From NCBI RefSeq assembly GCF_000230555.1, contig NC_016078.1, positions 2,604,001 to 2,668,000 on the forward strand: 64,000 bases of DNA, in the 5' to 3' direction. Every line of letters begins with the position of its first letter. Within the stretch, counting starts at the first letter, position 1. The notes under the pieces were generated by a model. The model saw only the letters and a list, made by a program, of their open reading frames with translations. It searched no databases and was not told the DNA's origin. The position numbers were made by a program, and so were the translations under genes. Positions 1-64,000 of this stretch are shown here, piece after piece. Source of the DNA: Pelagibacterium halotolerans B2. Lineage in GTDB: Bacteria; Pseudomonadota; Alphaproteobacteria; Rhizobiales; Devosiaceae.

Positions 1-230
1 TGTCGCGTCTCATCATGAACCGTCTGCAACCTTGGCTGCACGAGTTTTCCGAGTGCCGTAAGCCGGCATCCCGCACGGTCCCTGACAAACAGGTCACCTC
101 CAAGCTCGTCTTCAAGTTTCTTGATCGCAGTCGTCAAGGAAGGTTGGGAGACATTGGAGGCACTGGCCGCATGGGTGAAGTTCCGGTGCTCGCATACCGC
201 GAGAAAATACCTGATCTGGTTCATTTCCAT
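1..230 (-). CDS. LysR-family transcriptional regulator, N-terminal part (runs off the window)
   Basis: Only the first 76 or so codons are present; the gene continues beyond base 1. The translation begins MEMNQIRYFLAVCEHRNF and continues with HAASASNVSQPSLTTAIKKL, the winged helix-turn-helix of LysR regulators (residues about 3-62), followed by LFVRDRAGCRLTALG, the usual LysR wing. Two ATGs (230 and 224) are possible; 224 gives the standard MNQIRYF start. It faces the secreted ABM-like gene at 391, and a LysR-type dyad lies between them, so it probably regulates that gene and itself. The ligand cannot be told because the effector domain is missing. Confidence 0.85.
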   Translation of the reverse strand, partial: MEMNQIRYFLAVCEHRNFTHAASASNVSQPSLTTAIKKLEDELGGDLFVRDRAGCRLTALGKLVQPRLQTVHDETR

Positions 231-277
231 CGCCGCATTCTCCGTCACATCTCGATTCAGGTCATCAAAACAACTTC

Positions 278-294
278 GATAGCCCATGTCTATC
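278..294. promoter_or_regulatory. Candidate LysR binding site (ATAG-N7-CTAT)
   Basis: GATAG and CTATC arms are perfectly complementary around a 7-base spacer, giving the classical LysR T-N11-A arrangement. It lies about 48 bases before the LysR start and 97 before the divergent ABM-like gene. Confidence 0.5.
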
Positions 295-390
295 AAAGAA
301 TAGAATTTCGGAATTGGAGTCCGAAGCATCCGGCATGGGACAAGAGTGCATCGAAGCCAAGCACGGTGCACTTCAGATCAGGAGACGACC

Positions 391-1110
391 ATGAAAACGC
401 AAATCCTTCAGACAGTCGCCGCACTGGCGCTGATCACAACTTCTGCAACTGCACAGGACAACCCAATGGTAAATCATACAGCCAGCTACATCGCCATGCC
501 GGCCGCCGAAGGCCAGACCGGAGCTTTCGCGGAGTTTCTGGCTGGTGCCGCAGCGATCGTGCGGGACACAGAGCCGGGCACCGTCCTTTGGTTTGCTCTG
601 CAAGCCGATGACACGCTCGCAATCTTTGACATCTTCGCAGACGAAGAAGCACGCGACGCTCACTTCTCAGGAGCGGTTGCTGCGGCTTTGAACCAAAACG
701 CCGACGCGCTGGTCGACGGCGGATGGGACGACGGTGTTGTCGCGAATATCAACAACTCCGATGTCCTCTCGGCAAAGGCGCCGGTTGATCTCTACACGGC
801 GACGACCGCAACTTACATCAAGCTCAAAGCTGCTCCAGGTAAAGGCCCCGAATTGGCAGCCTTGCTGACCGCCGCCGGCCCCATCGTCGCAGAAACTGAA
901 CCCAAGACATTGTTCTGGGCGGCGCTGCAGATTGACGAGACCAACTTCGCCATCTTCGACATCTTTGCCGACAACTCTGGCCGCGAAGCGCACTTTGCCG
1001 GACAAGTCGCCGGACTCCTGAATGAAAAGGCTTCAGAATTGATCTCAGGTGGATGGGACGACGGTGTGGTGGCAAACGTCCACAATTTCGAAATCCTCGC
1101 TACCAAGTAA
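391..1110 (+). CDS. Secreted protein with two tandem ABM-like (dimeric alpha-beta barrel) domains
   Basis: The start at 391 is preceded by AGGAG and opens a signal peptide (MKTQILQTVAALALITTSATA, cleavage near residue 21). The mature protein is two similar halves of about 100 residues: the first has IFDIFADEEARDAHFSG and GGWDDGVVANINN, the second IFDIFADNSGREAHFAG and GGWDDGVVANVHN. This pattern resembles antibiotic-biosynthesis-monooxygenase/YgiN-type small oxygenases, which normally are single-domain cytoplasmic dimers; here a duplication would form an intramolecular dimer in the periplasm. Substrate unknown. The divergent LysR gene is the likely regulator. Confidence 0.75.
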   Translation: MKTQILQTVAALALITTSATAQDNPMVNHTASYIAMPAAEGQTGAFAEFLAGAAAIVRDTEPGTVLWFALQADDTLAIFDIFADEEARDAHFSGAVAAALNQNADALVDGGWDDGVVANINNSDVLSAKAPVDLYTATTATYIKLKAAPGKGPELAALLTAAGPIVAETEPKTLFWAALQIDETNFAIFDIFADNSGREAHFAGQVAGLLNEKASELISGGWDDGVVANVHNFEILATK

Positions 1111-1133
1111 TCTCGAGGTGACTTGAGAAAGAA

Positions 1134-1167
1134 GTGCCCGGTGCAACCCATCGGGCGCTTTGCTGTT
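1134..1167 (+). terminator. Probable rho-independent terminator
   Basis: GTGCCCG pairs with CGGGCGC (one G-U) across an 11-base loop and is followed by TTTGCTGTTT, 24 bases after the ABM-like stop codon. The following stretch to about 1344 shows no gene. Confidence 0.6.
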
Positions 1168-1344
1168 TGAATTTAGATTCACGCCAAAGCGGCCGTTCGA
1201 GTAATCGCAGCGAAAGCCGCTCCGTCCGCTCTGCAGACCTTCATGTCGTCCAAGCCGAACTTCCGCCTTCCACCCCAAGGCAGACATTACCGCCTACGCG
1301 CTGCCAAGGTCTATTGCTTATCGACTTAGAACTCCTAACAAAAC

Positions 1345-1566
1345 CGTTCTGTTGCTCTGGCCGATCTGCACGCAGCCGTGAAGCAGGCGCTGCATCTGGG
1401 CGCCATCAGCTTCGACGCCGTGAAGCACCTCGTCCTGTGCCGGGCCGAACGCAGGCCACCAAAGCTGGACCTCGACATCTATCCCTATCTGCCCAGAGCC
1501 ACTGTCGAGAAGACGTCGGCCAAGGCCTATATGCGCCTGCTGGACCGTAAGGAGGAACCGGCATGA
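1345..1566 (+). pseudogene. istA: IS21-family istA transposase, C-terminal remnant
   Basis: From about 1345 the sense frame reads LADLHAAVKQALHLGAIS and ends YMRLLDRKEEPA, the C-terminus of IS21 IstA transposases. The roughly 400 upstream residues, with the catalytic DDE domain, are absent; the sequence before 1345 is unrelated. The stop codon overlaps the istB start as ATGA, the normal IS21 arrangement. Confidence 0.8.
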
Positions 1567-2333
1567 GCAGCGATGCTCCAGAACTCCTGCTCGCCCACCA
1601 CCTCAAGACCTTGAAGCTGCCGACCTTCCAGCGTGAGCACCACAAACTTGCCCGGCAATGTGCGGTCGAGGGCGTGGATCATGTCCGCTACCTTGCCCGG
1701 CTGGTCGAGCTGGAACTGATCGATCGGGAACGGCGGATGGTCGAACGCCGCATCAAGGCGGCAAAGTTCCCCGCCGCAAAAAGCCTCGACAGCTTCGACT
1801 TCGCCGCCATCCCGAAGCTCAACAAGATGCTGGTGCTGGAACTGGCGCGGTGCGAATGGATCGAGCGCCGCGAGAACGTCATCGCGCTCGGCCCCAGCGG
1901 CACGGGCAAGACCCACGTCGCGATCGGCCTCGGCTTGGCGGCCTGCCAGAGGGGATTGTCCGTCGGCTTCACCACAGCGGCCGCGCTCGTCAGCGAGATG
2001 ATGGAGGCGCGCGACGAACGCCGTCTTCTGCGCTTCCAGAAGCAGATGGCGGGCTACAAGCTGCTCATCATCGACGAGCTGGGCTTCGTGCCGCTCTCCA
2101 AAACCGGCGCCGAGCTGTTGTTCGAGCTGATCTCGCAGCGTTACGAGCGTGGCTCCACCCTGATCACCAGCAATCTGCCCTTCGACGAATGGACGGAAAC
2201 GTTCGGTTCCGAGCGCCTCACAGGCGCACTCCTCGACCGGCTGACCCACCACGTCAGCATCCTCGAGATGAACGGCGACAGCTATCGCCTCGCGCAAAGC
2301 CGGGCACGAAAAACCGCCAACCCTCACCAATAA
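1563..2333 (+). CDS. istB: IS21-family IstB, AAA+ ATP-binding transposition helper
   Basis: A full-length 256-residue IstB. It has the N-terminal helical region, Walker A GPSGTGKTH near residue 118, Walker B LLIIDELGF near 170 and the sensor stretch STLITSNLPFDEW. IstB loads on DNA and stimulates the IstA transposase. With IstA truncated the element cannot move by itself. The start overlaps the istA stop (ATGA). Confidence 0.9.
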   Translation: MSSDAPELLLAHHLKTLKLPTFQREHHKLARQCAVEGVDHVRYLARLVELELIDRERRMVERRIKAAKFPAAKSLDSFDFAAIPKLNKMLVLELARCEWIERRENVIALGPSGTGKTHVAIGLGLAACQRGLSVGFTTAAALVSEMMEARDERRLLRFQKQMAGYKLLIIDELGFVPLSKTGAELLFELISQRYERGSTLITSNLPFDEWTETFGSERLTGALLDRLTHHVSILEMNGDSYRLAQSRARKTANPHQ

Positions 2334-2340
2334 GATCGCC

Positions 2341-2458
2341 GACGCTGCGAGCGGAAAACTCTGGTCGGGCTACGCCCTCCCGACGTTCCCCGCTCGCAGC
2401 AGCGCCAGTTGCCTGGTTTTGCGCCGCCCAATGGCCGGTTTTTGCTCCGCCGTTGACA
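2341..2458 (+). mobile_element. IS21 right end, copy 1
   Basis: The 118 bases after istB closely match 2890-3010 after the second istB copy, including GCCCAATGGCCGGTTTTTGC, and both finish in CCGTTGACA. IS21 ends typically read TGTCA inward, so base 2458 is the element terminus. The next base begins the interior of another istB, as if copy 1 had inserted into copy 2. Confidence 0.7.
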
Positions 2459-2875
2459 GGCAAGACCCATGTCGCACTCGGTCTCGGCCTGGCCGCCTGC
2501 CAGAAGGGCCTGTCCGTCGGCTTTATCACGGCCGCCGCTCTCGTCAGCGAGATGATGGAGGCCCGCGACGAACGGCGTCTTCTGCGCTTCCAAAAGCAGA
2601 TGGCCGGATACAGCCTGCTGATCATCGACGAACTGGGCTTCGTGCCGCTCTCCAAGACTGGGGCGGAGTTGCTGTTCGAGCTGATCTCGCAGCGCTACGA
2701 GCGCGGCTCCACCCTGATCACCAGCAATCTCCCGTTCGACGAATGGACGGAAACGTTCGGGTCCGAGCGTCTGACCGGCGCGCTGCTCGATCGCGTCACC
2801 CACCATGTCAATATCCTCGAGATGAACGGCGACAGCTACCGCCTCGCCCAAAGCCGAGCCCGAAAGGCGGGCTGA
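2459..2875 (+). pseudogene. istB: istB fragment of a second IS21 copy (N-terminally truncated)
   Basis: The frame opens at GKTHVALGLGLAACQKG, inside Walker A, and continues to the normal C-terminus (SYRLAQSRARKAG). It is nearly identical to the matching part of the istB at 1563-2333, with conservative changes such as K for R and I for T. The first 120 or so codons and any istA are missing. There is no start codon; it is a relic. Confidence 0.85.
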
Positions 2876-2889
2876 AACACTTACCAAAA

Positions 2890-3010
2890 TCGCCGACGCC
2901 GCGAGCGCGAAACTCTGGTCGGGCTACGCCCTCCCGACGTTCCCCGCTCGCGGCGCCAGGTGGCCTACTTTTGCGCCGCCCAATGGCCGGTTTTTGCTCC
3001 GCCGTTGACA
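2890..3010 (+). mobile_element. IS21 right end, copy 2
   Basis: Second copy of the IS21 tail, ending TTGACA at 3010. Beyond it begins unrelated DNA. The minus strand between about 3099 and 3010 reads HPAGAFLAQEYLIEGRGH without a start codon, which may be a scrap of the gene the element cut. Confidence 0.65.
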
Positions 3011-3135
3011 AGATGGACGTGGCCGCGCCCCTCGATCAGATACTCCTGCGCCAGAAAGGCGCCCGCCGGGTGGATTCCACCTTGCCGCTACTGAATCGGG
3101 GCAACTTGTCCGGTCTCGATTTGTCTCGCCATGTT

Positions 3136-4809
3136 TCAGGCGATTTCGCTTGTAGAATTGACCTTGCTGCGGACGTCCTCGGCGAGTTGATGGAGGCGGG
3201 TTGGACTGGTCAGCCAATAGACGTAGTGAGGATAGACCGTGGTCTCAAGGTGGCTGGCGAGTTCGCCTTGAAAAGCGTCCAGGGCATCTGCGTTGGCAAG
3301 GGCGGTCACGGCGTCACTGCGTTCGCCGGTCTGCAGGGCCCGCTGGGCCGCAAAATAAGCGTGCGCGGACAGCTCATAGCCCCGGGCATACCAGACATAG
3401 AGCTCTAGCATAGCCTCGATCTCGACCAGGAACGCGTCCGGCAGACCGAGCGTGCCGGGATCAAGAATATCCTTGAGCTTTTCCGCCTGCTCAACCGCTT
3501 CACGCTTTTCAGCATAGATGACGGCAAGGTTCTCCGGGGTCGGCTCGAGATGTTTCGCCGAGCCAGGGTCCCATTGCTCGCGCTGGTGCCAGACCTGCAT
3601 CACGTTATAGATGGCGCTCAGCGACTGGCCGAACTGGCTCGAGTAATTAAAGACGTGCCCACGCACATAAAGGGCCTTTTCCATAACCTTTGACCCTGCA
3701 CGCATGAAGGCCTGCAGCCGTTCGCGCGCATCCGGAGCGCTCGGCCGGACAGGCTCGCCGGTTTCGCTCGAAGCGGTAAATCCCGAATACAGCCCCCACT
3801 CGAGCCAAGCATCGTAGACCTCATCGAGATCGCGATCGGGATTGGAACTCAGCATCGCCGCACCAATCAGGTTGAGCGTATTGAAGCTGTTCATGTTGTT
3901 GCTCTCGTCGAGCCATTCGATATCGGTGCGGAACCAGGCGCCCGTTACCCCTTTGGACCGGCAGTGACGAATGCGGTTCTGGAAGTCCTCCACCAGACTG
4001 GCGGGAAACGCCCCCTGCCCGTAATACTGCCCCCAAACGTCGAACTCGGCCCATTGCGCCAAGCCCTGGGTTTGGCCCAGCTTGGGATTGTCGGGAAACG
4101 TCGGCCAGAAGTCGTGGGGCACATTCTTGAGCCCGATCACGATGTCTTTCGATACCGCCATGCTGGCTTCTATGACGGCATTCTGATGATCCTTGGAATA
4201 GGAAAAATCACGGATCACCAGCGTCTTGCCGCACGCTTCAAGCGGCTTGTAAACAGCGCGGATGAAATCCTCATACCATTTGTTCGGATCCGTGCTGCGG
4301 CAACGCTCGCAATCGCAGGTCATCTTGGAGATGGACACCTTGCTCTCGCGGGTGGCCGGGCTGACGATCGCCCCGGCCACGTCGGGGTAATAGCGCACCA
4401 GCTCGTCCATCTTTTCGGCCACGAACTCAAACCAAAACGGATTGGTGGGACAGATCTGGCCATCCTTGTTCTTGAGCTCGGGATACACCTCCAGCAGACC
4501 TTCAGGATACCAGATCTCCTTGAACTCCGGATAAAAGGCCACCCCTTGCGCCTTGCAGCGCCGCGTCACCTCCTGAAGAAAAGCCCGCTTGACCTGAACG
4601 TCGATATAGCGAACCGGCCACCGCTCCCACAGCAGGTCCTCGCTAAAATACTTCTCGGGCAGCGTGATGAAATCCATCATATCCGTCTGATGGAAAACAA
4701 GAGCGTTCATTTCAAAACGCTTCATGAAAGCTAAAGCCTGATCAACGTCCTTCCAATTCCACATCCGCCGGTTGTCGATCTCAAGACCGATCATACCCAT
4801 CCCGTCCAT
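3136..4809 (-). CDS. Glycoside-hydrolase-like TIM-barrel enzyme of the uronate locus
   Basis: A 557-residue cytoplasmic protein with no signal peptide. The N-terminal 350 residues look like a TIM-barrel glycosidase: GLEIDNRRMWNWKDVDQALAF, AFYPEFKEIWYPEG, AGAIVSPATRES, and acidic/aromatic clusters WAEFDVWGQYYGQG and AWFRTDIEWLDESNN; the C-terminal part is helical. Four closely spaced Cys occur (CDCERC). I cannot assign a GH family; relation to alpha-glucuronidases is suggested mainly by context. It is the last gene of the ABC transporter operon, 90 bases behind the ATPase, in a locus with uxuA-uxaC-uxuB, so cleavage of an imported uronide is inferred. AAGGG precedes the ATG at 4809. Confidence 0.6.
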   Translation of the reverse strand: MDGMGMIGLEIDNRRMWNWKDVDQALAFMKRFEMNALVFHQTDMMDFITLPEKYFSEDLLWERWPVRYIDVQVKRAFLQEVTRRCKAQGVAFYPEFKEIWYPEGLLEVYPELKNKDGQICPTNPFWFEFVAEKMDELVRYYPDVAGAIVSPATRESKVSISKMTCDCERCRSTDPNKWYEDFIRAVYKPLEACGKTLVIRDFSYSKDHQNAVIEASMAVSKDIVIGLKNVPHDFWPTFPDNPKLGQTQGLAQWAEFDVWGQYYGQGAFPASLVEDFQNRIRHCRSKGVTGAWFRTDIEWLDESNNMNSFNTLNLIGAAMLSSNPDRDLDEVYDAWLEWGLYSGFTASSETGEPVRPSAPDARERLQAFMRAGSKVMEKALYVRGHVFNYSSQFGQSLSAIYNVMQVWHQREQWDPGSAKHLEPTPENLAVIYAEKREAVEQAEKLKDILDPGTLGLPDAFLVEIEAMLELYVWYARGYELSAHAYFAAQRALQTGERSDAVTALANADALDAFQGELASHLETTVYPHYVYWLTSPTRLHQLAEDVRSKVNSTSEIA

Positions 4810-4899
4810 GCAATATCCCTTCAGTCAAAAATAACTCGCACTGTCCCTAGAAGCCGCAAGCGCCTGGCTTGGCTGAACCTGAGCAGAAACCGTAGATTT

Positions 4900-5985
4900 T
4901 CAGGGGCTGGCGACCCTCAGACCCTGCTCGTCGAAAAGGTGCCATTGACCCAAGCGCGGCTTAACCTCCAAGGCCTCGCCCCGGCCAACGGTGCTCTGGC
5001 CGGGCTGGTGGATCAGAATATCGGTTGTCCCGAGCCTGCCGTGCACATACGTGCTGGCGCCGTGCTGCTCGGTGAGCGTCACGGCGACGGACCAGTTGCC
5101 CTTCTGATCCTTTGCGGGAACCATGTCTTCGGGGCGCACACCCAGCGTTACCGACATTCCCGGCGTCAGATTTTCCACAGCGCTCGCAAGAATGATCGGA
5201 GCTAGGCCTTCGCCCACGAACGTTAGGCCGTCGGGCGTCACATCCGTTATGGTACCCGGAATAAAATTCATGCGCGGTGAGCCGATAAATCCGGCCACGA
5301 ACATATTGGCTGGACGATTGTACAATTCGAGAGGCGCACCGACTTGCTCGATAACACCTTTGCGCAGCACCACGATTTTGTCGGCCATGGTCATGGCTTC
5401 GATTTGATCGTGAGTGACATATATCATGGTGTTGCCCAGCCGCTCATGCAGACTGGTGATCTCGGCACGCATCAGAACCCGCAGTTCGGCATCTAAGTTG
5501 GACAACGGTTCGTCAAACAGAAAAATCTTTGGGTCGCGCGTGATGGCCCTGCCGATGGCCACCCGCTGCCGCTGGCCGCCCGAAAGTTGCTTGGGCCGCC
5601 GTTCCAGCAAATTGTCGATTTGAAGCAGGTTGGCAGCGGAATCGACGCGCCGGACAATCTCTTTCTTGGGCATGCGCATATTTTCCAGCCCGAAACTCAG
5701 ATTCTGCCGTACGGTCATATGTGGATAGAGCGCGTAGGACTGAAAGACCATTGCGACGCCCCGATCGGCGGCCGGAAGACCGACAACGGTGTTGCTGTCA
5801 ATGCTGATGTCACCGGACGTCACATCTTCCAGCCCGGCAATCAGGCGTAGCAATGTCGACTTGCCGCAACCGGAGGGGCCGACGAATACTACAAACTCTC
5901 CGTCCGCAATATCGAGGTCGAGACCAGGAATAACCTCGACTGAACCGAACTTCTTTTTTAGATCTCGGATGGTTAGGCTAGCCAT
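4900..5985 (-). CDS. Sugar ABC transporter ATP-binding protein (MalK/UgpC type)
   Basis: 361 residues, the normal length for CUT1-family ATPases. Walker A GPSGCGKST near residue 37, Q-loop VFQSYALYPHMTV, signature LSGGQRQRVAIGRA, Walker B IFLFDEPLSNLDA and switch VTHDQIEAM are all intact. The C-terminal 120 residues form the MalK-type regulatory TOBE/OB domain (LGVRPEDM). It energises the two permeases directly upstream (9-base gap) and the binding protein at 8097. Context indicates a uronic-acid-containing oligosaccharide as substrate. Confidence 0.9.
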   Translation of the reverse strand: MASLTIRDLKKKFGSVEVIPGLDLDIADGEFVVFVGPSGCGKSTLLRLIAGLEDVTSGDISIDSNTVVGLPAADRGVAMVFQSYALYPHMTVRQNLSFGLENMRMPKKEIVRRVDSAANLLQIDNLLERRPKQLSGGQRQRVAIGRAITRDPKIFLFDEPLSNLDAELRVLMRAEITSLHERLGNTMIYVTHDQIEAMTMADKIVVLRKGVIEQVGAPLELYNRPANMFVAGFIGSPRMNFIPGTITDVTPDGLTFVGEGLAPIILASAVENLTPGMSVTLGVRPEDMVPAKDQKGNWSVAVTLTEQHGASTYVHGRLGTTDILIHQPGQSTVGRGEALEVKPRLGQWHLFDEQGLRVASP

Positions 5986-5994
5986 GGGATACCT

Positions 5995-7083
5995 TTACTT
6001 AATGCCGGTCGAGGCGATGCCGCTGGTGATATAGCGCTGCAGGAACAGGAACGCGAAAGCCAGCGGCATCGCGGTCAGGGTGGTCATCGCCAGAAGCAGG
6101 TCGTAGCGGATCTCGTATTGCGTCTGGAAGGATGCTAGAGCGAGTTGCAGCGTATAGACTTCACGGTCGTTAAGAATGAGCAGCGGAAGCAGGAAATCGT
6201 TCCAACGCCAAAGGAGCGAGAAGATCGCGACAACCGCCAATGCTGGCGAAGAAAGCGGCAGGATAATACGCCAGAAAATGCGCCATTCGCTGGCGTGATC
6301 CATACGCGCCGCCTCTATCAGTTCGTCGGGAATCGTCAGCATGTACTGCCGCAGCAGGAACACCCCAGTCGGAGTGGCTACAGCGGGCAGGATCACGCCC
6401 CAAAGATTGTTGACGAGCCCAAGCGATGACACGATGAGATATGTGGGGACCAACACCACCGTTGCCGGGATCATGATGGTCGACAGGATCGCCACCAAAG
6501 CGATGTTGGAGCCTCGGAAGCGATATTTGGATAGCGCGAATGCAGCCATGGCGTTCATCACCAGGGTGATGAGCGTCGCCACTATGGTAATGAACATACT
6601 GTTGAAGACGTAGCGGGCGATATCGCCCCCAGTCGTCGCCATAAGGTTGGCGTAATTCTCGGTGGTGAACCCAACGTGCCGAAGTGGGCGGGCGTTGGCG
6701 ATCGGGACGACTATCGGTCCGGCCTCGGGATCCTCGGGATCGAGCATTTGCGCATTCAGCCCCACGCGGCGGATCTGTGCCAGGCGCTCAGTGCTTCCAT
6801 CTTCTTGCTTCACCTCGAACAGCCGCAGAGGCTCGTCGTACCCTTCGATCATCACCGTTTCAGACTCGTACGGCAGGAACGTGGGAGGGAATTCTTCGAG
6901 ATCTCCCGATGTCTTAAATGACGACAGCACCACCCACAGAACGGGGACGAACATCACCAAAACACCCAAGAGCAGAAACGCGTAGGCCAAGATGTCCGTC
7001 ACATCCAATCCATTTCGGCTGCGCCGGCGCGTCAGGAAATTTCGGATCGATAGGCCCGTTTTCGGCACGCTGAGGTCATTCAT
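5995..7083 (-). CDS. Sugar ABC transporter permease (MalG type)
   Basis: Inner-membrane permease with about six membrane segments and the EAA loop ELIEAARMDHASEWRIFWRI that contacts the ATPase. Unusually, the periplasmic loop after the first membrane helix is long (about 100 residues, with FEVKQEDGSTERLAQIRRVG); most MalG homologues have a much shorter one. Of the tandem ATGs at 7086 and 7083 the latter is better placed behind GAGGAG. The start overlaps the end of the MalF-type gene. Confidence 0.88.
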   Translation of the reverse strand: MNDLSVPKTGLSIRNFLTRRRSRNGLDVTDILAYAFLLLGVLVMFVPVLWVVLSSFKTSGDLEEFPPTFLPYESETVMIEGYDEPLRLFEVKQEDGSTERLAQIRRVGLNAQMLDPEDPEAGPIVVPIANARPLRHVGFTTENYANLMATTGGDIARYVFNSMFITIVATLITLVMNAMAAFALSKYRFRGSNIALVAILSTIMIPATVVLVPTYLIVSSLGLVNNLWGVILPAVATPTGVFLLRQYMLTIPDELIEAARMDHASEWRIFWRIILPLSSPALAVVAIFSLLWRWNDFLLPLLILNDREVYTLQLALASFQTQYEIRYDLLLAMTTLTAMPLAFAFLFLQRYITSGIASTGIK

Positions 7084-8074
7084 CATTGGCTCCTCGTGAA
7101 ACGCGCAACTGCACAAGCGTGACTATAAGAAGTACTATGCCTAACAACAGTGACGCCGCTGCCGACAATCCGAAATCACGCGGCAACATCGCGAAGCCCA
7201 CTTCATAGATGTACTGGACAATCAGGAGCGTCGCCGAACCGGGGCCACCGCCTGTTAGAATGTAAAGTTCATCGAACGTTTGAACCGACCGCACCACGCA
7301 AAGGACCAGAACAACCAGCAGGACGGGGCGCAGCATAGGCAGGGTAATACGGCTAAACGTTCGCCACGGAGATGCGGAATCCATCTTCGCCGCTTCGTAA
7401 ATGTCACGCGGAATTGATTGAAGCCCTGCCAGCAGGATCATGGTATAAAATCCCATATGCGCCCAAACTGTAACGAACACTGACCAGAAAAATGCAGTAT
7501 TGGGGAAAACGAGCCAATTAACCGACTGAATACCAACCGCACTGAGCAGACCGTTTAGGGCGCCGTTGCGCTGTAAAATCCACTGCCAGATGAGAGCAAC
7601 CACGACGGGTGAGAGCATTACGGGAAAGAAAAACACCGACCGAAAAAGGCCACGAAGGCGAATATTGCGATTGAGGCACAGTGCGGTCAGCAACGCGATT
7701 CCCGCCATGGCCGTCACCTGGATCGGCACGAACACGCCGCTGTTGTAGAGCGCCCGCCAGAACCGGTCGCGCGAGCACGTCGCGGGATCGAGAAAGTTGC
7801 CGCAATCAAGCAGCGCCTGATAGTTATCAAGCCCGATGAACGGCCGATCAATAGGGTAAAGTCGAGCCCCCCCGGTTAGCGAGTAATAGACATTGATCAA
7901 TACCGGCAGCAGCGCGAACAGCAGAACCGACAATAGATTTGGGGCCAGAAACACCCATGGAATTCGGCGGACGCCGAGGACTTTCTGCGCCCCCGCCATC
8001 AACGGTTCCACTGCATAAGCAGGGACGGCCAAGACCGCCCCTACAGTGTTAACAAAGCGCTGCCTGACGGCCAT
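7076..8074 (-). CDS. Sugar ABC transporter permease (MalF type)
   Basis: 332 residues with six or more membrane segments; N-terminal cytoplasmic stretch, then WVFLAPNLLSVLLFALLPVL, and the EAA loop DIYEAAKMDSASPWRTFSRI. Forms the transmembrane heterodimer with the following MalG-type protein. It lies 22 bases behind the binding-protein gene and overlaps the next gene by 8 bases, so the four transport genes are one transcript. Confidence 0.88.
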   Translation of the reverse strand: MAVRQRFVNTVGAVLAVPAYAVEPLMAGAQKVLGVRRIPWVFLAPNLLSVLLFALLPVLINVYYSLTGGARLYPIDRPFIGLDNYQALLDCGNFLDPATCSRDRFWRALYNSGVFVPIQVTAMAGIALLTALCLNRNIRLRGLFRSVFFFPVMLSPVVVALIWQWILQRNGALNGLLSAVGIQSVNWLVFPNTAFFWSVFVTVWAHMGFYTMILLAGLQSIPRDIYEAAKMDSASPWRTFSRITLPMLRPVLLVVLVLCVVRSVQTFDELYILTGGGPGSATLLIVQYIYEVGFAMLPRDFGLSAAASLLLGIVLLIVTLVQLRVSRGANDE

Positions 8075-8096
8075 CTGGCGCTACTCCCAGCATTGA

Positions 8097-9374
8097 CTAT
8101 TGGACGTTGGCGGAATCGATTGCCTGGTTTACGTCAGCTTCGATGCGTTCAAGAGCAGCATCGACCGTAAGCTCGCCATTGAGCACCTGACCTATGCGGG
8201 TGGTCATCGCGTTCATCATGGCGCGCTGGAAGGGCCATCCCTGAAAGCGATAGGCAGCCGCATCGATCTTCGGAATTTGCGCGGTGAAGGACTCCAACGC
8301 CGCGACCGTGCGTTCAGACGCATCGACATACTCGACGCCCTCGTCGATAACCGACTGCACACCAGGGATGTCCTTGGAGACCGCTATCACCCGCTCATAA
8401 TTTTCTTGCATCGAAAGAAAATCGATAAAGGCGCCAACAACCTCGGGATTGTCGGTTGTGTTGAATGCCACCAACGCACCACCGCCCGGCATCACCGTGC
8501 AGGAGGATGGTCCGCAAGGGGCTGGTACCACCGCCCACTCGAAAAGGTCGCCGACCTCTGTGTCCATGCGATTGAGTTGCCACGAACCGCCGAAGTAGAA
8601 CACCACGTTGGCGTTCAAGAAATCGGTAAACAGGTCGCGTGTGGTGGCGCCGCCTGTAGCACCCCACAGGTCCATTGGCATTGTGCCGTCATGGTGCCAA
8701 GCGACGAATTGTTCGATCGCCTCACGCAGCCCTTCGTCGATAACCGGCCGCCCCTCTTCATCTACCAACTCAGCTCCATAGCTGATGGCAAGACTTGCAA
8801 ATCGGTGCCCCGACCGGTCCATCTCCATGGCAAAGTCGGTGCCCGTCGCTTCGGCCACTTGCCGGGTCGCTTCCGCCCACTCTTCCCAGGTAGCGCCCTC
8901 TTCCGGCACAGGCACGCCGGCTTGCTCGAACAGCGTTAAATTCACAAAAGCGCCGTTAAGGGTTTGCGAGGTTGGCATGCCATAAATGGCATCGCCTTCA
9001 TCCCCTCCGCGCAGCCATTGGAGAAGCTGGGGAAATTCCGCCTCGAACCGCTCCACATCCACATATGGCGCAAGGTCGAGGTAATAGCGACTCAAACCGC
9101 CAAAATCGACCACAACCGAACCATCCGGCCCCATTCCGGATTCAAGCTGAACCGGCAAGCTCTCAAGAATGGTCTGGATCGTCACCGTTTCGAGATTGAC
9201 CGTCATTCCCGGATTGTTGGAATTGAACTCGTCGGCCAGCGGCTGCATCGTTGGGCACCCAAATCCGAGCCCTTCACAGAACACCGTGACCTCTTGAGCT
9301 GACGCGGATACAGACGGCGCAATTGCTCCCACCGCGCCCATCCCCGCCAAAAGCAAAACCAATGAACGTTTCAT
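8097..9374 (-). CDS. Sugar ABC transporter substrate-binding protein (family 1, MalE/UgpB-like)
   Basis: 425 residues. The start at 9374 gives a signal peptide (MKRSLVLLLAGMGAVGAIAP, cleavage after SASA near residue 27). The mature protein has the usual two-lobe arrangement (VYFGGSWQLNRM, GGGALVAFNTT). Four cysteines (CEGLGFGC, APCGPSSC) could make two disulfides. First gene of the transport operon; a GGAGG ribosome site precedes it, and repeated TTGGCC-TACC motifs upstream are probably the GntR operator. Confidence 0.88.
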   Translation of the reverse strand: MKRSLVLLLAGMGAVGAIAPSVSASAQEVTVFCEGLGFGCPTMQPLADEFNSNNPGMTVNLETVTIQTILESLPVQLESGMGPDGSVVVDFGGLSRYYLDLAPYVDVERFEAEFPQLLQWLRGGDEGDAIYGMPTSQTLNGAFVNLTLFEQAGVPVPEEGATWEEWAEATRQVAEATGTDFAMEMDRSGHRFASLAISYGAELVDEEGRPVIDEGLREAIEQFVAWHHDGTMPMDLWGATGGATTRDLFTDFLNANVVFYFGGSWQLNRMDTEVGDLFEWAVVPAPCGPSSCTVMPGGGALVAFNTTDNPEVVGAFIDFLSMQENYERVIAVSKDIPGVQSVIDEGVEYVDASERTVAALESFTAQIPKIDAAAYRFQGWPFQRAMMNAMTTRIGQVLNGELTVDAALERIEADVNQAIDSANVQ

Positions 9375-9404
9375 TTCCACCTCCCTTTTGTGTGCACTAA
9401 CCGA

Positions 9405-9555
9405 TTGGCCATACCACGTGAACGTGATAGGTAAGGCCAATCTTGTCAACCCCTGCATTTTGTGCTCTCGCGCTTGTGCATTTGGCCAAACTCGGCAATA
9501 AAGGGTACAATATTCTGAGGGTGGCCGGACATACCAACCGTCTTTGGCCTTACCA
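9405..9555. promoter_or_regulatory. Repeated GntR-type operator in the divergent uronate promoter region
   Basis: Three copies of one 12-mer: TTGGCCATACCA at 9405-9416, TTGGCCTTACCT on the minus strand at 9440-9429, and TTGGCCTTACCA at 9544-9555. The first two also make a GATTGGCC/GGCCAATC inverted repeat. They lie between the transporter operon and the GntR-uxuA-uxaC-uxuB operon, so one regulator could control both. Confidence 0.6.
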
Positions 9556-9593
9556 ATATTCCATATTCTTCGCTTTTGAAACAGGTGATGCAC

Positions 9594-10406
9594 ATGGCTC
9601 CAGCGACCAAGACAAGCCTTCAAGGCGAGAATGACAGTGATCGAGTTGAGCGCCTTTATCAAACAGTGGCGCGCAAGATCGCGGAAATGGTCGCCCAAAA
9701 CCGGCATGAACCTGGATGGCGACTGCCGTCTGAGCGCGAATTGTCCGAGCAGTTGGGTGTAAGTCGCCCGGTCGTTCGCGAAGCAGTGATTGCACTTGAG
9801 GTGAAAGGGATGGTGGAAGTGCGACGCAGTCAGGGAATCGTCGTCCTACCAGAGCCCCCACACACCATGAATTTCATTGGCCTTGGCGCCGATATAGGTC
9901 CGGGGCCCTTCGAGCTTTTGGAAGCCAGACTTTCCATCGAAGCCAATGCCGCTGCTTTGGCTGCCGAGCGCATGCCAGCAGAGGCCATGGTGGAGCTCGA
10001 ATCTTATATCGATCAGATGCATCGCGAGAATGACGTCTTGCTTCTCAATGAAAATGGCGACCGAAGTTTCCACATGCTCATTGCACGATCGAGCGGAAAT
10101 GCAGTTATCGCGTCACTTATTGAGGCCTTATGGCAGCAGCGGGACAATTCAATTATGTGGCGCAAGCTGCATGAGCATATTCATGCGCCAAGCATTCGTC
10201 CGCTTTGGATCGGCGACCATTATGCGATCCTGTCGGCGCTGCGGCTGAGAAATGCCGAAGCCGCCAAAAGGGCGATGGAACGACACATAAAGAACGTCAT
10301 GAACGAATTGCTCGAGGCCAGCGAGAATGGTCAGGTCGAGTTTGTTGAAACGCAAATAGTCGGTCGCCAAGGACACAGCAATCGGAAGAGTGAGGAAAGC
10401 AAATGA
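9594..10406 (+). CDS. GntR-family (FadR/UxuR-like, FCD) regulator of the uronate locus
   Basis: A winged HTH lies at residues about 18-80 (GWRLPSERELSEQLGVSRPV and VREAVIALEVKGMVEVRRSQG), followed by an FCD ligand domain with His residues expected for metal binding (FHMLIARSSGN, ERHIKNVM). This is the architecture of UxuR/ExuR-type hexuronate repressors. The ATG at 9594 is 8 bases after AGG; 9588 is an alternative. It overlaps uxuA (ATGA) and so is co-transcribed with its likely targets. Confidence 0.85.
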   Translation: MAPATKTSLQGENDSDRVERLYQTVARKIAEMVAQNRHEPGWRLPSERELSEQLGVSRPVVREAVIALEVKGMVEVRRSQGIVVLPEPPHTMNFIGLGADIGPGPFELLEARLSIEANAAALAAERMPAEAMVELESYIDQMHRENDVLLLNENGDRSFHMLIARSSGNAVIASLIEALWQQRDNSIMWRKLHEHIHAPSIRPLWIGDHYAILSALRLRNAEAAKRAMERHIKNVMNELLEASENGQVEFVETQIVGRQGHSNRKSEESK

Positions 10407-11644
10407 AGGCTACCTGGCGCTGGTTTGGTCCCAGGGACCTGGCAAAGATCGATGATATGATGCAGGCCGGCGTCGAAGGCGTCGTCAGCGCTTTGCACCA
10501 CATCCCCAATGGCGCCGTCTGGACAACCGACGAGATCGCAAAGCGCGAGGCCGAGATCGCCCGGCGCAGCGATGGTTCTCCTTCGGGTCTCGCTTGGGAC
10601 GTTGTCGAAAGCCTGCCGGTTTCGGAAGACATCAAGAAGCAGAAGGGCGATTGGCGCACCCATATCGCCAACTACAAGACCAGCCTTGAAAACCTGGCCG
10701 CCGCCGGCATCGAGATCATCTGCTACAATTTCATGCCTGTCCTCGATTGGACGCGCACCGATCTCGCCTGGCGCGTTGCCAGCGGCGCGACCTGCATGCG
10801 CTTCGATATCGTCGACTTTGCCGTCTTCGACATCCACCTTCTCGAGCGCCCCGGCGCCGCAACGGACTTTGCGGCCGATACCGTGGCCGAAGCGAAAATC
10901 CGCTTCGCCGCGATGACCGAGCGTCGCAAGACCGAAATCGTGCAGAACATCACCGCTGGCCTGCCCGGCGCCACCGAGGTGCTGACGCTTTCGGGCGTGC
11001 GCGAGCATCTGGCCCAATACGATCACATCTCGGCCGACCGCCTGCGCGCCAATTTCATCGCCTTTCTCGAAGAGGTCGTGCCGGTGGCCGAACGGCTTGG
11101 CATGCGGCTGTGCTGCCATCCCGACGATCCCCCCTTCCCCCTTCTGGGCCTGCCGCGCGTCATGTCGACCGAAGCTGACTATCAGGCGGTGCTTTCCGCC
11201 GTCGACAGCCCAGCCAATGGCGCCACGCTTTGTGCCGGATCGCTTGGTGCACGGCCCGATAATGATCTCGTGGGAATGATGGAGCGTCTCGGCCCCAAGG
11301 TGCATTTTTTGCATCTGCGCAACGTCAAGCGCGACAGCAGCGCCATCGCCGGATCCTTTTATGAGGACGAGCATCTCGCCGGGGACACCGATATGGTGGC
11401 CCTGATCGCAGCCGTGGTGCGCGAGGAAGCCCGGCGCAGGGCCGAAGGCCGTGCCGACCACCAAATCCCCATGCGCCCCGATCATGGACAGGATATTCTG
11501 GACGATCTTGGACGCAAGGCGCAGCCGGGTTATCCCACCATCGGGCGCCTCAAGGGCCTCGCCGAACTGCGCGGCGTCATGCGCGCCTTCGAGCATCCTG
11601 CGCTCGGGCTGGCGGCTACGGCGCGGGAAAGCGAGATTGCATGA
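10403..11644 (+). CDS. uxuA: Mannonate dehydratase UxuA
   Basis: 413 residues. Dehydrates D-mannonate to 2-keto-3-deoxygluconate in the cytoplasm, the last common step of the glucuronate branch. Family hallmarks include WRWFGPRD at the N-terminus, HHIPNGAVW, the metal/active-site stretch CCHPDDPPFPLLGLPRVMS, HFLHLRNV and MRPDHGQDILDD. Starts inside the stop codon of the GntR gene (ATGA) and overlaps uxaC in the same way. Confidence 0.95.
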   Translation: MKATWRWFGPRDLAKIDDMMQAGVEGVVSALHHIPNGAVWTTDEIAKREAEIARRSDGSPSGLAWDVVESLPVSEDIKKQKGDWRTHIANYKTSLENLAAAGIEIICYNFMPVLDWTRTDLAWRVASGATCMRFDIVDFAVFDIHLLERPGAATDFAADTVAEAKIRFAAMTERRKTEIVQNITAGLPGATEVLTLSGVREHLAQYDHISADRLRANFIAFLEEVVPVAERLGMRLCCHPDDPPFPLLGLPRVMSTEADYQAVLSAVDSPANGATLCAGSLGARPDNDLVGMMERLGPKVHFLHLRNVKRDSSAIAGSFYEDEHLAGDTDMVALIAAVVREEARRRAEGRADHQIPMRPDHGQDILDDLGRKAQPGYPTIGRLKGLAELRGVMRAFEHPALGLAATARESEIA

Positions 11645-13021
11645 GCGATTTCCTGCACCCCGACCGCCTGTTTCCAGTCGACCCGGCCCGGCGCACCATT
11701 GCACGCGACCTGTATGACGAAGTGGCCGATCTGCCCATCATCAGCCCGCATGGTCATACAGACCCGCAATGGTTTGCCGAAAACCCGGCTTTTGCCGATG
11801 CTGCATCGCTGTTTTTAACGCCCGACCACTATGTTCTGCGCCTGCTGCGCAGCCGTGGCATCGCCTATGGGGGGGGTGGCCGATGGCCGCGCCGCCTGGC
11901 GGACACTGTGCGAAAACTGGCACCTGTTCGCCGGCACCCCGTCCGAACTGTGGCTCAATCACGCGCTGTCGCTGTTCTTTGCGATCGACGAACCCCTTTC
12001 GGCCGAAAATGCCGACGCCAGCTTCGATCAAATCACCGCCCGTCTCGCCGATTCCGATCTGCGCCCGCTCGCCGTGCTTGATCGCTCCAATGTCGAAGTG
12101 ATCGCCACCACCGAATTCGCCCTCGATCCCCTCGATCATCACAAGACTATTGTGGCCAACGGTCTGGGCCAGCGCATCCGCACCACCTACCGCCCCGACG
12201 ACGTCACCGATCCCGATGCGCCCGATTTCACCTCAGCTTTGGCGCGGTTTGGGGAACTGACAGGCGAAGACACGAGCACTTGGACCGGCCTGATCAAGGC
12301 CCACGCCACCCGCCGCGCTTATTTCCGCGATCATGGCGCCACAGCGACCGATCATGGCGTGCCCACGGCCCGGACCGCAGACCTGTCGCTGCCGGACAAG
12401 CAGAGGCTTCTCGATGCCGCGCTCCGGGGCACTCTCGATACCCAAGGCACCGAGCAGTTCCGCGCGCAGATGCTGACCGAAATGGCGGCGCTGTCGGCCG
12501 AAGACGGCATGGTGATGCAGATCCACGCCGGATCGCGCCGCGCCACCGATCCGGTACTGCAGACAGAACGCGGCCGCAATCTGGGTGACGACATCCCCGT
12601 GCCCACCGATTTCGTCGGCGGCCTGCAGGCTCTGCTGGGCCGCTTCGGCAATGCTGAGAACTTTAGGCTGCTGGTCTTTACGCTCGACGAGAGCACCTAC
12701 GCCCGCGAGCTCGCCCCCATGGCCGGCTATTGGCCGGCGCTCATGGTTGGCCCGCCATGGTGGTTCCACGACAGCCCCAACGGCATCCGCCGCTATCTCG
12801 ACGCGATGCACGAGACAGCCGGCTTTCACAATCTCGCAGGCTTTAACGACGACACCCGCGCCCTGCTCTCCATCCCCGCCCGACACGACGTCTGGCGGCG
12901 CGAAGTCTGTGGCTACATTGCACGACTGGTCGCCGAACACCGCGTGTCCATGTCCACCGGCGCCGCACTAGCCAGATGGCTGAGCTATGACGCGGCCAAA
13001 ACCGCCTACAAGCTGCCATGA
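11641..13021 (+). pseudogene. uxaC: Glucuronate (uronate) isomerase UxaC, frameshifted in a run of 8 G
   Basis: Frame 1 (from ATG 11641) gives FLHPDRLFPVDPARRTIARD, LPIISPHGHTDPQWFAENP and DHYVLRLLRSRGIAYGG, the correct UxaC N-terminus. At 11869-11876 there are eight G; with seven the frame would continue into VADGRAAWRTLCENWHLF and on to the normal C-terminus ending AAKTAYKLP. The total, about 459 residues, matches UxaC. As written it is broken after about 78 residues. UxaC isomerises glucuronate/galacturonate to fructuronate/tagaturonate, and the intact flanking genes make a sequencing error or phase-variable slippage at least as likely as true loss. ATGA overlaps on both sides. Confidence 0.85.
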
Positions 13022-14475
13022 CCCTGCTCGAACGCCTCGATCAGGTCCCAGCCGGCATGACAAAGCCAGCCTTCGATCCCGCCGCCCATGGGGTTGGCAT
13101 CGTCCATTTGGGGCTTGGCGCCTTTTTGCGCGCCCATCTGGCTATCTATACCGAAGACGCCTTGGCCCACTCGGGCGGCGACTGGCGCATTCTGGCCGTC
13201 GGCCTGCGCTCGCGCGACAGCGTCGACGCCCTCAACGCCCAGCACGGGCTCTATACGCTGATCACCCGCGATGCCGAGAGCCGGTATCGCGTATGCGGCG
13301 CTATTGCCGGCGCCGTGCACGCGCCGTCCGAACCACAGCGCCTGCACGCCGCCCTGGCCGCCGAAACGACGCGGATCGTTTCGCTGACCATTACCGAAAA
13401 GGGCTATGGCATCGATGCGCGCACTAATGGGCTCGATTCAGACCGTGACGACATCGCCGCCGATCTCGCATCCGATGTGTCCGCGCCCCGCAGCGCTGTG
13501 GGCTGGATCGTTGCCGGCCTCGCCGCCCGCCGCGCGGCGGGCGCGACGCCGTTCACGGTTTTGAGCTGTGACAACCTTTCCAACAACGGCGCAGTTCTCA
13601 AGCGGCTCGTTGTCGAATTCGCCGAGAGGCGCGATCCTGATCTCGCACGCTGGATTGCCGATAGTGTGAGCTTTCCCTCCACTATGGTCGACCGCATCAC
13701 CCCTGCGCAGACAGAAGCCACCCGCACCGACGCAAGAGCTGCCCTTGGTTGCGAGGACCACGCGGCCATCGAAACCGAACCGTTCAGCCAATGGGTGATC
13801 GAGGACGATTTCGGCAATGGACGCCCTGACTGGCATTTGGCCGGCGCGGTGATGGCCCACGACGTGGCCCCATATGAGCGCATGAAACTGCGCATGCTCA
13901 ACGGCGCCCATTCGCTCATCGCCTATGCCGGATTTCTCGCTGGCCACGACAATGTCCGCGACGCCATGACGGATCCCGCATTGGTGCGTCGGGTCGAAAC
14001 CCACATGCGCGCGGCCGCCCAGAGCCTCGATCCCGTGCCGGGCATCGATCTCGACGCCTACCGCTCAGCGCTCCTCGCCCGCTTTGCCAACCGCGCGATC
14101 GCCCACCCGACCTATCAGATCGCCATGGACGGCACGCAGAAGCTCCCGCCGCGCATTTTCGAGACGGCGACAATCGTGAGGAACAGGGACGGCGACATCG
14201 CCAGCTTCGCCTTCGCCACCGCCGCCTGGATGGCCTACACGCGCGGCACCCGCGATGACGGCACACCATACGCCCTGCGCGACCCCCGCCAGGTCGAAAT
14301 CGCCGACGCCTCCCGTTCCGGTAAAACCCCCTCGGCACTCTACGATGCGTTGGCGAGTCTCCCCGGCTTCATGCCCGCATCCTTGCGCAGCGATGACAAA
14401 TGGTGCGCCACCACAATCACCCACCTCACGACCATGCTAACCAAAAGCATGCGCGCCGCGATCGATGCGACATGA
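13018..14475 (+). CDS. uxuB: Fructuronate reductase / mannitol dehydrogenase family (UxuB)
   Basis: 485 residues, normal for polyol-specific long-chain dehydrogenases. N-terminal Rossmann region GVGIVHLGLGAFLRAHLA, ITEKGYGID, SCDNLSNNGAVL, and the catalytic stretch around KLRMLNGAHSLIAYAG. Expected to reduce D-fructuronate to D-mannonate with NADH, linking UxaC to UxuA. The ATG overlaps the uxaC stop. UxuB and mannitol dehydrogenase are similar in sequence; the operon decides the call. Confidence 0.9.
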   Translation: MTLLERLDQVPAGMTKPAFDPAAHGVGIVHLGLGAFLRAHLAIYTEDALAHSGGDWRILAVGLRSRDSVDALNAQHGLYTLITRDAESRYRVCGAIAGAVHAPSEPQRLHAALAAETTRIVSLTITEKGYGIDARTNGLDSDRDDIAADLASDVSAPRSAVGWIVAGLAARRAAGATPFTVLSCDNLSNNGAVLKRLVVEFAERRDPDLARWIADSVSFPSTMVDRITPAQTEATRTDARAALGCEDHAAIETEPFSQWVIEDDFGNGRPDWHLAGAVMAHDVAPYERMKLRMLNGAHSLIAYAGFLAGHDNVRDAMTDPALVRRVETHMRAAAQSLDPVPGIDLDAYRSALLARFANRAIAHPTYQIAMDGTQKLPPRIFETATIVRNRDGDIASFAFATAAWMAYTRGTRDDGTPYALRDPRQVEIADASRSGKTPSALYDALASLPGFMPASLRSDDKWCATTITHLTTMLTKSMRAAIDAT

Positions 14476-15048
14476 AATCAGCCTGATCTAAAAAGAATGT
14501 GGTGGTGGCGGCAATCGCTGGCCACGAAAATTCGAGCTGAATTTCCATGTCTTTCGGGCTTGGGTTTTCAATTCTTTCTGGCCGGGACCGGAAACTCGGC
14601 TCCGAACCAGATAGATGCCGTATCCGTACGCGCTGACGTCGGCAACGGTAATGACTGAAGGCCCAAAGGTCCGCTTTCTGAGCTTCGGAACCGGAAAGCG
14701 GATAGACACCCCATAAACGAAATCGCCGGGCCGCGGCAGGAATGGCAGCTAACGGGAAATCGACAGCCCCACCTGAATGTCTTGAATGAGGGCGCAAAGC
14801 CGCCGTTCATGTCGCTGCAGGAACCGAAATCTCCCAATGTTTACAGTGCCCATCTATATCGCTTCGGGCGCGCCAAATCTCCACCATTCCGGAACAAAAC
14901 CGGGCACGAAGGTCGGCTATCAACCCCTTGTGCGCTTCCGGACTGGTCTCACCCAACCCGGAAGCGATCATTCTTGACGCGTTGCGGAGGCAGCCATGCC
15001 TCATCGCGTACGGCAGTCCGGCGCATGAGCGGTCAGGGTCTGTCGCGT
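14476..15048. other. 573-base stretch with no recognised gene
   Basis: Lies between the convergent ends of uxuB and qorB. Short open frames on both strands show no family features, no good ribosome sites and poor coding character. It may be decayed DNA; no clear terminator or repeat was recognised. Confidence 0.4.
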
Positions 15049-15897
15049 CTATGATTTGAGGGCCGCAGCCACCGCATCCGACAGCCGGGTAGTCGGACGC
15101 CCGATCAGCGCCGAAAGCTGGCCTTTGTCGTCGAACAGCGCTCCATTGGAGGCGTCGATGTCGAAGGCGGCCAGAGCACCGGCGAAATCTGCAGGGATAC
15201 CCACACCCTTCAGCACGGCGGCATATTCATCCTGCGGCAGGTTCTTGTAGGGGATGTCCTTGCCAGTCTGTTTGGAGATCTCCGCCGCGAGATCAGCCAG
15301 CGTATAGGCGTCGTCGCCAGCCAACTCGTAGACCTTGCCGTCATGGCCCTCGCCAGTCAGCACGACGACGGCGGCCTCGGCCAGATCGGCGCGCGTTGCC
15401 GACGAGATGCGGCCCTCGCCCGCGCTGCCGACAAATGCGCCGGCCTTCACCGCGCCGGGGACCGAGACCGTGTAGTTTTCCGTGTACCAGCCATTGCGCA
15501 GAACAGTGTTGGCGATGCCCGACTGTTTCAGGAGGCTTTCGGTTTCTACATGCTCGGGTGCAAGGCTCAGTGACGACGTATCGGCATGGAGCAGGCTCGT
15601 ATAGACGATGCGCCTCACGCCGGCCTTTTTGGCGGCGTCGATGATATTCCGATGCTGCGCGGCCCGCTTGCCGACCTCGCTGGAGGAAACCAGCATCAGC
15701 GTCTCGACGCCTTGCAGCGCCCGGTCGAGGGTTTCGGGCTTCTCGTAATCGGCTGCGCGCACTTCGACGCCGAGGTCGGACGCCTTCTCGACGCTGCGCG
15801 CCAGCGCGACGATCTGGCTGGGCTCAATCTTCTGCTTGAGCTTCTGGACGATGAGGCGGCCCAACTGGCCCGAGGCTCCGGTTACGGCGATGGTCAT
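15049..15897 (-). CDS. qorB: NmrA-like NAD(P)-dependent quinone oxidoreductase (QorB/YtfG type)
   Basis: 282 residues from MTIAVTGASGQLGRLIVQKL, whose GxSGQLG motif is the NAD(P)-binding Rossmann start of atypical short-chain dehydrogenases. VYTSLLHAD, NGWYTENY and GRPTTRLSDAVAAAL are typical of quinone oxidoreductase 2. Reduces quinones by two-electron transfer with NADPH in characterised members. An ATG 12 codons upstream exists, but the start at 15897 begins the conserved domain. Divergent from an HxlR regulator, the standard pairing for this gene. Confidence 0.9.
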   Translation of the reverse strand: MTIAVTGASGQLGRLIVQKLKQKIEPSQIVALARSVEKASDLGVEVRAADYEKPETLDRALQGVETLMLVSSSEVGKRAAQHRNIIDAAKKAGVRRIVYTSLLHADTSSLSLAPEHVETESLLKQSGIANTVLRNGWYTENYTVSVPGAVKAGAFVGSAGEGRISSATRADLAEAAVVVLTGEGHDGKVYELAGDDAYTLADLAAEISKQTGKDIPYKNLPQDEYAAVLKGVGIPADFAGALAAFDIDASNGALFDDKGQLSALIGRPTTRLSDAVAAALKS

Positions 15898-15941
15898 TGC
15901 GAGTGACTCCTTGTCTTGATGATCCAAAGCCATGATATAGG

Positions 15942-15981
15942 CTCATACTAACGCAAAGTAAGTACGCACAGGAAGGTAAGT
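15942..15981. promoter_or_regulatory. Candidate HxlR (QorR-like) operator
   Basis: Between the divergent qorB and HxlR starts are AGTAAGTAC and GGTAAGTAT as direct repeats, plus an opposed ATACTAAC copy. TACTTAC/GTAAGTA dyads are typical targets of HxlR redox or quinone sensors; binding here is inferred. Confidence 0.5.
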
Positions 15982-16383
15982 ATGAACATTCACGATGACG
16001 GCACGGCGATCGGGCTTTCCGACAAGGTGCATGGCGAGCTTCTGTCGGCAGGTTGTCCTTCGCGCGACGTGCTCAAACATGTGACCAGTCAATGGGGTGT
16101 TCTGGTGCTGATCGTGCTGGAAGGAGGAACGCACCGCTTTTCTGAACTGCGCCGCAAGATTGGCGGCGTGAGTGAGCGCATGCTGGCGCAGGCGCTGCAA
16201 TTGCTGGAGGCGGACGGGTTCGTCTTGCGCCGCACCTATCCCGTTGTGCCGCCCCATGTGGAATATTCATTGACCCCCCTTGGCGAAGAAGTCGCGGAGA
16301 AGGTACGGATTCTGGCCGATTGGATCGAAATCAACTTCCATCGCATTCCTGCAAGCGGAGGGAATGCTGAACCGCCGGGATAG
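15982..16383 (+). CDS. HxlR-family transcriptional regulator (QorR-like)
   Basis: 133 residues. The winged HTH spans residues about 20-110: CPSRDVLKHVTSQWGVLVL, RFSELRRKIGGVSERMLAQA and VEYSLTPLGEEV. The single N-terminal Cys in the CP motif is the redox-sensing position used by QorR/YodB-type regulators. Divergent from qorB, which it probably represses. The start at 15982 follows AGGAAGG. Confidence 0.9.
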   Translation: MNIHDDGTAIGLSDKVHGELLSAGCPSRDVLKHVTSQWGVLVLIVLEGGTHRFSELRRKIGGVSERMLAQALQLLEADGFVLRRTYPVVPPHVEYSLTPLGEEVAEKVRILADWIEINFHRIPASGGNAEPPG

Positions 16384-16415
16384 CCTGCGGTGGCAGCGTA
16401 CTGAACTCTGCCGTT

Positions 16416-16898
16416 TTGATGAATGACCGCTTCGCTGAGACTCTGGACCAGAAACAGGCCATCGCGGCCGACGGCACGATGGACAAGGAGAAGTTCGATA
16501 TTTCCGGCGCCGGAACACGTGACGGCCTTCGCGCGCTTTTGCTCGCCGCCGGGCAGTGGCCGGCAATCAGATCCCGTCCGTTCGAGCGCATTGCTGATCC
16601 CGGAGCGACGCCGATTGCGATTTTCGTGACCGCCATCGATACCGCGCCCCACGCGCCCGATCCGGTTCCCATAATCGAGGCGCGGCACGATGATTTTACC
16701 CGCGGGCTCGATGCGGTGGCTCTCCTGGCCGATTGCCCGGTCTATCTTTGCCAGCCGGACGTCGCGCCTTTTGCCGAAGGTTCGGGGCGCCGCAAGACGG
16801 TTCGCTTTGCCGGCGCTCACCCTGCGGGTCTGGTGGGCACCCATATCGCGAGGCTTTGCGTCCCGGGGGATGGCGAGGCGGTCTGGCATATCGGCACG
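16416..16898 (+). pseudogene. nqrA: nqrA fragment (Na+-translocating NADH:quinone reductase subunit A)
   Basis: The frame reads GLRALLLAAGQWPAIRSRPF, IFVTAIDTAPHAPDP and AHPAGLVGTHIARL then VWHIG, which matches the central third of NqrA. Both ends of the roughly 450-residue protein are absent and no other nqr gene is near. At about 16898 homology stops and an IS256 transposase tail starts in another frame, so an insertion and deletion removed the rest. Confidence 0.7.
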
Positions 16899-17043
16899 GC
16901 TCATGGTCTTCAAGCTCGTCATGGCCGCAGCCAAAACCTGGCGACGGCTGAAAGGCGAAAATCAGTTGCCAATGGTCGTCGAAGGCATCAAATTCGCCGA
17001 CGGCGTTGCCGTAACGACAACGCCAGATCAACACGCCGCCTGA
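16898..17043 (+). pseudogene. IS256/Mutator-family transposase, C-terminal remnant
   Basis: The frame reads MVFKLVMAAAKTWRRLKGEN, then QLPMVVEGIKFADGVAVTT and stops at 17043. KTWRRLKGENQLP is a hallmark of the C-terminus of IS256-family transposases. The preceding 350 or so residues, with the DDE catalytic domain, are missing. Confidence 0.75.
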
Positions 17044-17058
17044 TCGGTCCCGTCACCC

Positions 17059-17301
17059 AGTTCCGACCATAGCTCCTTCTGGTTCGCGCTGGTGCTCAAG
17101 GGGATGGGCGCGCGGGTGGCGCTGATTGCCGGGCTTTCGGCGCTAGCGGGCGTGCTCGAACTGGTGCAGCTCGTCGTTCCGGGGCGCGAGGGGCAGTGGA
17201 TCGACTTTCACTACAGCACCGCCGGCGCCGTGCTCGGCGGCCTTGGCGGCGCCCTCCTTGCCGAACTCGCCCGCCGCGTCAGCCGCAGCTTGCGGCGGTG
17301 A
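17059..17301 (+). pseudogene. VanZ-like membrane protein, C-terminal remnant
   Basis: The frame contains a hydrophobic helix (VALIAGLSALAGVLELVQL), then VPGREGQWIDFHYSTAGAVL and GGLGGALLAELARR. ELVQ..VPGR...DF...AGA.LG is typical of VanZ-family ends. The first half is missing and the fragment follows directly on the IS256 tail. A GTG at 17092 could start a 69-residue peptide, but this looks like a relic. Confidence 0.5.
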
Positions 17302-17332
17302 TCGCTCAAGGCGCCGCCCGGGCCATGGACGA

Positions 17333-17911
17333 TCAGCGCCCGAGCAGGGTTTCGGCGATGCGGGCGAGGCAGGCTTCGTAAGCCGTGAGGTCGGTGAGGC
17401 GGGCCTCGGGCGGCGCTTCGTGGCGGATGACGAGCCCGCCGCTCCTTGCGATGCCGCCATCGATCATCAGATTGTCGATCATCTCGTGGTTCTCGATCAT
17501 CAGCCCGTCCGGGCCGACGAGCCGGCCGGTCTCGGCGGGCCGCGTGTCCCCGCCATAATAGTCCTGGGCGACGCGCGTGGCGTAGGGGCGGGCGGTGTTG
17601 GTGTAGCCGAAGGCCCTGGCGCCGCGCGCGACCATGTAGCCGAGCTCGTAGACCGTGCCCGGATCGGCGCTGACACCGCGAAAGGGGGTGAGGTTGGCGA
17701 TGACGATGTCGGAGGCGTCCATCAGCTCTTCATTGTGGCGGCTGATCATGGTGCCGAAGGTGAATTTGTCGCCGCCCTCATACTTCAGGAAATCGCCCTG
17801 ACGCGCGCTCGGCTCCATGCCGTATTGCCGGCAGAGCGCGCGCTTTCTTTCAACCTGCGCGAAGCCCTCGGGCAGGAAGACCTCGGGGCCGGCGATGTAG
17901 ACGCGGATCAT
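17333..17911 (-). CDS. Nucleoside 2-deoxyribosyltransferase
   Basis: 192 residues. IRVYIAGPEVF at the N-terminus and DPGTVYELGYMVARG in the middle are the substrate and catalytic motifs of the family; the Glu of YELG is the expected nucleophile. Exchanges or hydrolyses the base of deoxynucleosides. The start overlaps the stop of the nucleoside hydrolase gene (ATGA at 17908-17911), so the two are translated together. Context: nucleoside/base catabolism. Confidence 0.9.
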   Translation of the reverse strand: MIRVYIAGPEVFLPEGFAQVERKRALCRQYGMEPSARQGDFLKYEGGDKFTFGTMISRHNEELMDASDIVIANLTPFRGVSADPGTVYELGYMVARGARAFGYTNTARPYATRVAQDYYGGDTRPAETGRLVGPDGLMIENHEMIDNLMIDGGIARSGGLVIRHEAPPEARLTDLTAYEACLARIAETLLGR

Positions 17912-18825
17912 GAGGCCGCTTTCGCGAGCGTGTCATGGAAGCGGGTGAGGAAGCCCTCGATGTCCACCTGGTCGATGACGAGGGCATTGGGTTCGCGCTT
18001 GTTGCCCCAGTAATCGATGATGGTGCGGCCGCGCGAGGGGCCTTCGGAGCAGTCGATCGTGACATTGCACTGCCGGCCCGAAAAGAGTTCGGGCCAGAGG
18101 CAGTAGCCGACCGCGCACATGTCGTGCATGGGCCGGCCCTTGCCGGCAAAGCGCGGATGGGCGACGGGGAGCGCCAGCAGCGGGGCGAGGAAATCGGCGC
18201 CCGGCGTGCCGATCTTCGCGACGCGGGCAGCAAGCGCGGTGTCGACCAGCACGGTCGACGTGGTGTCGAGCGGCAGGACGACGCGCTCGAAATCGGCCTC
18301 GAAGACGACCCGCGCGGCATGGGGGTCGGCATAGATGTTGTATTCGGCGGCGGGCGTGGTGTTGCCGAGCCCGATGGCGCCGCCCATGAGGACGAGGCGC
18401 TCGACCTTCTGCGCCAGTTCGGGCGCCTTGACTAGGACGACCGCGAGATTGGTCAGCGGGCCGACAAAGCAGAGCGTGACGCTACGCTCAGGCGCGCTGG
18501 AGAGCGTGCGGATCAGGAAGTCGACCGCGTGCTCCTTTTCGAGCGGGGTCTCGACGGCCTCGAAGCGCACCCCGGCAATGCCGGTGTCGCCATGAATGTG
18601 CTTGGCGTGGACGTGCGGCACGGCGAGCGGGCGCGGGCAGCCGGCATAGACCGGGACCCGGCGCGGGGCGCGATCGAGGATGCCACGGGTATTCCACTGG
18701 GTCTGGTGCAGTTCGACATTGCCCGCGGCGGTGGTGATGCCGGCAACCTCGATGCCCGGGGCCGAGAGCAGCAGCATGATGGCCACCGCATCGTCGAGGC
18801 CGGGGTCGCAGTCCAGAATGATCAT
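17908..18825 (-). CDS. Inosine-uridine preferring nucleoside hydrolase
   Basis: 305 residues starting MIILDCDPGLDDAVAIMLLL, the N-terminal Asp cluster that binds Ca2+ and ribose. LVLMGGAIGLGN, AEYNIYADPHAA and MHDMCAVGY are further family motifs. Hydrolyses N-ribosides to base plus ribose. AAAGGA lies 6 bases before the chosen ATG; the frame is open far upstream but without homology. Ribose produced would feed the ribokinase of the divergent operon. Confidence 0.92.
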   Translation of the reverse strand: MIILDCDPGLDDAVAIMLLLSAPGIEVAGITTAAGNVELHQTQWNTRGILDRAPRRVPVYAGCPRPLAVPHVHAKHIHGDTGIAGVRFEAVETPLEKEHAVDFLIRTLSSAPERSVTLCFVGPLTNLAVVLVKAPELAQKVERLVLMGGAIGLGNTTPAAEYNIYADPHAARVVFEADFERVVLPLDTTSTVLVDTALAARVAKIGTPGADFLAPLLALPVAHPRFAGKGRPMHDMCAVGYCLWPELFSGRQCNVTIDCSEGPSRGRTIIDYWGNKREPNALVIDQVDIEGFLTRFHDTLAKAAS

Positions 18826-18842
18826 CTTGGTCCTTTCATCGC

Positions 18843-19850
18843 CTATTTCGGCGTCTTCTTGAGCTTGCGGACGGGCACGGGGCGGCGTCCGGGGGCGAGG
18901 GGTGATTTCGGCTTCGTGGCGGCGGGCTTGGTGGCGCGCGGCTTGCGCTGGCCGGGATGCTCGGGCTCGAACCAGGGGAGCGCGAAGCTTGCGAACTGCT
19001 GCTCGATCTCGACCGAGCGCGGCGAACGGTGCGCGACGGCGCCCACCAGCCCTTCGAGAAGCGCGAGCACGCTGGCGTTCGAGGTCGAGGCGAGCTGGCG
19101 CTCGGCACGGGCGTAGAGGACGGTCTCGGTCAGCGCAGCGATGGGGGAAGCGGGGCCGTCGGTTATGGCGATCAGCGGCACGCCGCGATCCTTGACGAAG
19201 CGGGAGAGCTCGACCGCATCGCGGAAATAGCGCGGGAAGGCGATGGTGATGACGAGGTCGGCCGGCCCGTAGCGAAAGAGCTGGCGGCTCGCCCCGAAGG
19301 CGCCATCGGCGCTCGACAGGCTGCGGACATTGGGACGGTAGCGCCCGAGCCCGCTGGCGAGAAGCCCCGCGAGATGAGCCGAATTGTCGATGCCCACGAC
19401 ATAGATGCGCTCGGCCCGGAGGATGAGGTCGACCGCCTCGGTGCAGGTTTCGGGGCGCAGAATCTGGCGCGTCGCCTCGAGATTGGCGAGGTCCAGGCTG
19501 ATGGAGGCGGCAATGATCTCGGCGCTGGTCGACTGGCGGGAGATCTCGTTCTTGAGTTTTTCGACCGGAGCAAAAGCCGAGGAAAAGCCGCTGATGAGCT
19601 CGGCGCGGAACTCGGCATAGCCCTTGAAGCCGATGGCGCGCGCGAAGCGGTTGGCGGTGGCGACCGAAACCCCGACGCTCTGGACCGCCCCATGGATCGA
19701 GGTGCGCGCGACCTCGACCGGCTCGGCCAGCACATAGTCGGCGAACGCCCTCAGCGCCCCGCTGAACTGGGGATAGGCGCGCGATATCCGCTCGGAAATG
19801 GTGCCCGAGACGCTCCCGCTTTCGGCGGGCCGGGCATGAAGGGACGTCAT
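18843..19850 (-). CDS. MurR/RpiR-family regulator (HTH plus SIS domain)
   Basis: 335 residues from the ATG at 19850. N-terminal HTH_6 domain (ISERISRAYPQFSGALRAFA and VQSVGVSVATANRFARAIG), then a sugar-isomerase SIS domain (IYVVGIDNSAHLAGLLASGL, DLVITIAFPRYFRDAVEL, VPLIAITDGPASPIA) expected to bind a phosphosugar or nucleoside product. The last 45 residues are a Lys/Pro/Arg-rich tail that is unusual for the family. It heads the operon with the hydrolase and deoxyribosyltransferase and diverges from the binding-protein operon. Confidence 0.88.
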   Translation of the reverse strand: MTSLHARPAESGSVSGTISERISRAYPQFSGALRAFADYVLAEPVEVARTSIHGAVQSVGVSVATANRFARAIGFKGYAEFRAELISGFSSAFAPVEKLKNEISRQSTSAEIIAASISLDLANLEATRQILRPETCTEAVDLILRAERIYVVGIDNSAHLAGLLASGLGRYRPNVRSLSSADGAFGASRQLFRYGPADLVITIAFPRYFRDAVELSRFVKDRGVPLIAITDGPASPIAALTETVLYARAERQLASTSNASVLALLEGLVGAVAHRSPRSVEIEQQFASFALPWFEPEHPGQRKPRATKPAATKPKSPLAPGRRPVPVRKLKKTPK

Positions 19851-19873
19851 CGACTCTTTCTCCGTTGATACAT

Positions 19874-19915
19874 TTGTAACATGTGCTAGAGTTTTGTGTA
19901 ACAGAAGTTTCTGTT
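19874..19915. promoter_or_regulatory. Candidate RpiR operator between the divergent nucleoside operons
   Basis: TGTAACA occurs twice, at 19875 and 19897, one 22 bases (two helical turns) after the other. The second runs into a perfect 7-bp inverted repeat, AACAGAA-GT-TTCTGTT (19900-19915). The spacing and placement suit control of both directions. Confidence 0.5.
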
Positions 19916-19960
19916 GGGGCTTTGGTGCCCGTCCGCGTGACGGGCCGGAAGGAAGGGACC

Positions 19961-20989
19961 ATGACACAAAACCTGCTGATTTCTCGCCGTCACTTCGTCG
20001 CCGGGGCCGGTGCGGCCCTCGGCATGATGCCGTTTTTCGGTTCAGGCGCCTTCGCGCAGGAGCGGACGAGCATCACCACCGCCTTCGGCTGGGTGCCGAA
20101 CGTGCAGTATGCGGGCCACTGGGTCGCGCTCGAGAACGGGTATTTCGCCGAGGAGGGGATCGACGCCGAGCACCTGCCGGGCGGCCCGAACGCGCCGCAA
20201 TCGTTGGTGACCCTCGCAACGGGCAATGCCCAGGTTGCGCACGGCCAGTGGCTGCCGCTGCTCGACGCGCGGGCGCGCGGCAATGATTTCGTGATGATCG
20301 GGGCAAACTTCCCGGTCAATCCGGCGGGCGTCATCTCGCTGCCGGGCCGGCCGATCCGGCAGCCAAGTGACCTCGTGGGCGCACGGATCCTCGCTCAGGT
20401 CGAATCGGACCGCCAGATCATCGAGACCATCTTTGCGCTCAACGGGCTCGAGGACGACTACACCTTCGTGCCGTCGGGCTTCTCGCCCGAGCCGCTGATT
20501 GCGGGCGATGGCGACGTCTACATGGCTTTCGTCACCAACCAGCCGATCACGCTCGAGCAGATGGGCATGGTTGCGGGCGAGGACTTCATCGTCACGCTGC
20601 TGGCCGACCTCGGCTATGTGCAGCCGGGCGTCATCTTCGTCACCGAGCGGGCAACGCTCGAAAGCCGTCGCGACGAACTGGTGCGCTATCTGCGGGCGCT
20701 GCTGCGCGGCTGGCAGACCAATGCCGAGGATCCCGAATATGCGGCCCGGCTCGTCGTCGAGAAATACGGCGCCGATCTCGGGCTCGACCTCAACCAGCAG
20801 ATCCGGCAGAACGAGCTGCAGATCCCCTATGTCGAGGCGCCGGACGGCAGGGGTATGTTCTGGCTCGACGAGGCCATGGTGACGGGCCCGATGTACGACG
20901 TCGCCCGTGCCCAGGAGCGCGAGCTGCCCGCTTCGCTCGAGGACATCTACGACATGAGCCTGCTCGCCGAGGCCCAGGCGAGCCTCTAA
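19961..20989 (+). CDS. ABC transporter substrate-binding protein (NMT1/SsuA-like), Tat-exported
   Basis: 342 residues. The N-terminus has a twin-arginine signal (SRRHFVAGAGAALGMMPFF, cleavage after AFA). The mature part resembles SsuA/ThiY-type proteins: TTAFGWVPNVQYAGHWVALE, GYFAEEGIDAEHLPGG, LVGARILAQVES. Homologues bind pyrimidine-like or sulfonate ligands; here the neighbours (nucleoside hydrolase, amidohydrolase, ribokinase) point to a base or nucleoside derivative. AGGAAGGG precedes the ATG. First gene of a six-gene operon. Confidence 0.88.
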   Translation: MTQNLLISRRHFVAGAGAALGMMPFFGSGAFAQERTSITTAFGWVPNVQYAGHWVALENGYFAEEGIDAEHLPGGPNAPQSLVTLATGNAQVAHGQWLPLLDARARGNDFVMIGANFPVNPAGVISLPGRPIRQPSDLVGARILAQVESDRQIIETIFALNGLEDDYTFVPSGFSPEPLIAGDGDVYMAFVTNQPITLEQMGMVAGEDFIVTLLADLGYVQPGVIFVTERATLESRRDELVRYLRALLRGWQTNAEDPEYAARLVVEKYGADLGLDLNQQIRQNELQIPYVEAPDGRGMFWLDEAMVTGPMYDVARAQERELPASLEDIYDMSLLAEAQASL

Positions 20990-20997
20990 GGCCCCTC

Positions 20998-21023
20998 GAC
21001 CGGGGCGTTCAACCGCCCCGGTC
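20998..21023 (+). terminator. Intergenic GC hairpin after the binding-protein gene
   Basis: Perfect 10-bp stem (GACCGGGGCG / CGCCCCGGTC) with loop TTCAAC, 8 bases after the stop codon and without a T run. More likely an mRNA 3'-end stabiliser or partial terminator that raises binding-protein yield over the downstream genes. Confidence 0.6.
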
Positions 21024-21056
21024 CTTCCTATCGACGCAATTTTCCGAGGACCATCA

Positions 21057-22460
21057 GTGACCGATCCCGCCAACGCCGCCCCAGAACCCGTCGACATTCT
21101 CGTTACCGGGTGCGACGTCGTCACCCTCGACGATGCGGGCACGATTATCAGGAACGGCGCCATCGCCATCAAGGGCGGCCGGATCGTCTGGATGGGCAAG
21201 GCGGACGATGCGACGGGCCGGTTTACTCCCGAAACGCGGGTCGATGGCAGCGACCGGATCGCCATGCCCGGGCTGATCGACGGGCACATGCATACCGCCC
21301 AGCAATTGCTGCGCGGCAAGATCTTCGAGATGCAGCGCAAGCGCGCGCTCAAGATTCCGATCTGGAAGAATTATTACCTCCCCTTCGAGGGCATGCTGAC
21401 GCCCGAGGATGTCGAGCTCTCCGGGCTCGTCGCCTATACCAACATGATCAGCGTGGGGACGACCTGCTTTGCCGAAGCCGGCGGACCGCATCCGGACGCG
21501 ATGGGCGAGGCGGCACTCGAGGTCGGCATTCGCGGCTTCATCGCGCTCTCGACGGTCGACCAGACCTCGGGGATCGGCGCGACGGTGCCCTCCTCGATGA
21601 TGATGAACACAGAGCAGGCCTATGACCGGAACGTGGAGCTGGTTAATCGCTGGGCGGGGCAGGACCGGGTGAAGGCGTGGCTGGGGCTGCGCCAGATCAT
21701 CGTCTGTTCGCCCGAGCTCATCAAATCCATGTCGGCGGCGGCGCACGAGCTCGACGTCAAGATCCATACGCACCTTTGCGAAGGGGCCTATGAGATCGAC
21801 TATGCGCTCGAGCATTTCGGCAAGCGCCCGACCGAATATCTCGCCGATCTGGGGGTGCTCGACCATCATCTCCATTGCGCGCATTCGGTGCTGCTCTCGC
21901 CCGACGAGGTCGACCTCTACGTCAAGCACCGGCCCTCGGCCTGCCATTGCGGGTTCAACAATTATTCGATCGGGGCGCCGCGGCTGCTCGAGATGTGGCG
22001 CAAGGGCATCGATATCGGGCTCGGCACGGACGGGGCGGCGGCCTGGGGACCGCTCGACATCTTCCAGGTGGCGCATGTGACGCGCATCGGCCAGCAGGCG
22101 CTGGCGGGGACGCCCTGGCACATGCGGACGGCCATTTCGAGCGAGGAACTGCTAGCCATCGCCACCCGCGGCGGCGCGCGGGCGCTGGGGCTCGCCGACG
22201 AACTGGGCAGCCTCGAAACCGGCAAGCGGGCCGACATCCTCCTCGTCGATACGACCCAGATGGACCAGCAGCCCATCCTCGATCCGCTGTTTGCGGTCTC
22301 GAGCACGGTGGTGGGGCGCGACGTGCGCAGCGTCATCGTCGATGGCAAGCTCGTGATGAAGGAACGCGAATTCCTCACCGTCGACATCGACGCGATCAAG
22401 GCACGGCTTGCCGCGCGCGGGCCCGAACTCATGGCGCGCTTCGAGGCGCTGGTTGCATGA
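21057..22460 (+). CDS. Amidohydrolase / deaminase (TrzN-AtzB-SsnA-type, metal dependent)
   Basis: 467 residues starting with GTG at 21057, 6 bases after GAGGA. Metal-binding motifs of the amidohydrolase superfamily are present: GLIDGHMHT (residue about 75), KIHTHLCEG, LHCAH and GLGTDGAA. C-terminal RADILLVDT is the usual composite-domain strand. Members deaminate or dechlorinate purines, pterins, triazines or S-adenosylhomocysteine; operon context favours an aminopurine-like substrate. Overlaps the ATPase gene by ATGA. Confidence 0.85.
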   Translation: MTDPANAAPEPVDILVTGCDVVTLDDAGTIIRNGAIAIKGGRIVWMGKADDATGRFTPETRVDGSDRIAMPGLIDGHMHTAQQLLRGKIFEMQRKRALKIPIWKNYYLPFEGMLTPEDVELSGLVAYTNMISVGTTCFAEAGGPHPDAMGEAALEVGIRGFIALSTVDQTSGIGATVPSSMMMNTEQAYDRNVELVNRWAGQDRVKAWLGLRQIIVCSPELIKSMSAAAHELDVKIHTHLCEGAYEIDYALEHFGKRPTEYLADLGVLDHHLHCAHSVLLSPDEVDLYVKHRPSACHCGFNNYSIGAPRLLEMWRKGIDIGLGTDGAAAWGPLDIFQVAHVTRIGQQALAGTPWHMRTAISSEELLAIATRGGARALGLADELGSLETGKRADILLVDTTQMDQQPILDPLFAVSSTVVGRDVRSVIVDGKLVMKEREFLTVDIDAIKARLAARGPELMARFEALVA

Positions 22461-23248
22461 CAGACAGAACGGCCGCACCGGCCATCGACTTCCGGGGCGT
22501 CACCAAGAGCTTCCGCCTGCCGGACGGCAAGACGCTGACGGCCCTGACCGATACGAGCCTGTCGGTGGGGAAGGGCGAGTTCGTCGCGCTGCTCGGCCCC
22601 AGCGGCTGCGGCAAGAGCACGCTCCTGCGGCTCGTCGCCGGGCTCGAAGCGCCGAGCTCGGGCGCAGTTGCGGTCGAGGGGCGGGCGCCTGCGGAGCTGG
22701 TGAAGGCGCACCGGCTCGGCATCGCTTTTCAGGAGCATGCGCTGCTGCCCTGGCTGACGGTGCGCCAGAATATCGAGCTGCCCTTCCGCATTGCCGGACG
22801 GCCGGTGGTGCGCGAGCGGGTGCAGGGGCTGATCAATCTCGTGGGGCTCGCAGGCTTCGAGGCGGCGCGGCCCAAGCAGCTTTCAGGCGGCATGCGCCAG
22901 CGCGTGGCGATCGCGCGCTCGCTCGTGCTCGAGCCTGAAATCCTGCTGCTCGACGAACCCTTCGGGGCGCTCGACGCGGTGACGCGCCGGCAGATGAATG
23001 TGGAGCTCCAGCGCATCTGGTCCGAAAGCCGGATCTCGACGCTGCTCGTCACCCATGCGGTGGAGGAGGCGCTGTTCCTCGCCGACCGGGTGATCGTGCT
23101 CAGCGGGCGGCCGGGCAAAGTGGTGCGCACGCTCGAAGTGCCGTTTGACCGCCCGCGGCATCCTGACGTGATGCGGACAGCCCAGTTCCACGAACTGGTG
23201 GACGAGCTGACCGAAACGCTTCACCCCACGGACGGAGCGGGCCATTGA
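22457..23248 (+). CDS. ABC transporter ATP-binding protein (SsuB/TauB type)
   Basis: 263 residues. Walker A LLGPSGCGKSTLLRLVAG, Q-loop AFQEHALLPWLTV, signature LSGGMRQRVAIARSL, Walker B ILLLDEPFGALDA and switch VTHAVEEALF are intact. Partner of the two permeases that follow. Start and stop overlap both neighbours. Confidence 0.92.
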   Translation: MTDRTAAPAIDFRGVTKSFRLPDGKTLTALTDTSLSVGKGEFVALLGPSGCGKSTLLRLVAGLEAPSSGAVAVEGRAPAELVKAHRLGIAFQEHALLPWLTVRQNIELPFRIAGRPVVRERVQGLINLVGLAGFEAARPKQLSGGMRQRVAIARSLVLEPEILLLDEPFGALDAVTRRQMNVELQRIWSESRISTLLVTHAVEEALFLADRVIVLSGRPGKVVRTLEVPFDRPRHPDVMRTAQFHELVDELTETLHPTDGAGH

Positions 23249-23997
23249 GCGGGGAGCGGACCCAATCGCTGCTGCTCGGCGCACTGGGGGTCGCGCTGCT
23301 GCTCGGCGCTTGGGAGGTGATCGGGCAGAACCGGCTCGTGGGCATGACCTGGCCGCCCTTTTCGAGCGTCATGGCGTTTCTCTTCGATCCCTCTCGCCAG
23401 GCGCTCTTTTCGCGCGCGCTGACGGCCACGCTCGGCTCGGCCGGGCTCGGCTATCTGATCGGGGGGCTCGCGGGCCTGGCCTTCGCGATGCTCGGGCAGA
23501 TCCTGCCGGTGCTGCGCCCCGGCACGGACCGGGCGACGGCGGTGATCCACGCCATTCCCTCGATTGCGCTCGCGCCGATCTTCATCGTGCTTTTGAGCCG
23601 CGAGGCGGCGCCGACGGCGCTGGCCGCGCTCAACGCCTTCTTCGTCTTCTATGTCGCGGGCGCCTCGGGGTTCGCGTCTTCGAGCCAGACCCAGCGCGAC
23701 CTGATGGCAGCGCTCGGCGCTTCGGGCACCAAGCGCTTCTTCCATGTCGACCTGCCGGCGGCTTTTCCCGGCATCGTCAGCGGCATGAAGCTCGCCGTGC
23801 CGGCCGCGCTGATCGGGGCGATCATCGGGGAATGGTTCGGCGCGCCGCGCGGGCTCGGCATTCTCATCGTCAACGCCATGCAGAACTTCCAGATCCCGCT
23901 GCTCTGGAGCGTCGTGGTGCTGGCGGCAACGACATCGCTCGTGCTCTTTTCGGCAATGACCCTTCTCGAACGCATCGTGCACGAGCGCTACAGATGA
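23245..23997 (+). CDS. ABC transporter permease (SsuC/TauC type), first of two
   Basis: 250 residues with about six membrane segments; the EAA-like loop reads LMAALGASGTKRFFHVDLPA. The start is a TTG at 23245 overlapping the ATPase stop codon; no ATG is available before the first membrane segment. Forms a heterodimer with the next gene product; two different permeases in an Ssu-type system are typical of nucleobase/hydroxymethylpyrimidine-like importers. Confidence 0.85.
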   Translation: MSGERTQSLLLGALGVALLLGAWEVIGQNRLVGMTWPPFSSVMAFLFDPSRQALFSRALTATLGSAGLGYLIGGLAGLAFAMLGQILPVLRPGTDRATAVIHAIPSIALAPIFIVLLSREAAPTALAALNAFFVFYVAGASGFASSSQTQRDLMAALGASGTKRFFHVDLPAAFPGIVSGMKLAVPAALIGAIIGEWFGAPRGLGILIVNAMQNFQIPLLWSVVVLAATTSLVLFSAMTLLERIVHERYR

Positions 23998-24785
23998 GCC
24001 AGTCCGCAACCGCCAACGGGCCCGCGCGGCCCTCGCTCGCCGCCCGGATCGGGCGGACGCTCCTCAATTTCTGGGGCATCGCGCTCATCCTCGTGCTCTG
24101 GGAGGCGCTGGTCGTCCTCAACGATTTCAACGTGATCGTCATGCCCCGGCCCTGGGCGGTGTTCGCCGACATCTGGGCCAATCCCGGACTGTACCTCCAG
24201 AACTTCATGCAGACCGCGTGGGTGGCGATGAGCGGGCTGGTGCTCGGGATGATCGCCGGCACGACCATCGCGGTGCTTGCCTGGTCCTCGCGCATCCTCA
24301 ACGGGCTCCTGACCCCGATCGGGCTCATCTTCTCCTCGATCCCGGTGGTGGCCATGATCCCGGTTCTGGCGCGGATGCTGGGCTATGGCACCGAGACCGT
24401 GCTGGCGATCGTCGCCATCCTCTCCTTCTTCCCGTTCTTCGTCTTCACCGGTTCGGGGCTGAAGCTGCTGCCGGCGGGGAGCGCTGACCTGTTCTCGGTG
24501 TTCGGCGCCAAAAAGCACCAGCGGCTCTTTCATCTGGCGCTGCCCTCGGCGCTGCCGAACTGGACGGTGGCGCTGCGCCTTGCGAGCGCCAACGCCATTC
24601 TCGGGGCCATGGTCGCCGAATTCCTGATGGGTACGAGCGGGCTGGGGCAGATGCTGCATGCGGCGAGCCAGGCCTTCAACACAGAGCGGGCGCTCGGGGC
24701 CAGCGTCTGCGCGACAATCGGGTCGGTGACGCTCTTCGTGCTCGTCGTCTCGCTCGAGGCGCGCGTGCGCGAGCGCTGGACCTGA
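23994..24785 (+). CDS. ABC transporter permease (SsuC/TauC type), second of two
   Basis: 263 residues, six membrane segments, coupling loop LFSVFGAKKHQRLFHLALPS. Begins at the ATGA overlap with the preceding permease. The open frame extends far upstream, but that part is the antisense-free shadow of the first permease gene. Confidence 0.88.
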   Translation: MSQSATANGPARPSLAARIGRTLLNFWGIALILVLWEALVVLNDFNVIVMPRPWAVFADIWANPGLYLQNFMQTAWVAMSGLVLGMIAGTTIAVLAWSSRILNGLLTPIGLIFSSIPVVAMIPVLARMLGYGTETVLAIVAILSFFPFFVFTGSGLKLLPAGSADLFSVFGAKKHQRLFHLALPSALPNWTVALRLASANAILGAMVAEFLMGTSGLGQMLHAASQAFNTERALGASVCATIGSVTLFVLVVSLEARVRERWT

Positions 24786-24802
24786 GCCGGGAGCAGAGGG
24801 AC

Positions 24803-25735
24803 ATGGTTGGGCGGATCGTCGTCATCGGCAGCAACATGATCGATCTCGTGACCTATGCGCGGCGCATGCCGGAGCGGGGCGAGACGCTGGAGGCCGAACG
24901 CTTCCAGAGCGGGTTCGGCGGCAAGGGCGCCAACCAGGCGGTGGCGGCGGCGCTGCTGGGTTCGGAGGTCGCGATGATCGGGCGGGTGGGCGATGATGAT
25001 TTCGCCACCGGCACGCTCGCCAATTTTGTCCGGCACGGGATCGATGCGACCCATGTGGCGCGGGTGCCGGGGGTGGCGAGCGGGGTCGCGCCGATCCTCG
25101 TCGAGCCGGGCGGGGAGAACCGCATCCTCATCGCGCCGGGCGCGAATGCGCATCTGCTGCCCGAGGATCTCCTGCCGGCGCGCGGGCTCGTCGAAGGCGC
25201 AGCGCTTGCGATCTTCCAGCTCGAGATCCGCACCGCGACGGTGCTCGCCGGTCTCGAAATGGCGCGGAAGGCCGGGGTTGCGACGCTGCTGAACCCGGCG
25301 CCCGCGCCGGACGGTCCGCTGCCCGAGGGCATGCTCGGGCTCGTCGACCACCTCGTGCTCAACCAGAGCGAACTCGCCATTCTCTCGGGCCTTGCGCCCG
25401 ACGCCGAGATCGACGTGATCGATGCGGCCAACGGGCTGCTGGCGCGCGGGGTCGGGCGGGTGGTGGTGACGCTGGGCGCGCGCGGGGCGCGGCTCGTCGG
25501 GCCCGAAGGCGTCGCGGTGATCGCCCCGGTGCCGGTCACGGCGCTCGACACGACGGGGGCGGGCGACGCGTTCATCGGGGCCTTCGCCCATTTCCTCGTT
25601 TCGGGCAGTTCGCTCGAAACGGCGCTTGCGGCGGCGAGTCGGTATGCCGCGCTTTCGGTGACGCGGCCGGGAACGCAATCGTCCTATGCGGACAGAGCGA
25701 GCTTTGCGCGGTTTTCGGCAGGCGCGGCGGGCTAG
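24803..25735 (+). CDS. rbsK: Ribokinase (PfkB family)
   Basis: 310 residues. GFGGKGANQAVAAALLG (substrate site) and DTTGAGDAFIGAFAHF (anion hole and catalytic Asp) are the two PfkB signatures. Would phosphorylate ribose released by the nucleoside hydrolase. GGGAGCAGAGGG precedes the ATG. The stop overlaps the end of the convergent GntR remnant. Confidence 0.92.
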   Translation: MVGRIVVIGSNMIDLVTYARRMPERGETLEAERFQSGFGGKGANQAVAAALLGSEVAMIGRVGDDDFATGTLANFVRHGIDATHVARVPGVASGVAPILVEPGGENRILIAPGANAHLLPEDLLPARGLVEGAALAIFQLEIRTATVLAGLEMARKAGVATLLNPAPAPDGPLPEGMLGLVDHLVLNQSELAILSGLAPDAEIDVIDAANGLLARGVGRVVVTLGARGARLVGPEGVAVIAPVPVTALDTTGAGDAFIGAFAHFLVSGSSLETALAAASRYAALSVTRPGTQSSYADRASFARFSAGAAG

Positions 25736-26280
25736 CGGCGGCTTTTGGCGCGGGGGAGGGGCGCGGCGCCCTCGGTAAAGACGTGGCCGTCGGCCATGCG
25801 CTTCAACAGCCGGTCGCGCGCGGCGGTCACATGGTTGAAGACGGCCCGGCCGGCACCCTCCGCATCGTGCCGCTCGAAGGCGCGGACGATGTCCTCATGC
25901 TCGGCGATGACCGTGTCGTAGACAGAAGGGATGTAGCCCCCGAGGCTGTCGCCGACCGTGCGCACGACGCGCGTGCGCCCCTCGAGGATCATCTCGGCCT
26001 GCCGGTTGCCGGCGAGCCGGTAGATGCGGTTGTGGAAATGCACGTTCTCATGGGTCGCGACCATCGAATTGCCCGAGCGGATGAGCGCGCACAGATCGGT
26101 GTGGATGGTGCGCAGATCGGCGATGTCGGCATCGGTCGCGCGCTCGACGGCGCGGGTGGCGAGCATGGATTCGATGCCGACGCGGATGTCGTAGATGTTG
26201 CGGATGTAGTCCTCGGTCAGGGCCTCGATCTCGAAGCCGCGATGCGCGAGCGAGATCAATATGCCTTCGCCGACGCTCTC
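25732..26280 (-). pseudogene. GntR-family FCD regulator, N-terminus lost to an IS21 insertion
   Basis: The frame reads EGILISLAHRGFEIEALTED, YIRNIYDIRVGIESMLATR, ENVHFHNRIYRLAGN and AVFNHVTAARDRLLKRM: a nearly complete FCD ligand-binding domain plus the last wing of the HTH. Upstream of about 26280 the sequence is IS21 istA in another frame, so the DNA-binding half has been replaced. An out-of-frame ATG upstream allows a 220-residue reading frame, but its first 45 residues are not GntR. It probably once regulated the nucleoside operon. Confidence 0.8.
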
Positions 26281-26545
26281 TTTGGTAGGAAAATGCCGTC
26301 TCGCCCGAGCGCAAAACCTTGCGCACCGTATTCCGCGAAACGTGCAGCTCTCGAACGATCTCCTTGATCGTCTTGCCCTGCACAAAATGGGCACGCCGTA
26401 TACGCGCGATCGTATCCACGCCCTTCATCCCCCAACCACCTATCCTCACCAAAGGAAAGGCAGTCTGTTCTTACCTCAACACAGGGGGTCAATATTGGAT
26501 GCCGATCACCCCCAAATCGGGGTCAATATTCCACGCCGAATGACA
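26280..26545 (-). mobile_element. istA: IS21-family left end with istA N-terminal fragment
   Basis: The terminus begins TGTCATTCGG at 26545, and CAATATTGACCCC occurs twice just inside, as expected for IS21 left-end repeats. From ATG 26428 the frame reads MKGVDTIARIRRAHFVQGKT and IKEIVRELHVSRNTVRKVLR, the IstA N-terminal HTH; homology ends about residue 50 at the GntR junction. The element interrupts an XRE gene on one side and the GntR gene on the other. Confidence 0.75.
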
Positions 26546-26800
26546 CCCAGAGCCTGCGCAAGCTCATAGATCGTCACAAGGATGGGGTTTCGGCGGCCAC
26601 GTTCCAAGTCGGAGACATAATGCTGTGAAACCCGAGATGTCGGCGAGCTGTTCTTGGGCGAGGCCCCGTTCATGACGGACACGGGCGACGTTTCGGCCGG
26701 GTTGGGCCGCGTTTCGCGGGGTATGTGCTGACGTGTAACGACCGCCGTTATTGGCGTCGTTATTGACGCCAGCAATGAGAGCGACGGGGATTTCATGCGC
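26546..26800 (-). pseudogene. XRE-family HTH protein, frameshifted and cut by the IS21 left end
   Basis: Frame A reads GRNVARVRHERGLAQEQLAD then ISGF; frame B continues QHYVSDLERGRRNPILVTIY and ELAQALGV. Joined, they form a canonical Cro/C1-type HTH. One base is missing near 26623, and the C-terminus stops where the IS21 terminus begins. Confidence 0.65.
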
Positions 26801-26823
26801 TATGAGGTGATGAAGGGGGTTGA

Positions 26824-27248
26824 GTGCTGGCGATCTTTCATGGTGCGGAGATCGGCTACGCCATCGTCGTAATGTTCATCACGTTCCCCCTCATGGCGGT
26901 GGGGCTGCGAGATGGGCTCAGAAGCGCCGATAAGGATCTGGCGGAGGCCGCGCAATTCTATCGGCTGCGGCCGCTGCGCTACATCCGGCACGTCCTGTTG
27001 CCCTTCATCGCGCCGTTCATTTTTCGGCCCTGCGTAATGCGCATGCGCTCGCCTGAAAGGTGATGGTCGTGGCCGAAATTTTCGGGGCGGCGCGGATCGG
27101 GTTCGGCGCCCAGTTCGATCACGCCTGGGAATACATGCAGATGGTGCAGGTGCACCTCTGGCTGCTGGTGTTCATGGCGATCGTGCTGGTGGTGGAATAC
27201 GGCGTGCTGCGTGTGGCCGAGCGGCGTGTGTTCCGCAGGCGCGCCTGA
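26824..27248 (+). pseudogene. ABC transporter permease fragment (frameshift and nonsense codon)
   Basis: The first part reads FPLMAVGLRDGLRSADKDLA and EAAQFYRLRPLRYIRHVLLP, a permease coupling loop. Near 27020 the frame shifts; the correct frame then reads SALRNAHALA, a TGA where homologues have Trp, and KVMVVAEIFGAARIGFGAQF to the end. The N-terminal half is missing. Part of a decayed three-gene transporter. Confidence 0.75.
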
Positions 27249-27304
27249 ACTCAAAGACAGTTAAAAACGACTAGGGTTCATCATGACCGGCAAGAAAAGA
27301 GACA

Positions 27305-27955
27305 GTGCTCAAGGTCGAAGGTCTGGGCGTGAGCTGTGGGGGCACGCCGGCGATCGAAAGCCTCGATTTCGAGATCAAGTGTGGCGAGTTCGTCGCGATC
27401 CTCGGGCCGTCGGGCTGCGGGAGATCCTCGATGCTCAACGTGATTTCGGGGCTGTTGCCGCAGACGCAGGGGTTGGTCGAGGTCCACAATCTGCCGCTTT
27501 ACAATCCTGGCCGGGCGGCGCCGAAACTCGGTTATATGTTTCAGCCGCATCGGCTTTTGCCGTTGCGGACGGTCAAGCAGAACCTCGAACTGGTGCTGGC
27601 AGCGGCGGACGTGCCAAAGGACGAGTAGGAGGGCAACATCGACCGCCTTCTCGATATCCTGCATATCCGGCAGTTCAAGGACTCCTGGCCGTTGCAGCTT
27701 TCGGGCATTCGAGCGCTGACCGGGGCGACGATCGTTTTCGTGACGCACTCGATCCGCGCGGCGGTCTGTCTCGCCGACAGGATCATCATCCTGACGCGCG
27801 GGCCTTCGACCGTCTTTGAAAACTACAATGTGCCGATCACGCGGCCACGGACCTTTGAGGATCCCATGATCGGAGAGGTTGAGGCCGATATCGTGCGGCG
27901 CGTGGAAGGCGCTTGGGAACTCGAGCCCCCCGTCAAGCCGCGCGAGGTGGCGTGA
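27305..27955 (+). pseudogene. ABC transporter ATPase fragment with stop codon and internal deletion
   Basis: The first 107 codons give a nucleotide-binding domain start with a mutated Walker A (GPSGCGRSS; the catalytic Lys is Arg). A TAG follows VPKDE; the same frame then goes on with DRLLDILHIRQFKDSWPLQL and SGIRALTGATIVFVTHSIRA. The ABC signature and Walker B, about 60 residues, are deleted between LSG and TGATIVFVTHS. Non-functional. Confidence 0.8.
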
Positions 27956-27957
27956 CC

Positions 27958-28455
27958 ATGGCGCTCTCCACTCCATTGCAGGGCGCGGTGCTGACACAGC
28001 GCAAGAATGCCGACACGGATCTCCATATGCCGGTTCTCGACGTCATCTGGCCGTCGCGAGCCTTTTTTGCCATCTGGACGTTACTCTCGATCACCGTCTG
28101 CCCCTGGGTGCCGACACCCGATGCTGTTGGCCCCAGCACCAGCCACAGTTTGGTTCAGCGAGATCAGTCCCGATGGTTGAAGATCACCAGCATTAACATT
28201 ATCGGACCCGGCAGAATAGGTTGTGCTAAGCAATGAGCTACTCGGCAACGTGATCTCGTCCGGCATCAAGGTGCTGGTGCTCGCCGTCATCATTGGCATT
28301 CGTTCGACCCTGTTTCTCGCAGTTCACCACCGGCCTCGGCGGCGCCACGCCGACGATCGATGAAGCCATGGCCGTGGTGCTCGTGCCTGTCGCTGCTCGG
28401 CCTCGGCATCTTCGGACCGGGCATCGCCAACGGCATTGTGGGCGCACCAAGGTGC
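27958..28455 (+). pseudogene. ABC transporter permease fragments
   Basis: From ATG 27958 the frame gives NADTDLHMPVLDVIWPSRAF and one membrane helix, then loses homology. Further on, in shifted frames, LLGNVISSGIKVLVLAVIIG and FTTGLGGATPTIDEAMAVVL then LGLGIFGPGIANGIVG are recognisable permease pieces. Together with the two preceding fragments these are the ruins of one permease-ATPase-permease operon. Confidence 0.6.
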
Positions 28456-28464
28456 CCCCAAGGA

Positions 28465-30018
28465 TCACCCTATGATGGCCTCGATGAGGAAAGGGCCCGT
28501 CCGGCCATTGGCGTGCGTAATCGCTGCGACCAGATCCTCGCCGGTGGTCACGGCCTTTGCTTCGACCCCCATGCCTTTTGCAAGGCCGATCCAATCAATC
28601 GCGGGCGCGTCGAGGGAAAGCAAGCGACGCGCCGATCCTCTGACCTCGCCCTGCACCCCGACCGATTTTAGCTCTGCGTCAAGGATCCCGTACCGCCGGT
28701 TCGAAACAATGACGGTCGTGACGTCGGCATTTTCGCGCGCCTGCGACCAGAGCCCCTGCAGCGTGTACATTGCGCTGCCGTCGCCTTCCATATTGATAAC
28801 GCGACGGTCCGGACAGGCGATTGCGGCCCCAAGGGACACGGGAATGCCGCACCCGAGTGCGCCGCCCGTCAATTGAAGATAGTCGTGGGGCACCGCCCCT
28901 TGCGAAAGTGGGAAAAAATTCCGGCCTGCCGAAATCGACTCATCGACGATGATGGCGTTTTCGGGCATGGCGGCCGCGACGGAAACTAACATGGTGTCCG
29001 CGGTCAGTGCGCCGCTAGGGCCTTCGATCTCGCGCAGCGCTTCGCGGATCACCTCGCCTCGTCCGGCACCAACCGCGTCCGCCAGGCATTCAATCGCCTC
29101 GGCGGTTGCCCCGAAATCCTCGCACAACCCCAGAACCTGCGCCGTATCATCCTGCATCTGCCGCGGCTTGCCGGGATAGGCGAACATCGCGGAGGGCATG
29201 TTCGTACCGGCGAGAATGATGGTGTCGATCCCCTCAAAGAGTGCGCGCGCCGGATCGATAAGGGCAGGCAGGCGCGGCATGGACACGCGGCCCGCGCCAC
29301 GCTCGAGCCGTCCGACTCCGTAGGGGGTTGCCAGCTTTGCGCCCGTTTTTGCCGCAATGCGCGCTAGTTGGTCCATTGGGCCCGCGCGCAGGGCCTGGCC
29401 GGCGGCAATGATTATGCTGCGCCCGGCCCCGGCAAGCATGCGCGCGGCCCGCTCAATCGTATCGGGGTCGATCCCTGTCGTCCCGAGGGGAACGGAGCGC
29501 TGTGAAGGCACGGCCGCGCCATCCGTCCAGGCCGTATCGGCCGGCAGGATCAGTGTCGCGACCTGCCCGCCTCTCGCGTGCGCAGCCGCGATCGCGCGCG
29601 CCGCATCGGAGGCGACCTTTTCGGCCGATTGCGAGACGTGCACCCAATCCGACATCGGCGCGGCGATGGCTTGAATATCGCTCGACAGTGCCGAATTGGC
29701 CCCCTGATACCAGCTTGCATGCTCGCCGACGATATTGAGCACGGGCGCGCCGGAACGGCGGGCATTATGCAGATTGGCGAGACCGTTCGACAGCCCGAAC
29801 CCAAGATGCAGGAGCGTCGCGGCCGGCGCGTCGCTCATGCGTCCATACCCGTCCGCAGCCCCGGTCGCGACGCCCTCGAATAGGCAAAGCACGTTGCGAA
29901 GCGAGGGGTAGGCGTTTGTGGCAGCAACGAAATGCATTTCGGACGTGCCAGGATTGGCAAAGCAGGTCGTGACGCCATTGGCGATCAGGCTCTGGATCAG
30001 TGCCTCAGCTCCATTCAT
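28465..30018 (-). CDS. ThDP-dependent acetolactate synthase/benzoylformate decarboxylase-like enzyme
   Basis: About 517 residues. The N-terminal domain has the catalytic Glu in CLFEGVATGAADGYGRM; the C-terminal domain has the ThDP/Mg motif GDGSAMYTLQGLWSQA ending in NRRYG. The sequence is of the acetolactate-synthase-large-subunit-like group that includes MdlC-type decarboxylases. Two ATGs are available; 30018 is 9 bases from GGAGGAG, 30024 only 3. It follows the aldehyde dehydrogenase on the same strand. A 2-oxo acid decarboxylase feeding the aldehyde dehydrogenase is plausible but unproven. Confidence 0.8.
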   Translation of the reverse strand: MNGAEALIQSLIANGVTTCFANPGTSEMHFVAATNAYPSLRNVLCLFEGVATGAADGYGRMSDAPAATLLHLGFGLSNGLANLHNARRSGAPVLNIVGEHASWYQGANSALSSDIQAIAAPMSDWVHVSQSAEKVASDAARAIAAAHARGGQVATLILPADTAWTDGAAVPSQRSVPLGTTGIDPDTIERAARMLAGAGRSIIIAAGQALRAGPMDQLARIAAKTGAKLATPYGVGRLERGAGRVSMPRLPALIDPARALFEGIDTIILAGTNMPSAMFAYPGKPRQMQDDTAQVLGLCEDFGATAEAIECLADAVGAGRGEVIREALREIEGPSGALTADTMLVSVAAAMPENAIIVDESISAGRNFFPLSQGAVPHDYLQLTGGALGCGIPVSLGAAIACPDRRVINMEGDGSAMYTLQGLWSQARENADVTTVIVSNRRYGILDAELKSVGVQGEVRGSARRLLSLDAPAIDWIGLAKGMGVEAKAVTTGEDLVAAITHANGRTGPFLIEAIIG

Positions 30019-30073
30019 TTTCATGCTCCTCCCAGAGGGGATGCCGCGCCCATGATGCCCGGCCTCGAAAGGC

Positions 30074-31531
30074 TCACGTAACGGTTTGTTCGGAAATAAA
30101 CTTGGTATGCAGATAGGCATCGAAAGTTTCCACACCCCCTTCGCTGCCGAGGCCGCTGTCCTTGACACCCCCCAGGGGGGTTTCGGGCAGGGCGAGCCCA
30201 AAATGATTGATGGTGACCATGCCCGCTTCAAGCCGCGTGCTGATCGTATGCGCCCGCTCCAGCGAGCGGGTGAAGGCATAGGACGCGAGCCCGTAGGGCA
30301 CCGAATTGGCCCGACCCAACACCTCGTCGATCGTCGAAAAGCTCGTCACCGGCACGACGGGCCCGAACGGCTCCTCGCGCATAACGGTCGCCTCGTCGGC
30401 AACGCCCGTAAGCACGGTCGGAGGAAAGAACGATCCCGGTCCCTCGGGCCGGTGGCCGCCCGTCATCACCCGCGCCCCGCGATCGAGCGCATCCTCGACA
30501 ATCGCGATCATCGCCTCCACCCGCCGCTCGTGGGCGAGCGGCCCCATGATCGTTCCCTCATCCAGTCCATCACCAAGCGTCCGGCTCGCATACGCCGCAA
30601 CGAAGAGCTCGGAGAACGCGTCGATCACGCCCTCCTGTACGAAGAACCGGCTCGGCGACATGCAGACCTGCCCAGCATTGAGCCCCTTGTAGCCGGCAAG
30701 AAGCGTCGCCGCTCTTTCGATGTCGGCATCGTCGCATACGATGACCGGCGAATGTCCGCCGAGCTCCATCGTCACTCGCTTCATGTGAGCGCCGGCGAGT
30801 GCTGCAAGGTGCTTGCCCACCGCAACCGAGCCCGTGAAGGAGACCTTTCGCACGATTGGAGAGCGGATCAGATAATCGGAGATCTCGGACGGCACGCCCC
30901 ATACGATGTTGAGAACGCCCGGCGGCAGCCCGGCCTCCTCGAACATTTCGGCGACCGCGACCATGCAACTCGGCGCCTCCTCGGCGGGCTTGAGGATAAG
31001 CGTGCACCCGGCTCCGAGCGCGGCGCAGATCTTGCGCAGCCCCTGGTTGAGCGGAAAATTCCAGGGCGAGAACGCCGCGCACACCCCGATAGGCTGGCGT
31101 ATCACCGTCTGGCGGACCGACGCGGACCGCGCAGGGATGACCCGACCGTAAATACGGCGGCACTCCTCGGCGTGCCATTCGAGATGGTCGGCCGCACCGG
31201 AAACTTCGATGCAGGCTTCGGCCAGCGGCTTACCCTGATCCCGAGTGATGTTGAGCGCAAGGGTTTCAGCGCGCTCGCGCACCATCCCAGCCACCTTTCG
31301 CAGGATGGCAGCCCGGCCCGTCGGGCTACTCCAGCGCCAGGATTCGAACGCTGCCGCCGCTGCCGCAAGGGCGCAGTCGAGATCCCCTATGGTGGCGTGC
31401 GGCAACGTGCCTAGCGGCATACCATTGGCGGGATTGATCACCGTCTGCCCGTCGCGGCTATCGGCACCGATGAATTGGCCGCCGATATACATCGAAAGCG
31501 CGGGATAGACCTGGACCGCCTCGTTTCTCAT
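30074..31531 (-). CDS. NAD(P)-dependent aldehyde dehydrogenase (succinate-semialdehyde dehydrogenase-like)
   Basis: 485 residues. The catalytic Glu sits in VTMELGGHSPVIVCDDADI and the nucleophilic Cys in NAGQVCMSPSRFF; FSPWNFPLNQGLRKI and FTGSVAVGK bind cofactor. Closest pattern is GabD/SSADH-type. GGGAGA precedes the ATG at 31531. It lies 47 bases behind the IclR gene in the dioxygenase operon direction and probably oxidises an aldehyde from the pathway or from the adjacent ThDP enzyme. Confidence 0.88.
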   Translation of the reverse strand: MRNEAVQVYPALSMYIGGQFIGADSRDGQTVINPANGMPLGTLPHATIGDLDCALAAAAAAFESWRWSSPTGRAAILRKVAGMVRERAETLALNITRDQGKPLAEACIEVSGAADHLEWHAEECRRIYGRVIPARSASVRQTVIRQPIGVCAAFSPWNFPLNQGLRKICAALGAGCTLILKPAEEAPSCMVAVAEMFEEAGLPPGVLNIVWGVPSEISDYLIRSPIVRKVSFTGSVAVGKHLAALAGAHMKRVTMELGGHSPVIVCDDADIERAATLLAGYKGLNAGQVCMSPSRFFVQEGVIDAFSELFVAAYASRTLGDGLDEGTIMGPLAHERRVEAMIAIVEDALDRGARVMTGGHRPEGPGSFFPPTVLTGVADEATVMREEPFGPVVPVTSFSTIDEVLGRANSVPYGLASYAFTRSLERAHTISTRLEAGMVTINHFGLALPETPLGGVKDSGLGSEGGVETFDAYLHTKFISEQTVT

Positions 31532-31578
31532 GTCTCTCCCCAAGATGATATGGATTCACCGTGCCTTGCGTGCCGAAC

Positions 31579-32442
31579 TCACAAGGAGCGCGACAGAGCC
31601 TCGGCGAAGGTGCGCAAGGTCGACAGCATGCGATTGCGCAAATCCTCGACGGTGATGCGCGGTCGTGCTGCGCTCACGCTCATGGCTGCCACGAGCCTCC
31701 CGTCGGGATTGAAAACAGGAATGGCCATGCTGACCATGCCCACTTCCAGTTCTTCGTCGGTAAATGCCACCTTGTCGCGACCGGCTGCCCGAATAATCTT
31801 TTTGAGTTCGGCTTTGTCGGTCACCGTATGCGCGGTGAGCGCCGTCGGCTCGACCGCGGCGAAATAGGCATCGAGTTCGTCCTCGGTACAGCCCGACAAC
31901 AAAACCCGCCCGGTCGCCGCGGCATGAGCAGGCAATCGGGTCCCGAGGCGGATTGCCGTAGAGACAATCCGCGCGGCTTCCGCTCGAGCAACGAAGGTCG
32001 AGCACCCGTCCTCGAGGATCGACAGCGACACGGACTCCCCTAGCTCCTCGCATGCCGCCTCGAGTTGAGGCTGGGCGAGATGGGGCAGCGAGATGGCGCC
32101 GGTATAGGATTGGCCGAGCCGCAACATACGCGGCGTCGGCAAGAAGCGCGGCCCATTTTTCGTGAGATAGCCGAGATCGTGCAAAGTGAGCAGGCAGCGC
32201 CGTGCGCTGGCGCGCGAAATGCCGGTCGCGTCCGCAGCGGACGAGACGGTGAGAAAGGTGCGATCCTGGCCGAACAGCTCGATAATGGCGAGCCCCTTGG
32301 CCAATCCCGCCATTCCTTCCGGCGCACGTGACGACATCGGCCGACCCTCTTTTCCTGCATTGTCTTCGCTCGCGAGACGCGTACTGGCGAAGCCGTTGGG
32401 GGCGCCCCGTCCTCCCGACACCGCGCCATCGAGCTGGTCCAT
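31579..32442 (-). CDS. IclR-family regulator (TphR/PcaR-like)
   Basis: 287 residues if translated from the ATG that overlaps the reductase stop (TGATG at 32442); an ATG at 32337 gives a shorter, more typical N-terminus. The wHTH reads GLAIIELFGQDRTFLTVSSA and ADATGISRASARRCLLTLHD, followed by the ligand domain (RLGTRLPAHAAATGRVLLSG, FNPDGRLVAAMSVSA). IclR proteins of this group sense aromatic acids and usually activate catabolic operons. Its position after the dioxygenase genes matches the tphR-type layout in content, though not the exact position. Confidence 0.85.
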   Translation of the reverse strand: MDQLDGAVSGGRGAPNGFASTRLASEDNAGKEGRPMSSRAPEGMAGLAKGLAIIELFGQDRTFLTVSSAADATGISRASARRCLLTLHDLGYLTKNGPRFLPTPRMLRLGQSYTGAISLPHLAQPQLEAACEELGESVSLSILEDGCSTFVARAEAARIVSTAIRLGTRLPAHAAATGRVLLSGCTEDELDAYFAAVEPTALTAHTVTDKAELKKIIRAAGRDKVAFTDEELEVGMVSMAIPVFNPDGRLVAAMSVSAARPRITVEDLRNRMLSTLRTFAEALSRSL

Positions 32443-33446
32443 CAGGGCGCCTCGCCCGACGCAACAAAGGCATCGCTGAAAAACCTGTCTTTTGCAAGAC
32501 CGGCCTTTGCCACGAACTCGAGCCGCGCCGCATCGATCATGACAGGCGCGCCGCAGGCATAGACCTCGACATTGCTCATGTCGGCAATATCCTCGAGAAC
32601 CGCCTGATGCACGAACCCCGTTCGCCCCTGCCAGTCCTGCGAGGGTGAGGAGATGACCGGTATGAAGGTGATCCAGGAATAAGTCTTCGCCCACTGCTCG
32701 GCGACATCGCCCATGTAGAGATCGGCTTCGGTGTTGACGCCCCAATAGAGTTTCAAAGGACGTTCGGCGCCGAGCGCGATCTGGTTCTCAATCAACGACT
32801 TTATGGGCGCAAAGCCGGTACCGGTGGCGAGCAGCACGGCGTCCATGCCATCCTCGTCCGACAGGCAGAATTCGCCATAGGGAAGTTCGACCCTGAGGAC
32901 CGTCCCCTTTTCCATCGTACCGAGCACCTGCTCTGAAAACTTGCCGCCGGGCACATGACGGATATGAAGCTCGATACCATCGTTCTTCTGGGGCGGATTG
33001 GCCATGGAATAGTTGCGGCTATCGTCGTCTTCCATCATTACCCGCAAATACTGGCCGGCCCGGAACGGCGCGCGCTGACCGATGGGCAGGCGGACATGAA
33101 TCACCGCGACGTCCGGCGCCGGCCGCACGATCTTTCGCACCTTGGCATCGAGAATCTTGCGCTGAACCGGCTCGACCTTTTGGATTCGGGCCGGGGTGAT
33201 CTCGAGATCGCTGAGCGGGCGCGCCTGGCACAGGAGCACCTCCTCCGCCGGACCGGTCTGATGGCCCTGGCCGCGCACCATGGCCTCGCCCGCCGCAATG
33301 CCGCCTCGGCAGGACGAGCACACGCCCTTGCGGCAGGAATAGGGAATGGCATAACCGGCCCTGTCGGCGGCATCGAGAACGGTTTCGTCCTCCTCGCAGT
33401 CAAAGCCGATATCGTCGTGATCGGTAACCGTAATGCGAAAACTCAC
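32442..33446 (-). CDS. Reductase component of an aromatic-ring dioxygenase (2Fe-2S, FAD, NAD domains)
   Basis: 334 residues. An N-terminal plant-type ferredoxin (Cys ligands in YSCRKGVCSSCRGG and the later LLCQ) is followed by a FAD domain (RNYSMANPP) and a NAD domain (LLATGTGFAPIKSLIENQ, and VYACGAP). It passes electrons from NAD(P)H to the Rieske centre of the oxygenase. The GTG start overlaps the stop of the PdxA-family gene (GTGA). TphA1/BenC-type. Confidence 0.92.
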   Translation of the reverse strand: MSFRITVTDHDDIGFDCEEDETVLDAADRAGYAIPYSCRKGVCSSCRGGIAAGEAMVRGQGHQTGPAEEVLLCQARPLSDLEITPARIQKVEPVQRKILDAKVRKIVRPAPDVAVIHVRLPIGQRAPFRAGQYLRVMMEDDDSRNYSMANPPQKNDGIELHIRHVPGGKFSEQVLGTMEKGTVLRVELPYGEFCLSDEDGMDAVLLATGTGFAPIKSLIENQIALGAERPLKLYWGVNTEADLYMGDVAEQWAKTYSWITFIPVISSPSQDWQGRTGFVHQAVLEDIADMSNVEVYACGAPVMIDAARLEFVAKAGLAKDRFFSDAFVASGEAP

Positions 33447-34417
33447 TGAATTTCTCCCACAAGTCTGACTGCCGCGACGACCGCATCCGGCGATGCCTGT
33501 CCCTTGCCTGCGATGTCGAAGGCGGCACCGTGCCCGACGCTCGAAAAAACCAGCCCGGCCCCAATCGACATCGCCGCCGCACCGCGCCCGGCCAACAGTT
33601 TCACCGGAATGTGACCTTGATCGTGGTACATGGCGACGAACGCGTCGTACCCAGCTCGTCCGAGCATGACGTCGGCGCCTTCCGGACCGTGCACGTCGAC
33701 CCCCTGCGCCCGCAGGCGCTCAAGGGCCGGGACGACGATGCGGTCGTCCTCGTCGCCGAACAGCCCCCCCTCGCCCGCATGGGGATTAATGCCGAAAAGC
33801 CCGATGCGGGGGGCGGCGACGCCGAGCCCCTTGAGCGCCAGATCGGCGGCGAGTGTCGCGCGTGCGATCAGGTCCGGGGTCAGCCGGGCGAGGGCTCCGC
33901 TGATCCCCTCGTGCAGCGTCACGTGTACGATCCGCAGCCCGCCCCCGATCAGCATGAGAAAGATACTGTCTTCGCCGGTCCCAGCCAGTTCGGACAAAAG
34001 GTTTGGATATCCGGAAAACCTTCGCCCGCTCGCATTAACGGCCGTTTCCGAATGCGGAGCGGCCACGATGGCCCGCCCCACGCCTTTTTTTACGAGGGCC
34101 ACCGCTTGCTCGACATAGGCAATGGTGGCCCGCCCGCTCGCCGCGGTCGGCGTGCCGGGCGTCACCTCGGCCGCGTCGATCCCGGGCACGTCGAAGAGGT
34201 CAACACTACCCGACCGACCCCAGCTTTCCGGGTCCGTTTCGATTTCGAAGCCGCCTGCCCGCACAAAAGGGTTCATGAGGTGGCGATCCCCGACGATCAC
34301 CGGGCGCAACGCTGCGTTTTCGCAAAGGGCGATGGCGGCCTTTGCTGCGACCTCCGGACCGATCCCGTTGGCATCTCCGACGGTGATCAGGACCCGTCCC
34401 ATTTCGCGGTCCGTCAC
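33443..34417 (-). CDS. PdxA-family dehydrogenase (TphB-like dihydrodiol dehydrogenase)
   Basis: 324 residues with PdxA-family motifs: TVGDANGIGPEVAAKA, HVTLHEGISGAL, GINPHAGEGGLFGDED and MYHDQGHIPVKLL (metal-binding His). In pyridoxine synthesis PdxA oxidises 4-phosphohydroxythreonine, but within a dioxygenase operon the family members act as decarboxylating cis-dihydrodiol dehydrogenases, as TphB does. GTG start overlapping the small-subunit stop; an ATG at 34402 is possible. Confidence 0.85.
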   Translation of the reverse strand: MTDREMGRVLITVGDANGIGPEVAAKAAIALCENAALRPVIVGDRHLMNPFVRAGGFEIETDPESWGRSGSVDLFDVPGIDAAEVTPGTPTAASGRATIAYVEQAVALVKKGVGRAIVAAPHSETAVNASGRRFSGYPNLLSELAGTGEDSIFLMLIGGGLRIVHVTLHEGISGALARLTPDLIARATLAADLALKGLGVAAPRIGLFGINPHAGEGGLFGDEDDRIVVPALERLRAQGVDVHGPEGADVMLGRAGYDAFVAMYHDQGHIPVKLLAGRGAAAMSIGAGLVFSSVGHGAAFDIAGKGQASPDAVVAAVRLVGEIQ

Positions 34418-34899
34418 AGCGGAAAGCCGAGCAGCGTATCGATCCGGTTGCTGTCGAGGACCACGGTGCGCGAGACGATCTTGGCTTCGCCAGCGATGAC
34501 GCGATAGCGGTCGATGTAGCGCCCGCTCGCGAAGAGATCCGTCGGTCCTTCTCGCGTGATCCGGGCCACCATGAACGCGGTCTCAGAATCCACCTCGTCG
34601 CCGTCCACCTCACCAACGAATGGCTGCCCGATCAAATGGCGGTAGGAATGGCGCTCGTAGACATTGGCCTCCAGCAGCGACAGGATCCGGTCGCGCAACA
34701 TGTCCTTGCTGTCGAGCCAGACCAGACCCGCCTCAAAATTCTGGGCGTAATTGTCCGCGCTTGTGATGGTGTAGAAGCAGTCGTCGACGAAAAAACTCGG
34801 CCACGCGGTGCAGTCGCCGTCATCAATCTCTCGAACGTAGCGAGCCTGAGCGGCACTGATCAGCGCGGAAATTTCGGCATGTCGGACATGGGTGCTCAT
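34414..34899 (-). CDS. Aromatic-ring-hydroxylating dioxygenase small (beta) subunit
   Basis: 161 residues of the SnoaL-like NTF2 fold: [49 protein letters not shown] and [19 protein letters not shown]. Structural subunit of the alpha3beta3 oxygenase. Overlaps the large-subunit stop (ATGA at 34896). Confidence 0.92.
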
Positions 34900-36161
34900 A
34901 TGCCCATCCTCATTCTGTATTCCGACCAGAACCCGCGAATGGACGCCTCGGTAATCCGATCATCGCCGCCTTCGATCTCCCGGCCGCCCATCTCGAGCAC
35001 GGCATTGGTGTCGGATGCGCCCTCCGTGCCGCGACGCACAAAACCGCCGATGCAGCCGTCCTCCATCGAGACGTATCCGCCCGGCCCGATGAGATTGGAG
35101 AGCTTGTGCCGCGCCCGGCGCTGTTGCGCGGTATCGCCTTCGAACCCGATATAGGTCCATTTGAGGTGCATCTTGTCGGTACCCTTGGGCAAAACCTGAC
35201 GCACCGCGATGGAATTCTGAATCTGCTGCAGCACGAAACCCGGAAAGACGGTGAGGATTTGCAGGGTGATGTCGTCGTCGAATTCCTTGAAATTGCCGAG
35301 AAGCGATTTGTCGGCGAGCTCAAGATCGGATTGCGATCTGATCTTTTGTTCGGAATAGATGTTGTTCGCCGCCTTTTCGGCCTCGGCCGCCTGATCGATC
35401 TCGGAATAGCTTACATGGCAGCCCCCATTGGGGCTCACGATGATACCGCCCTTCTGCGACAGCCGGTTCAGCTCGAACGTAGTGAAGAAGGTATGCAAAA
35501 TGCTCGCGTGATAGCTGTCCTTGGTATTCTCGACATAAAGCTTCCAATTGTTCGGAAGTACCTGCGTGAACCGGCCGAGCACAACGACTTTGCGCCCTTG
35601 GAGAACACGCCGGATTCGACCAAGAACCTCCTCGCCGAGATAATCCTCGATATCGTCCACGTCCTCATCGAAGCTTCCAAAGATCAAACCCTCGACATTG
35701 GCCACGCGCAGTTTGCGCGGCCCGACCGAATTCATGCAGAAGCTCTTCTCCATGCCGCCCTTGCCGCCGATCCCGTCTTTGAACGCGATTCCGACGAGGT
35801 CACCCTGAAGGTTGTGAGTCCAGGCGTGGTAGACGCAGGTGAAATCCTTGACGTTGCCGCGGTCCTCCAGCGCCAGAAGCGAGCCGCGATGCGAACACCG
35901 GTTCTCAAAGGCGTAGATCTCCCCGTCGTGATCCCGCGTCACGATGACGGGGGTCTCCCCCACGTGGACGGCGACGAAATCCCCGGCAGACGGCAGCTCA
36001 GCCTCAAGGCACAGATAGTTCCAGGTCTCGCCCTGAAACAGTTTCCGGCGCTCCATGTCTCGAACGTCCTCGCGTTGGAATACCCAGTACGGGACGTGAA
36101 ACCCCCTGTCTTCTTCGGCCCATACGGGCATATCCGCGCCTGCGGACGCTAAATTCTCCAT
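34896..36161 (-). CDS. Aromatic-ring-hydroxylating dioxygenase large (alpha) subunit, Rieske
   Basis: 421 residues. Rieske cluster ligands lie in CSHRGSLL and [16 protein letters not shown]; the mononuclear iron site is in [20 protein letters not shown] (bridging Asp and two His). Catalyses NADH-dependent cis-dihydroxylation of an aromatic acid. Similarity is to the benzoate/terephthalate/anthranilate group; the gene order alpha, beta, pdxA-like, reductase is that of terephthalate operons. The ATG at 36161 is 9 bases behind GGAGGG; a GTG at 36167 is too close. Confidence 0.92.
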
Positions 36162-36192
36162 GGCCACATTCCCTCCATCGGCAAAGTCAAAT

Positions 36193-36207
36193 GTTCGAAT
36201 TTCGAAT
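36193..36207. promoter_or_regulatory. Candidate IclR operator (GTTCG-N5-CGAAT) upstream of the dioxygenase
   Basis: GTTCG AATTT CGAAT lies 32 bases before the alpha-subunit start. The same pattern with CGAAC recurs upstream of the TAXI-TRAP receptor. Position and shape suit the IclR regulator encoded in the operon. Confidence 0.5.
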
Positions 36208-36393
36208 TTCTGTCGATATTCGGTTTACAATCTTGGGATTTTCGTGTCAAGCAAAGATGGATCGCGCAGAGTGCCGCAAACGGAGGCCGCGCGTTCACGA
36301 CCACGCACAAGATGTCCCAAAACCCGGCTGGCCTATAGTATTCAGCCGGGTTCAACGTCAGATCGCGGCAGCAATGATTACTAGGAGCGGAAA

Positions 36394-36957
36394 ATGAGTA
36401 AGAAGACGGTTCTCTTTGTGTCGGGAAGCAGTCAGGTCGGGTCGTCGATTTGGCGAATGGTAGGAGCGGCCGCAGCGCTCGCCGAACGCGAAATGAGCGA
36501 CACCATTACTGCGGTGACGCTCAACCTGGCCGATTACGAGATCCCTGCGTTCACCGAGGATACCGCCGCTTCGGTCCCCGACTCCGTTGCGGCGGTCCGC
36601 GCGATCGTGGCCGGCGCAGACGCCATCTTCATGAGTTCGGACGAGTATACCGGGGCGTTTTCATCCGTGTTTCGGAACGCGGCCGGCTGGCTCGGTCAGG
36701 ACGTGGACGGTGCCGGCAATCTGTTCCAAAGCAAACTGATCACCCTGTGCGGCGCGCCGACCGGTGGTGTAGGGGCACTGCGGGGCCATCCAGCACTCCA
36801 CCAGTTTCTTCTCGAATTGGGCGCGAATGTCTATTCCCAGAAATTCGAACTGGGTTCGACCGCCAAGCTGCTCGGCCCGGACGGAAACCTGTCCCCGACG
36901 GTCGAACGCCAATTGCGTGAAGGTGCGTTCGCGAAATTGACCGAAATGCCAGCCTGA
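36394..36957 (+). CDS. NADPH-dependent FMN reductase family protein
   Basis: 187 residues with a flavodoxin-like fold: VLFVSGSSQVGSSIWRMVGA (FMN phosphate loop), NLADYEIPAFTED, ADAIFMSSDEYTGAFSSVFR (re-face flavin contact). Likely quinone or flavin reductase. AGGAGCGGAAA precedes the ATG. It is the first gene divergent from the dioxygenase operon and may protect against or recycle quinoid aromatic intermediates. Confidence 0.82.
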   Translation: MSKKTVLFVSGSSQVGSSIWRMVGAAAALAEREMSDTITAVTLNLADYEIPAFTEDTAASVPDSVAAVRAIVAGADAIFMSSDEYTGAFSSVFRNAAGWLGQDVDGAGNLFQSKLITLCGAPTGGVGALRGHPALHQFLLELGANVYSQKFELGSTAKLLGPDGNLSPTVERQLREGAFAKLTEMPA

Positions 36958-36976
36958 GCGCCTCTTTGCATCGAAT

Positions 36977-37020
36977 GCCCCGACCCGCCGTACGCCCTGT
37001 CCTCGTAGCGGGCTCGGGGC
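36977..37020 (+). terminator. Long GC inverted repeat after the FMN reductase gene
   Basis: GCCCCGACCCGC pairs with GCGGGCTCGGGGC (one bulge) around a 19-base loop. No T run follows, and the next gene starts 19 bases later, so it may be an attenuator or mRNA stabiliser. Confidence 0.4.
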
Positions 37021-37038
37021 TGAAGGTGAGGACACCTC

Positions 37039-38430
37039 ATGGATGAAACAACGCGTCCTGCCGTGGTATCCACCCTCGCATCCGCCGCCCTCCTAGCCGG
37101 CACCGCGTGCGCCTTTGTCGACCTTCTCACTGACGCGCATCTTTTCGCCGGGTGTGCGATCGCCTTCATCGTCGCCCACATCGTCATGCGATGGAAATAT
37201 GTGCGCGTCAATGCCAGATTGCTACTGGTGCTCGCCGCCCTGTCAGCCGCAATCCTGATCAGCGTCGGCGGCAGGTTGGACAGTCTGGGCCTGGCGGCCA
37301 GCCGGGCTCTCTATCTGCCTGCACTCCTTACGGTCATGACGCTGTTGCGCGTCGCGGCCCTCCGCTCGGACATCGTCGGCACAGCCGCCCGTTTCGCGGT
37401 TGATCAGCCCCCGTCGCGGCGCTTCTTCCTTCTGGCGGGCGGAAGCCACATCTTCGGCATCCTGCTCAATCTGGGTGGGCTGCAACTTTTGCTCGGCATT
37501 GCGATGGCGGTAAGGGTCCGAAATACCCCATCTCCCGCCATCGCCGAGATGCAGGCGCGTCGAATCACCAACGCCGTGTTACGCGGGTTCGGTGCGACCA
37601 TCCTATGGTCGCCGGTCGGGCTGGCCATCAATTTGCTAATACCCATAATGCCGAGCTTGGACTATGTGTCCTACCTGCCCTACGGCCTTTTCTCGGCGGT
37701 GGTATTCATAGCCCTCGGCTGGATCTTCGATCGGCTCGAACCGGCACCGCGCCGCAGATTCGTGCCCGCTCCCCATGGCGGCGCAGGCCTCGCGATGACC
37801 GCCCTGCTCGCGCTGCTTCTCGCCATCACCGGGATTTCCGCCCTCGCCGAAGCCTCGATGGGCGTTCCCATGCGCACCGCCATTCTCATCGTGATCCCCA
37901 CTATGGCGGTGATCTGGGTCTTCTTGACGGAGCCGTCGCCATTCGCACCGAATTTAAAATCCCTCGCCCGCGACGGATTTCGGGCACTGCCTGAGTCGAC
38001 AAACGAGATCTGCCTGATCGGATCGAGCGCGTTCCTGGGGCTGACCCTCGTCGAACTGCTTCCCGCCGATCAGCTTCGTGTGCTCGTCGAGCAGATCGCA
38101 GTCGGGCCGGGCACGATCGCCTGCGGCATCATTGTGCTGATGACGGTGCTCGGCCAGATCGGCCTTTCGCCGATGATTACCGCCCTCTTGTGCACCGGTG
38201 CAGTCGTTGCGGCGGGCATCGACATGCCCGAGACGATGCTCATGCTGGCCGTGATGTGCGGATGGTCCGGCTCGATGCTGCTCTCGCCCTTCGCATCGAC
38301 ACTGGCTGTCGCCATGGGGATGACGGGCAAACTTTCGCGCGAAGTCGGCCTGCACTGGAACGGCCCTTTCGTCCTCGCCTACTACGCCGTCGTTATTGCC
38401 GCCTTGCTGATCGCTAATACCTTTTTCTGA
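37039..38430 (+). CDS. Polytopic inner-membrane protein, probable transporter of unrecognised family
   Basis: 463 residues with about 11-12 hydrophobic segments. A conserved-looking helical hairpin LLAGGSHIFGILLNLGGLQL and the mirrored C-terminal stretch CGIIVLMTVLGQIGLSPMIT suggest an inverted-repeat ion transporter such as the ArsB/NhaD/SLC13-like or DctM-like fold, but no family motif decides. The start at 37039 follows GGTGAGGACACCTC. Its place between the FMN reductase and the TRAP genes suggests transport of an aromatic acid or product. Confidence 0.65.
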   Translation: MDETTRPAVVSTLASAALLAGTACAFVDLLTDAHLFAGCAIAFIVAHIVMRWKYVRVNARLLLVLAALSAAILISVGGRLDSLGLAASRALYLPALLTVMTLLRVAALRSDIVGTAARFAVDQPPSRRFFLLAGGSHIFGILLNLGGLQLLLGIAMAVRVRNTPSPAIAEMQARRITNAVLRGFGATILWSPVGLAINLLIPIMPSLDYVSYLPYGLFSAVVFIALGWIFDRLEPAPRRRFVPAPHGGAGLAMTALLALLLAITGISALAEASMGVPMRTAILIVIPTMAVIWVFLTEPSPFAPNLKSLARDGFRALPESTNEICLIGSSAFLGLTLVELLPADQLRVLVEQIAVGPGTIACGIIVLMTVLGQIGLSPMITALLCTGAVVAAGIDMPETMLMLAVMCGWSGSMLLSPFASTLAVAMGMTGKLSREVGLHWNGPFVLAYYAVVIAALLIANTFF

Positions 38431-38519
38431 CATCGCGCCCAATCGAGAACCGGGCAACAATTTCTTGCACGAATTGACAACGGAGTTTCGCCGCTCTTAT
38501 TATGCGCTATTCGACATGT

Positions 38520-38534
38520 GTTCGTATAACGAAC
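38520..38534. promoter_or_regulatory. Candidate IclR operator (GTTCG-N5-CGAAC) upstream of the TAXI receptor
   Basis: Perfect 5-bp dyad GTTCG TATAA CGAAC, 73 bases before the receptor gene. Matches the site at 36193 in arms and spacing. Confidence 0.5.
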
Positions 38535-38606
38535 TCATGTCTGCTCCACCGGAGAGCGGAGGAGTGAAAGCACAGAATTCAACGTGGATAGGGAGGACGT
38601 TATCCA

Positions 38607-39611
38607 ATGACTTTTCTAAACTTGAAAACGGCCGCGCTGGGCGCGGCCATGCTGATCACTGCGGCCCCGAGCACCGCGACGGCCGAAATTCTCGTTATGG
38701 GCGGCAATCCTGAAGGAAGCCTGTTCTACGCGCAGTCGCAAGCCATTGCCTCTGTCATCGGCCAACATACAGATGATCGCGTGGACGTGCTTCCGCAGTC
38801 GCCTACCGTGTTCTTTCCGATGTTCGTCACCGCCGAAGCGGACTTCGGACTGTCCAGCCCGATTGAGGCCGATTTCGCGTATCGCGCCATTGGACCCTAT
38901 GAGGGCGCACAGGGTGGCGAAGGCTATCCCGTGTCCACGATCATGCTCGGCTCGCCGATCAGCCTGTCGCTCGTCGTGCGCGGCAGCTCCGACATCCACA
39001 GCCTTGCCGATCTAGAGGGCCGACGGGTCGTGGTCGATTACGGAGCCTTTGCGGGATCCTCGATCACGGCCGAGGCCGCTCTCGCCAATGCTGGCCTGGG
39101 CATCGACGACATCACTGTCGTCAGCGTATCGAGCTACCCCGAAGGCGTCACCGCGGTTATCGAAGGCCGGGCCGACGCAGCCGTCGGCTCGCTGGGAAGC
39201 GGCATCCTCCAGCAGCTCAACGCCGCAGAAGGCGCGCGCATTCTTTCGATCGATCCCTCCCCCGAGGCCATTGCCCGGTCCCAGGAGGTCGGGAGCGCAT
39301 TCGTGCCCATCGAGGTGCCGGCAGGTCCCGTCGGCGTCGATACCGATATCCACGCGCTGAGCTACGCGACCACCCTTTATTCGCGCAGCGATCTTTCCGA
39401 AGAAACGGTGACGTCGGTTCTCGACACCTTGTGGGAGCATTCCAGCCAGCTCGAAACCATTCATCCCTCGCTGGCCACATGGACCCAGGACCGCTTCGTC
39501 GACACCGCATTCGTCGTGCCGTTTCATCCCGCCGCGATTGAATTCTATCGCGAGAAGGGCGTCTGGACAGACGAACTTGAAGCGCGCCAGGCCGAGCTTC
39601 TGGCGCAATAA
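38607..39611 (+). CDS. TAXI-family TRAP transporter solute receptor
   Basis: 334 residues with a signal peptide (hydrophobic stretch ending APSTATA, about residue 26). GGNPEGSLFYAQSQAIASVI is the start of TAXI receptors, and LADLEGRRVVVDYGAFAGSS plus AVIEGRADAAVGSLGSG follow the family pattern. Binds the solute in the periplasm and delivers it to the fused permease that follows. AGGGAGGA lies upstream. Context favours an aromatic or other carboxylate. Confidence 0.88.
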   Translation: MTFLNLKTAALGAAMLITAAPSTATAEILVMGGNPEGSLFYAQSQAIASVIGQHTDDRVDVLPQSPTVFFPMFVTAEADFGLSSPIEADFAYRAIGPYEGAQGGEGYPVSTIMLGSPISLSLVVRGSSDIHSLADLEGRRVVVDYGAFAGSSITAEAALANAGLGIDDITVVSVSSYPEGVTAVIEGRADAAVGSLGSGILQQLNAAEGARILSIDPSPEAIARSQEVGSAFVPIEVPAGPVGVDTDIHALSYATTLYSRSDLSEETVTSVLDTLWEHSSQLETIHPSLATWTQDRFVDTAFVVPFHPAAIEFYREKGVWTDELEARQAELLAQ

Positions 39612-39728
39612 GCGGTCGTTCCCGGACGCCAGTCCACTTTAGCGCCAGGCGGAGAGTGGCGGCCCAACGCTTCGGGTCGCACCTCTTGTCCGGGGAGCCG
39701 CTACCCTTCATTAGGAGGCCAGACACCC

Positions 39729-41642
39729 GTGCAAGACACAAACAGGGTGCTCAATCGCCCATATCGCTTAATCTCCGAGGTTTTTGCGATCTCACTGCCC
39801 ATCGCCGCGGTGATCTACTCGCTCCAAGTGCTGCCGCGCTTCGGCATCATCATCTACAAGGAGCAGTATCTCACGCTTTTCATCGCGATCTGCGTTGCGC
39901 TCTCGTTTCTCCTGAAGCCTGCAGTCAAGTCTATGACCCGCAACACACCGCCATGGTACGACATCGTCGGCGCAGTGCTTGCCCTGCTCGTGGGCGGGTA
40001 CATCTTCCTTAATTACGACCAGATCGTGCGCAGCCTCGGCCTGATCACCACCGACAAGGTGATCGTCAGCGTCATCGGCATCGTGCTGCTTCTCGAAGCG
40101 GCGCGCCGCCATGTCGGCTGGACCATGGTCAGCGTCGGTCTGCTTGCACTCGCATACGCGTATTTTGGCCACTATCTTTCGGGGATGTTCGAAACGCGGG
40201 TGATCCGCTGGGACCGTCTCGTCACCTATAATTACCTTGGCACCGGCGCGATTTTCGGAACGCCCGTGGAGGTCGCCGCGACCATCGTCGCGAGCTTCGT
40301 GGTGTTTGGCCAGGTGCTGTTCCTGGTCGGGGGCGGAAGCGCGATCTCGGATTTCGCCTTTGCGCTTATGGGCCGCCGCAAGGGAGGGCCGGCCAAGGTC
40401 GCCATCCTCTCAAGCGCCCTCTTCGGCTCGCTTTCGGGCAGCGCCTCGGCCAATGTCGCAACGACGGGCATGCTCACGATTCCCATGATGCGCCGTGTCG
40501 GCTATTCCGCAAAGCGCGCCGGGGCTGTCGAGGCTGTGGCATCGACCGGCGGTCTCGTCCTGCCCCCCGTCATGGCAGCGACCGGCTTTCTCATGGCCGA
40601 GTTCCTGGCGATCCCCTATAGCGCGGTGGCCATCGCGGCCGCCGTTCCCGCCATCCTGTTTTTCTTCTGCATCTATCTTCAGGTTCACCTCGAATCCGTA
40701 AAGACCAGTGTGGCCGGCGCCGACATAGAAGAGTTGCCCGACCTTCGCGATGCGGCCCAGCGCATGATCCCCGTGATCGTGCCCTTCGCCATCCTTCTCT
40801 GGACGCTGTTCGGCTGGAACTGGAACCCGGCCGCCTCGGCCTTTACGGCGAGTTTTGCAACGATCGTCATGTCGGTCGTGATCCCCAGCATGCGCCGGCC
40901 TCTCAAGGCCTATATCCAGACGTTCGTCGAAGCGGGAAACACCGTCGTGTTTATCGCCATCATGTGTGCCATTGCGGGGATCGTCGTGGGCTGCTTGGGG
41001 CTGACGGGTCTCGGGTCGAGCCTGTCGCAGAACCTGATCGCGGTTTCGGGCGGAAGTATCTGGCTTCTGCTGATACTTTCCGCCATCGGCTGCATCGTTC
41101 TGGGCATGGGTGTGCCGGTGACGGCGACCTACATCATCCTCGTGATCCTGATCGGCCCTGCGTTTACCCAGCTTGGTGTTAGCACGCTCGGGGCGCACAT
41201 GTTCATATTCTACTACGGAACATTGTCATTTTTGACGCCACCCGTGTGCCTATCGGTGTTCGTTGCCGCCTCGATCGCACGGTCCGCCCCCATGGCGACG
41301 GCGGTCGAAGCCCTTAAGCTCGCAGTCGTCGCCTATATCGTTCCGTTCGCGTTCGTCCTGAACCCGGCCTTCCTGCTGGGCGGCACGCCGGTCGAGAACG
41401 GCGCCGCCGTGCTCTCCGGACTGGCCTCGGTCAGCCTGATCTCCGCCGGACTGGTCGGGTTTCTGGTGCAGTGCGTGTCCCTGCCGGTACGCCTCGTCCT
41501 CGTTGTCGTCGGGATCGCGAGCTTCTTCGTATCCAACCTGCATCCCGCTCTGGCGTTGGTTCCGGTCCTGATCCTCGGCGCGCTCTATGGGCAGCAAAAG
41601 CTGATGGGAGGCGGCACCTCACGCGCCATACTCAACGGTTAG
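39729..41642 (+). CDS. TRAP transporter fused permease (DctQ-DctM, 4TM/12TM)
   Basis: 637 residues, the normal size of fused TAXI-TRAP permeases. The N-terminal part has the four DctQ-type helices, and the DctM-type part includes LFGSLSGSASANVATTGMLT, AVEAVASTGGLVLPPVMAAT and VLGMGVPVTATYIILVI. GTG start 11 bases behind AGGAGG. A strong terminator follows, so the transport operon ends here. Confidence 0.92.
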   Translation: MQDTNRVLNRPYRLISEVFAISLPIAAVIYSLQVLPRFGIIIYKEQYLTLFIAICVALSFLLKPAVKSMTRNTPPWYDIVGAVLALLVGGYIFLNYDQIVRSLGLITTDKVIVSVIGIVLLLEAARRHVGWTMVSVGLLALAYAYFGHYLSGMFETRVIRWDRLVTYNYLGTGAIFGTPVEVAATIVASFVVFGQVLFLVGGGSAISDFAFALMGRRKGGPAKVAILSSALFGSLSGSASANVATTGMLTIPMMRRVGYSAKRAGAVEAVASTGGLVLPPVMAATGFLMAEFLAIPYSAVAIAAAVPAILFFFCIYLQVHLESVKTSVAGADIEELPDLRDAAQRMIPVIVPFAILLWTLFGWNWNPAASAFTASFATIVMSVVIPSMRRPLKAYIQTFVEAGNTVVFIAIMCAIAGIVVGCLGLTGLGSSLSQNLIAVSGGSIWLLLILSAIGCIVLGMGVPVTATYIILVILIGPAFTQLGVSTLGAHMFIFYYGTLSFLTPPVCLSVFVAASIARSAPMATAVEALKLAVVAYIVPFAFVLNPAFLLGGTPVENGAAVLSGLASVSLISAGLVGFLVQCVSLPVRLVLVVVGIASFFVSNLHPALALVPVLILGALYGQQKLMGGGTSRAILNG

Positions 41643-41669
41643 CCGGCATTGAAACTCCAAATGCAGACG

Positions 41670-41705
41670 GCGCCGGTCATGAGACCGGCGCTGTTTCTTT
41701 TTGAT
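41670..41705 (+). terminator. Rho-independent terminator of the TRAP operon
   Basis: Perfect 9-bp stem GCGCCGGTC/GACCGGCGC with an ATGA loop, followed by TGTTTCTTTTT, 28 bases after the TRAP stop codon. Confidence 0.9.
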
Positions 41706-41744
41706 TGTTAAGAACACTCGAAGCGCCCGGCCCAGCCTATCGGC

Positions 41745-42935
41745 TCATGGCGCATTCTCCCGGTTCGTTGCCATCGTATTTGGCGGTCCGCGGGGCTGAC
41801 GCCCGCGTTCGAAGACCTCGATGACAATCATGGGGCCGCCGCAGCACGGGCATGGCGGGCGAACGTCCGACGGATCTTGTGCTGTGGCGTGATCAGGCGG
41901 CGGAACGGCGTTCAGAAGCTCGCGGGCATAGGGGATGTCGACCTTGCGTGCGCTGCCGGCGAGCAGGCCGTAGTGCCGAATGCGGTGGAACCCGCGCGGC
42001 AAAACATGCAGCAGAAAGCGTCGGATGAACTCGTTGGCGGCAATGGTCATGACCTGCTGTCGGTCGGCGCCCGAGCAGCGGTAATTCTTGTAGCGGAAAG
42101 TGACGCTGGTCTGGTCGAAGGCGATAAGACGGCTGTTCGAGATTGCCACGCGGTGAGTGTAGCGCGAGAGATAGGCGAGAACGGCTTCAGGTCCGGCGAA
42201 GGGCGCTTTGGCATAAACCACCCAACGCCTCCTTCGGATCGGCGCAAGGTGGCGCAGGAAGACACGCCGATCGCTGAGATCCGCCCGCTTGCCGAAGAAG
42301 ACGAGCTTTCCAGCTCCGTGGAGTTCGAGCAGCCGGGTCAAAAACAGGCGCCTGAACAGTACGCCGAGCACCCGCACCGGCAGCAAGAAGGCCGGCCGCG
42401 ACGATATCCATTGCCCAGCCGGTGTGAGGCCGCCACCGGGCACGATCATGTGGATGTGGGGATGGTGGGTCATGGCCGAGCCCCATGTGTGAAGCACCGC
42501 GGTGATGCCGATGCGGGCGCCAAGGTGCTTTGGGTCGCCCGCGATCGTCAACATGGTCTGCGATGCCGCTTTGAACAGCAGGTCGTAGATCAGCGCCTTG
42601 TTGTGGAAGGCAATATCGGCGATCTCGGCGGGCAACGTGAACACTACATGGAAGTGGCCGACAGGGAGAAGATTGGCCTGCTGGGCGTCGAGCCAGGCAC
42701 GCGCTGCGGCGCCCTGGCACCGGGGACAGTGCCGGTTGCGACAAGAGTTATAGGCGATCCGCTGGTGCCCGCAGTCAGAACAGGCTTCAACGTGGCCGCC
42801 GAGAGCTGCAGTGCGACAGGTCTCGATCGCCGACATGACCTTGAGCTGCTCCAGGCTCAGATGACCGGCATGGGCAGCGCGATAGGCAGGCCCGGCCGCT
42901 CGGAAGATATCGGCGACCTCAATAGTGGCGCGCAC
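41745..42935 (-). CDS. IS91-family transposase (HUH, rolling-circle)
   Basis: 396 residues. The N-terminal zinc-binding region is rich in Cys/His (CSDCGHQRIAYNSCRNRHCP then RCQG); the HUH motif is HPHIHMIVPGG; the tyrosine region reads YLSRYTHRVAISNSRL. Nicks and ligates single strands during rolling-circle transposition. Appears full length and undamaged. Confidence 0.92.
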   Translation of the reverse strand: MRATIEVADIFRAAGPAYRAAHAGHLSLEQLKVMSAIETCRTAALGGHVEACSDCGHQRIAYNSCRNRHCPRCQGAAARAWLDAQQANLLPVGHFHVVFTLPAEIADIAFHNKALIYDLLFKAASQTMLTIAGDPKHLGARIGITAVLHTWGSAMTHHPHIHMIVPGGGLTPAGQWISSRPAFLLPVRVLGVLFRRLFLTRLLELHGAGKLVFFGKRADLSDRRVFLRHLAPIRRRRWVVYAKAPFAGPEAVLAYLSRYTHRVAISNSRLIAFDQTSVTFRYKNYRCSGADRQQVMTIAANEFIRRFLLHVLPRGFHRIRHYGLLAGSARKVDIPYARELLNAVPPPDHATAQDPSDVRPPCPCCGGPMIVIEVFERGRQPRGPPNTMATNRENAP

Positions 42936-42939
42936 CGGC

Positions 42940-43780
42940 TCAGGGGTCGGGCGACTTGCCTTCCGTCAGCGCCATCAGTCTATCAAGAGGGCCAGCGACC
43001 GCGTGGATCGTTCGGGTGGACACCTTGGCGTAGAGCGCGGTCGTCTCGAGCTTGCTGTGCCCGAGCAAGACCTGGATGACGCGGATGTCGGTGCCATCTT
43101 CGAGAAGGTGGGTGTCGAAGCTGTGCCGTAATGTATGCGGACTGACACGCTTATGGATCCCGGCCACTTCGGCTGCTTCCTGCACCGCGCGATGCAGCTG
43201 TCGTGACGAGATCGGATCCGTGCGGCTACGCCATGGAAACAGCCAGCCATGAGGCAGCATCACGCCGCGCCGCTTTCCTTCGCGCCACCACAGACGCAAA
43301 AGCTCCAGCAGTTGCGGCGAGAGCATGGCATTGCGGTCCTTGCGTCCCTTCCCCTGCTCGACACGGATCAACATGCGGGTCGAGTCGATATCGTCGATCT
43401 TGAGATGCGCGACCTTGGAGAAACGCAGGCCCGCGCCATAAGCGACCCCCAGTGCGGCCTTGTACTTGATGCCTGGCGCTGCCTCGAGGAGACGTGCGGC
43501 TTCTTCCACGCTCAAAACGTCGGGCAGCTTGCGCGGATTACGGGTGTTCACCAAAGTGCGCGACAGATCCCGCCGATTCAGCGTCACCGTGAACAGAAAG
43601 CGCAGCGCGGAAACCGTGCTGTTGATCGTCGCCGGACCCACGCCCGAGGAAGGCAGCAAAGTTCCGGACGTGCCGCACATAATCCTGCTGCGTATGGGCA
43701 CCCAGACCCCGCATCACCATGTCTTGCTGCATGCGCTGGCGCAGCGGTGTGATCGGGGCATTGGTCTGAAACGTCGTCAT
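42940..43780 (-). pseudogene. Tyrosine recombinase of the IS91-type element, internal deletion and frameshift
   Basis: The N-terminus reads MTTFQTNAPITPLRQRMQQD and HTQQDYVRHVRNFAAFLGR; after about 48 residues the frame changes into GVGPATINSTVSALRFLFTV and continues intact through the catalytic domain (AYGAGLRFSKVAHLKIDDI, SPHTLRHSFDTHLLEDG, VLLGHSKLETTALYAKVS). About 20 residues of the core-binding domain have been deleted near 43650. The catalytic Arg, His-x-x-Arg and Tyr are all present in the C-terminal frame. Confidence 0.85.
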
Positions 43781-43783
43781 GGT

Positions 43784-43808
43784 GAGTTCCTCCTGCTAAA
43801 AGGAACTC
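43784..43808. repeat. Palindrome at the 5' end of the IS91-type element
   Basis: GAGTTCCT and AGGAACTC arms surround a 9-base loop, just upstream of the recombinase start. Subterminal palindromes mark IS91-type ends. It also contains the recombinase ribosome site. Confidence 0.5.
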
Positions 43809-44039
43809 CATGTTCGGACCACAGCCTCTAGCTGCCCAGAGCCTCAGACAAATCCATCAGGTCTCACCACGCGCGTCTCTCCCGCGAAGCGGGTTCGTGC
43901 ATGAGGGCGCGAAGCTGACAGCCATTTTAGCTGATTGCAATATCGAGAGCAGCGGGCAACTGGATCGTCAGCAGCTATTCCGACATCCAACTCCATGCCG
44001 TCCTAGAGAACCTAAAGCGAGATTGGCTTCGATACCACG

Positions 44040-44051
44040 TGTGACTTTCAT
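44040..44051 (+). promoter_or_regulatory. Promoter segment shared with the second cassette (TGTGACTTTCAT)
   Basis: TGTGACTTTCAT followed by AATC (a CATAAT -10-like hexamer) lies 45 bases before the small gene at 44096. The identical 12-mer lies at a matching distance upstream of its paralogue, on the minus strand at 50212-50201. The rest of 43831-44039 shows nothing recognisable. Confidence 0.5.
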
Positions 44052-44095
44052 AATCCCGGGGCATCCTCTCCAATCGTCAACGACAGGAGACCTCG

Positions 44096-44413
44096 ATGCC
44101 CCGCACCCATGCCGAAACCATGGCCATTGCCGAACTTGCACAGGAGGTCGGCTACGAACACCCGCCCGCCAATCTGGAGCCCACGGGGCTCATGTGCGAA
44201 GACCCGACCTGGAACGACCTCGTAAACTTCTTCCGCGAGAACACCGACTCCTGGCAGGACGCCATCCGCGTCTATTGTGCGACCAGATTCGACCACAGCC
44301 TCGACCAGGTCACGATGAACGCAAATTCGTGGTTCGTCAGCGTCAGCAAGCGCCTTGAGCTCGACGACGATCCTGAAGCCATCGTGAATTTCAACGAAGG
44401 GGGCATGGATTGA
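44096..44413 (+). CDS. Small acidic protein, cassette A gene 1 (unknown function)
   Basis: 105 residues, no signal peptide or membrane segment. MPRTHAETMAIAELAQEVGY, then LEPTGLMCEDPTWNDLVNFF, DAIRVYCATRFDHSLDQVTM and ELDDDPEAIVNFN. It has a diverged paralogue at 49852-50154 with the same frame of conserved positions (MPRT.AE, LEP.G, W.DLV.F, Y...RFD..L.Q, D.F or S.F, DDP-A-V-FN). GGAGACCTCG precedes the ATG, and its stop overlaps the metallophosphoesterase start (TGATG), as a co-translated pair. I do not recognise a family. Confidence 0.75.
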   Translation: MPRTHAETMAIAELAQEVGYEHPPANLEPTGLMCEDPTWNDLVNFFRENTDSWQDAIRVYCATRFDHSLDQVTMNANSWFVSVSKRLELDDDPEAIVNFNEGGMD

Positions 44414-44907
44414 TGTCGAACACCTTCTTCACGGCCGGCACGCATTTCGGCCACCGCTCGATCCTCTCGATGTGCCGCCGCCCCTTCGAGAGCATCGAAG
44501 AGCATGATCAGGCGCTTACCGATAACTGGAATTCAGTCGTCGGACCTGACGACACGGTCTGGCACCTTGGTGATTTCGCGTACCGGTGCTCGCCGCAGCG
44601 GACCCGCGAGATCTTCGGCGAATTGAACGGCGTGAAGCATCTTGTGACCGGCAATCACGACTTTAAAAATGAGACCCGCAAGCTGCCGTGGGCATCCCCG
44701 ACAGAGCTGACCGAAGTCAACCTGGGCGGCCAAATCTACGTTTTGTGTCATTACGGACTCAGGAGCTGGCGCAACATGAGACGCGGCTCGATCCAACTTT
44801 TCGGACACTCGCACGGACGTCTCCCGGATACGTCGCAGTGCATCGATGTTGGGGTCGATAATTTCGATTACAGACCCGTGTCGCTGCCGAAATTCGTGCG
44901 CGCCTGA
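44413..44907 (+). CDS. Metallophosphoesterase, cassette A gene 2, motif I Asp replaced by Gly
   Basis: 164 residues of the calcineurin-like phosphoesterase fold. Motifs: THFGH (I), WHLGDFAYR (II), VTGNHDFKN (III), LCHYGLRSW (IV) and LFGHSHGRL (V). The paralogue at 49198-49836 has the standard SDTHFGH; here the codon is GGC, giving AGTHFGH, so the first metal-binding Asp is lost. Activity may be reduced or altered. Overlaps the preceding gene by one base and ends before a terminator. Confidence 0.85.
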   Translation: MSNTFFTAGTHFGHRSILSMCRRPFESIEEHDQALTDNWNSVVGPDDTVWHLGDFAYRCSPQRTREIFGELNGVKHLVTGNHDFKNETRKLPWASPTELTEVNLGGQIYVLCHYGLRSWRNMRRGSIQLFGHSHGRLPDTSQCIDVGVDNFDYRPVSLPKFVRA

Positions 44908-44966
44908 CCGGCTTGCCCAAGCTGCAGTTCCTCGATGACACGGATGACGAGCCGGAGAAACATTGA

Positions 44967-45000
44967 GGTTTCGTGTAACGATACGCGAAACCGCAATTTT
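44967..45000 (+). terminator. Rho-independent terminator of cassette A
   Basis: GGTTTCG and CGAAACC pair around a 12-base loop and are followed by GCAATTTTT. Confidence 0.65.
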
Positions 45001-45036
45001 TGCTGTTTGCGCATTCGATCTGGGGAGCAGTGATTA

Positions 45037-45148
45037 TTACCCACTCGAGCTGGAAAACACGCCTGAGTGGGTAAAAATGAGACATGGTGAACACCCCGTA
45101 AATGGGCGTTTAAGCGACGGAGACGTCGCTTAAGTCGTTTAAAACGAC
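45037..45148. repeat. Cluster of three perfect inverted repeats
   Basis: TTACCCACTC/GAGTGGGTAA (45037-45046 with 45065-45074), TTAAGCGACG/CGTCGCTTAA with a GAGA loop (45110-45133), and GTCGTTT/AAACGAC (45134-45148). They sit between the convergent ends of the metallophosphoesterase and the Cys-rich gene; a T run (45160-45164) follows. Could be terminators for both directions, a structured RNA or a recombination site. Confidence 0.6.
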
Positions 45149-45185
45149 ACAGACGGGCGTTTTTCGCCGTTTCGCGATTTTCAAG

Positions 45186-45518
45186 TCATCGAAACTCAAC
45201 CAGCCTTGCGCTTCTTCCCATCTCAATGATGCTCAAACCACCGAACGCCGGCGGCAGGTCCGGTGGCGGTGTCGGATCGCGTTCGATATCGGGCAAATGG
45301 ATGCCGCACGCTTTGCGATACTTCTGCGGCTTTCGGCGATCCGTCGTCCATGGACAGTCTGCTGCGAGCAGATTGAGCATTTGCTCCAGACTGGTGTCGG
45401 CGCCATATTTCGCCGCCAGGCGCGCCAACCGATATTGTCCCGATCGGCGGCACAGGTTGCACTGCACGCGGCATACGACCCACGGGTAATCGATGATGAG
45501 GACCGGTTTCGATTTCAT
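45186..45518 (-). CDS. Cys-rich small protein, cassette A gene 3 (unknown function)
   Basis: 110 residues: VLIIDYPWVVCRVQCNLCRR then SGQYRLARLAAKYGADTSLE, LLAADCPWTTDRRKPQKYRK and ACGIHLPDIERDP. The Cys pattern (C-x3-C-x2-C, then CP and CG) suggests a zinc-binding fold. The paralogue at 48827-49201 is about 80% identical over the first 90 residues. The sequence GTTCCGGTTTCGTTCTA lies just upstream of both genes, showing a duplicated promoter region. Small proteins of this type occur in rhizobial phage-like regions; the role is unknown. Confidence 0.8.
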   Translation of the reverse strand: MKSKPVLIIDYPWVVCRVQCNLCRRSGQYRLARLAAKYGADTSLEQMLNLLAADCPWTTDRRKPQKYRKACGIHLPDIERDPTPPPDLPPAFGGLSIIEMGRSARLVEFR

Positions 45519-45703
45519 GCCCTAAAAATAGAACGAAACCGGAACATGGACAAGCGTCGAGAATTGGACCGGAAATCCGTTTACTTGAGATGGATCGCGC
45601 CCTTGATTCTTGACAGGCCGTCCCAATCCCGTCCCAGCGCCGAATTTCCACTGGGACGGCCTCACGGCCATCTCAAAAACTTCAGCATTTCCTGGGGTTT
45701 TGC

Positions 45704-45757
45704 TGGTGCCGGCAGCAGGACTTGAACCAGCGACCCTCTGATTACAAATCAGATGCT
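45704..45757 (-). other. 3' half of tRNA-Thr(TGT): probable integration scar
   Basis: On the minus strand: anticodon stem-loop TCTGA-TTTGTAA-TCAGA, then a T arm with GGTTCAAGTCC and an acceptor end GCCGGCACCA. The 5' half (acceptor GCCGGC, D arm) is absent upstream, so this is not a functional tRNA gene. Integrases recreate such 3' halves at one end of an inserted element. Confidence 0.8.
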
Positions 45758-45780
45758 TGAGACAAAGAGACTTTGGAGGA

Positions 45781-45827
45781 TGATGGGTGTAACTGGGATT
45801 GAACCAGGACCCCTGCCGTGTGAACGC
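45781..45827 (-). other. 3' half of a second tRNA, probably tRNA-Val(CAC): integration scar
   Basis: On the minus strand: loop TTCACAC with 3' stem GGCAG, T arm CTGG-TTCAATC-CCAG, then TACACCCA and TCA in place of CCA. The 5' stem (ATGCG) does not pair with GGCAG, so the tRNA identity stops at the anticodon loop. Lies only 24 bases from the tRNA-Thr half and 150 from the integrase stop. Confidence 0.65.
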
Positions 45828-45975
45828 ATTGTTGGGTCGTCTGCGCGCCCCGCGAGTCTGGGCTATCCGATTGTTTCCAACACTCTTTTTGGTCTCCCTG
45901 TTCCCGCCCGCTACCGGTCGTGACCGTCTATTCGTACCGAAACCGGGGCTATTCGTAACATTCGTACCAGCCCGA

Positions 45976-47152
45976 TTACGATGCGGCAGCCCTCTTCTGA
46001 TACTCGACGTGGCAGTGGCCGTAGGTGGTCTCGACCATGGCTTCCGTCATCCCCAAGTAGTAAGCCACCTCTGCCGTTGGAACGCCAGCCAGGAGCATCA
46101 AGGTCGCCCGTGTGTGCCGCAGGATATGAGGGGTCGGCATGGTCTCGCGCATCGATCCATCGACGTCCCTGCGATCTAGGCCCGCATGGCGCGCAGCCGT
46201 CGCAAAGGATTGGTCGATCCGATCGATGCTTCTTCCGATCGGCCTGGCGCCATTCCTCAAGCATCGGGAATAGACGGTCATGGATTCGACACGCGGTCTC
46301 CCGCTTCCGCGTCTTAGGTTCGCCTGGACCGGATCGGTGGCACGTGCGGGTCGTCATGTCGAAATAGCCATGCATGTCACCTCGGCTCCAGCGTTGTCGC
46401 AGGATGCCCCCGTGACGTGAGCCCTGGAAGAAAGCGATATGGATAAACCGCGCCAGGTGCTCTTGCGGTCGCTTGTTATTCTCCCAGATCGGTTGGCGTG
46501 TGGCGACGTCCGATGCCACCCACCGGTCACCCATCGCGCACCGGGTGAGGCGCTCATACTCAATCTCGGTCAGCCAGTCGGGGGTCTTCATCCTCTTTCC
46601 GGGTCGGGTAACGACCGGAACGGCCGTGAGCATGTGCTCGCGATGCCAGACACCGATCGCAGCCGAAAGGGTATTGAGCTCGCGGGCTGCCGTCTGGTCG
46701 GACACAGGCTTCTTGATCTTCGCTCCTGGCGGCGCCCATGTCTGCGCACAACGCCATTCGACATACCCCTCACACGTCGACCGCTTGACCTGAGCGAGGA
46801 CCTTGTCGCCCCAATAGCCAAGCAGGTGCTCGATATGGATGCCGATGAATTCCCGATTGCCGGCGTCATTGCGCTTCGAATGACCGTAGAACGCCAGCAC
46901 CTGCGCGACGGAGACCAGTTTCGGATTCGAGGCTATCTCCTCGTCGAGCTGGACGAGGACGGGCGACGGCACGGACGAAGTGCGTCTGGTCGCTATGTGG
47001 ACAGCTAACGCCTTCTCAGCATCCTCGCGACAGCTTGCGCTTGCTCGAGGGAGCCTTTTGACATACCCGCCGCTGTCTCGGATCTGCCATTGCTCGCGGC
47101 TCTTGTCGTAATAGAGGTGGGCGCCACGGGCTGCCGGCATGTGTCTCTCCAT
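45976..47152 (-). pseudogene. Phage/island-type tyrosine integrase, frameshifted near 46240
   Basis: The N-terminal frame gives an arm-binding start (GAHLYYDKSREQWQIRDSGG), core-binding domain, and the catalytic Arg box HIAFFQGSRHGGILRQRW. Near LEEW (about 46240) the correct frame switches to ARPIGRSIDRIDQSFATAAR, then TPHILRHTRATLMLLAGVPT and the Tyr box VETTYGHCHVEYQ, ending at 45976. All catalytic residues exist but in two frames, so either the gene is dead or one base is wrong. Start ATG at 47152 (or 47140). It points at the two tRNA scars. Confidence 0.85.
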
Positions 47153-47415
47153 TCACGTAGTGTCCGCGGGGTTACCTTTAATAGGCGCCCGTGACGTTCT
47201 GGAGTGAGCTCGCCGCGGGAGATAGCGCCCCGCAATTCCTTGACAGTGACCCCGGACATTTCCGGCAACGTGCAGGCCTCTTCGAGACTCATGCGATGGT
47301 CTGGATGCACACCAAAAAGATCGTGATCGAGCTGGGCCTGGGCCTCGGGCGACGCGTTCAACTCTTCGATCATCCACTGGAGGGGTTCGAATCCCTCATG
47401 CACTGTCAATTTCAT
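47005..47415 (-). CDS. Excisionase-like HTH protein upstream of the integrase
   Basis: 136 residues from ATG 47415. A MerR/Xis-like segment reads GVTVKELRGAISRGELTPER then HGRLLKVTPRTLREW, the usual pattern of helix-turn-helix excisionases. Preceded by an acidic helical N-terminus. It overlaps the integrase start by about 148 bases in another frame, an unusually long overlap. A longer upstream reading frame lacks support. Likely directionality factor of the island. Confidence 0.65.
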   Translation of the reverse strand: MKLTVHEGFEPLQWMIEELNASPEAQAQLDHDLFGVHPDHRMSLEEACTLPEMSGVTVKELRGAISRGELTPERHGRLLKVTPRTLREWRDTCRQPVAPTSITTRAASNGRSETAAGMSKGSLEQAQAVARMLRRR

Positions 47416-47567
47416 GATTCGACGTTGACGCATGTTGTTGTGCACGGTCAAGCTCAGTGGCTGGCAAGATGAAGAGAAGGTTAATCGGGACGATACATCG
47501 AAATCATCATTGCCAGTTTGTGCTGCTCGCGATAAAGAAAAAAGAAGGCATGACGGAGCTACGCATC

Positions 47568-48113
47568 TCAAGGCAACAATACAAAACCTTGAGAATGGTC
47601 AGCTGCACGCTCCCTTTCGGCCGCTATTATAGCATTGATGCAATCCACAAGCGCGTTCTGCAATTCTCGCAATGGGCCCACAATCCCAAAAGTCGATCTC
47701 GGCTGGTGCCCGACCGCGTGGTCAAGATCGGTGATTAGCTGCACCGCTTTCAGCTCATCTCTGTTAACAATCGCGTCAAACACCGTTTGTCCGTAGATGC
47801 CGCTACGGTGTTGGTAGGTGTTTGACAATCGTTCGTACTGCTCACCAGCCTCGTCGACCTCGTCAAATCCTCCGGCATCGTAGATGTAATACAGCCCAAG
47901 GTCCGTAAGCTCCTGGATTTCTTCGATCAGTTCAGGATGGCTCAGAGACGACGTGTATTGCGAGAGCGCAGAAACGGCTGAAAGGCTGAAAAGCCGTGCC
48001 TCGATGCCACTATACCCCCTCGCGGCCCTCAGGTCTGCATAAATGTCGTCGATGTTCTCTGAGAGCCTGACAAATCGTTGCCATCGAACTTCTCTCATTT
48101 CGTCAGATGTCAT
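47568..48113 (-). CDS. Hypothetical soluble protein, mostly helical
   Basis: 181 residues, acidic, no signal peptide. RLSENIDDIYADLRAARGYS, then ELIEEIQELTDLGLYYIYDA and FGIVGPLRELQNALVDCINA indicate a helical bundle. No family recognised. It lies behind the nuclease gene on the same strand (18-base gap) and is followed by a 150-base gap before the excisionase. Confidence 0.6.
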   Translation of the reverse strand: MTSDEMREVRWQRFVRLSENIDDIYADLRAARGYSGIEARLFSLSAVSALSQYTSSLSHPELIEEIQELTDLGLYYIYDAGGFDEVDEAGEQYERLSNTYQHRSGIYGQTVFDAIVNRDELKAVQLITDLDHAVGHQPRSTFGIVGPLRELQNALVDCINAIIAAERERAADHSQGFVLLP

Positions 48114-48131
48114 CGGGTTAAATCTTCCTGA

Positions 48132-48590
48132 TCACACCAAAAAAAATGGCCCTTCCGGATACCAGCGCGCCAAGCCTTCATCGACGAGGATCTGGCCGAC
48201 ATCGACACCATCAATGACAAAATTGGCCAACTGGCGCTGGCTTCGAGTATTGTCGAAACCGCCGCGCTCTATCGTCCATGCATTGCCGTTTAGCAGATCC
48301 TGAAACCTTGATGTGGCTTCAGATGCGAGCTCTACTTCGAGTTCGGTCCCGCCATTAGGACATTTCGAATTTCCGCGGTTGGGCTCGGGAGTGTCGTATG
48401 ACTCAAGTCGAATATTTTCGCCGAAGAGCCAGAGCGTGTCGCCATCGACGATGCAAGTCTTATCGGGCGTGTTAGGCTGGCTGGGACCGCAGATGTCGAG
48501 CTGGGGATAATCAGCGAATGCGGCTCCGGAGATTAACGCCAGTACAACGATAAGTGCTCCCCTCATCAATAGCGAGAATGCGATAGACAT
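48132..48590 (-). CDS. Secreted thermonuclease-like (SNase) protein
   Basis: 152 residues. Signal peptide at residues 1-24 (LLMRGALIVVLALISGAAFA). CIVDGDTLWLFGENIRLESY and DTPEP are the SNase active-site strand with the Asp and Arg ligands; later QRQLANFVIDGVDVGQILVD and EGLARWY complete the OB fold. Hydrolyses DNA/RNA outside the cytoplasm in characterised members. The ATG at 48590 follows GGGGGATCC; an upstream ATG at 48638 is not needed. Confidence 0.82.
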   Translation of the reverse strand: MSIAFSLLMRGALIVVLALISGAAFADYPQLDICGPSQPNTPDKTCIVDGDTLWLFGENIRLESYDTPEPNRGNSKCPNGGTELEVELASEATSRFQDLLNGNAWTIERGGFDNTRSQRQLANFVIDGVDVGQILVDEGLARWYPEGPFFLV

Positions 48591-48647
48591 GGATCCCCCA
48601 AAGCAAAACTTGAATAGCTTTAAGATGGACCGCGCCATCGGTCAAAC

Positions 48648-48743
48648 ATGAGCTGGACCGTGAGAATCCTTATCGCGTGCGGCATTCTTAGCATCATCCT
48701 ATCCGCCATCGGCGCCTTTCAGCTCATCGCCAGCATGTTCTAA
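48648..48743 (+). CDS. 31-residue single-pass membrane peptide
   Basis: MSWTVRILIACGILSIILSA then IGAFQLIASMF and TAA. One uninterrupted hydrophobic helix with a positive N-terminus, the form of many small phage or toxin-like membrane peptides. No strong ribosome site is visible. It diverges from the nuclease gene and ends exactly where the 26-bp dyad begins. Too short to be sure. Confidence 0.35.
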   Translation: MSWTVRILIACGILSIILSAIGAFQLIASMF

Positions 48744-48769
48744 ACCAAGTGAACTCCACTTTACTTGGT
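48744..48769. repeat. 26-bp dyad, copy 1 (upstream of the Cys-rich gene)
   Basis: Arms ACCAAGTGAA and TTTACTTGGT (9 of 10 pairs) around CTCCAC. Located 58 bases before the ATG at 48827. Closely related copies occur at 49172 and 54290. A decayed half site (CAAGTAAAC on the minus strand near 45580) lies at a similar distance before the paralogue at 45518. Confidence 0.65.
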
Positions 48770-48826
48770 ATTCCTCATACTCCTCCCTGCTTGCCCGTGT
48801 TCCGGTTTCGTTCTAATTTCGAGGGC

Positions 48827-49201
48827 ATGAAGAATCGCCCCGTCCTCATAGTGGATTATCCGTGGGTCGTGTGCCGCGTGGCATGCAATCTGTGCCGGCG
48901 ATCGGGTCAATACCGGCTCGCCAGGTTAGCCGAGAAATACGGCGCCGACACATCCCTGGCGCACATGCTCAGTCTGTTGGCAGCGGATTGCCCGTGGACG
49001 GCCGACCGGTTCAAGCCGCAAAAATATCGCAAGGGCTGCGGCATCCATTTGCCAGCCATCGAGCGAGACCCGACGCCTCCTGACCTGCCGCCGGCGATGG
49101 ACGGGCTGTCCGTCAATCGAGGGTGGGAAGAAGAAGGCGGCTGGGTGAGGTCTCCGACCGATGCAAGGAATACCAAGCAAAGTCGAGTTTACTTGGTTTA
49201 G
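48827..49201 (+). CDS. Cys-rich small protein, cassette B gene 3 (unknown function)
   Basis: 124 residues. VLIVDYPWVVCRVACNLCRR, SGQYRLARLAEKYGADTSLA, LLAADCPWTADRFKPQKYRK and GCGIHLPAIERDP match the paralogue at 45186-45518 almost residue for residue; the C-terminal 30 residues differ. Its last codons (TKQSRVYLV) are encoded by dyad copy 2, so the tail may have been changed by arrival of that repeat. The stop codon overlaps the metallophosphoesterase stop on the other strand. Confidence 0.8.
   Translation: MKNRPVLIVDYPWVVCRVACNLCRRSGQYRLARLAEKYGADTSLAHMLSLLAADCPWTADRFKPQKYRKGCGIHLPAIERDPTPPDLPPAMDGLSVNRGWEEEGGWVRSPTDARNTKQSRVYLV
49172..49197. repeat. 26-bp dyad, copy 2 (within the 3' end of the Cys-rich gene)
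   Basis: Arms ACCAAGCAAA and TTTACTTGGT around a GTCGAG centre. With copy 1 it brackets the Cys-rich gene exactly. Confidence 0.65.
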
Positions 49202-49836
49202 AACTCACCCTGCTCCGGCGTCAGCTTAGCCAATTCATCCTGCTCTTCCTGCCACGACAGGCCACGGAAATCGCGGGTCTGCTGCCTTGCGAGCCACTCA
49301 CGGACGCCGTTGATATTGAGCGGTGCGAAACCCACATGATCGACCCCGACATCAAGCGCACGGGTGCTCGACGGGATGTTGCTGTGCACGTGCCCAAAGA
49401 GATGGATGCTGTCATTGTGGAAGTGGAGCCACTCGCGCAGCGGGTAGTGATCCAAAATGATTTTGGTGCCGCCGTGCTGCAAGATTTTCCGATGCTGTAC
49501 CGAAGCCCAATCCAATTCGAGCGTCGTTTCGTCATCGTGGTTGCCGATGATGAGGTGCTTGCGCCCGTGTAGCTGTTTGAAAATCTTTTCGGCGTGGTCG
49601 GCATCGCCTCGGTATGCGAAATCGCCAAGGTGCCAGACCTCGTCTCCGGGCTGGACCACGCTATTCCATTGCTCGATCATGTGCCGGTCCATCTCGGCGA
49701 CGCTCTCGAACGGGCGCGCGCACATGCGCATCATGCCAGCGTGGCCGAAGTGCGTATCGCTGATGAAGTGGTGGTGCTCGTCAATGCGGAGTGCTTTGGT
49801 CTGAAGAAGTTCAGCACGGAGCATGGTCTTTGTCAT
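49198..49836 (-). CDS. Metallophosphoesterase, cassette B gene 2
   Basis: 212 residues of the calcineurin-like fold with a complete motif set: FISDTHFGHAGMM (I), VWHLGDFAYRG (II), IIGNHDDET (III), LDHYPLREW (IV) and LFGHVHSN (V). It has a 25-residue N-terminal and a 45-residue C-terminal extension (EWLARQQTRDFRGLSWQEEQ) relative to its paralogue at 44413. GGAGG is 8 bases before ATG 49836. Twelve bases separate it from the small gene upstream, the same order as in cassette A. Confidence 0.88.
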   Translation of the reverse strand: MTKTMLRAELLQTKALRIDEHHHFISDTHFGHAGMMRMCARPFESVAEMDRHMIEQWNSVVQPGDEVWHLGDFAYRGDADHAEKIFKQLHGRKHLIIGNHDDETTLELDWASVQHRKILQHGGTKIILDHYPLREWLHFHNDSIHLFGHVHSNIPSSTRALDVGVDHVGFAPLNINGVREWLARQQTRDFRGLSWQEEQDELAKLTPEQGEF

Positions 49837-49851
49837 CAATCCATCCTCCCT

Positions 49852-50154
49852 TCAGTTGAAGCTCACAACGGCATCGGGATCTTCGAGTCGATCGAAGCGA
49901 GCGGTCATGGACTTTGCGAACGAATCTGTGTCGGCATACGCTTGCTCGAGCGTCACGTCAAAGCGATCGGAGATGTAGACGAGGAGTGCCGCGCCCCAAG
50001 ACACATCCTGGTCGTACCAAAAGTCGACGAGATCAACCCACTTCTGGTCCTGGCCAAGGGCACCTTCCGGCTCCAGTTCGGTAGGCGGGGCAATGTAGGC
50101 AATGCGCTCGGCCTCAAGCCCGGTCGCGATCTTTTCGGCGGGGGTTCTTGGCAT
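49852..50154 (-). CDS. Small acidic protein, cassette B gene 1 (unknown function)
   Basis: 100 residues: MPRTPAEKIATGLEAERIAY, ELEPEGALGQDQKWVDLVDF, LLVYISDRFDVTLEQAYADT and FDRLEDPDAVVSFN. Paralogue of the protein at 44096. GGAGAG precedes the ATG. A longer upstream frame exists, but the paralogy fixes this start. Together with the phosphoesterase it may form a two-protein unit. Confidence 0.75.
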   Translation of the reverse strand: MPRTPAEKIATGLEAERIAYIAPPTELEPEGALGQDQKWVDLVDFWYDQDVSWGAALLVYISDRFDVTLEQAYADTDSFAKSMTARFDRLEDPDAVVSFN

Positions 50155-50200
50155 CGGGTCTCTCCTATTTCGATGTCTGACGCGATGATCGGGGGTGATC

Positions 50201-50212
50201 ATGAAAGTCACA
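50201..50212 (-). promoter_or_regulatory. Promoter segment shared with the first cassette (TGTGACTTTCAT)
   Basis: Identical 12-mer to 44040-44051, followed by GATC, 47 bases before the small gene start at 50154. Confidence 0.5.
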
Positions 50213-50250
50213 ACGTCAGAACCTACGCTTCTGCACACTGCCACCCGCGC

Positions 50251-50541
50251 TCATATATCGGACCTCGACGGCACTGATCTTGATGCCCGACGGCGCGCAA
50301 TAGCGCCATGTTCAGCCTTGAAATCCTCGGAAAATGCGACCGCGGCTCGATACGCGCCCGGATACTGCATGGTCGCCGGCTCCGACTGATAGCGCTCGCG
50401 ATTCTTCGTGCGACCGGGGCGATATAGGCTCGGAAAGAACGAAGCTTTGTCGAAGTCGTCCCACAACCACATCCAGTAACCGAGTTCTGGGTTGTCGAAC
50501 GTGTGCTTCCCCCAGTCCCAACGACCCCAATGTCCACCCAT
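50251..50541 (-). CDS. Trp-rich hypothetical protein
   Basis: 96 residues from ATG 50541: MGGHWGRWDWGKHTFDNPEL, GYWMWLWDDFDKASFFPSLY and ATMQYPGAYRAAVAFSEDFK. The clustering of Trp looks like true coding sequence. GGAG lies 4 bases before the ATG. A second overlapping frame from ATG 50599 (MVAKIETEIPQHLLDALELH) overlaps the XRE stop (TGATG) and may be the real N-terminus joined by a frameshift. Function unknown. Confidence 0.45.
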   Translation of the reverse strand: MGGHWGRWDWGKHTFDNPELGYWMWLWDDFDKASFFPSLYRPGRTKNRERYQSEPATMQYPGAYRAAVAFSEDFKAEHGAIARRRASRSVPSRSDI

Positions 50542-50598
50542 GCAGCTCCAGAGCATCGAGCAAGTGCTGCGGGATTTCGGTTTCAATCTTTGCGACCA

Positions 50599-50904
50599 TC
50601 ACCCTTCCCTCCCGACCACTGACGCTACGGCCCTAACCCGCGCCCGGGTCTCGACCGGCATCGACAGATAGGCGCGAAAGAAAGCTTCATCCTCGGCGGC
50701 GGCAAGGTCATGTTCGCTGGCCAGAAGATAGCCAGACGTCATGCCCAGGGCACTCGCGAGCCTGGAGACGAGATCGGCACCGGGATTGGTTTCCCGGTTT
50801 TCGAGGGTCCAGAGATAGGACTGAGACGTGCCCACGGTGGCGGCGAGCTTCCCGAGGCTGAGGCCCCGGGACAGGCGCAGGGCGCGGAGACGCGTGGGGG
50901 TCAT
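50599..50904 (-). CDS. XRE-family HTH transcriptional regulator
   Basis: 101 residues. A Cro/C1-type HTH occupies residues 3-58 (LRALRLSRGLSLGKLAATVG, TSQSYLWTLENRETNPGADL, VSRLASALGM), followed by a short helical tail. ATG 50904 overlaps the stop of the upstream gene (ATGA). A candidate regulator of the dyads in this region. Confidence 0.82.
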   Translation of the reverse strand: MTPTRLRALRLSRGLSLGKLAATVGTSQSYLWTLENRETNPGADLVSRLASALGMTSGYLLASEHDLAAAEDEAFFRAYLSMPVETRARVRAVASVVGREG

Positions 50905-51203
50905 TGCTCGAGCCTCTGCTGAGCGTCGGCGATTATCTTGCGCATGCTCTTTACCGCGTCGGCGGGGTGTTTGCCCTCGGCCCTGACCTCGGCTTCGAGT
51001 TCCTCGATGGGCGCGGTCAGGGCGTCGTCGGCGAGAAAGGCGGCGAGGTTGAAAGCCGATGGTTGAGGCTCCCAATTCGTCTTCGTGATGAGGTGATCGA
51101 TGTCGGTGTCGGCAGGCAATGTGCCGCTATCGACCGCTCGCTGAAGCTGCTTGCGATGGTTCGCGACTGTCGCGGCTGATGGTGTGAAAACGACCTTGCT
51201 CAT
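50901..51203 (-). CDS. Hypothetical protein paired with the XRE regulator
   Basis: 100 residues from ATG 51203 (MSKVVFTPSAATVANHRKQL), acidic, with helices LAAFLADDALTAPIEELEAE and VKSMRKIIADAQQRLEQ. No family recognised. The 4-base overlap with the XRE gene means co-translation; a toxin-antitoxin or anti-repressor pair is possible but there is no motif to prove it. Confidence 0.55.
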   Translation of the reverse strand: MSKVVFTPSAATVANHRKQLQRAVDSGTLPADTDIDHLITKTNWEPQPSAFNLAAFLADDALTAPIEELEAEVRAEGKHPADAVKSMRKIIADAQQRLEQ

Positions 51204-51248
51204 GACAAACCACCACACACCCTCACCCGCACATCCGCCGGCGCAAGA

Positions 51249-51392
51249 TCATGCTCGATGCCCGACCTGACATGACTCGCGCGCAATCTCGCGGCCGACC
51301 TTTTTCGGATCGATACCCCTCTTCATCAGTGCATCAATCTGCGATCCAAATTCGGGAAGCTCTACGCCCGTTTTCGTGATTGCTTTGCCCAT
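51249..51392 (-). CDS. 47-residue hypothetical protein
   Basis: MGKAITKTGVELPEFGSQID then ALMKRGIDPKKVGREIARES and CQVGHRA. The start overlaps the exonuclease stop as TGATG, and GAGGAG lies 6 bases before it, so translation is likely. Small, basic, no family recognised. Confidence 0.5.
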   Translation of the reverse strand: MGKAITKTGVELPEFGSQIDALMKRGIDPKKVGREIARESCQVGHRA

Positions 51393-52385
51393 CACCGCTC
51401 CTCGCCGATTGGGTTGCCACGTGCATCAGTCGCATTGGCGAAATCCAAGGGGATACTTCTGACGCACTCGTTCACGAAGGATGTCAATTCCGCATCGGCA
51501 GCCTTTGCGATATTTCCCTCAAGCAGCCCCAGCCCTGTCATCTTGCGATGCACGCTGCGCAGCCGCCGGACGTCATCATTGCAATATTCGCACACGTCAT
51601 CGAGCCGACCCGCGACGATAGCGTCCCAGACCTTGCTGCCGTCGATGTCAACCTTACCCTCGATGCCGAGAGCGCGACGCAGGCGATCAAGGCTGATGCG
51701 GTTACCGTGACCAGCCCACATCGTCATCGTGTCCTGGACGCGATCGCGGTCCCACGGGCGCGCGTCGATGGGCCACCAATCCGGGATCGTCACGCCAAGT
51801 GCGATAGCGCGTTGCCAGATAAAGCGGATGTCGAACTGGGCGTGGTGGGCAACCAGAACGGCCCCAGGTTTGGGTGTATGGTCAGCCATCCAAGCTTCCT
51901 TATCGACATCAAGGAAGTGAGGATTGGTGTAGGTATGGCGACGGTTCTCAAACAGCTCTGACAGCAACTCACGCTCACCCTTGAGCGTCATTTGGTGAAG
52001 CTTGTCGGTCACCAGGATCTCAGGCATACCGGCATCGATGAGCCGTAGCTCTTCGTTCGCGACGTTCTCGACACCCTCGTCGTTGAAAGCAAAACTTACA
52101 CAAGCAAGATGGCCTGTGCTGCCGTCGAGCGCAGTCTTGCGCCATTCGGCTTCAGCTGCTTCGGCAGCCTTGGCTTCAGCGGCGGCATGGTCGGCAATGG
52201 CCTTGGCACGATTGGCTTCCAAGCTCTCGAGATACTTCTCAGTGCCTTCCTTCGTCCGACCGTCAGCCTTCACAGCTGAGAGGTCCAAGGGCGCGACGAC
52301 GTGCTTAAGCGTCGATTTCGGCGCGAATAGCTGGATCTTGGCTTGGCATGGTCTCGCAGTCGAGATAGAGATAAAGCGGTCCCAT
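51392..52385 (-). pseudogene. DnaQ-like DEDD 3'-5' exonuclease, frameshifted near residue 24
   Basis: ATG 52385 gives MGPLYLYLDCETMPSQDPAI and RAEIDA then a stop; exo motif I (DCET) is in this short frame. The next frame continues TLKHVVAPLDLSAVKADG through a helical insert to ILVTDKLHQMTLKGERELLS, VLVAHHAQFDIRFIWQRA (motif II) and EYCNDDVRRLRSVHRKM (motif III). Only one base separates the frames near 52313. A TTG at 52288 could start the long frame, but the product would lack motif I. Start overlaps the previous stop (TAATG). Confidence 0.75.
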
Positions 52386-52831
52386 TATGCCACCTCGCCG
52401 TGTGAGGTGGTGACGAAACCGGCGATTTCTTCGAAATCTTGCATGATTTCGAGCTGAGATCCGGCTTTTGCCTTGAGCTTCTCGAAATGCTCTTCGTCAC
52501 GCGCTACGCGGATCAGCTCCGAAAGCCAGCATTCGACCGACTGGCCGTAGACAGTCTCGGCGTAGATGAGCAGCGCGCTCCGGTCATCGATAGACAGGGT
52601 CCACCATCCGGCGTCGCGTCCCCAGCGGACGTCGACGATATCAAATCCGAGACTGTCGGGGTCTGGACTACTGTCTGACTCCTCATCGCCTTCGCCGCCA
52701 TCATCGTCGTCATCGCCACCGATCGGCGGGATGGACGGCATTGCGGCAGGGGCGGCACCGGAACCGCGGCCATCGGGCGCGGAGTGGGTGGGCTTCATTT
52801 TCTCATGTGCAACGATCAGCTGGTATGTCAC
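52385..52831 (-). CDS. Hypothetical protein with an acidic linker
   Basis: About 148 residues from a GTG at 52831 that has GGAG 7 bases upstream; an ATG at 52873 would add 14 residues. An acidic, disordered stretch (DDDDDGGEGDEESDSSPDPD) precedes a compact domain VRWGRDAGWWTLSIDDRSAL and AETVYGQSVECWLSELIRVA. Function unknown. Same transcript as the exonuclease. Confidence 0.55.
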   Translation of the reverse strand: MTYQLIVAHEKMKPTHSAPDGRGSGAAPAAMPSIPPIGGDDDDDGGEGDEESDSSPDPDSLGFDIVDVRWGRDAGWWTLSIDDRSALLIYAETVYGQSVECWLSELIRVARDEEHFEKLKAKAGSQLEIMQDFEEIAGFVTTSHGEVA

Positions 52832-52916
52832 GCTATTCTCCGTGTTTGCGTGTTGAGGGGGTATTCTCGGCATTGCCGGGAAGCGGCGCCTCCACGGACG
52901 CCGCTATCGAGCAAGG

Positions 52917-53510
52917 CTAGGCGGCGTCTCCAACGTCATCCCAGCCGCGCGAGGCGTGGTCGATTACATACGTCTGCGGGTTCTCGAGATCGAGGGCGTC
53001 GACGCGGTCGTTGTACTCGTCGAGCGTCATTTCGCCCGCGGTGTAGCGTGTCATGATCTCGATCAACCTCTTGTGTTTCTCCCAAGCCTTGCTGTCATCG
53101 GGGGCGTACGATTGCGCGGTCGAAATCGAGACATTGAGACCGCGAGCGACACGCTGCCATGTCCAGCCAATGCCGCGCATCGCACGCACCTGTCTGCGCA
53201 TGAAAGCGTCGTGGCGGCGGCGTGCCTCTGTCCGGGCTGCCACGCCGGCAAGGCGAAGGCGCTTGAGGACTGCGGTCGTCGAGACACCGAAATGGTCGGC
53301 AATAGATTGAATTGAGCATCGATCATTGCGCATGCGAACCATATCTTCGACGTCGCGACCGGACAGCTTGGGCTCAAGCTTCAAACCCTGCTCGGCGCAC
53401 AGCTGCTGGACGTAGCGTGCGCTCAAGTTGTCCTCGTCGGCGATGGCAGCAACTGTGAAGCCGGCTTTGCGCATAGAGATGATGCGCTCATATGTCTCGG
53501 CGGACGGCAT
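52917..53510 (-). CDS. Protein with three helix-turn-helix-like segments
   Basis: 197 residues. FTVAAIADEDNLSARYVQQL, SIQSIADHFGVSTTAVLKRL and WQRVARGLNVSISTAQSYA each have HTH spacing, so it resembles a resolvase- or terminase-type DNA recogniser with repeated HTHs. No catalytic domain. ATG 53510 lies 9 bases after GGGAGG. It begins 1 base before the end of the upstream gene. Confidence 0.6.
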   Translation of the reverse strand: MPSAETYERIISMRKAGFTVAAIADEDNLSARYVQQLCAEQGLKLEPKLSGRDVEDMVRMRNDRCSIQSIADHFGVSTTAVLKRLRLAGVAARTEARRRHDAFMRRQVRAMRGIGWTWQRVARGLNVSISTAQSYAPDDSKAWEKHKRLIEIMTRYTAGEMTLDEYNDRVDALDLENPQTYVIDHASRGWDDVGDAA

Positions 53511-53511
53511 T

Positions 53512-53835
53512 TCAGCGACCTCCCTCAACGGCGCCTCGGGCGACGGTGTCGTGGTCGATCGCGCCGAGCTTCATGAAGATTTCGTCGACGAAGGGCTGGT
53601 GCATCTCACGATGAAGAGGCTTCCGGCCAGCCATCACGTTCGTCACGATGCGGGATGCTCGGTGGAGATCGGTATGCGCGTTGTTGACGCGTGCCAGCTC
53701 CAGTTTGTCATCCTCGGGCAGACGGCACCCAGCAAATGTTTCGTTCATCGACGTGCGCAGTTCGCCGAAAACCTCAAGCCCATGCTCAAGGGCAAGCAGG
53801 ATTCGGCTGAGGTCACTCTGGTCAATCGTGGTCAT
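53512..53835 (-). CDS. Hypothetical protein
   Basis: 107 residues, helical: SRILLALEHGLEVFGELRTS and KLELARVNNAHTDLHRASRI. No family or membrane segment. GGAGAGACC lies upstream of ATG 53835. Operon with the HTH protein. Confidence 0.5.
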   Translation of the reverse strand: MTTIDQSDLSRILLALEHGLEVFGELRTSMNETFAGCRLPEDDKLELARVNNAHTDLHRASRIVTNVMAGRKPLHREMHQPFVDEIFMKLGAIDHDTVARGAVEGGR

Positions 53836-53874
53836 CTGGTCTCTCCTATGGTCGCTTGGGCAGCGCGGGACGGG

Positions 53875-54105
53875 TCAGGGGGACGCGAGGCAGAGATCGA
53901 CTACGGGCGGGCCGTCCTCCTGAGACAGCGCATCCATGTCGAGCTTGCCAGCCTGCTCCTGCTTCTCGTCTTCGAGATGCTTCGCGAGGCCATCCACGAA
54001 CCGGCTGCCGCCTGCAGGCGCAGGAATGCGCTTCGCCGGAGCGGGCGTTTCCGTTGGTTGATCCTGGCGGATTGCCTTGACGGATCTGGGTGGCGCGATT
54101 TTCAC
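53875..54105 (-). CDS. Hypothetical short protein
   Basis: 76 residues from a GTG at 54105. Pro/Ala-rich start (AIRQDQPTETPAPAKRIPAP) and a helical acidic centre (FVDGLAKHLEDEKQEQAGKL). TTGAA precedes the GTG. Weak case; kept for its position at the head of the minus-strand gene run. Confidence 0.35.
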   Translation of the reverse strand: MKIAPPRSVKAIRQDQPTETPAPAKRIPAPAGGSRFVDGLAKHLEDEKQEQAGKLDMDALSQEDGPPVVDLCLASP

Positions 54106-54289
54106 TTCAAGTATTCCCGTTCGCGTTGGAGATACATTATTGTCGTCTGAGAGAACGGAAAAAACAAGTTAGGCCAGAGGCCTACGTGGCAGAAAGGTGA
54201 ATTGATGCCGATTTATTATGGAACTTCAAGAGGTTAGTCTCAAGAAAAATTTTCGGTATCCAGGGGTGGTAACGCTTTTCCAGAAGCAA

Positions 54290-54315
54290 AACAAGTGAAC
54301 TCGACTTCACTTGGT
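54290..54315. repeat. 26-bp dyad, copy 3
   Basis: CAAGTGAA and TTCACTTG are perfect 8-bp arms around CTCGAC; with flanking bases it matches copies 1 and 2 over 26 positions. It lies in a 334-base gene-free stretch (54106-54439), 125 bases before the gene at 54440; nothing else is recognised in that stretch. Confidence 0.65.
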
Positions 54316-54439
54316 TTGAAATTCGAATGGATTGTTTTTGACAAAAGTGAAGGATATGGCAAAAATTCTTGGGTTTGGTCACTTTCATTGCGTGGATCGA
54401 TAATAGAATACTGCGCATGTCGCGCACAGGAGAGACGCT

Positions 54440-54928
54440 ATGAGAGCCCTATTCGCCGCTATCCGAGCGGCATTCGCCCAGGTCATGACCATGGTCTGGA
54501 CCGCCACCAGGCAAGCCGGACGAATCGTGTGGGCCATGATTCCCAAAATGCATTCGGGTGCCACACCCGATGCCGGCGCCCTGGCGGCGCGGGTCGCCCA
54601 GGAGCAGCCCGATTACATCGATCAGGCCGAGGCGCCATATGATCGGATCAGGAAAGCAGCCGCGGCAATGGCGGCCGGGTCAGTGACACCAGATCACCTC
54701 ATGGGCATGCCGGCCGACTTGGTAACGTGGCTGCGTGTGATGCCCCGCTCGATGCTGTGCCGAGTCGCATGCGCGTCAGACGATGCTATCGATGCCCACA
54801 TGCACGGACGGAAGACAATGCGCGGTGTGCTGACATACGATCGCGATGCCGTGGATCAATATCGCGCGGCAAACGAAAGAGCCCGCCGTGATGACGAGCT
54901 CGATGAAAAATTGGCGTGTGTGATGTAA
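54440..54928 (+). CDS. Hypothetical protein with N-terminal hydrophobic segment
   Basis: 162 residues. RALFAAIRAAFAQVMTMVWT and a following VWAMIPKMH give a short amphipathic or membrane-associated start; then VTPDHLMGMPADLVTWLRVM and ANERARRDDELDEKLACVM. AGGAGAGACGCT lies before the ATG. No family recognised. Downstream is a strong terminator. Confidence 0.55.
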   Translation: MRALFAAIRAAFAQVMTMVWTATRQAGRIVWAMIPKMHSGATPDAGALAARVAQEQPDYIDQAEAPYDRIRKAAAAMAAGSVTPDHLMGMPADLVTWLRVMPRSMLCRVACASDDAIDAHMHGRKTMRGVLTYDRDAVDQYRAANERARRDDELDEKLACVM

Positions 54929-54950
54929 AAGGATCGGGATTTCGATCCAC

Positions 54951-54981
54951 GGGCGGCTAGGGTGACCTTGCCGCCCTTTTT
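54951..54981. terminator. Strong rho-independent terminator (shared by convergent genes)
   Basis: GGGCGGC pairs with GCCGCCC around 12 bases and is followed by TTTTT. A second small hairpin (GGATCG/CGATCC) lies at 54931-54948. The T run touches the stop codon of the convergent gene at 54980. Confidence 0.85.
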
Positions 54982-55198
54982 AGTGCCTGCGCTCAGCATT
55001 GATTTCAGCTGCCAGCCGCGCCGCGCGCTCCCGCTCCAGTTCGCGCTCGAGATGCTCGATCCGGCGAAGTGCTGCGCGATGAGCAGTCACGAGTTGATTG
55101 ACTTGGCTCCCCGTGCGCTGAAGCATGCGCTCGGCATTCCCTGCGCGCTTGGCAAATCCCATAGCGATGGCGAAATCGGTTTGGTCTCCTGAAAGCAT
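54980..55198 (-). CDS. Small coiled-coil hypothetical protein
   Basis: 72 residues from ATG 55198, which has AAGGAG 8 bases upstream. MLSGDQTDFAIAMGFAKRAG then a long charged helix (HRAALRRIEHLERELERERA) predicted as coiled coil. No family recognised. Confidence 0.5.
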   Translation of the reverse strand: MLSGDQTDFAIAMGFAKRAGNAERMLQRTGSQVNQLVTAHRAALRRIEHLERELERERAARLAAEINAERRH

Positions 55199-55699
55199 GT
55201 GTGAACTCCTTATCATGTTGTCATAGCACGATTATCTTGCGATTTCGCGCTCGAAATACCTTGCATTCTAATCATCTGCGGGTGGTCGCTTCGGACGCGG
55301 GATGTGGACGAGCTCATCGAGAGTGACCGGTCCCCTATCCGACTACACATCACGATCAGGCTTGGGTGGTATCGATGATGTCGCGCCAGCGGGACGAACA
55401 GGTAACGCGGGGCGGCGTGTCGGGAGAGCGGGGCCTTGAAGACCGCGACGTTTTCAGTCGATGCCGGGGCTGGACGGTTCGATCTCGATGTTAGCCGATG
55501 TCCTCTCAAAGTCAGAATTGATCGGCAGGATGTAATTCCGGCGAATCTGTGCCCTCGACAGCGAAATTGAGTTCACGGAAGGGATCCGTGTCACCAGATG
55601 ATCTGTCCCTTGATCTAGAACCTTGTGCTTAGCCTTGGGAAAAGACTTTTGACTGAGGCGGCGGTTGTCTCTTGCGTCGACGATTTATAGCGTGATGCC
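55199..55699. other. 501-base stretch with no convincing gene
   Basis: A 98-codon frame on the minus strand (55213-55509) has poor composition (Arg/Ser/Pro-rich) and no ribosome site; a different frame reads WRDIIDTTQA, perhaps transposase debris. Nothing here can be supported. Confidence 0.4.
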
Positions 55700-56131
55700 A
55701 TGACACAATGTGAGAAAAGTATTGGGACTCGAAATGGACGGCTGGCGCGGCAGCGGAGACTGGCGGCGAAGCGGGGCCGTGCCTATCGTCGCCGGCTCGC
55801 CGAAGAGCGTCGTCCCTTGGCGCGGGATGTCGATGCTGCGCTATCGGAAGGACTGGCGTTTCTGATCGCAAAGCATGGCACTGCCGCGCCAGTTGACCTA
55901 CGTGAGTTGTCGGTGATTGCAAAAATTGTGCTGGAGCGCGAGGGCTTTGCTGCGGGCACGATTGCTGCTGCGATCCGTTCTCGATTTGCGCGGCGTGAAG
56001 AGCATCGTGATGTCGGGCACATGCCAAGCCTGACCGCGACTGATGCTGCTCTGGTGCGACCGACGAAGGCCGGTGAATGGGAAAGCGATCTGGCAGAATA
56101 CGTACGATTTACGTCAGCGAAGATAGCGTGA
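55700..56131 (+). CDS. Basic hypothetical protein
   Basis: 143 residues. A strongly Arg-rich N-terminus (RLARQRRLAAKRGRAYRRRL) is followed by helical AALSEGLAFLIAKHGTAAPV and SVIAKIVLEREGFAAGTIAA. Could bind nucleic acid. No clear ribosome site. Last gene of the accessory region. Confidence 0.45.
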   Translation: MTQCEKSIGTRNGRLARQRRLAAKRGRAYRRRLAEERRPLARDVDAALSEGLAFLIAKHGTAAPVDLRELSVIAKIVLEREGFAAGTIAAAIRSRFARREEHRDVGHMPSLTATDAALVRPTKAGEWESDLAEYVRFTSAKIA

Positions 56132-56304
56132 TGGCGTGACCGCACCATCCTGAGAACACTCCCGTTACATCTTCGAATGCCAATACGCAAACAGCGCTGG
56201 CTCGCGGCGGCAATGGGGCCGGTTGCTGCCTGTCCGGTTTTCTGCAGGAAACGGAGAAAGCCGACATTCGGCACCTGACCTGATCTCGCCCCCCACACGG
56301 GTTC

Positions 56305-56751
56305 TTAACGCTCTGCGTCCATTTCGGCGAGCTTTGCAACGCGCCGGCGAAACTCTTCATCTGTAGAGAAGTCAGCCTTGAGGAAAGCGCTCACAAGGTC
56401 CTTTGCCAGCCACAAGCCGACGATTTGCGCGCCGATGCACATCACATTGACATTGTCATGCTCAACCGACTGATGGGCCGAATGAATGTCGTGACAAACC
56501 GCTGCGCGAATGCCACGAACCTTGTTCGCGGCGATCGATGCTCCCACGCCCGTTCCACAAACCAGCAAACCGCGCCCCCCCTGTTCGTGTTGGAGCCTGG
56601 AGGTCAATTGCCGCGTGATGTCGGGGAAATCGACTGGCTGCTCGTCAAAGGACCCGATATCCTCCACCTCATGTCCGAGAGACTTGATATAGTCGACGAG
56701 AGGAGCCTTGAGCGGAAAGCCCGCATGGTCGGATCCGACGATTATAAGCAT
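56305..56751 (-). CDS. rpiB: RpiB/LacAB-family sugar-phosphate isomerase
   Basis: 148 residues from ATG 56751: IIVGSDHAGFPLKAPLVDYI (phosphate/ribose site), GLLVCGTGVGASIAANKVRG (catalytic Cys in VCGTG) and VEHDNVNVMCIGAQIVG. Interconverts aldose and ketose phosphates such as ribose-5P and ribulose-5P; in sugar operons members also act on allose-6P or erythrose-4P. An upstream in-frame ATG at 56826 lies inside the GntR gene end. Last gene of the TRAP operon. Confidence 0.9.
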   Translation of the reverse strand: MLIIVGSDHAGFPLKAPLVDYIKSLGHEVEDIGSFDEQPVDFPDITRQLTSRLQHEQGGRGLLVCGTGVGASIAANKVRGIRAAVCHDIHSAHQSVEHDNVNVMCIGAQIVGLWLAKDLVSAFLKADFSTDEEFRRRVAKLAEMDAER

Positions 56752-56794
56752 TGCAAGATTGTCCTCATCTGGGCGTTGGCGCACAGGCGCCGGT

Positions 56795-57553
56795 CTAAGA
56801 ACGGCCTGTGCGTTGGGCCAAAACAAAATGTTCTTTCAGGACGGCTTCCGCCTGATCGGGGTCGCCGGCAATGATTGCGTCATAGACGCGAACATGATCT
56901 CCGGAAAGCGAGTCGATGATATCGGGCTTGCCAGCCACTGCTTCGCGCCGTTCATGGTGACTGCGCCGTAGATGAGAAGCGATCGCCTCGTAGATCAGTT
57001 TCAGAACCTTGTTGCCAGAGGCTTCAACAATGGCCGCGTGGAAAGCGAAATCGGCCTCCGCGCCGAGATCGGGATCATCGACCGTATGCTGTATTTTATC
57101 GAGAGCATCGATGAGCTGGGCCCTGACTTCGGGACCTGCATATCGGCAAGCGAGTCTGATGGCGCGGCATTCGATTGCCATGCGCGCCTCAAGCAGATGC
57201 TCGTAAAGCGCCGGCTCCATGGCGAGCACGAGCCCGAAAAAGTCCTGGAGCATGTGCAGGTCCGGTTTGCGCACGAAAGCGCCTTGCCCCGGCTTGATCT
57301 CAACAACACCAAGGAGGGCGAGAACACGCATGACCTCGCGCAGGCTCGCACGGCTCACGCCAAGTTTCTGGGACAGCTCCCGCTCGGGAAGCAGTTTGTC
57401 GCCCGGCCGCAGTTCGCCGTTCAGGATCTGGTCCTTGAACATGCGAAAGGTAACCTCGAACACGCGCGGGTTGGTTTCCGATTTGACGTCGACCCCTCGT
57501 GGGTTACGCACGGCGCTAGTTCCCGGCATTTCATTGGCAGGCGTGTGGGTCAT
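56795..57553 (-). CDS. GntR-family FCD regulator of the TRAP locus
   Basis: 252 residues. wHTH at about 30-100 (DKLLPERELSQKLGVSRASL, REVMRVLALLGVVEIKPGQG) and an FCD domain (DFAFHAAIVEASGNKVLKLI, DHVRVYDAIIAGDPDQAEAV then LKEHF). ATG 57553 is 8 bases after the DctM stop. Probably senses the substrate brought in by the TRAP transporter. Confidence 0.88.
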   Translation of the reverse strand: MTHTPANEMPGTSAVRNPRGVDVKSETNPRVFEVTFRMFKDQILNGELRPGDKLLPERELSQKLGVSRASLREVMRVLALLGVVEIKPGQGAFVRKPDLHMLQDFFGLVLAMEPALYEHLLEARMAIECRAIRLACRYAGPEVRAQLIDALDKIQHTVDDPDLGAEADFAFHAAIVEASGNKVLKLIYEAIASHLRRSHHERREAVAGKPDIIDSLSGDHVRVYDAIIAGDPDQAEAVLKEHFVLAQRTGRS

Positions 57554-57560
57554 GGGGCCC

Positions 57561-58844
57561 TCAATATCCAAAAAGTCTGGGCAGCCAAAGAATCAATTCC
57601 GGGGTCAGCGCCATGAGCATCGTCCCCCCGCAAAGAACCGCCAAGAACGGCAGCATGGCTTTTGACACGTTTTCCACACTGGTTTCTGCGATCGAGGCAG
57701 TGACGAAAAGGACCACACCGACGGGAGGGGTGACGGCACCCAGCGATAGCGCCAGGCATACGATGACGCCGAAAAACAGGGGATCGATTGAAGCGGCAAG
57801 CGCGATCGGAAGCAGAACAGGCGTCAGAATAATGAGCGCCGAAATCGTATCGATGAACATTCCCACGATCAGAAGAAACAATACGATCCCAAGCATCAAC
57901 ACCCATTGCGATGAGATGCCCGAAAGTAGAAATTCGGCTGCTTGGGCCGGCAAGCGCTCGAACGCCATGATCCACGAAAACAACGCGGCAATCGTCATTA
58001 TGAGCATCACCACCCCGGTCGTGGCGGCCGTGTTCAACAAAATTTTCGGCAAATCGCTCAGGCGCATTTCGCGGTACCAGAACAACGCGATCAGAGCGGC
58101 ATAGGCCGCGCCCACGGCCCCGGATTCGGTTGGGGTCATTACCCCGCCCAGAATACCACCCATGATGATAAAGGGCGTCATCAGCGCCGGAAACGCGTCG
58201 AACGCAGTGGAGATGATCTGGCGCGGTGTGCCCGGTTCATCGAGTGGAATTCCCTGTCTTCTAGCTTTGAGAATGATGAGAACCATGAGCCCGAGAGACA
58301 GCAACACCGCGGGGACGTAGCCGCCGACAAAGAGACCGCCGACCGAAACACCGCCGATACTGCCGTAGACAATCATTGGAATGCTCGGTGGAAGCACTGC
58401 GCCGAGCCCGCTGGAGGCAGATTCGATCGAGGCGGCATCCGCCCTGGAGTATCGCCCACGGAGCATCGCGGGAATGGTCACCGAGCCCGTACTGGCCGCG
58501 TTGGCGACTGAAGAGCCCGAAAAGCTGGCGAAGATCATGGAAGACAGCAACGAAACGATGCCCAGCCCGCCCTGCAACCGCCCGACCACTGCACGCGCAA
58601 AATCGACCAGACGGCGTGAAATGCCGCCAGCGTTCATCAACTCGCCGATCAGGATAAAGAACGGGATTGCCGTCAGCGCGAAGGAATCTGCGCCGGCGAA
58701 CATTTGTTGGGGCAGAATATCGAGCGAGAGATGCGGCAAAAGGATTAGCACATGGGCCAAAGCGGCAAGGCCGACGGCAAAGGCTATCGGAATGCCGATG
58801 ATCAGCATTGCAAAGAAAACGCCGGCGAACAGAAGAATGCTCAT
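57561..58844 (-). CDS. dctM: TRAP transporter large permease (DctM)
   Basis: 427 residues with about 12 membrane segments: SFALTAIPFFILIGELMNAG, SMIFASFSGSSVANAASTGS, GAVLPPSIPMIVYGSIGGVS and TPFIIMGGILGGVMTPTESG are DctM signatures. Na+-coupled import with the small subunit and DctP. ATGA overlap with DctQ. Confidence 0.93.
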   Translation of the reverse strand: MSILLFAGVFFAMLIIGIPIAFAVGLAALAHVLILLPHLSLDILPQQMFAGADSFALTAIPFFILIGELMNAGGISRRLVDFARAVVGRLQGGLGIVSLLSSMIFASFSGSSVANAASTGSVTIPAMLRGRYSRADAASIESASSGLGAVLPPSIPMIVYGSIGGVSVGGLFVGGYVPAVLLSLGLMVLIILKARRQGIPLDEPGTPRQIISTAFDAFPALMTPFIIMGGILGGVMTPTESGAVGAAYAALIALFWYREMRLSDLPKILLNTAATTGVVMLIMTIAALFSWIMAFERLPAQAAEFLLSGISSQWVLMLGIVLFLLIVGMFIDTISALIILTPVLLPIALAASIDPLFFGVIVCLALSLGAVTPPVGVVLFVTASIAETSVENVSKAMLPFLAVLCGGTMLMALTPELILWLPRLFGY

Positions 58845-59353
58845 GGCGCCGAGCTTTCAGCTTGCGGGTGGTCCGGTTTAGCAACCCCGATCCAGGCTTC
58901 GCGGATGTCCTCGAACAAGCGCAGTGACATAAGCGCGCTGGAGACCGGAACGCTAAGATATCCCCATGCAGCAGAAATGCCCAGGATCGGCGTTTGCCTC
59001 CCGAACGAATAGGCGGTCCATGCCAGCCGCGCACCGGCAAAGCCAATGACAGCAAGAAAAGCGAGAACCAGCACCAATCCGAGCAGGACCAGAACGCGGC
59101 GGGTGGTAGGGGGCAAGGCTTCGATAACGATAACAACGGCCATATGCGCTTTTCTGTAAAGAGCTACATAAGCTCCGAGAAAAACCACCCAGACAAAGAG
59201 AAGGCGGCTCAGTTCCTCGGACCATAAAATGCTGATGGCGAGGACATAGCGTGCAAACACATTGGTGCAGACCAAAGCCACAAGCCCACCAGCACATAGG
59301 ATCGTCACAAGGCTTGCAAACTTGTACGCTGCTATATTTGCACGTTTTAGCAC
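58841..59353 (-). CDS. dctQ: TRAP transporter small permease (DctQ)
   Basis: 170 residues from a GTG at 59353; a GTG at 59386 would add 11 residues but lies inside a strong hairpin (59379-59407), so the later start is preferred. Four membrane helices with the family motif ILWSEELSRLLFVWVVFLGA and YRKAHMAVVIVIEALPP. Confidence 0.85.
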   Translation of the reverse strand: MLKRANIAAYKFASLVTILCAGGLVALVCTNVFARYVLAISILWSEELSRLLFVWVVFLGAYVALYRKAHMAVVIVIEALPPTTRRVLVLLGLVLVLAFLAVIGFAGARLAWTAYSFGRQTPILGISAAWGYLSVPVSSALMSLRLFEDIREAWIGVAKPDHPQAESSAP

Positions 59354-59378
59354 TTGGTTTTCCAATGCTTTGCATGGC

Positions 59379-59407
59379 CGAGGCACGGGATAGTGCCCCG
59401 TGCCTCG
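59379..59407 (-). terminator. Hairpin between dctP and dctQ
   Basis: Perfect 11-bp stem (CGAGGCACGGG/CCCGTGCCTCG) with a 7-base loop and no T run. Lies 15 bases after the dctP stop. Probably attenuates or stabilises to give excess receptor over permease. Confidence 0.65.
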
Positions 59408-59421
59408 CGAATATCCCTCGG

Positions 59422-60408
59422 TCAGTTTGTCGCGCCGACCGCCAAATCATACAGGTCTTGCGGGATGCGGCTACCAACATACTCGTCGTGGATCGACTGG
59501 GTCATCTCCCGGAAAGGGGCAAGGTCCGGCTCGGTGACTTCGACGCCAGCCTCTTGCATAAGGGCTGTCATCTCGTCGGCACTGGTCTGTGCGGTTGCAC
59601 GTTCTTCGGCCATGGCTTCACTGGCAGCCTCCTGAACGGCCGTCTGCATCTCCGGCGAAAGCGAGTTGAAGTAATTCTCATTCATCACCAGAACCACGAA
59701 CGACAGCAGGTGGTTGGTCATCGACATATAGCTCTGCACTTCCTGCAGGTTGGCCGGATAGATATTGATGACTGCATTTTCCTGCCCGTCGATCGTGCCC
59801 TGCTGTAGAGCGGTATAGACCTCGCCATACGGAATCGCCGCCGCAATACCGCCGAGCGCCTCGGTGACCGCAAGGTTCACCGGATTCTCCGGGCTGCGAA
59901 ACTTGAGGCCGACGAAGTCCTGAGGCGATTCGAGCGAGTGCTGGTCGTTGGTATAGACGCGTGCACCGTTGTTTCCCCACGCCAGCACACGCAGCCCGCG
60001 TTCGCTCAGGATAGCCCCTAACCGTTCGCCAAGCTCGCCGTCGAGTTGCTCGAACGCTTGGTCGTGATTGTCGAATAGGTAGGGCAGGCTCAGGATCGTT
60101 GTCTCCTCGGCGAATTGCGCCAGCGGATCATGGCCGATGATAGTTGCTTCGATCGAACCGGACTGAACGTTCTGGATCACTTCGGTTTCCTGACCGAGCT
60201 GGCCCGAGGGAAACACCTCTCCCTGAATTTCGCCGTTCGTTTTTTCTGCCAGTAAGTCAGCAAACCGCTCGGCGGCCACATCGAAATGGCTGTCAGCAGC
60301 ACAGCAGTGCGGAATGCGGATCGTTTGCGCATTGACGGCGCTTGAAAACCCCAACCCCATGCTAAGGATTGCGGCTCCAGCGAGCGCCAAATTTTTTGGT
60401 CCTGACAT
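59422..60408 (-). CDS. dctP: TRAP transporter substrate-binding protein (DctP)
   Basis: 328 residues. Signal peptide ending SSAVNA (about residue 27). Motifs of the DctP family: FADLLAEKTNGEIQGEVFPS, LSLPYLFDNHDQAFEQLDG, KFRSPENPVNLAVTEALGGI and PYGEVYTALQQGTIDGQENA (ligand-binding Arg in the first). GGGAGGAGAAT precedes the ATG. The neighbouring isomerase and ADP-ribosylglycohydrolase suggest a sugar-containing ligand. Confidence 0.92.
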   Translation of the reverse strand: MSGPKNLALAGAAILSMGLGFSSAVNAQTIRIPHCCAADSHFDVAAERFADLLAEKTNGEIQGEVFPSGQLGQETEVIQNVQSGSIEATIIGHDPLAQFAEETTILSLPYLFDNHDQAFEQLDGELGERLGAILSERGLRVLAWGNNGARVYTNDQHSLESPQDFVGLKFRSPENPVNLAVTEALGGIAAAIPYGEVYTALQQGTIDGQENAVINIYPANLQEVQSYMSMTNHLLSFVVLVMNENYFNSLSPEMQTAVQEAASEAMAEERATAQTSADEMTALMQEAGVEVTEPDLAPFREMTQSIHDEYVGSRIPQDLYDLAVGATN

Positions 60409-60452
60409 GATATTCTCCTCCCGGTTGTTGATCAGTTCAATATTGGCGACCG

Positions 60453-61583
60453 TCAGCTGTCGAGCTGCTCGATCTCCGAAACCTGGCGCTTGAGGCCCGC
60501 CAGGTTGGCCCTTACCGCTGTGGTCAAGCGGACTGCGGTTTCCTTCATGGAAAGCTTTTGCATCGTGTATTCGTTGGCATTGATTGCCGACTGGACGGTC
60601 TCCACCCATTCTGTCGGCACGCCGTCGATCCCCTTAAACGCGCCACAGATCGAGCCGAGCATCCCGCCGATACAGTCGGTGTCGCGCCCGATATTGGTCG
60701 CGCCGATCAGCCCCTCGCGCACATCGCCCTTGGTGATCCAGAACAGAGCCAAAACCTCGGCGGCGGTCTCCACAGCATCGGCGTAAGGATAGGTCGGCAT
60801 AAAATGCTTACGGATCGGCTCCCGAATATCGCGTAGATCGGGATGCTTGACAGCAATCTCGAGAGCTTGGTCAAGAATTTGTCGAGTAAACAGTGACACG
60901 TTGTTTCTCGCCGCCTCGATGACGCTGTCGACCGTCGCTTCAGGCCGAAAGGCCTCGGCAGTGGCCGCGGCAATCACGCGGGATCCTTCGGTACCCCCGC
61001 TCACCGGCGGCTGAAGTAGCGAACAAATATCGATAGTGTCGAGCGATGCCTGGCGGGCGTCGCCCGCATTAATGATGCCGACCGGACCAATCATATGAGC
61101 CGCATCGACGAGCCCCGGCCACGGCGTCAGGGAACCGATAAGCCGCGGATGGATCCTCGTATTTTCATCGCCGGCCTGCAGACGATCGAGATGAATAACG
61201 ATGTGGGGGTTGACCAGGCGACCGATATCTTCCCGCTTGATCTCCCGCCGAAAGACGTCTGCGAGATCCTCGACGGTTATACGACCGTTCTTCTCGATCA
61301 TTGCGAGTTCCAGAAGATAGCGAATTTCCGCGCCGTCTTCGGTCATCCCCGGAGGCATATCCATGTGTTGGTAGCGCAGCGGCGGGCTGTTGTTCCAATA
61401 TCTGACCTCTCGGTCCTGCTGAACCCAAGGAAGTAGCCCCTCCACCCAGCCGAAATGATCCTCGACGGCCTTCCATCCGCCTCCGGGCACGCTCACCCAT
61501 TCAACCGCAGCACCGATAGCCGATCCGATGTTAGATGCGGCCACCGAACCATAAACTTTCTTGAAAAGCTGTGTTTCAGACAC
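60453..61583 (-). CDS. ADP-ribosylglycohydrolase-family protein
   Basis: 376 residues. YGSVAASNIGSAIGAAVEW and GMTEDGAEIRYLLELAMI carry the first metal motif (T-E-D), and IGRDTDCIGGMLGSICGAFK the second (RDTD). These hold the two Mg2+ ions of the family. Known enzymes cleave ADP-ribose from protein or related N-/O-glycosides; here the gene heads a TRAP operon with rpiB, so a ribosylated small molecule is a reasonable substrate. GAGGAGG lies upstream of the ATG at 61583. Confidence 0.85.
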   Translation of the reverse strand: MSETQLFKKVYGSVAASNIGSAIGAAVEWVSVPGGGWKAVEDHFGWVEGLLPWVQQDREVRYWNNSPPLRYQHMDMPPGMTEDGAEIRYLLELAMIEKNGRITVEDLADVFRREIKREDIGRLVNPHIVIHLDRLQAGDENTRIHPRLIGSLTPWPGLVDAAHMIGPVGIINAGDARQASLDTIDICSLLQPPVSGGTEGSRVIAAATAEAFRPEATVDSVIEAARNNVSLFTRQILDQALEIAVKHPDLRDIREPIRKHFMPTYPYADAVETAAEVLALFWITKGDVREGLIGATNIGRDTDCIGGMLGSICGAFKGIDGVPTEWVETVQSAINANEYTMQKLSMKETAVRLTTAVRANLAGLKRQVSEIEQLDS

Positions 61584-62272
61584 GTGAATACCTCCTCCTC
61601 TTGCGGTCTGACCGCGGTCTGAGTTTTTGCCAAACTAGTATATCGTTACGGGAAGTCAAGAGCGTTAAGCCCATGTGTGGACCGCTAGGCCTGACAATAG
61701 AACGCAATTGTAGAATCTTGGCGGATCCTGGTTGCGCTAATCGACACCGGCGACCATGGTCTCGTTGCTGCTCATTGAAACTTGGCGGACCTTGACGGCT
61801 CAGCTCGGGCCGCGGCTCCCCCCATGAGTTTTCAGCGATACAAGCGGACCGGCGGCATCTGGGACGGCACAAAGCCGGGCTGAAAGGCAGGAATGAGGGC
61901 GCGTTGCCGACAGGCGAAAAGAGGCCGAATCCAGAGGGTCAGCTGTTGGAGACGGAAACGCTGCGGATGTGCCGATGTTCCCGACGCTGGCCGCGATCCG
62001 CAACAGGAAAAAGATCCTGTGAAGGGCCGTCGTCATACCGGCGCGGTAGGATATGCTGGCACATGGCGGAGGATGGCATCATAGATCAAGCCGAAAGGAA
62101 GATCATCACCGCGGCGAAGAAAAAATCCTCTCGGCCCAGTCGGGGCATCCTGTGCCGAACTTGAGTGCGACGGCCACCAGGTACAAAACACGGCACCAGA
62201 TGGAATGTATCAGGCGCTTGCTGAAGCAGGCCCTTCGGTGCAGGCGCTGAAAGGGACGATCACTGCCGCCAC
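61584..62272. other. 689-base intergenic region, no recognised gene
   Basis: Contains the promoter of the TRAP operon on the minus strand (AT-rich AACTAGTATATCG near 61633, possibly an operator) and otherwise short frames without family features. Could include decayed coding DNA; nothing supportable. Confidence 0.4.
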
Positions 62273-63556
62273 TCAACCATAAAATACCGATGGAAGTGTC
62301 ATCGATACTTGAGGCACAAAAGAGACCAGCATGAGGACCACCGCCATTATGATCAGTTGCGGCCAGATCGCCTTGGCAAGCTTCCCGAGCGACAGATTGG
62401 AAATAGCCATACCCACAAACAGGCAATAGCCGATCGGGGGCGTGGCCATACCCATGGCGACATTGGTGACGATGATAGTACCGAACTGAATCGGGTCCAT
62501 GCCGATTTGCTGTGATAGCGCGATAAACATAGGCCCCAGGATCACCATGATGGCGATTTCGTCCATAACCGCGCAGGCTATGATAATCGCGATGTTGAGC
62601 ACGATGATCACCAGCCATGGCTCCCCCACACTCGAGACAAGGAATTCGGCAGCGCCGACGGCCAGTCGTTCCTGCGCAACCAACCATCCGAAGCCGGAGG
62701 AAGCAGCGATAATGAACATGATCATACCCGATGTCTTGGCTGCGGACATGATGATATCGGGTAGGTCCCTGAGCCGGATGCGCCGTTCAACAAAAGTTCC
62801 CACTACGATTGCATAAAGACAGCTGGCGACACCCGCTTCTGTGGGGGTGAAGATGCCGCTATAGATTCCACCCAAAACCAGAACTGGCGCCATCAACGCC
62901 CAGATACCGTTACGGAAAGCTTGTCGAATCTCGGACCAGCTAGCACGGGGCATTCGCGGAATATTGTGCTTTTTTGCGTGAAACCAGGTGATGATCATGA
63001 AACCGATGATCAACAACACCGCCGGCCCGACTCCGGCTATGAACAGCTGGGCAATCGAGGTTTCAGCGATAACCGCCCAAATCACGGCGGCAATCGAGGG
63101 AGGAATCATCGGGCCGAGTACGCCCGCGCTGACGGCCAAGCTTGTCGCAAAAGGTTTCGAGAAGCCCCGTTCCACCATTGCCGGTATCAAAATCGAGCCC
63201 ACGGCGGCAGTAGTTGCCGGCGCCGATCCGGAAATGGCCGCAAATATGGCCGCTGCTAATATGGTTACGTGCCCCAGACCACCGCGCAAGTGCCGAACCA
63301 GAACATCGGCGACATCGACAATGCGTTGAGACAGGCCGCCTTGCGTCATGATCTGGCCGGCCAGCATGAAAAACGGGATCGCGAGCAGACTGAAGGACTG
63401 CGTGCCCCCCAGCATCATCTGGGGCAAAACAAGCAGATCAACATCGGCAACCACAAGAGCGGCCACCGTGCAAAGCCCTAATGCAACCGCAAACGGGACA
63501 CCCAGAATGACCAGCAGGGCGAACCCGGTCGTGAGGACAAGTGCGACTTCAGACAT
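62273..63556 (-). CDS. dctM: TRAP transporter large permease (DctM), second system
   Basis: 427 residues, about 12 membrane segments: SFSLLAIPFFMLAGQIMTQG, AAIFAAISGSAPATTAAVGS, GVLGPMIPPSIAAVIWAVIA, GIYSGIFTPTEAGVASCLYA. Distinct in sequence from the DctM at 57561. Overlaps the small permease gene by 8 bases. No further gene follows for 700 bases. Confidence 0.93.
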   Translation of the reverse strand: MSEVALVLTTGFALLVILGVPFAVALGLCTVAALVVADVDLLVLPQMMLGGTQSFSLLAIPFFMLAGQIMTQGGLSQRIVDVADVLVRHLRGGLGHVTILAAAIFAAISGSAPATTAAVGSILIPAMVERGFSKPFATSLAVSAGVLGPMIPPSIAAVIWAVIAETSIAQLFIAGVGPAVLLIIGFMIITWFHAKKHNIPRMPRASWSEIRQAFRNGIWALMAPVLVLGGIYSGIFTPTEAGVASCLYAIVVGTFVERRIRLRDLPDIIMSAAKTSGMIMFIIAASSGFGWLVAQERLAVGAAEFLVSSVGEPWLVIIVLNIAIIIACAVMDEIAIMVILGPMFIALSQQIGMDPIQFGTIIVTNVAMGMATPPIGYCLFVGMAISNLSLGKLAKAIWPQLIIMAVVLMLVSFVPQVSMTLPSVFYG

Positions 63557-64000
63557 CGGTTTTTACAACCGTCTCGGGCTGATCCACGCGAATGACCCGT
63601 TCCGCACCAAATATCATGATCAACACGCCTGACACCGGCAGGGCGGCATACAGCCAGACCAGAGGATAGCCAATGGCGGCGGACCGCAGCCCGCCCGCTT
63701 CGAAGGTATAGCGCCCGCCAGCCCAGAACAGAACACCCCCCAGAACTATACAAAGAGCATTCACGCAACGCTGCTGTATGATTTGCCAGCGTGGCGGCAG
63801 GCTTTCCGCGACAATAACGAGCCGTGCGTGAAAGCCTTCCCGGATGCCCAACGGCGCAATCAGCAGCACGGACCAGCTGAACATCGCCAGGGCAACTTCG
63901 TCAGGCCAGGGCAGCGTGACTGAAAATGCGTATCGCAATACGACCTGCAGCCCCAGGGAAAGAAGCATGACCAGGGTCATGACCACGACAAGCATCACAA
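63549..64000 (-). CDS. dctQ: TRAP transporter small permease (DctQ), second system, partial
   Basis: The 150 residues present contain the family motif LPWPDEVALAMFSWSVLLIA and GIREGFHARLVIVAESLPP, with three to four membrane helices. The frame is open to the end of the window, so the true N-terminus and the receptor gene lie outside. Confidence 0.88.
   Translation of the reverse strand, partial: VMLVVVMTLVMLLSLGLQVVLRYAFSVTLPWPDEVALAMFSWSVLLIAPLGIREGFHARLVIVAESLPPRWQIIQQRCVNALCIVLGGVLFWAGGRYTFEAGGLRSAAIGYPLVWLYAALPVSGVLIMIFGAERVIRVDQPETVVKTDV

Follow-up and report, generated by a model that had tools for sequence, protein, structure and literature searches.

Why would a bacterial genome carry two mirror-image sets of the same three genes side by side, and what could such a set do? 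The question is raised by the marine bacterium Pelagibacterium halotolerans B2, in a 64,000-nucleotide stretch of its DNA (hereafter the window, with positions counted from its first letter). A first-pass annotation had pointed to two mirror-image cassettes, each with a small acidic protein, a metallophosphoesterase and a convergent Cys-rich gene; both cassettes, A and B, are indeed where it placed them, adjoining each other in opposite gene order.

Cassette A opens with the motif TGTGACTTTCA (44040..44050, +), which starts 56 nt 5' of the ATG of a gene for a 105-aa small acidic protein (44096..44413, +; alignment and database clusters), followed by a degenerate metallophosphoesterase (44413..44907, +; PF12850/PF00149, PHROG_547 and motif alignment). 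A highly structured intergenic stretch (44985..45185, -; z-score -5.24 against 200 dinucleotide shuffles) leads to the convergent gene for a four-cysteine-motif, zinc-ribbon-like protein (45186..45518, -; recognized by alignment, without a Pfam family), and a LexA/SOS-type box, GTTCCGGTTTCGTTC (45531..45545, -), begins 27 nt before its ATG. In cassette B the same box (48799..48813, +) begins 28 nt before the ATG of the second four-cysteine gene (48827..49201, +; alignment and structure model). Gene and box are flanked by a 39-nt inverted repeat (92%; left arm 48737..48775, +; right arm 49166..49204, -), whose right arm contains the stop codons of both Cys B and phosphoesterase B (49198..49833, -; metal motifs present, PF12850 slightly below cut-off). 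In fact, these two stop codons overlap by 4 nt. The small acidic protein of B (49852..50154, -; 100 aa, four predicted helices; database clusters and structure model) is encoded next, and TGTGACTTTCA recurs (50202..50212, -), starting 58 nt 5' of the small gene's ATG. We picked some of these gene starts ourselves inside the listed open reading frames. The conserved segments that had been noted upstream of the small genes and of the Cys genes are thus real, and correspond to TGTGACTTTCA and GTTCCGGTTTCGTTC, respectively. With up to one mismatch allowed, a scan of 104 kb finds TGTGACTTTCA at just these two places, ahead of the small genes of A and B; an exact match is found once in locus L079, 5' of the small gene of genome G119, and none in the Devosia pacifica stretch scanned.

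What do the Cys-rich genes encode? Their products are basic (pI 9.46 and 9.27), and four cysteines, C20, C23, C55 and C71, are invariant in the window pair and in 36 sequences that we chose from among the matches listed (best 120). The Cys protein of the Devosia pacifica triad, which is outside these 36, lacks one of the four. The two cysteine pairs would be able to bind one metal, in the manner of a zinc ribbon. A structure model of moderate quality (pLDDT 77, pTM 0.55) matched no solved fold in the PDB at E 0.001, and the only PDB sequence matches were designed helical repeat proteins (E ~2e-4), which we took as chance. No Pfam model was found in any of the 36 sequences scanned and no NCBIfam model matched Cys A or Cys B. 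The family is nevertheless large, with at least 1196 proteins, mainly alphaproteobacterial. A Cys-like protein at L090 is a weak relative (tblastn E ~1e-5; NCBIfam YgiT-type finger slightly below cut-off) and was excluded from the 47 Cys genes counted here.

The DNA before these genes is informative. GTTCCGGTTTCGTTC fits GTTCN7GTTC, the published SOS box of Caulobacter (PMC9578287, Table 1; PMC12700426). Among loci on a chosen list from our searches, rather than every reported place, this pattern lies within 120 nt upstream of 27 of 47 distinct Cys-family genes, while it precedes 11 of 500 other ORFs and turns up in 33 of 9400 shuffles; profile matches starting past position 9, those with less than 100 nt upstream and repeated upstream sequences were left out. 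Without the three genes that gave us the idea (window A, window B and L083) the count is 24/44. When starts were set by the profile alone, the box was present in 25/47 genes at 120 nt and 36/47 at 300 nt, compared with 58/7401 and 135/7275 random stretches of the same loci. By our count, the 27 boxed genes comprise 13 from Microvirga, 7 from Devosiaceae and 7 others, while 20 of the 47 have no box within 120 nt and 11 have none within 300 nt. The genome's single lexA has itself two GTTCN7GTTC boxes upstream. Given the enrichment in the family and the boxes at its own lexA, the Cys arm is very probably under LexA/SOS control, through putative binding of LexA to a segment that the first-pass annotation had taken for a promoter, missing its identity as an SOS box. 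Thus, a repeatable motif test ties a large unnamed family to the SOS response, and the damage-inducible appearance of the gene suggests a role in the DNA-damage response for these uncharacterized proteins.

The neighbors of the Cys genes hint at what this role may be. Up to 1.5 kb away from the Cys gene there is an SRAP gene in 10/62 loci, a ligase-like gene in 4/62 and a phosphoesterase in 4/62 (two of the 62 are repeats; the 60 distinct loci give the same neighbor numbers). In a rough control, made on different and mostly 3.5-kb loci, SRAP was found at 1 of 27 phosphoesterase loci. SRAP/Ku neighborhoods with Zn-ribbon-like proteins have been described (PMC3765255). Relatives that sit beside SRAP and DNA-ligase-like genes suggest that the zinc-ribbon protein might act on damaged or replicating DNA.

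The other arm ends in an enzyme. Calcineurin-like metallophosphoesterases carry the metal motifs DxH, GD, GNH[DE], H and GHxH, and in our alignment phosphoesterase B has them all. In phosphoesterase A the first metal-motif Asp is replaced by Gly (FTAGTHFGH, where a Devosia relative has FTADTHFGH) and the C-terminal tail runs on in another frame. Because its first metal motif fails, A is probably a dead enzyme, a family member by descent, and the idea of two working copies is not supported. Both match PHROG_547 (A, E 6.3e-46; B, E 5.1e-46), and sequence kinship in the PDB reaches 1xm7 (aq_1665, E 2.5e-20) as well as 2dxl and 2zo9 (E ~1e-5). A match of A to a GB-virus envelope (E 0.014, below the Pfam cut-off) was taken as chance. 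With pI values of 4.22 and 4.05, the small proteins are acidic; small B is modeled as four helices at pLDDT 91 (the five models spanned 51 to 91), a fold with no PDB match at E 0.001, and sequence searches of the PDB gave no useful match. No Pfam, PHROG, defence-library or NCBIfam entry, antitoxins included, was matched by the small proteins above cut-off, and a match of small B to DUF1281_C (E 0.097, below the Pfam cut-off) was likewise set down to chance.

Could this arm clear a signal? A phage auxiliary phosphoesterase might, when activated by the small protein, destroy a cyclic or linear nucleotide signal of host defence, the Cys gene being a neighbor with a separate use. The enzyme family is in fact widespread in phages (1470 of 50,697 phage records have a homolog; PHROG_547), and its kinship to the PDB phosphohydrolases would agree with such a task. 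However, none of the six cassette proteins matched a component profile of the PADLOC defence library (which holds defence, not counter-defence, proteins) or an NCBIfam model above cut-off, small B had no match in the phage records, and searches of viral contigs confirmed no relative of either the small or the Cys proteins. We consider counter-defence rather unlikely.

Does the cassette recur as a unit? At 4/4 close loci read (A, B, Devosia pacifica and G119) the phosphoesterase comes immediately after the small gene, Devosia pacifica has the full triad, with a small protein 72% identical to small A, and gene order and convergence are kept in several genomes. Eight of 13 small-protein clusters share their longest contig with a listed phosphoesterase cluster, five of the eight also with a listed Cys cluster (a shared contig being taken from equal size, not proven, and the phosphoesterase and Cys clusters being the best 120 each). 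The proposed module on mobile islands therefore holds for the small gene and the phosphoesterase, which are tightly paired, but not as a strict three-gene unit. No such phosphoesterase was found near the Cys gene in 24 loci outside Devosiaceae (up to 7 kb on each side), and 5 of 43 phosphoesterase places in Devosiaceae adjoin a Cys gene, so that by the criterion set in the first-pass annotation itself the triad is a local association only. At L105 a phosphoesterase lies 270 nt from the Cys gene; G119, one of three Devosiaceae genomes in which close small genes occur, has no Cys match; and no phosphoesterase lies within 1.5 kb of the distant small-protein gene at L091. B-type small genes accompany phosphoesterases of two clades, which makes a specific protein-protein fit doubtful, and the tree indicates at least one swap of the phosphoesterase. 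Even so, a phage-type phosphoesterase of unknown use gains a small partner gene and a testable context.

Perhaps, then, there is no functional unit, and unrelated accessory genes simply gather at tRNA edges, kept by chance or because each is useful by itself. Such a view would be at ease with Cys and phosphoesterase genes that lie mostly apart in the searched data, with the decayed enzyme of cassette A and with the swap. It is less at ease with an order and convergence common to several genomes, with the 4/4 pairing, and with A-B dN/dS values of about 0.4, 0.45 and 0.12 (dS being rough), which indicate purifying selection across the history of the pairs. We give it only a small share of our belief.

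Related loci offer yet another partner. An AbiEii gene overlaps the phosphoesterase start in L078/L006, taking the small gene's place in L078, and a C-terminal piece of AbiEii precedes the phosphoesterase in L005/L016. As this nucleotidyltransferase occupies the slot before the enzyme, the phosphoesterase may reverse or offset the action of a nucleotidyl-transfer toxin, in toxin-antitoxin or abortive-infection fashion, with the small protein as a replacement partner. But no AbiEii was found among the window proteins scanned, and small proteins that match no antitoxin or other family, one of them with an unmatched fold, make this very improbable.

Where do the two copies come from? All three A-B pairs are paralogues, as had been claimed, and their local alignments beat shuffles: 40% identity over 100 aa for the small proteins (score 200; best of 300 shuffles, 46), 46% for the phosphoesterases (385; shuffles, 52) and 84% over 97 aa for the Cys-rich proteins, the most alike (442; shuffles, 54). 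dS is 1.83 for the Cys pair and 1.28-1.51 for the other two (near saturation, hence rough), and dN is 0.22 versus 0.58-0.60. Thus, the Cys pair is most alike through slow change at the protein level, not through a later split. In trees, phosphoesterases A and B group in separate, supported clades (the tree drawing on the best 120 of 7994 matches; seven database rows repeating loci rows omitted), small A and small B lie on opposite sides of a 100/99 split (the program warns of long branches), and Cys A and B are not resolved. An inverted duplication that happened recently around the integrase, leaving a Cys pair alike through recency, would suit the mirror layout but is contradicted by dS in all three pairs, by the phosphoesterase clades and by the small-protein split, so that we reject it as having next to no chance. 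Simple duplication as the source of the copies is not supported either. Gene conversion confined to the Cys gene is conceivable in principle, though Cys dS is not below that of the other pairs.

Between the cassettes lie traces of integration. The 3' part of a tRNA-Thr(TGT) gene (45704..45757, -; BLASTN against the intact tRNA-Thr of L078), an old attachment-site edge, turns its 3' end toward Cys A. The 3' part of a second tRNA gene (45785..45830, -; tRNA-Val by anticodon-loop reading) has a similar copy 63 kb leftward, and a tyrosine integrase lies beyond (45911..47152, -; PHROG_1 E 2.1e-16, no Pfam match). The integrase looks broken, because its C-terminal catalytic region is in another frame (ORF 45976-46281), where it matches the C-terminal ends of the integrases of L080 (E 1e-14) and L079 (E 7e-10). 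No complete tRNA genes were called in the window; another full-length-looking tRNA-Thr copy stands elsewhere in the genome. In cassette A and three relatives (four loci) the tRNA 3' end is 178-276 nt from the Cys start, which places the cassette at the edge of integrating elements. Of the marks of a tRNA-integrating element, we found a tRNA 3' fragment at the edge and an integrase, but not both attachment sites or an intact integrase, and no second copy of the tRNA-fragment junction within 38 kb to the right. Still, with tRNA 3' fragments and an integrase between the cassettes, the earlier suggestion of two islands side by side fits.

We envision, as an even call, that cassettes A and B are anciently diverged versions of one cargo, delivered by two neighboring integrating elements, each with two converging arms. 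One arm encodes a zinc-ribbon-like protein of 100-125 aa in which four cysteines are conserved; its gene lies behind a LexA (SOS) box and would be kept off during normal growth, to be turned on when DNA is damaged. The other arm, preceded by a conserved motif of its own but by no SOS box, encodes a small, acidic, helical protein and, directly after it, the calcineurin-like phosphoesterase of phage type, the two possibly cooperating to hydrolyze a nucleic-acid or nucleotide phosphoester. Both arms would serve the element or the host upon DNA damage or element induction. As the SOS box was absent from the small-phosphoesterase arm in all modules read, this shared damage function is what we infer.

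The convergence of the arms permits a bolder idea. The stops of the Cys gene and the enzyme arm overlap by 4 nt or lie within 4 nt in B, L078 and L083, so that Cys transcription released by damage might read on through the phosphoesterase and small genes in the antisense direction, an SOS see-saw switching both off. Tail-to-tail stops are also found at L090, with another phosphoesterase, and at L079, between SRAP and a different Zn-ribbon-like gene, and 9 of 47 Cys genes have a convergent ORF, 90 aa or longer, whose end is no more than 10 nt away (a count with no control, some cases being probably spurious). This is a long shot. If true, a mobile element would gain a damage-operated two-state toggle, assembled repeatedly, each time with another enzyme as partner (phosphoesterase, SRAP, ligase). 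Were the two arms coupled, it would be damage to DNA that selects which of two functions of the mobile element is active.

How does the cassette compare with known systems? It was not found described in the portions of the literature searched (including PMC13384398, PMC12700426, PMC9578287, PMC3765255 and PMC10419184), which does not prove its absence there. With AbiE type IV toxin-antitoxin systems the link is the AbiEii gene that stands where the small gene would in L078; unlike them, the scanned window proteins include no AbiEii. With PHROG_547, the PF00149/PF12850 calcineurin-like enzymes and 1xm7, the phosphoesterases have family matches in common, and B shares the metal motifs; unlike in those systems, the cassette enzyme is paired with a small acidic protein and faces an SOS-boxed gene, and copy A lacks the first metal Asp. 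The genes of the Caulobacter SOS regulon (PMC9578287, PMC12700426) have the same GTTCN7GTTC box, as does lexA of this genome, whereas the Cys family has no Pfam model in the 36 members scanned and its A and B members no NCBIfam match. With the SRAP (DUF159)/Ku SOS neighborhoods (PMC3765255), part of the Cys loci have in common a small paired-cysteine protein near SRAP or ligase-like genes, with an SOS link; the Cys protein is a possible counterpart of the Zn-ribbon-like proteins described there, which have two Zn-chelating domains. In the window, unlike in those neighborhoods, what stands beside the Cys gene is a phosphoesterase of the phage type, carried by a mobile element.

The cassettes are two three-gene sets, each made of a small acidic protein gene, a metallophosphoesterase gene and a convergent gene for a four-cysteine (Cys) protein resembling a zinc ribbon. 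The genome is 3.95 Mb and the window is part of a 3,944,837-base contig. As the first-pass annotation had proposed, the sets flank an integrase gene (45911-47152) in mirror order, with reading frames at 44096-45518 for cassette A and 48827-50154 for cassette B. The three paralogue pairs are equally real: all align far above shuffled controls. So are the conserved upstream segments, GTTCCGGTTTCGTTC before both Cys genes and TGTGACTTTCA before small genes A and B. The latter starts 56-58 nt ahead of the small gene in A, in B and in a relative, genome G119; it is absent at the Devosia pacifica small gene. Judged by its sequence, copy A is in decay. Phosphoesterase A carries Gly in place of the first metal-binding Asp, and its homologous C-terminal tail reads on in another frame; this enzyme is probably inactive. 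In phosphoesterase B the metal motifs are present. The integrase also looks broken, as read from the DNA: the counterpart of the integrase C termini at related loci L080 and L079 lies in another frame, at 45976-46281. Beside it, at 48132-48638, lies a staphylococcal-nuclease-like protein (PF00565) with an apparent signal peptide, by eye.

The Cys arm is very probably under SOS control. GTTCN7GTTC is given as the Caulobacter SOS box in Table 1 of PMC9578287 and in excerpted text of PMC12700426, and a compatible motif, (T/A)TGTTC-N6-TGTTC, in excerpted text of PMC13384398. A start could be placed for 47 distinct Cys-family genes, and this box stands within 120 nt upstream of 27 of them. The 47 are related and therefore do not count as separate trials; by our own count the 27 comprise 13 from Microvirga, 7 from Devosiaceae and 7 others. 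Leaving aside the loci where it was first spotted (window A, window B and the D. pacifica triad locus, L083), the proportion is 24/44. At the same distance, shuffles gave 33/9400 and other ORFs 11/500. With starts placed by profile alone, the box lies within 120 nt of 25/47 Cys genes against 58/7401 random stretches from the same loci, and within 300 nt of 36/47 against 135/7275. Several Cys genes that lack a near box carry one further upstream, at about 240-275 nt, in some cases ahead of a short leading ORF; these distant boxes suggest that the two genes may form a unit. Two such boxes also precede the start of lexA, which this genome carries in one copy. No GTTCN7GTTC box was found upstream of the small-phosphoesterase arms.

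The annotation had taken the three genes for one working unit, and searches for co-occurrence and adjacency showed a tight pairing of the small gene with the enzyme, the full triad being a local association. The phosphoesterase directly follows the small gene at all four readable close loci (A, B, D. pacifica and G119). The three-gene layout recurs at L090 in genome G051, where the small protein is a distant one, the phosphoesterase differs and the Cys protein, only weakly related, is again encoded behind the SOS box; at L091, which also encodes a distant small protein, there is no phosphoesterase within 1.5 kb. The small family is rare, with 13 proteins among 5.8 billion searched and a single occurrence in 397 genomes sampled from the order. 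Compared with the best 120 matches listed for the phosphoesterase and for the Cys protein, 8 of the 13 small clusters have a longest contig equal in size to that of a phosphoesterase cluster, and for 5 of these 8 it also equals that of a Cys cluster; we assume that equal size means the same contig. Across 136 Devosiaceae genomes, the small protein occurs in 4 (3 strong), the phosphoesterase in 33 (one weak) and a Cys-family match in 9 (4 strong). Only 5 of 43 phosphoesterase places there adjoin a Cys gene, and 24 named Cys loci outside Devosiaceae have no such phosphoesterase within the stretch examined. At L105, also outside, one lies 270 nt downstream of the Cys gene on the same strand. An AbiEii nucleotidyltransferase gene overlaps the phosphoesterase start at L078 and L006, and an AbiEii piece precedes the enzyme at L005 and L016.

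We consider it highly likely that the cassettes are cargo of mobile elements. From the Cys start it is 178 nt to the 3' end of tRNA-Thr in D. pacifica and 276 nt in L078, 185 nt to the end of a tRNA-Thr 3' fragment in window A, and 217 nt to the 3' end of tRNA-Met in L016, with 2, 5, 3 and 2 GTCCCA/TGGGAC hexamers between, respectively. Beyond the tRNA-Thr fragment the window holds a second tRNA fragment, with a resembling copy leftward: the two copies of tRNA 3' fragment plus flank (45785-45998 and G000:C1:2586925-2587145 in the same genome; 222 bp, 83% alike) are 63 kb apart and suggest that integrations may have stacked at one tRNA. Two adjacent islands, as first supposed, fit the tRNA fragments, with A at the right-hand end of the first and B inside its neighbour; the right edge of B's element was searched for and not found, and no tRNA adjoins cassette B. 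Starting with cassette A and up to 54.95 kb, stretches have 52-59% GC, compared with 62-63% in those before 43.8 kb; with 57% in the right flank, the contrast is absent on that side. Left of cassette A, at 41745-43780, are an IS91-type Y2 transposase and an adjoining gene resembling a tyrosine recombinase, whose sequence is spread across two frames (by eye). In the G119 island (L079:8332-11896), a C5 DNA methylase and SRAP adjoin the small-phosphoesterase pair, and an SOS-boxed two-gene unit converges on SRAP.

Allowing up to 3 mismatches, the whole genome contains three copies of a 26-28 nt palindrome, ACCAAGTnAACTnnACTTTnCTTGGT, all within this island (48742-48769, 49170-49197 and 54288-54315). 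Two copies, inverted, form 39-nt repeats 92% alike on either side of Cys B and its SOS box; thus this segment, bounded by repeats, may once have been mobile as a small unit of its own, or the repeats may serve as operator sites. The interval 44985-45185, which separates phosphoesterase A from Cys A, folds as RNA far above shuffles (z -5.24); a search for Rfam families in it found none.

Because Cys and enzyme genes meet tail to tail, Cys transcription released by damage could run antisense into the phosphoesterase and small genes and switch them off. We think this see-saw improbable. The stop codons overlap by 4 nt in B, abut at 0 nt in L078 and lie 4 nt apart in L083, and the Cys gene of L090 overlaps the different phosphoesterase of that locus by 4 nt, tail to tail. 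SRAP and a different Zn-ribbon-like gene in L079 overlap in the same way, also by 4 nt; the gap at the Cys 3' end is 278 nt in A and 105 nt, to another ORF, in L016. In a wider set, a convergent ORF ends within 10 nt of the Cys gene in 9/47 (a raw count without control).

A recent A/B duplication is ruled out by dS of 1.28-1.83, by the phosphoesterase clades and by a 100/99 split separating small A from small B (in a tree with a long-branch warning on one other row). Taken pair by pair, dS, which is rough at this height, is 1.51 for the small genes, 1.28 for the phosphoesterases and 1.83 for the Cys genes. The Cys pair is indeed the most alike in protein, as first noted (divergence 0.22 versus 0.60 for small and 0.58 for phosphoesterase), and given its dS this reflects stronger constraint, not a later split. 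In a 120-sequence phosphoesterase tree, 7 of 8 small-linked enzymes form one group (99/89) and phosphoesterase B falls in a different clade; supported branches require two changes. In G119 the small gene is of the B type (82%) and the phosphoesterase beside it of the A type (74%), and thus the enzyme was swapped during cassette history.

Whether the small protein is a working partner of the phosphoesterase is an evenly balanced call, and nucleic acid rather than a signal molecule is only tentatively put forward as the substrate. The joint reading, in which an SOS-controlled Cys arm and a small-enzyme partnership acting on a nucleic-acid or nucleotide phosphoester travel as mobile cargo, has in our view about an even chance.

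The Cys family counts at least 1196 matching proteins (7994 candidates scored) and occurs in 22/397 genomes sampled from the order and 6/385 from the class. No Pfam model matched any of 36 members scanned, and the four Cys are invariant in 36 chosen; the D. pacifica triad protein, outside these 36, has lost one. A distant relative (28% identity, E 4e-6) lies in a Nostoc phage (L015:2974-3255), about 2 kb from the phage integrase. SRAP lies no more than 1.5 kb from the Cys gene at 10/62 loci (60 distinct); a ligase-like gene is as near at 4/62, and the phosphoesterase at 4/62. Zn-ribbon-like proteins in SRAP/Ku neighbourhoods are described in excerpted text of PMC3765255; the Cys family resembles them at those of its loci where SRAP is a neighbour.
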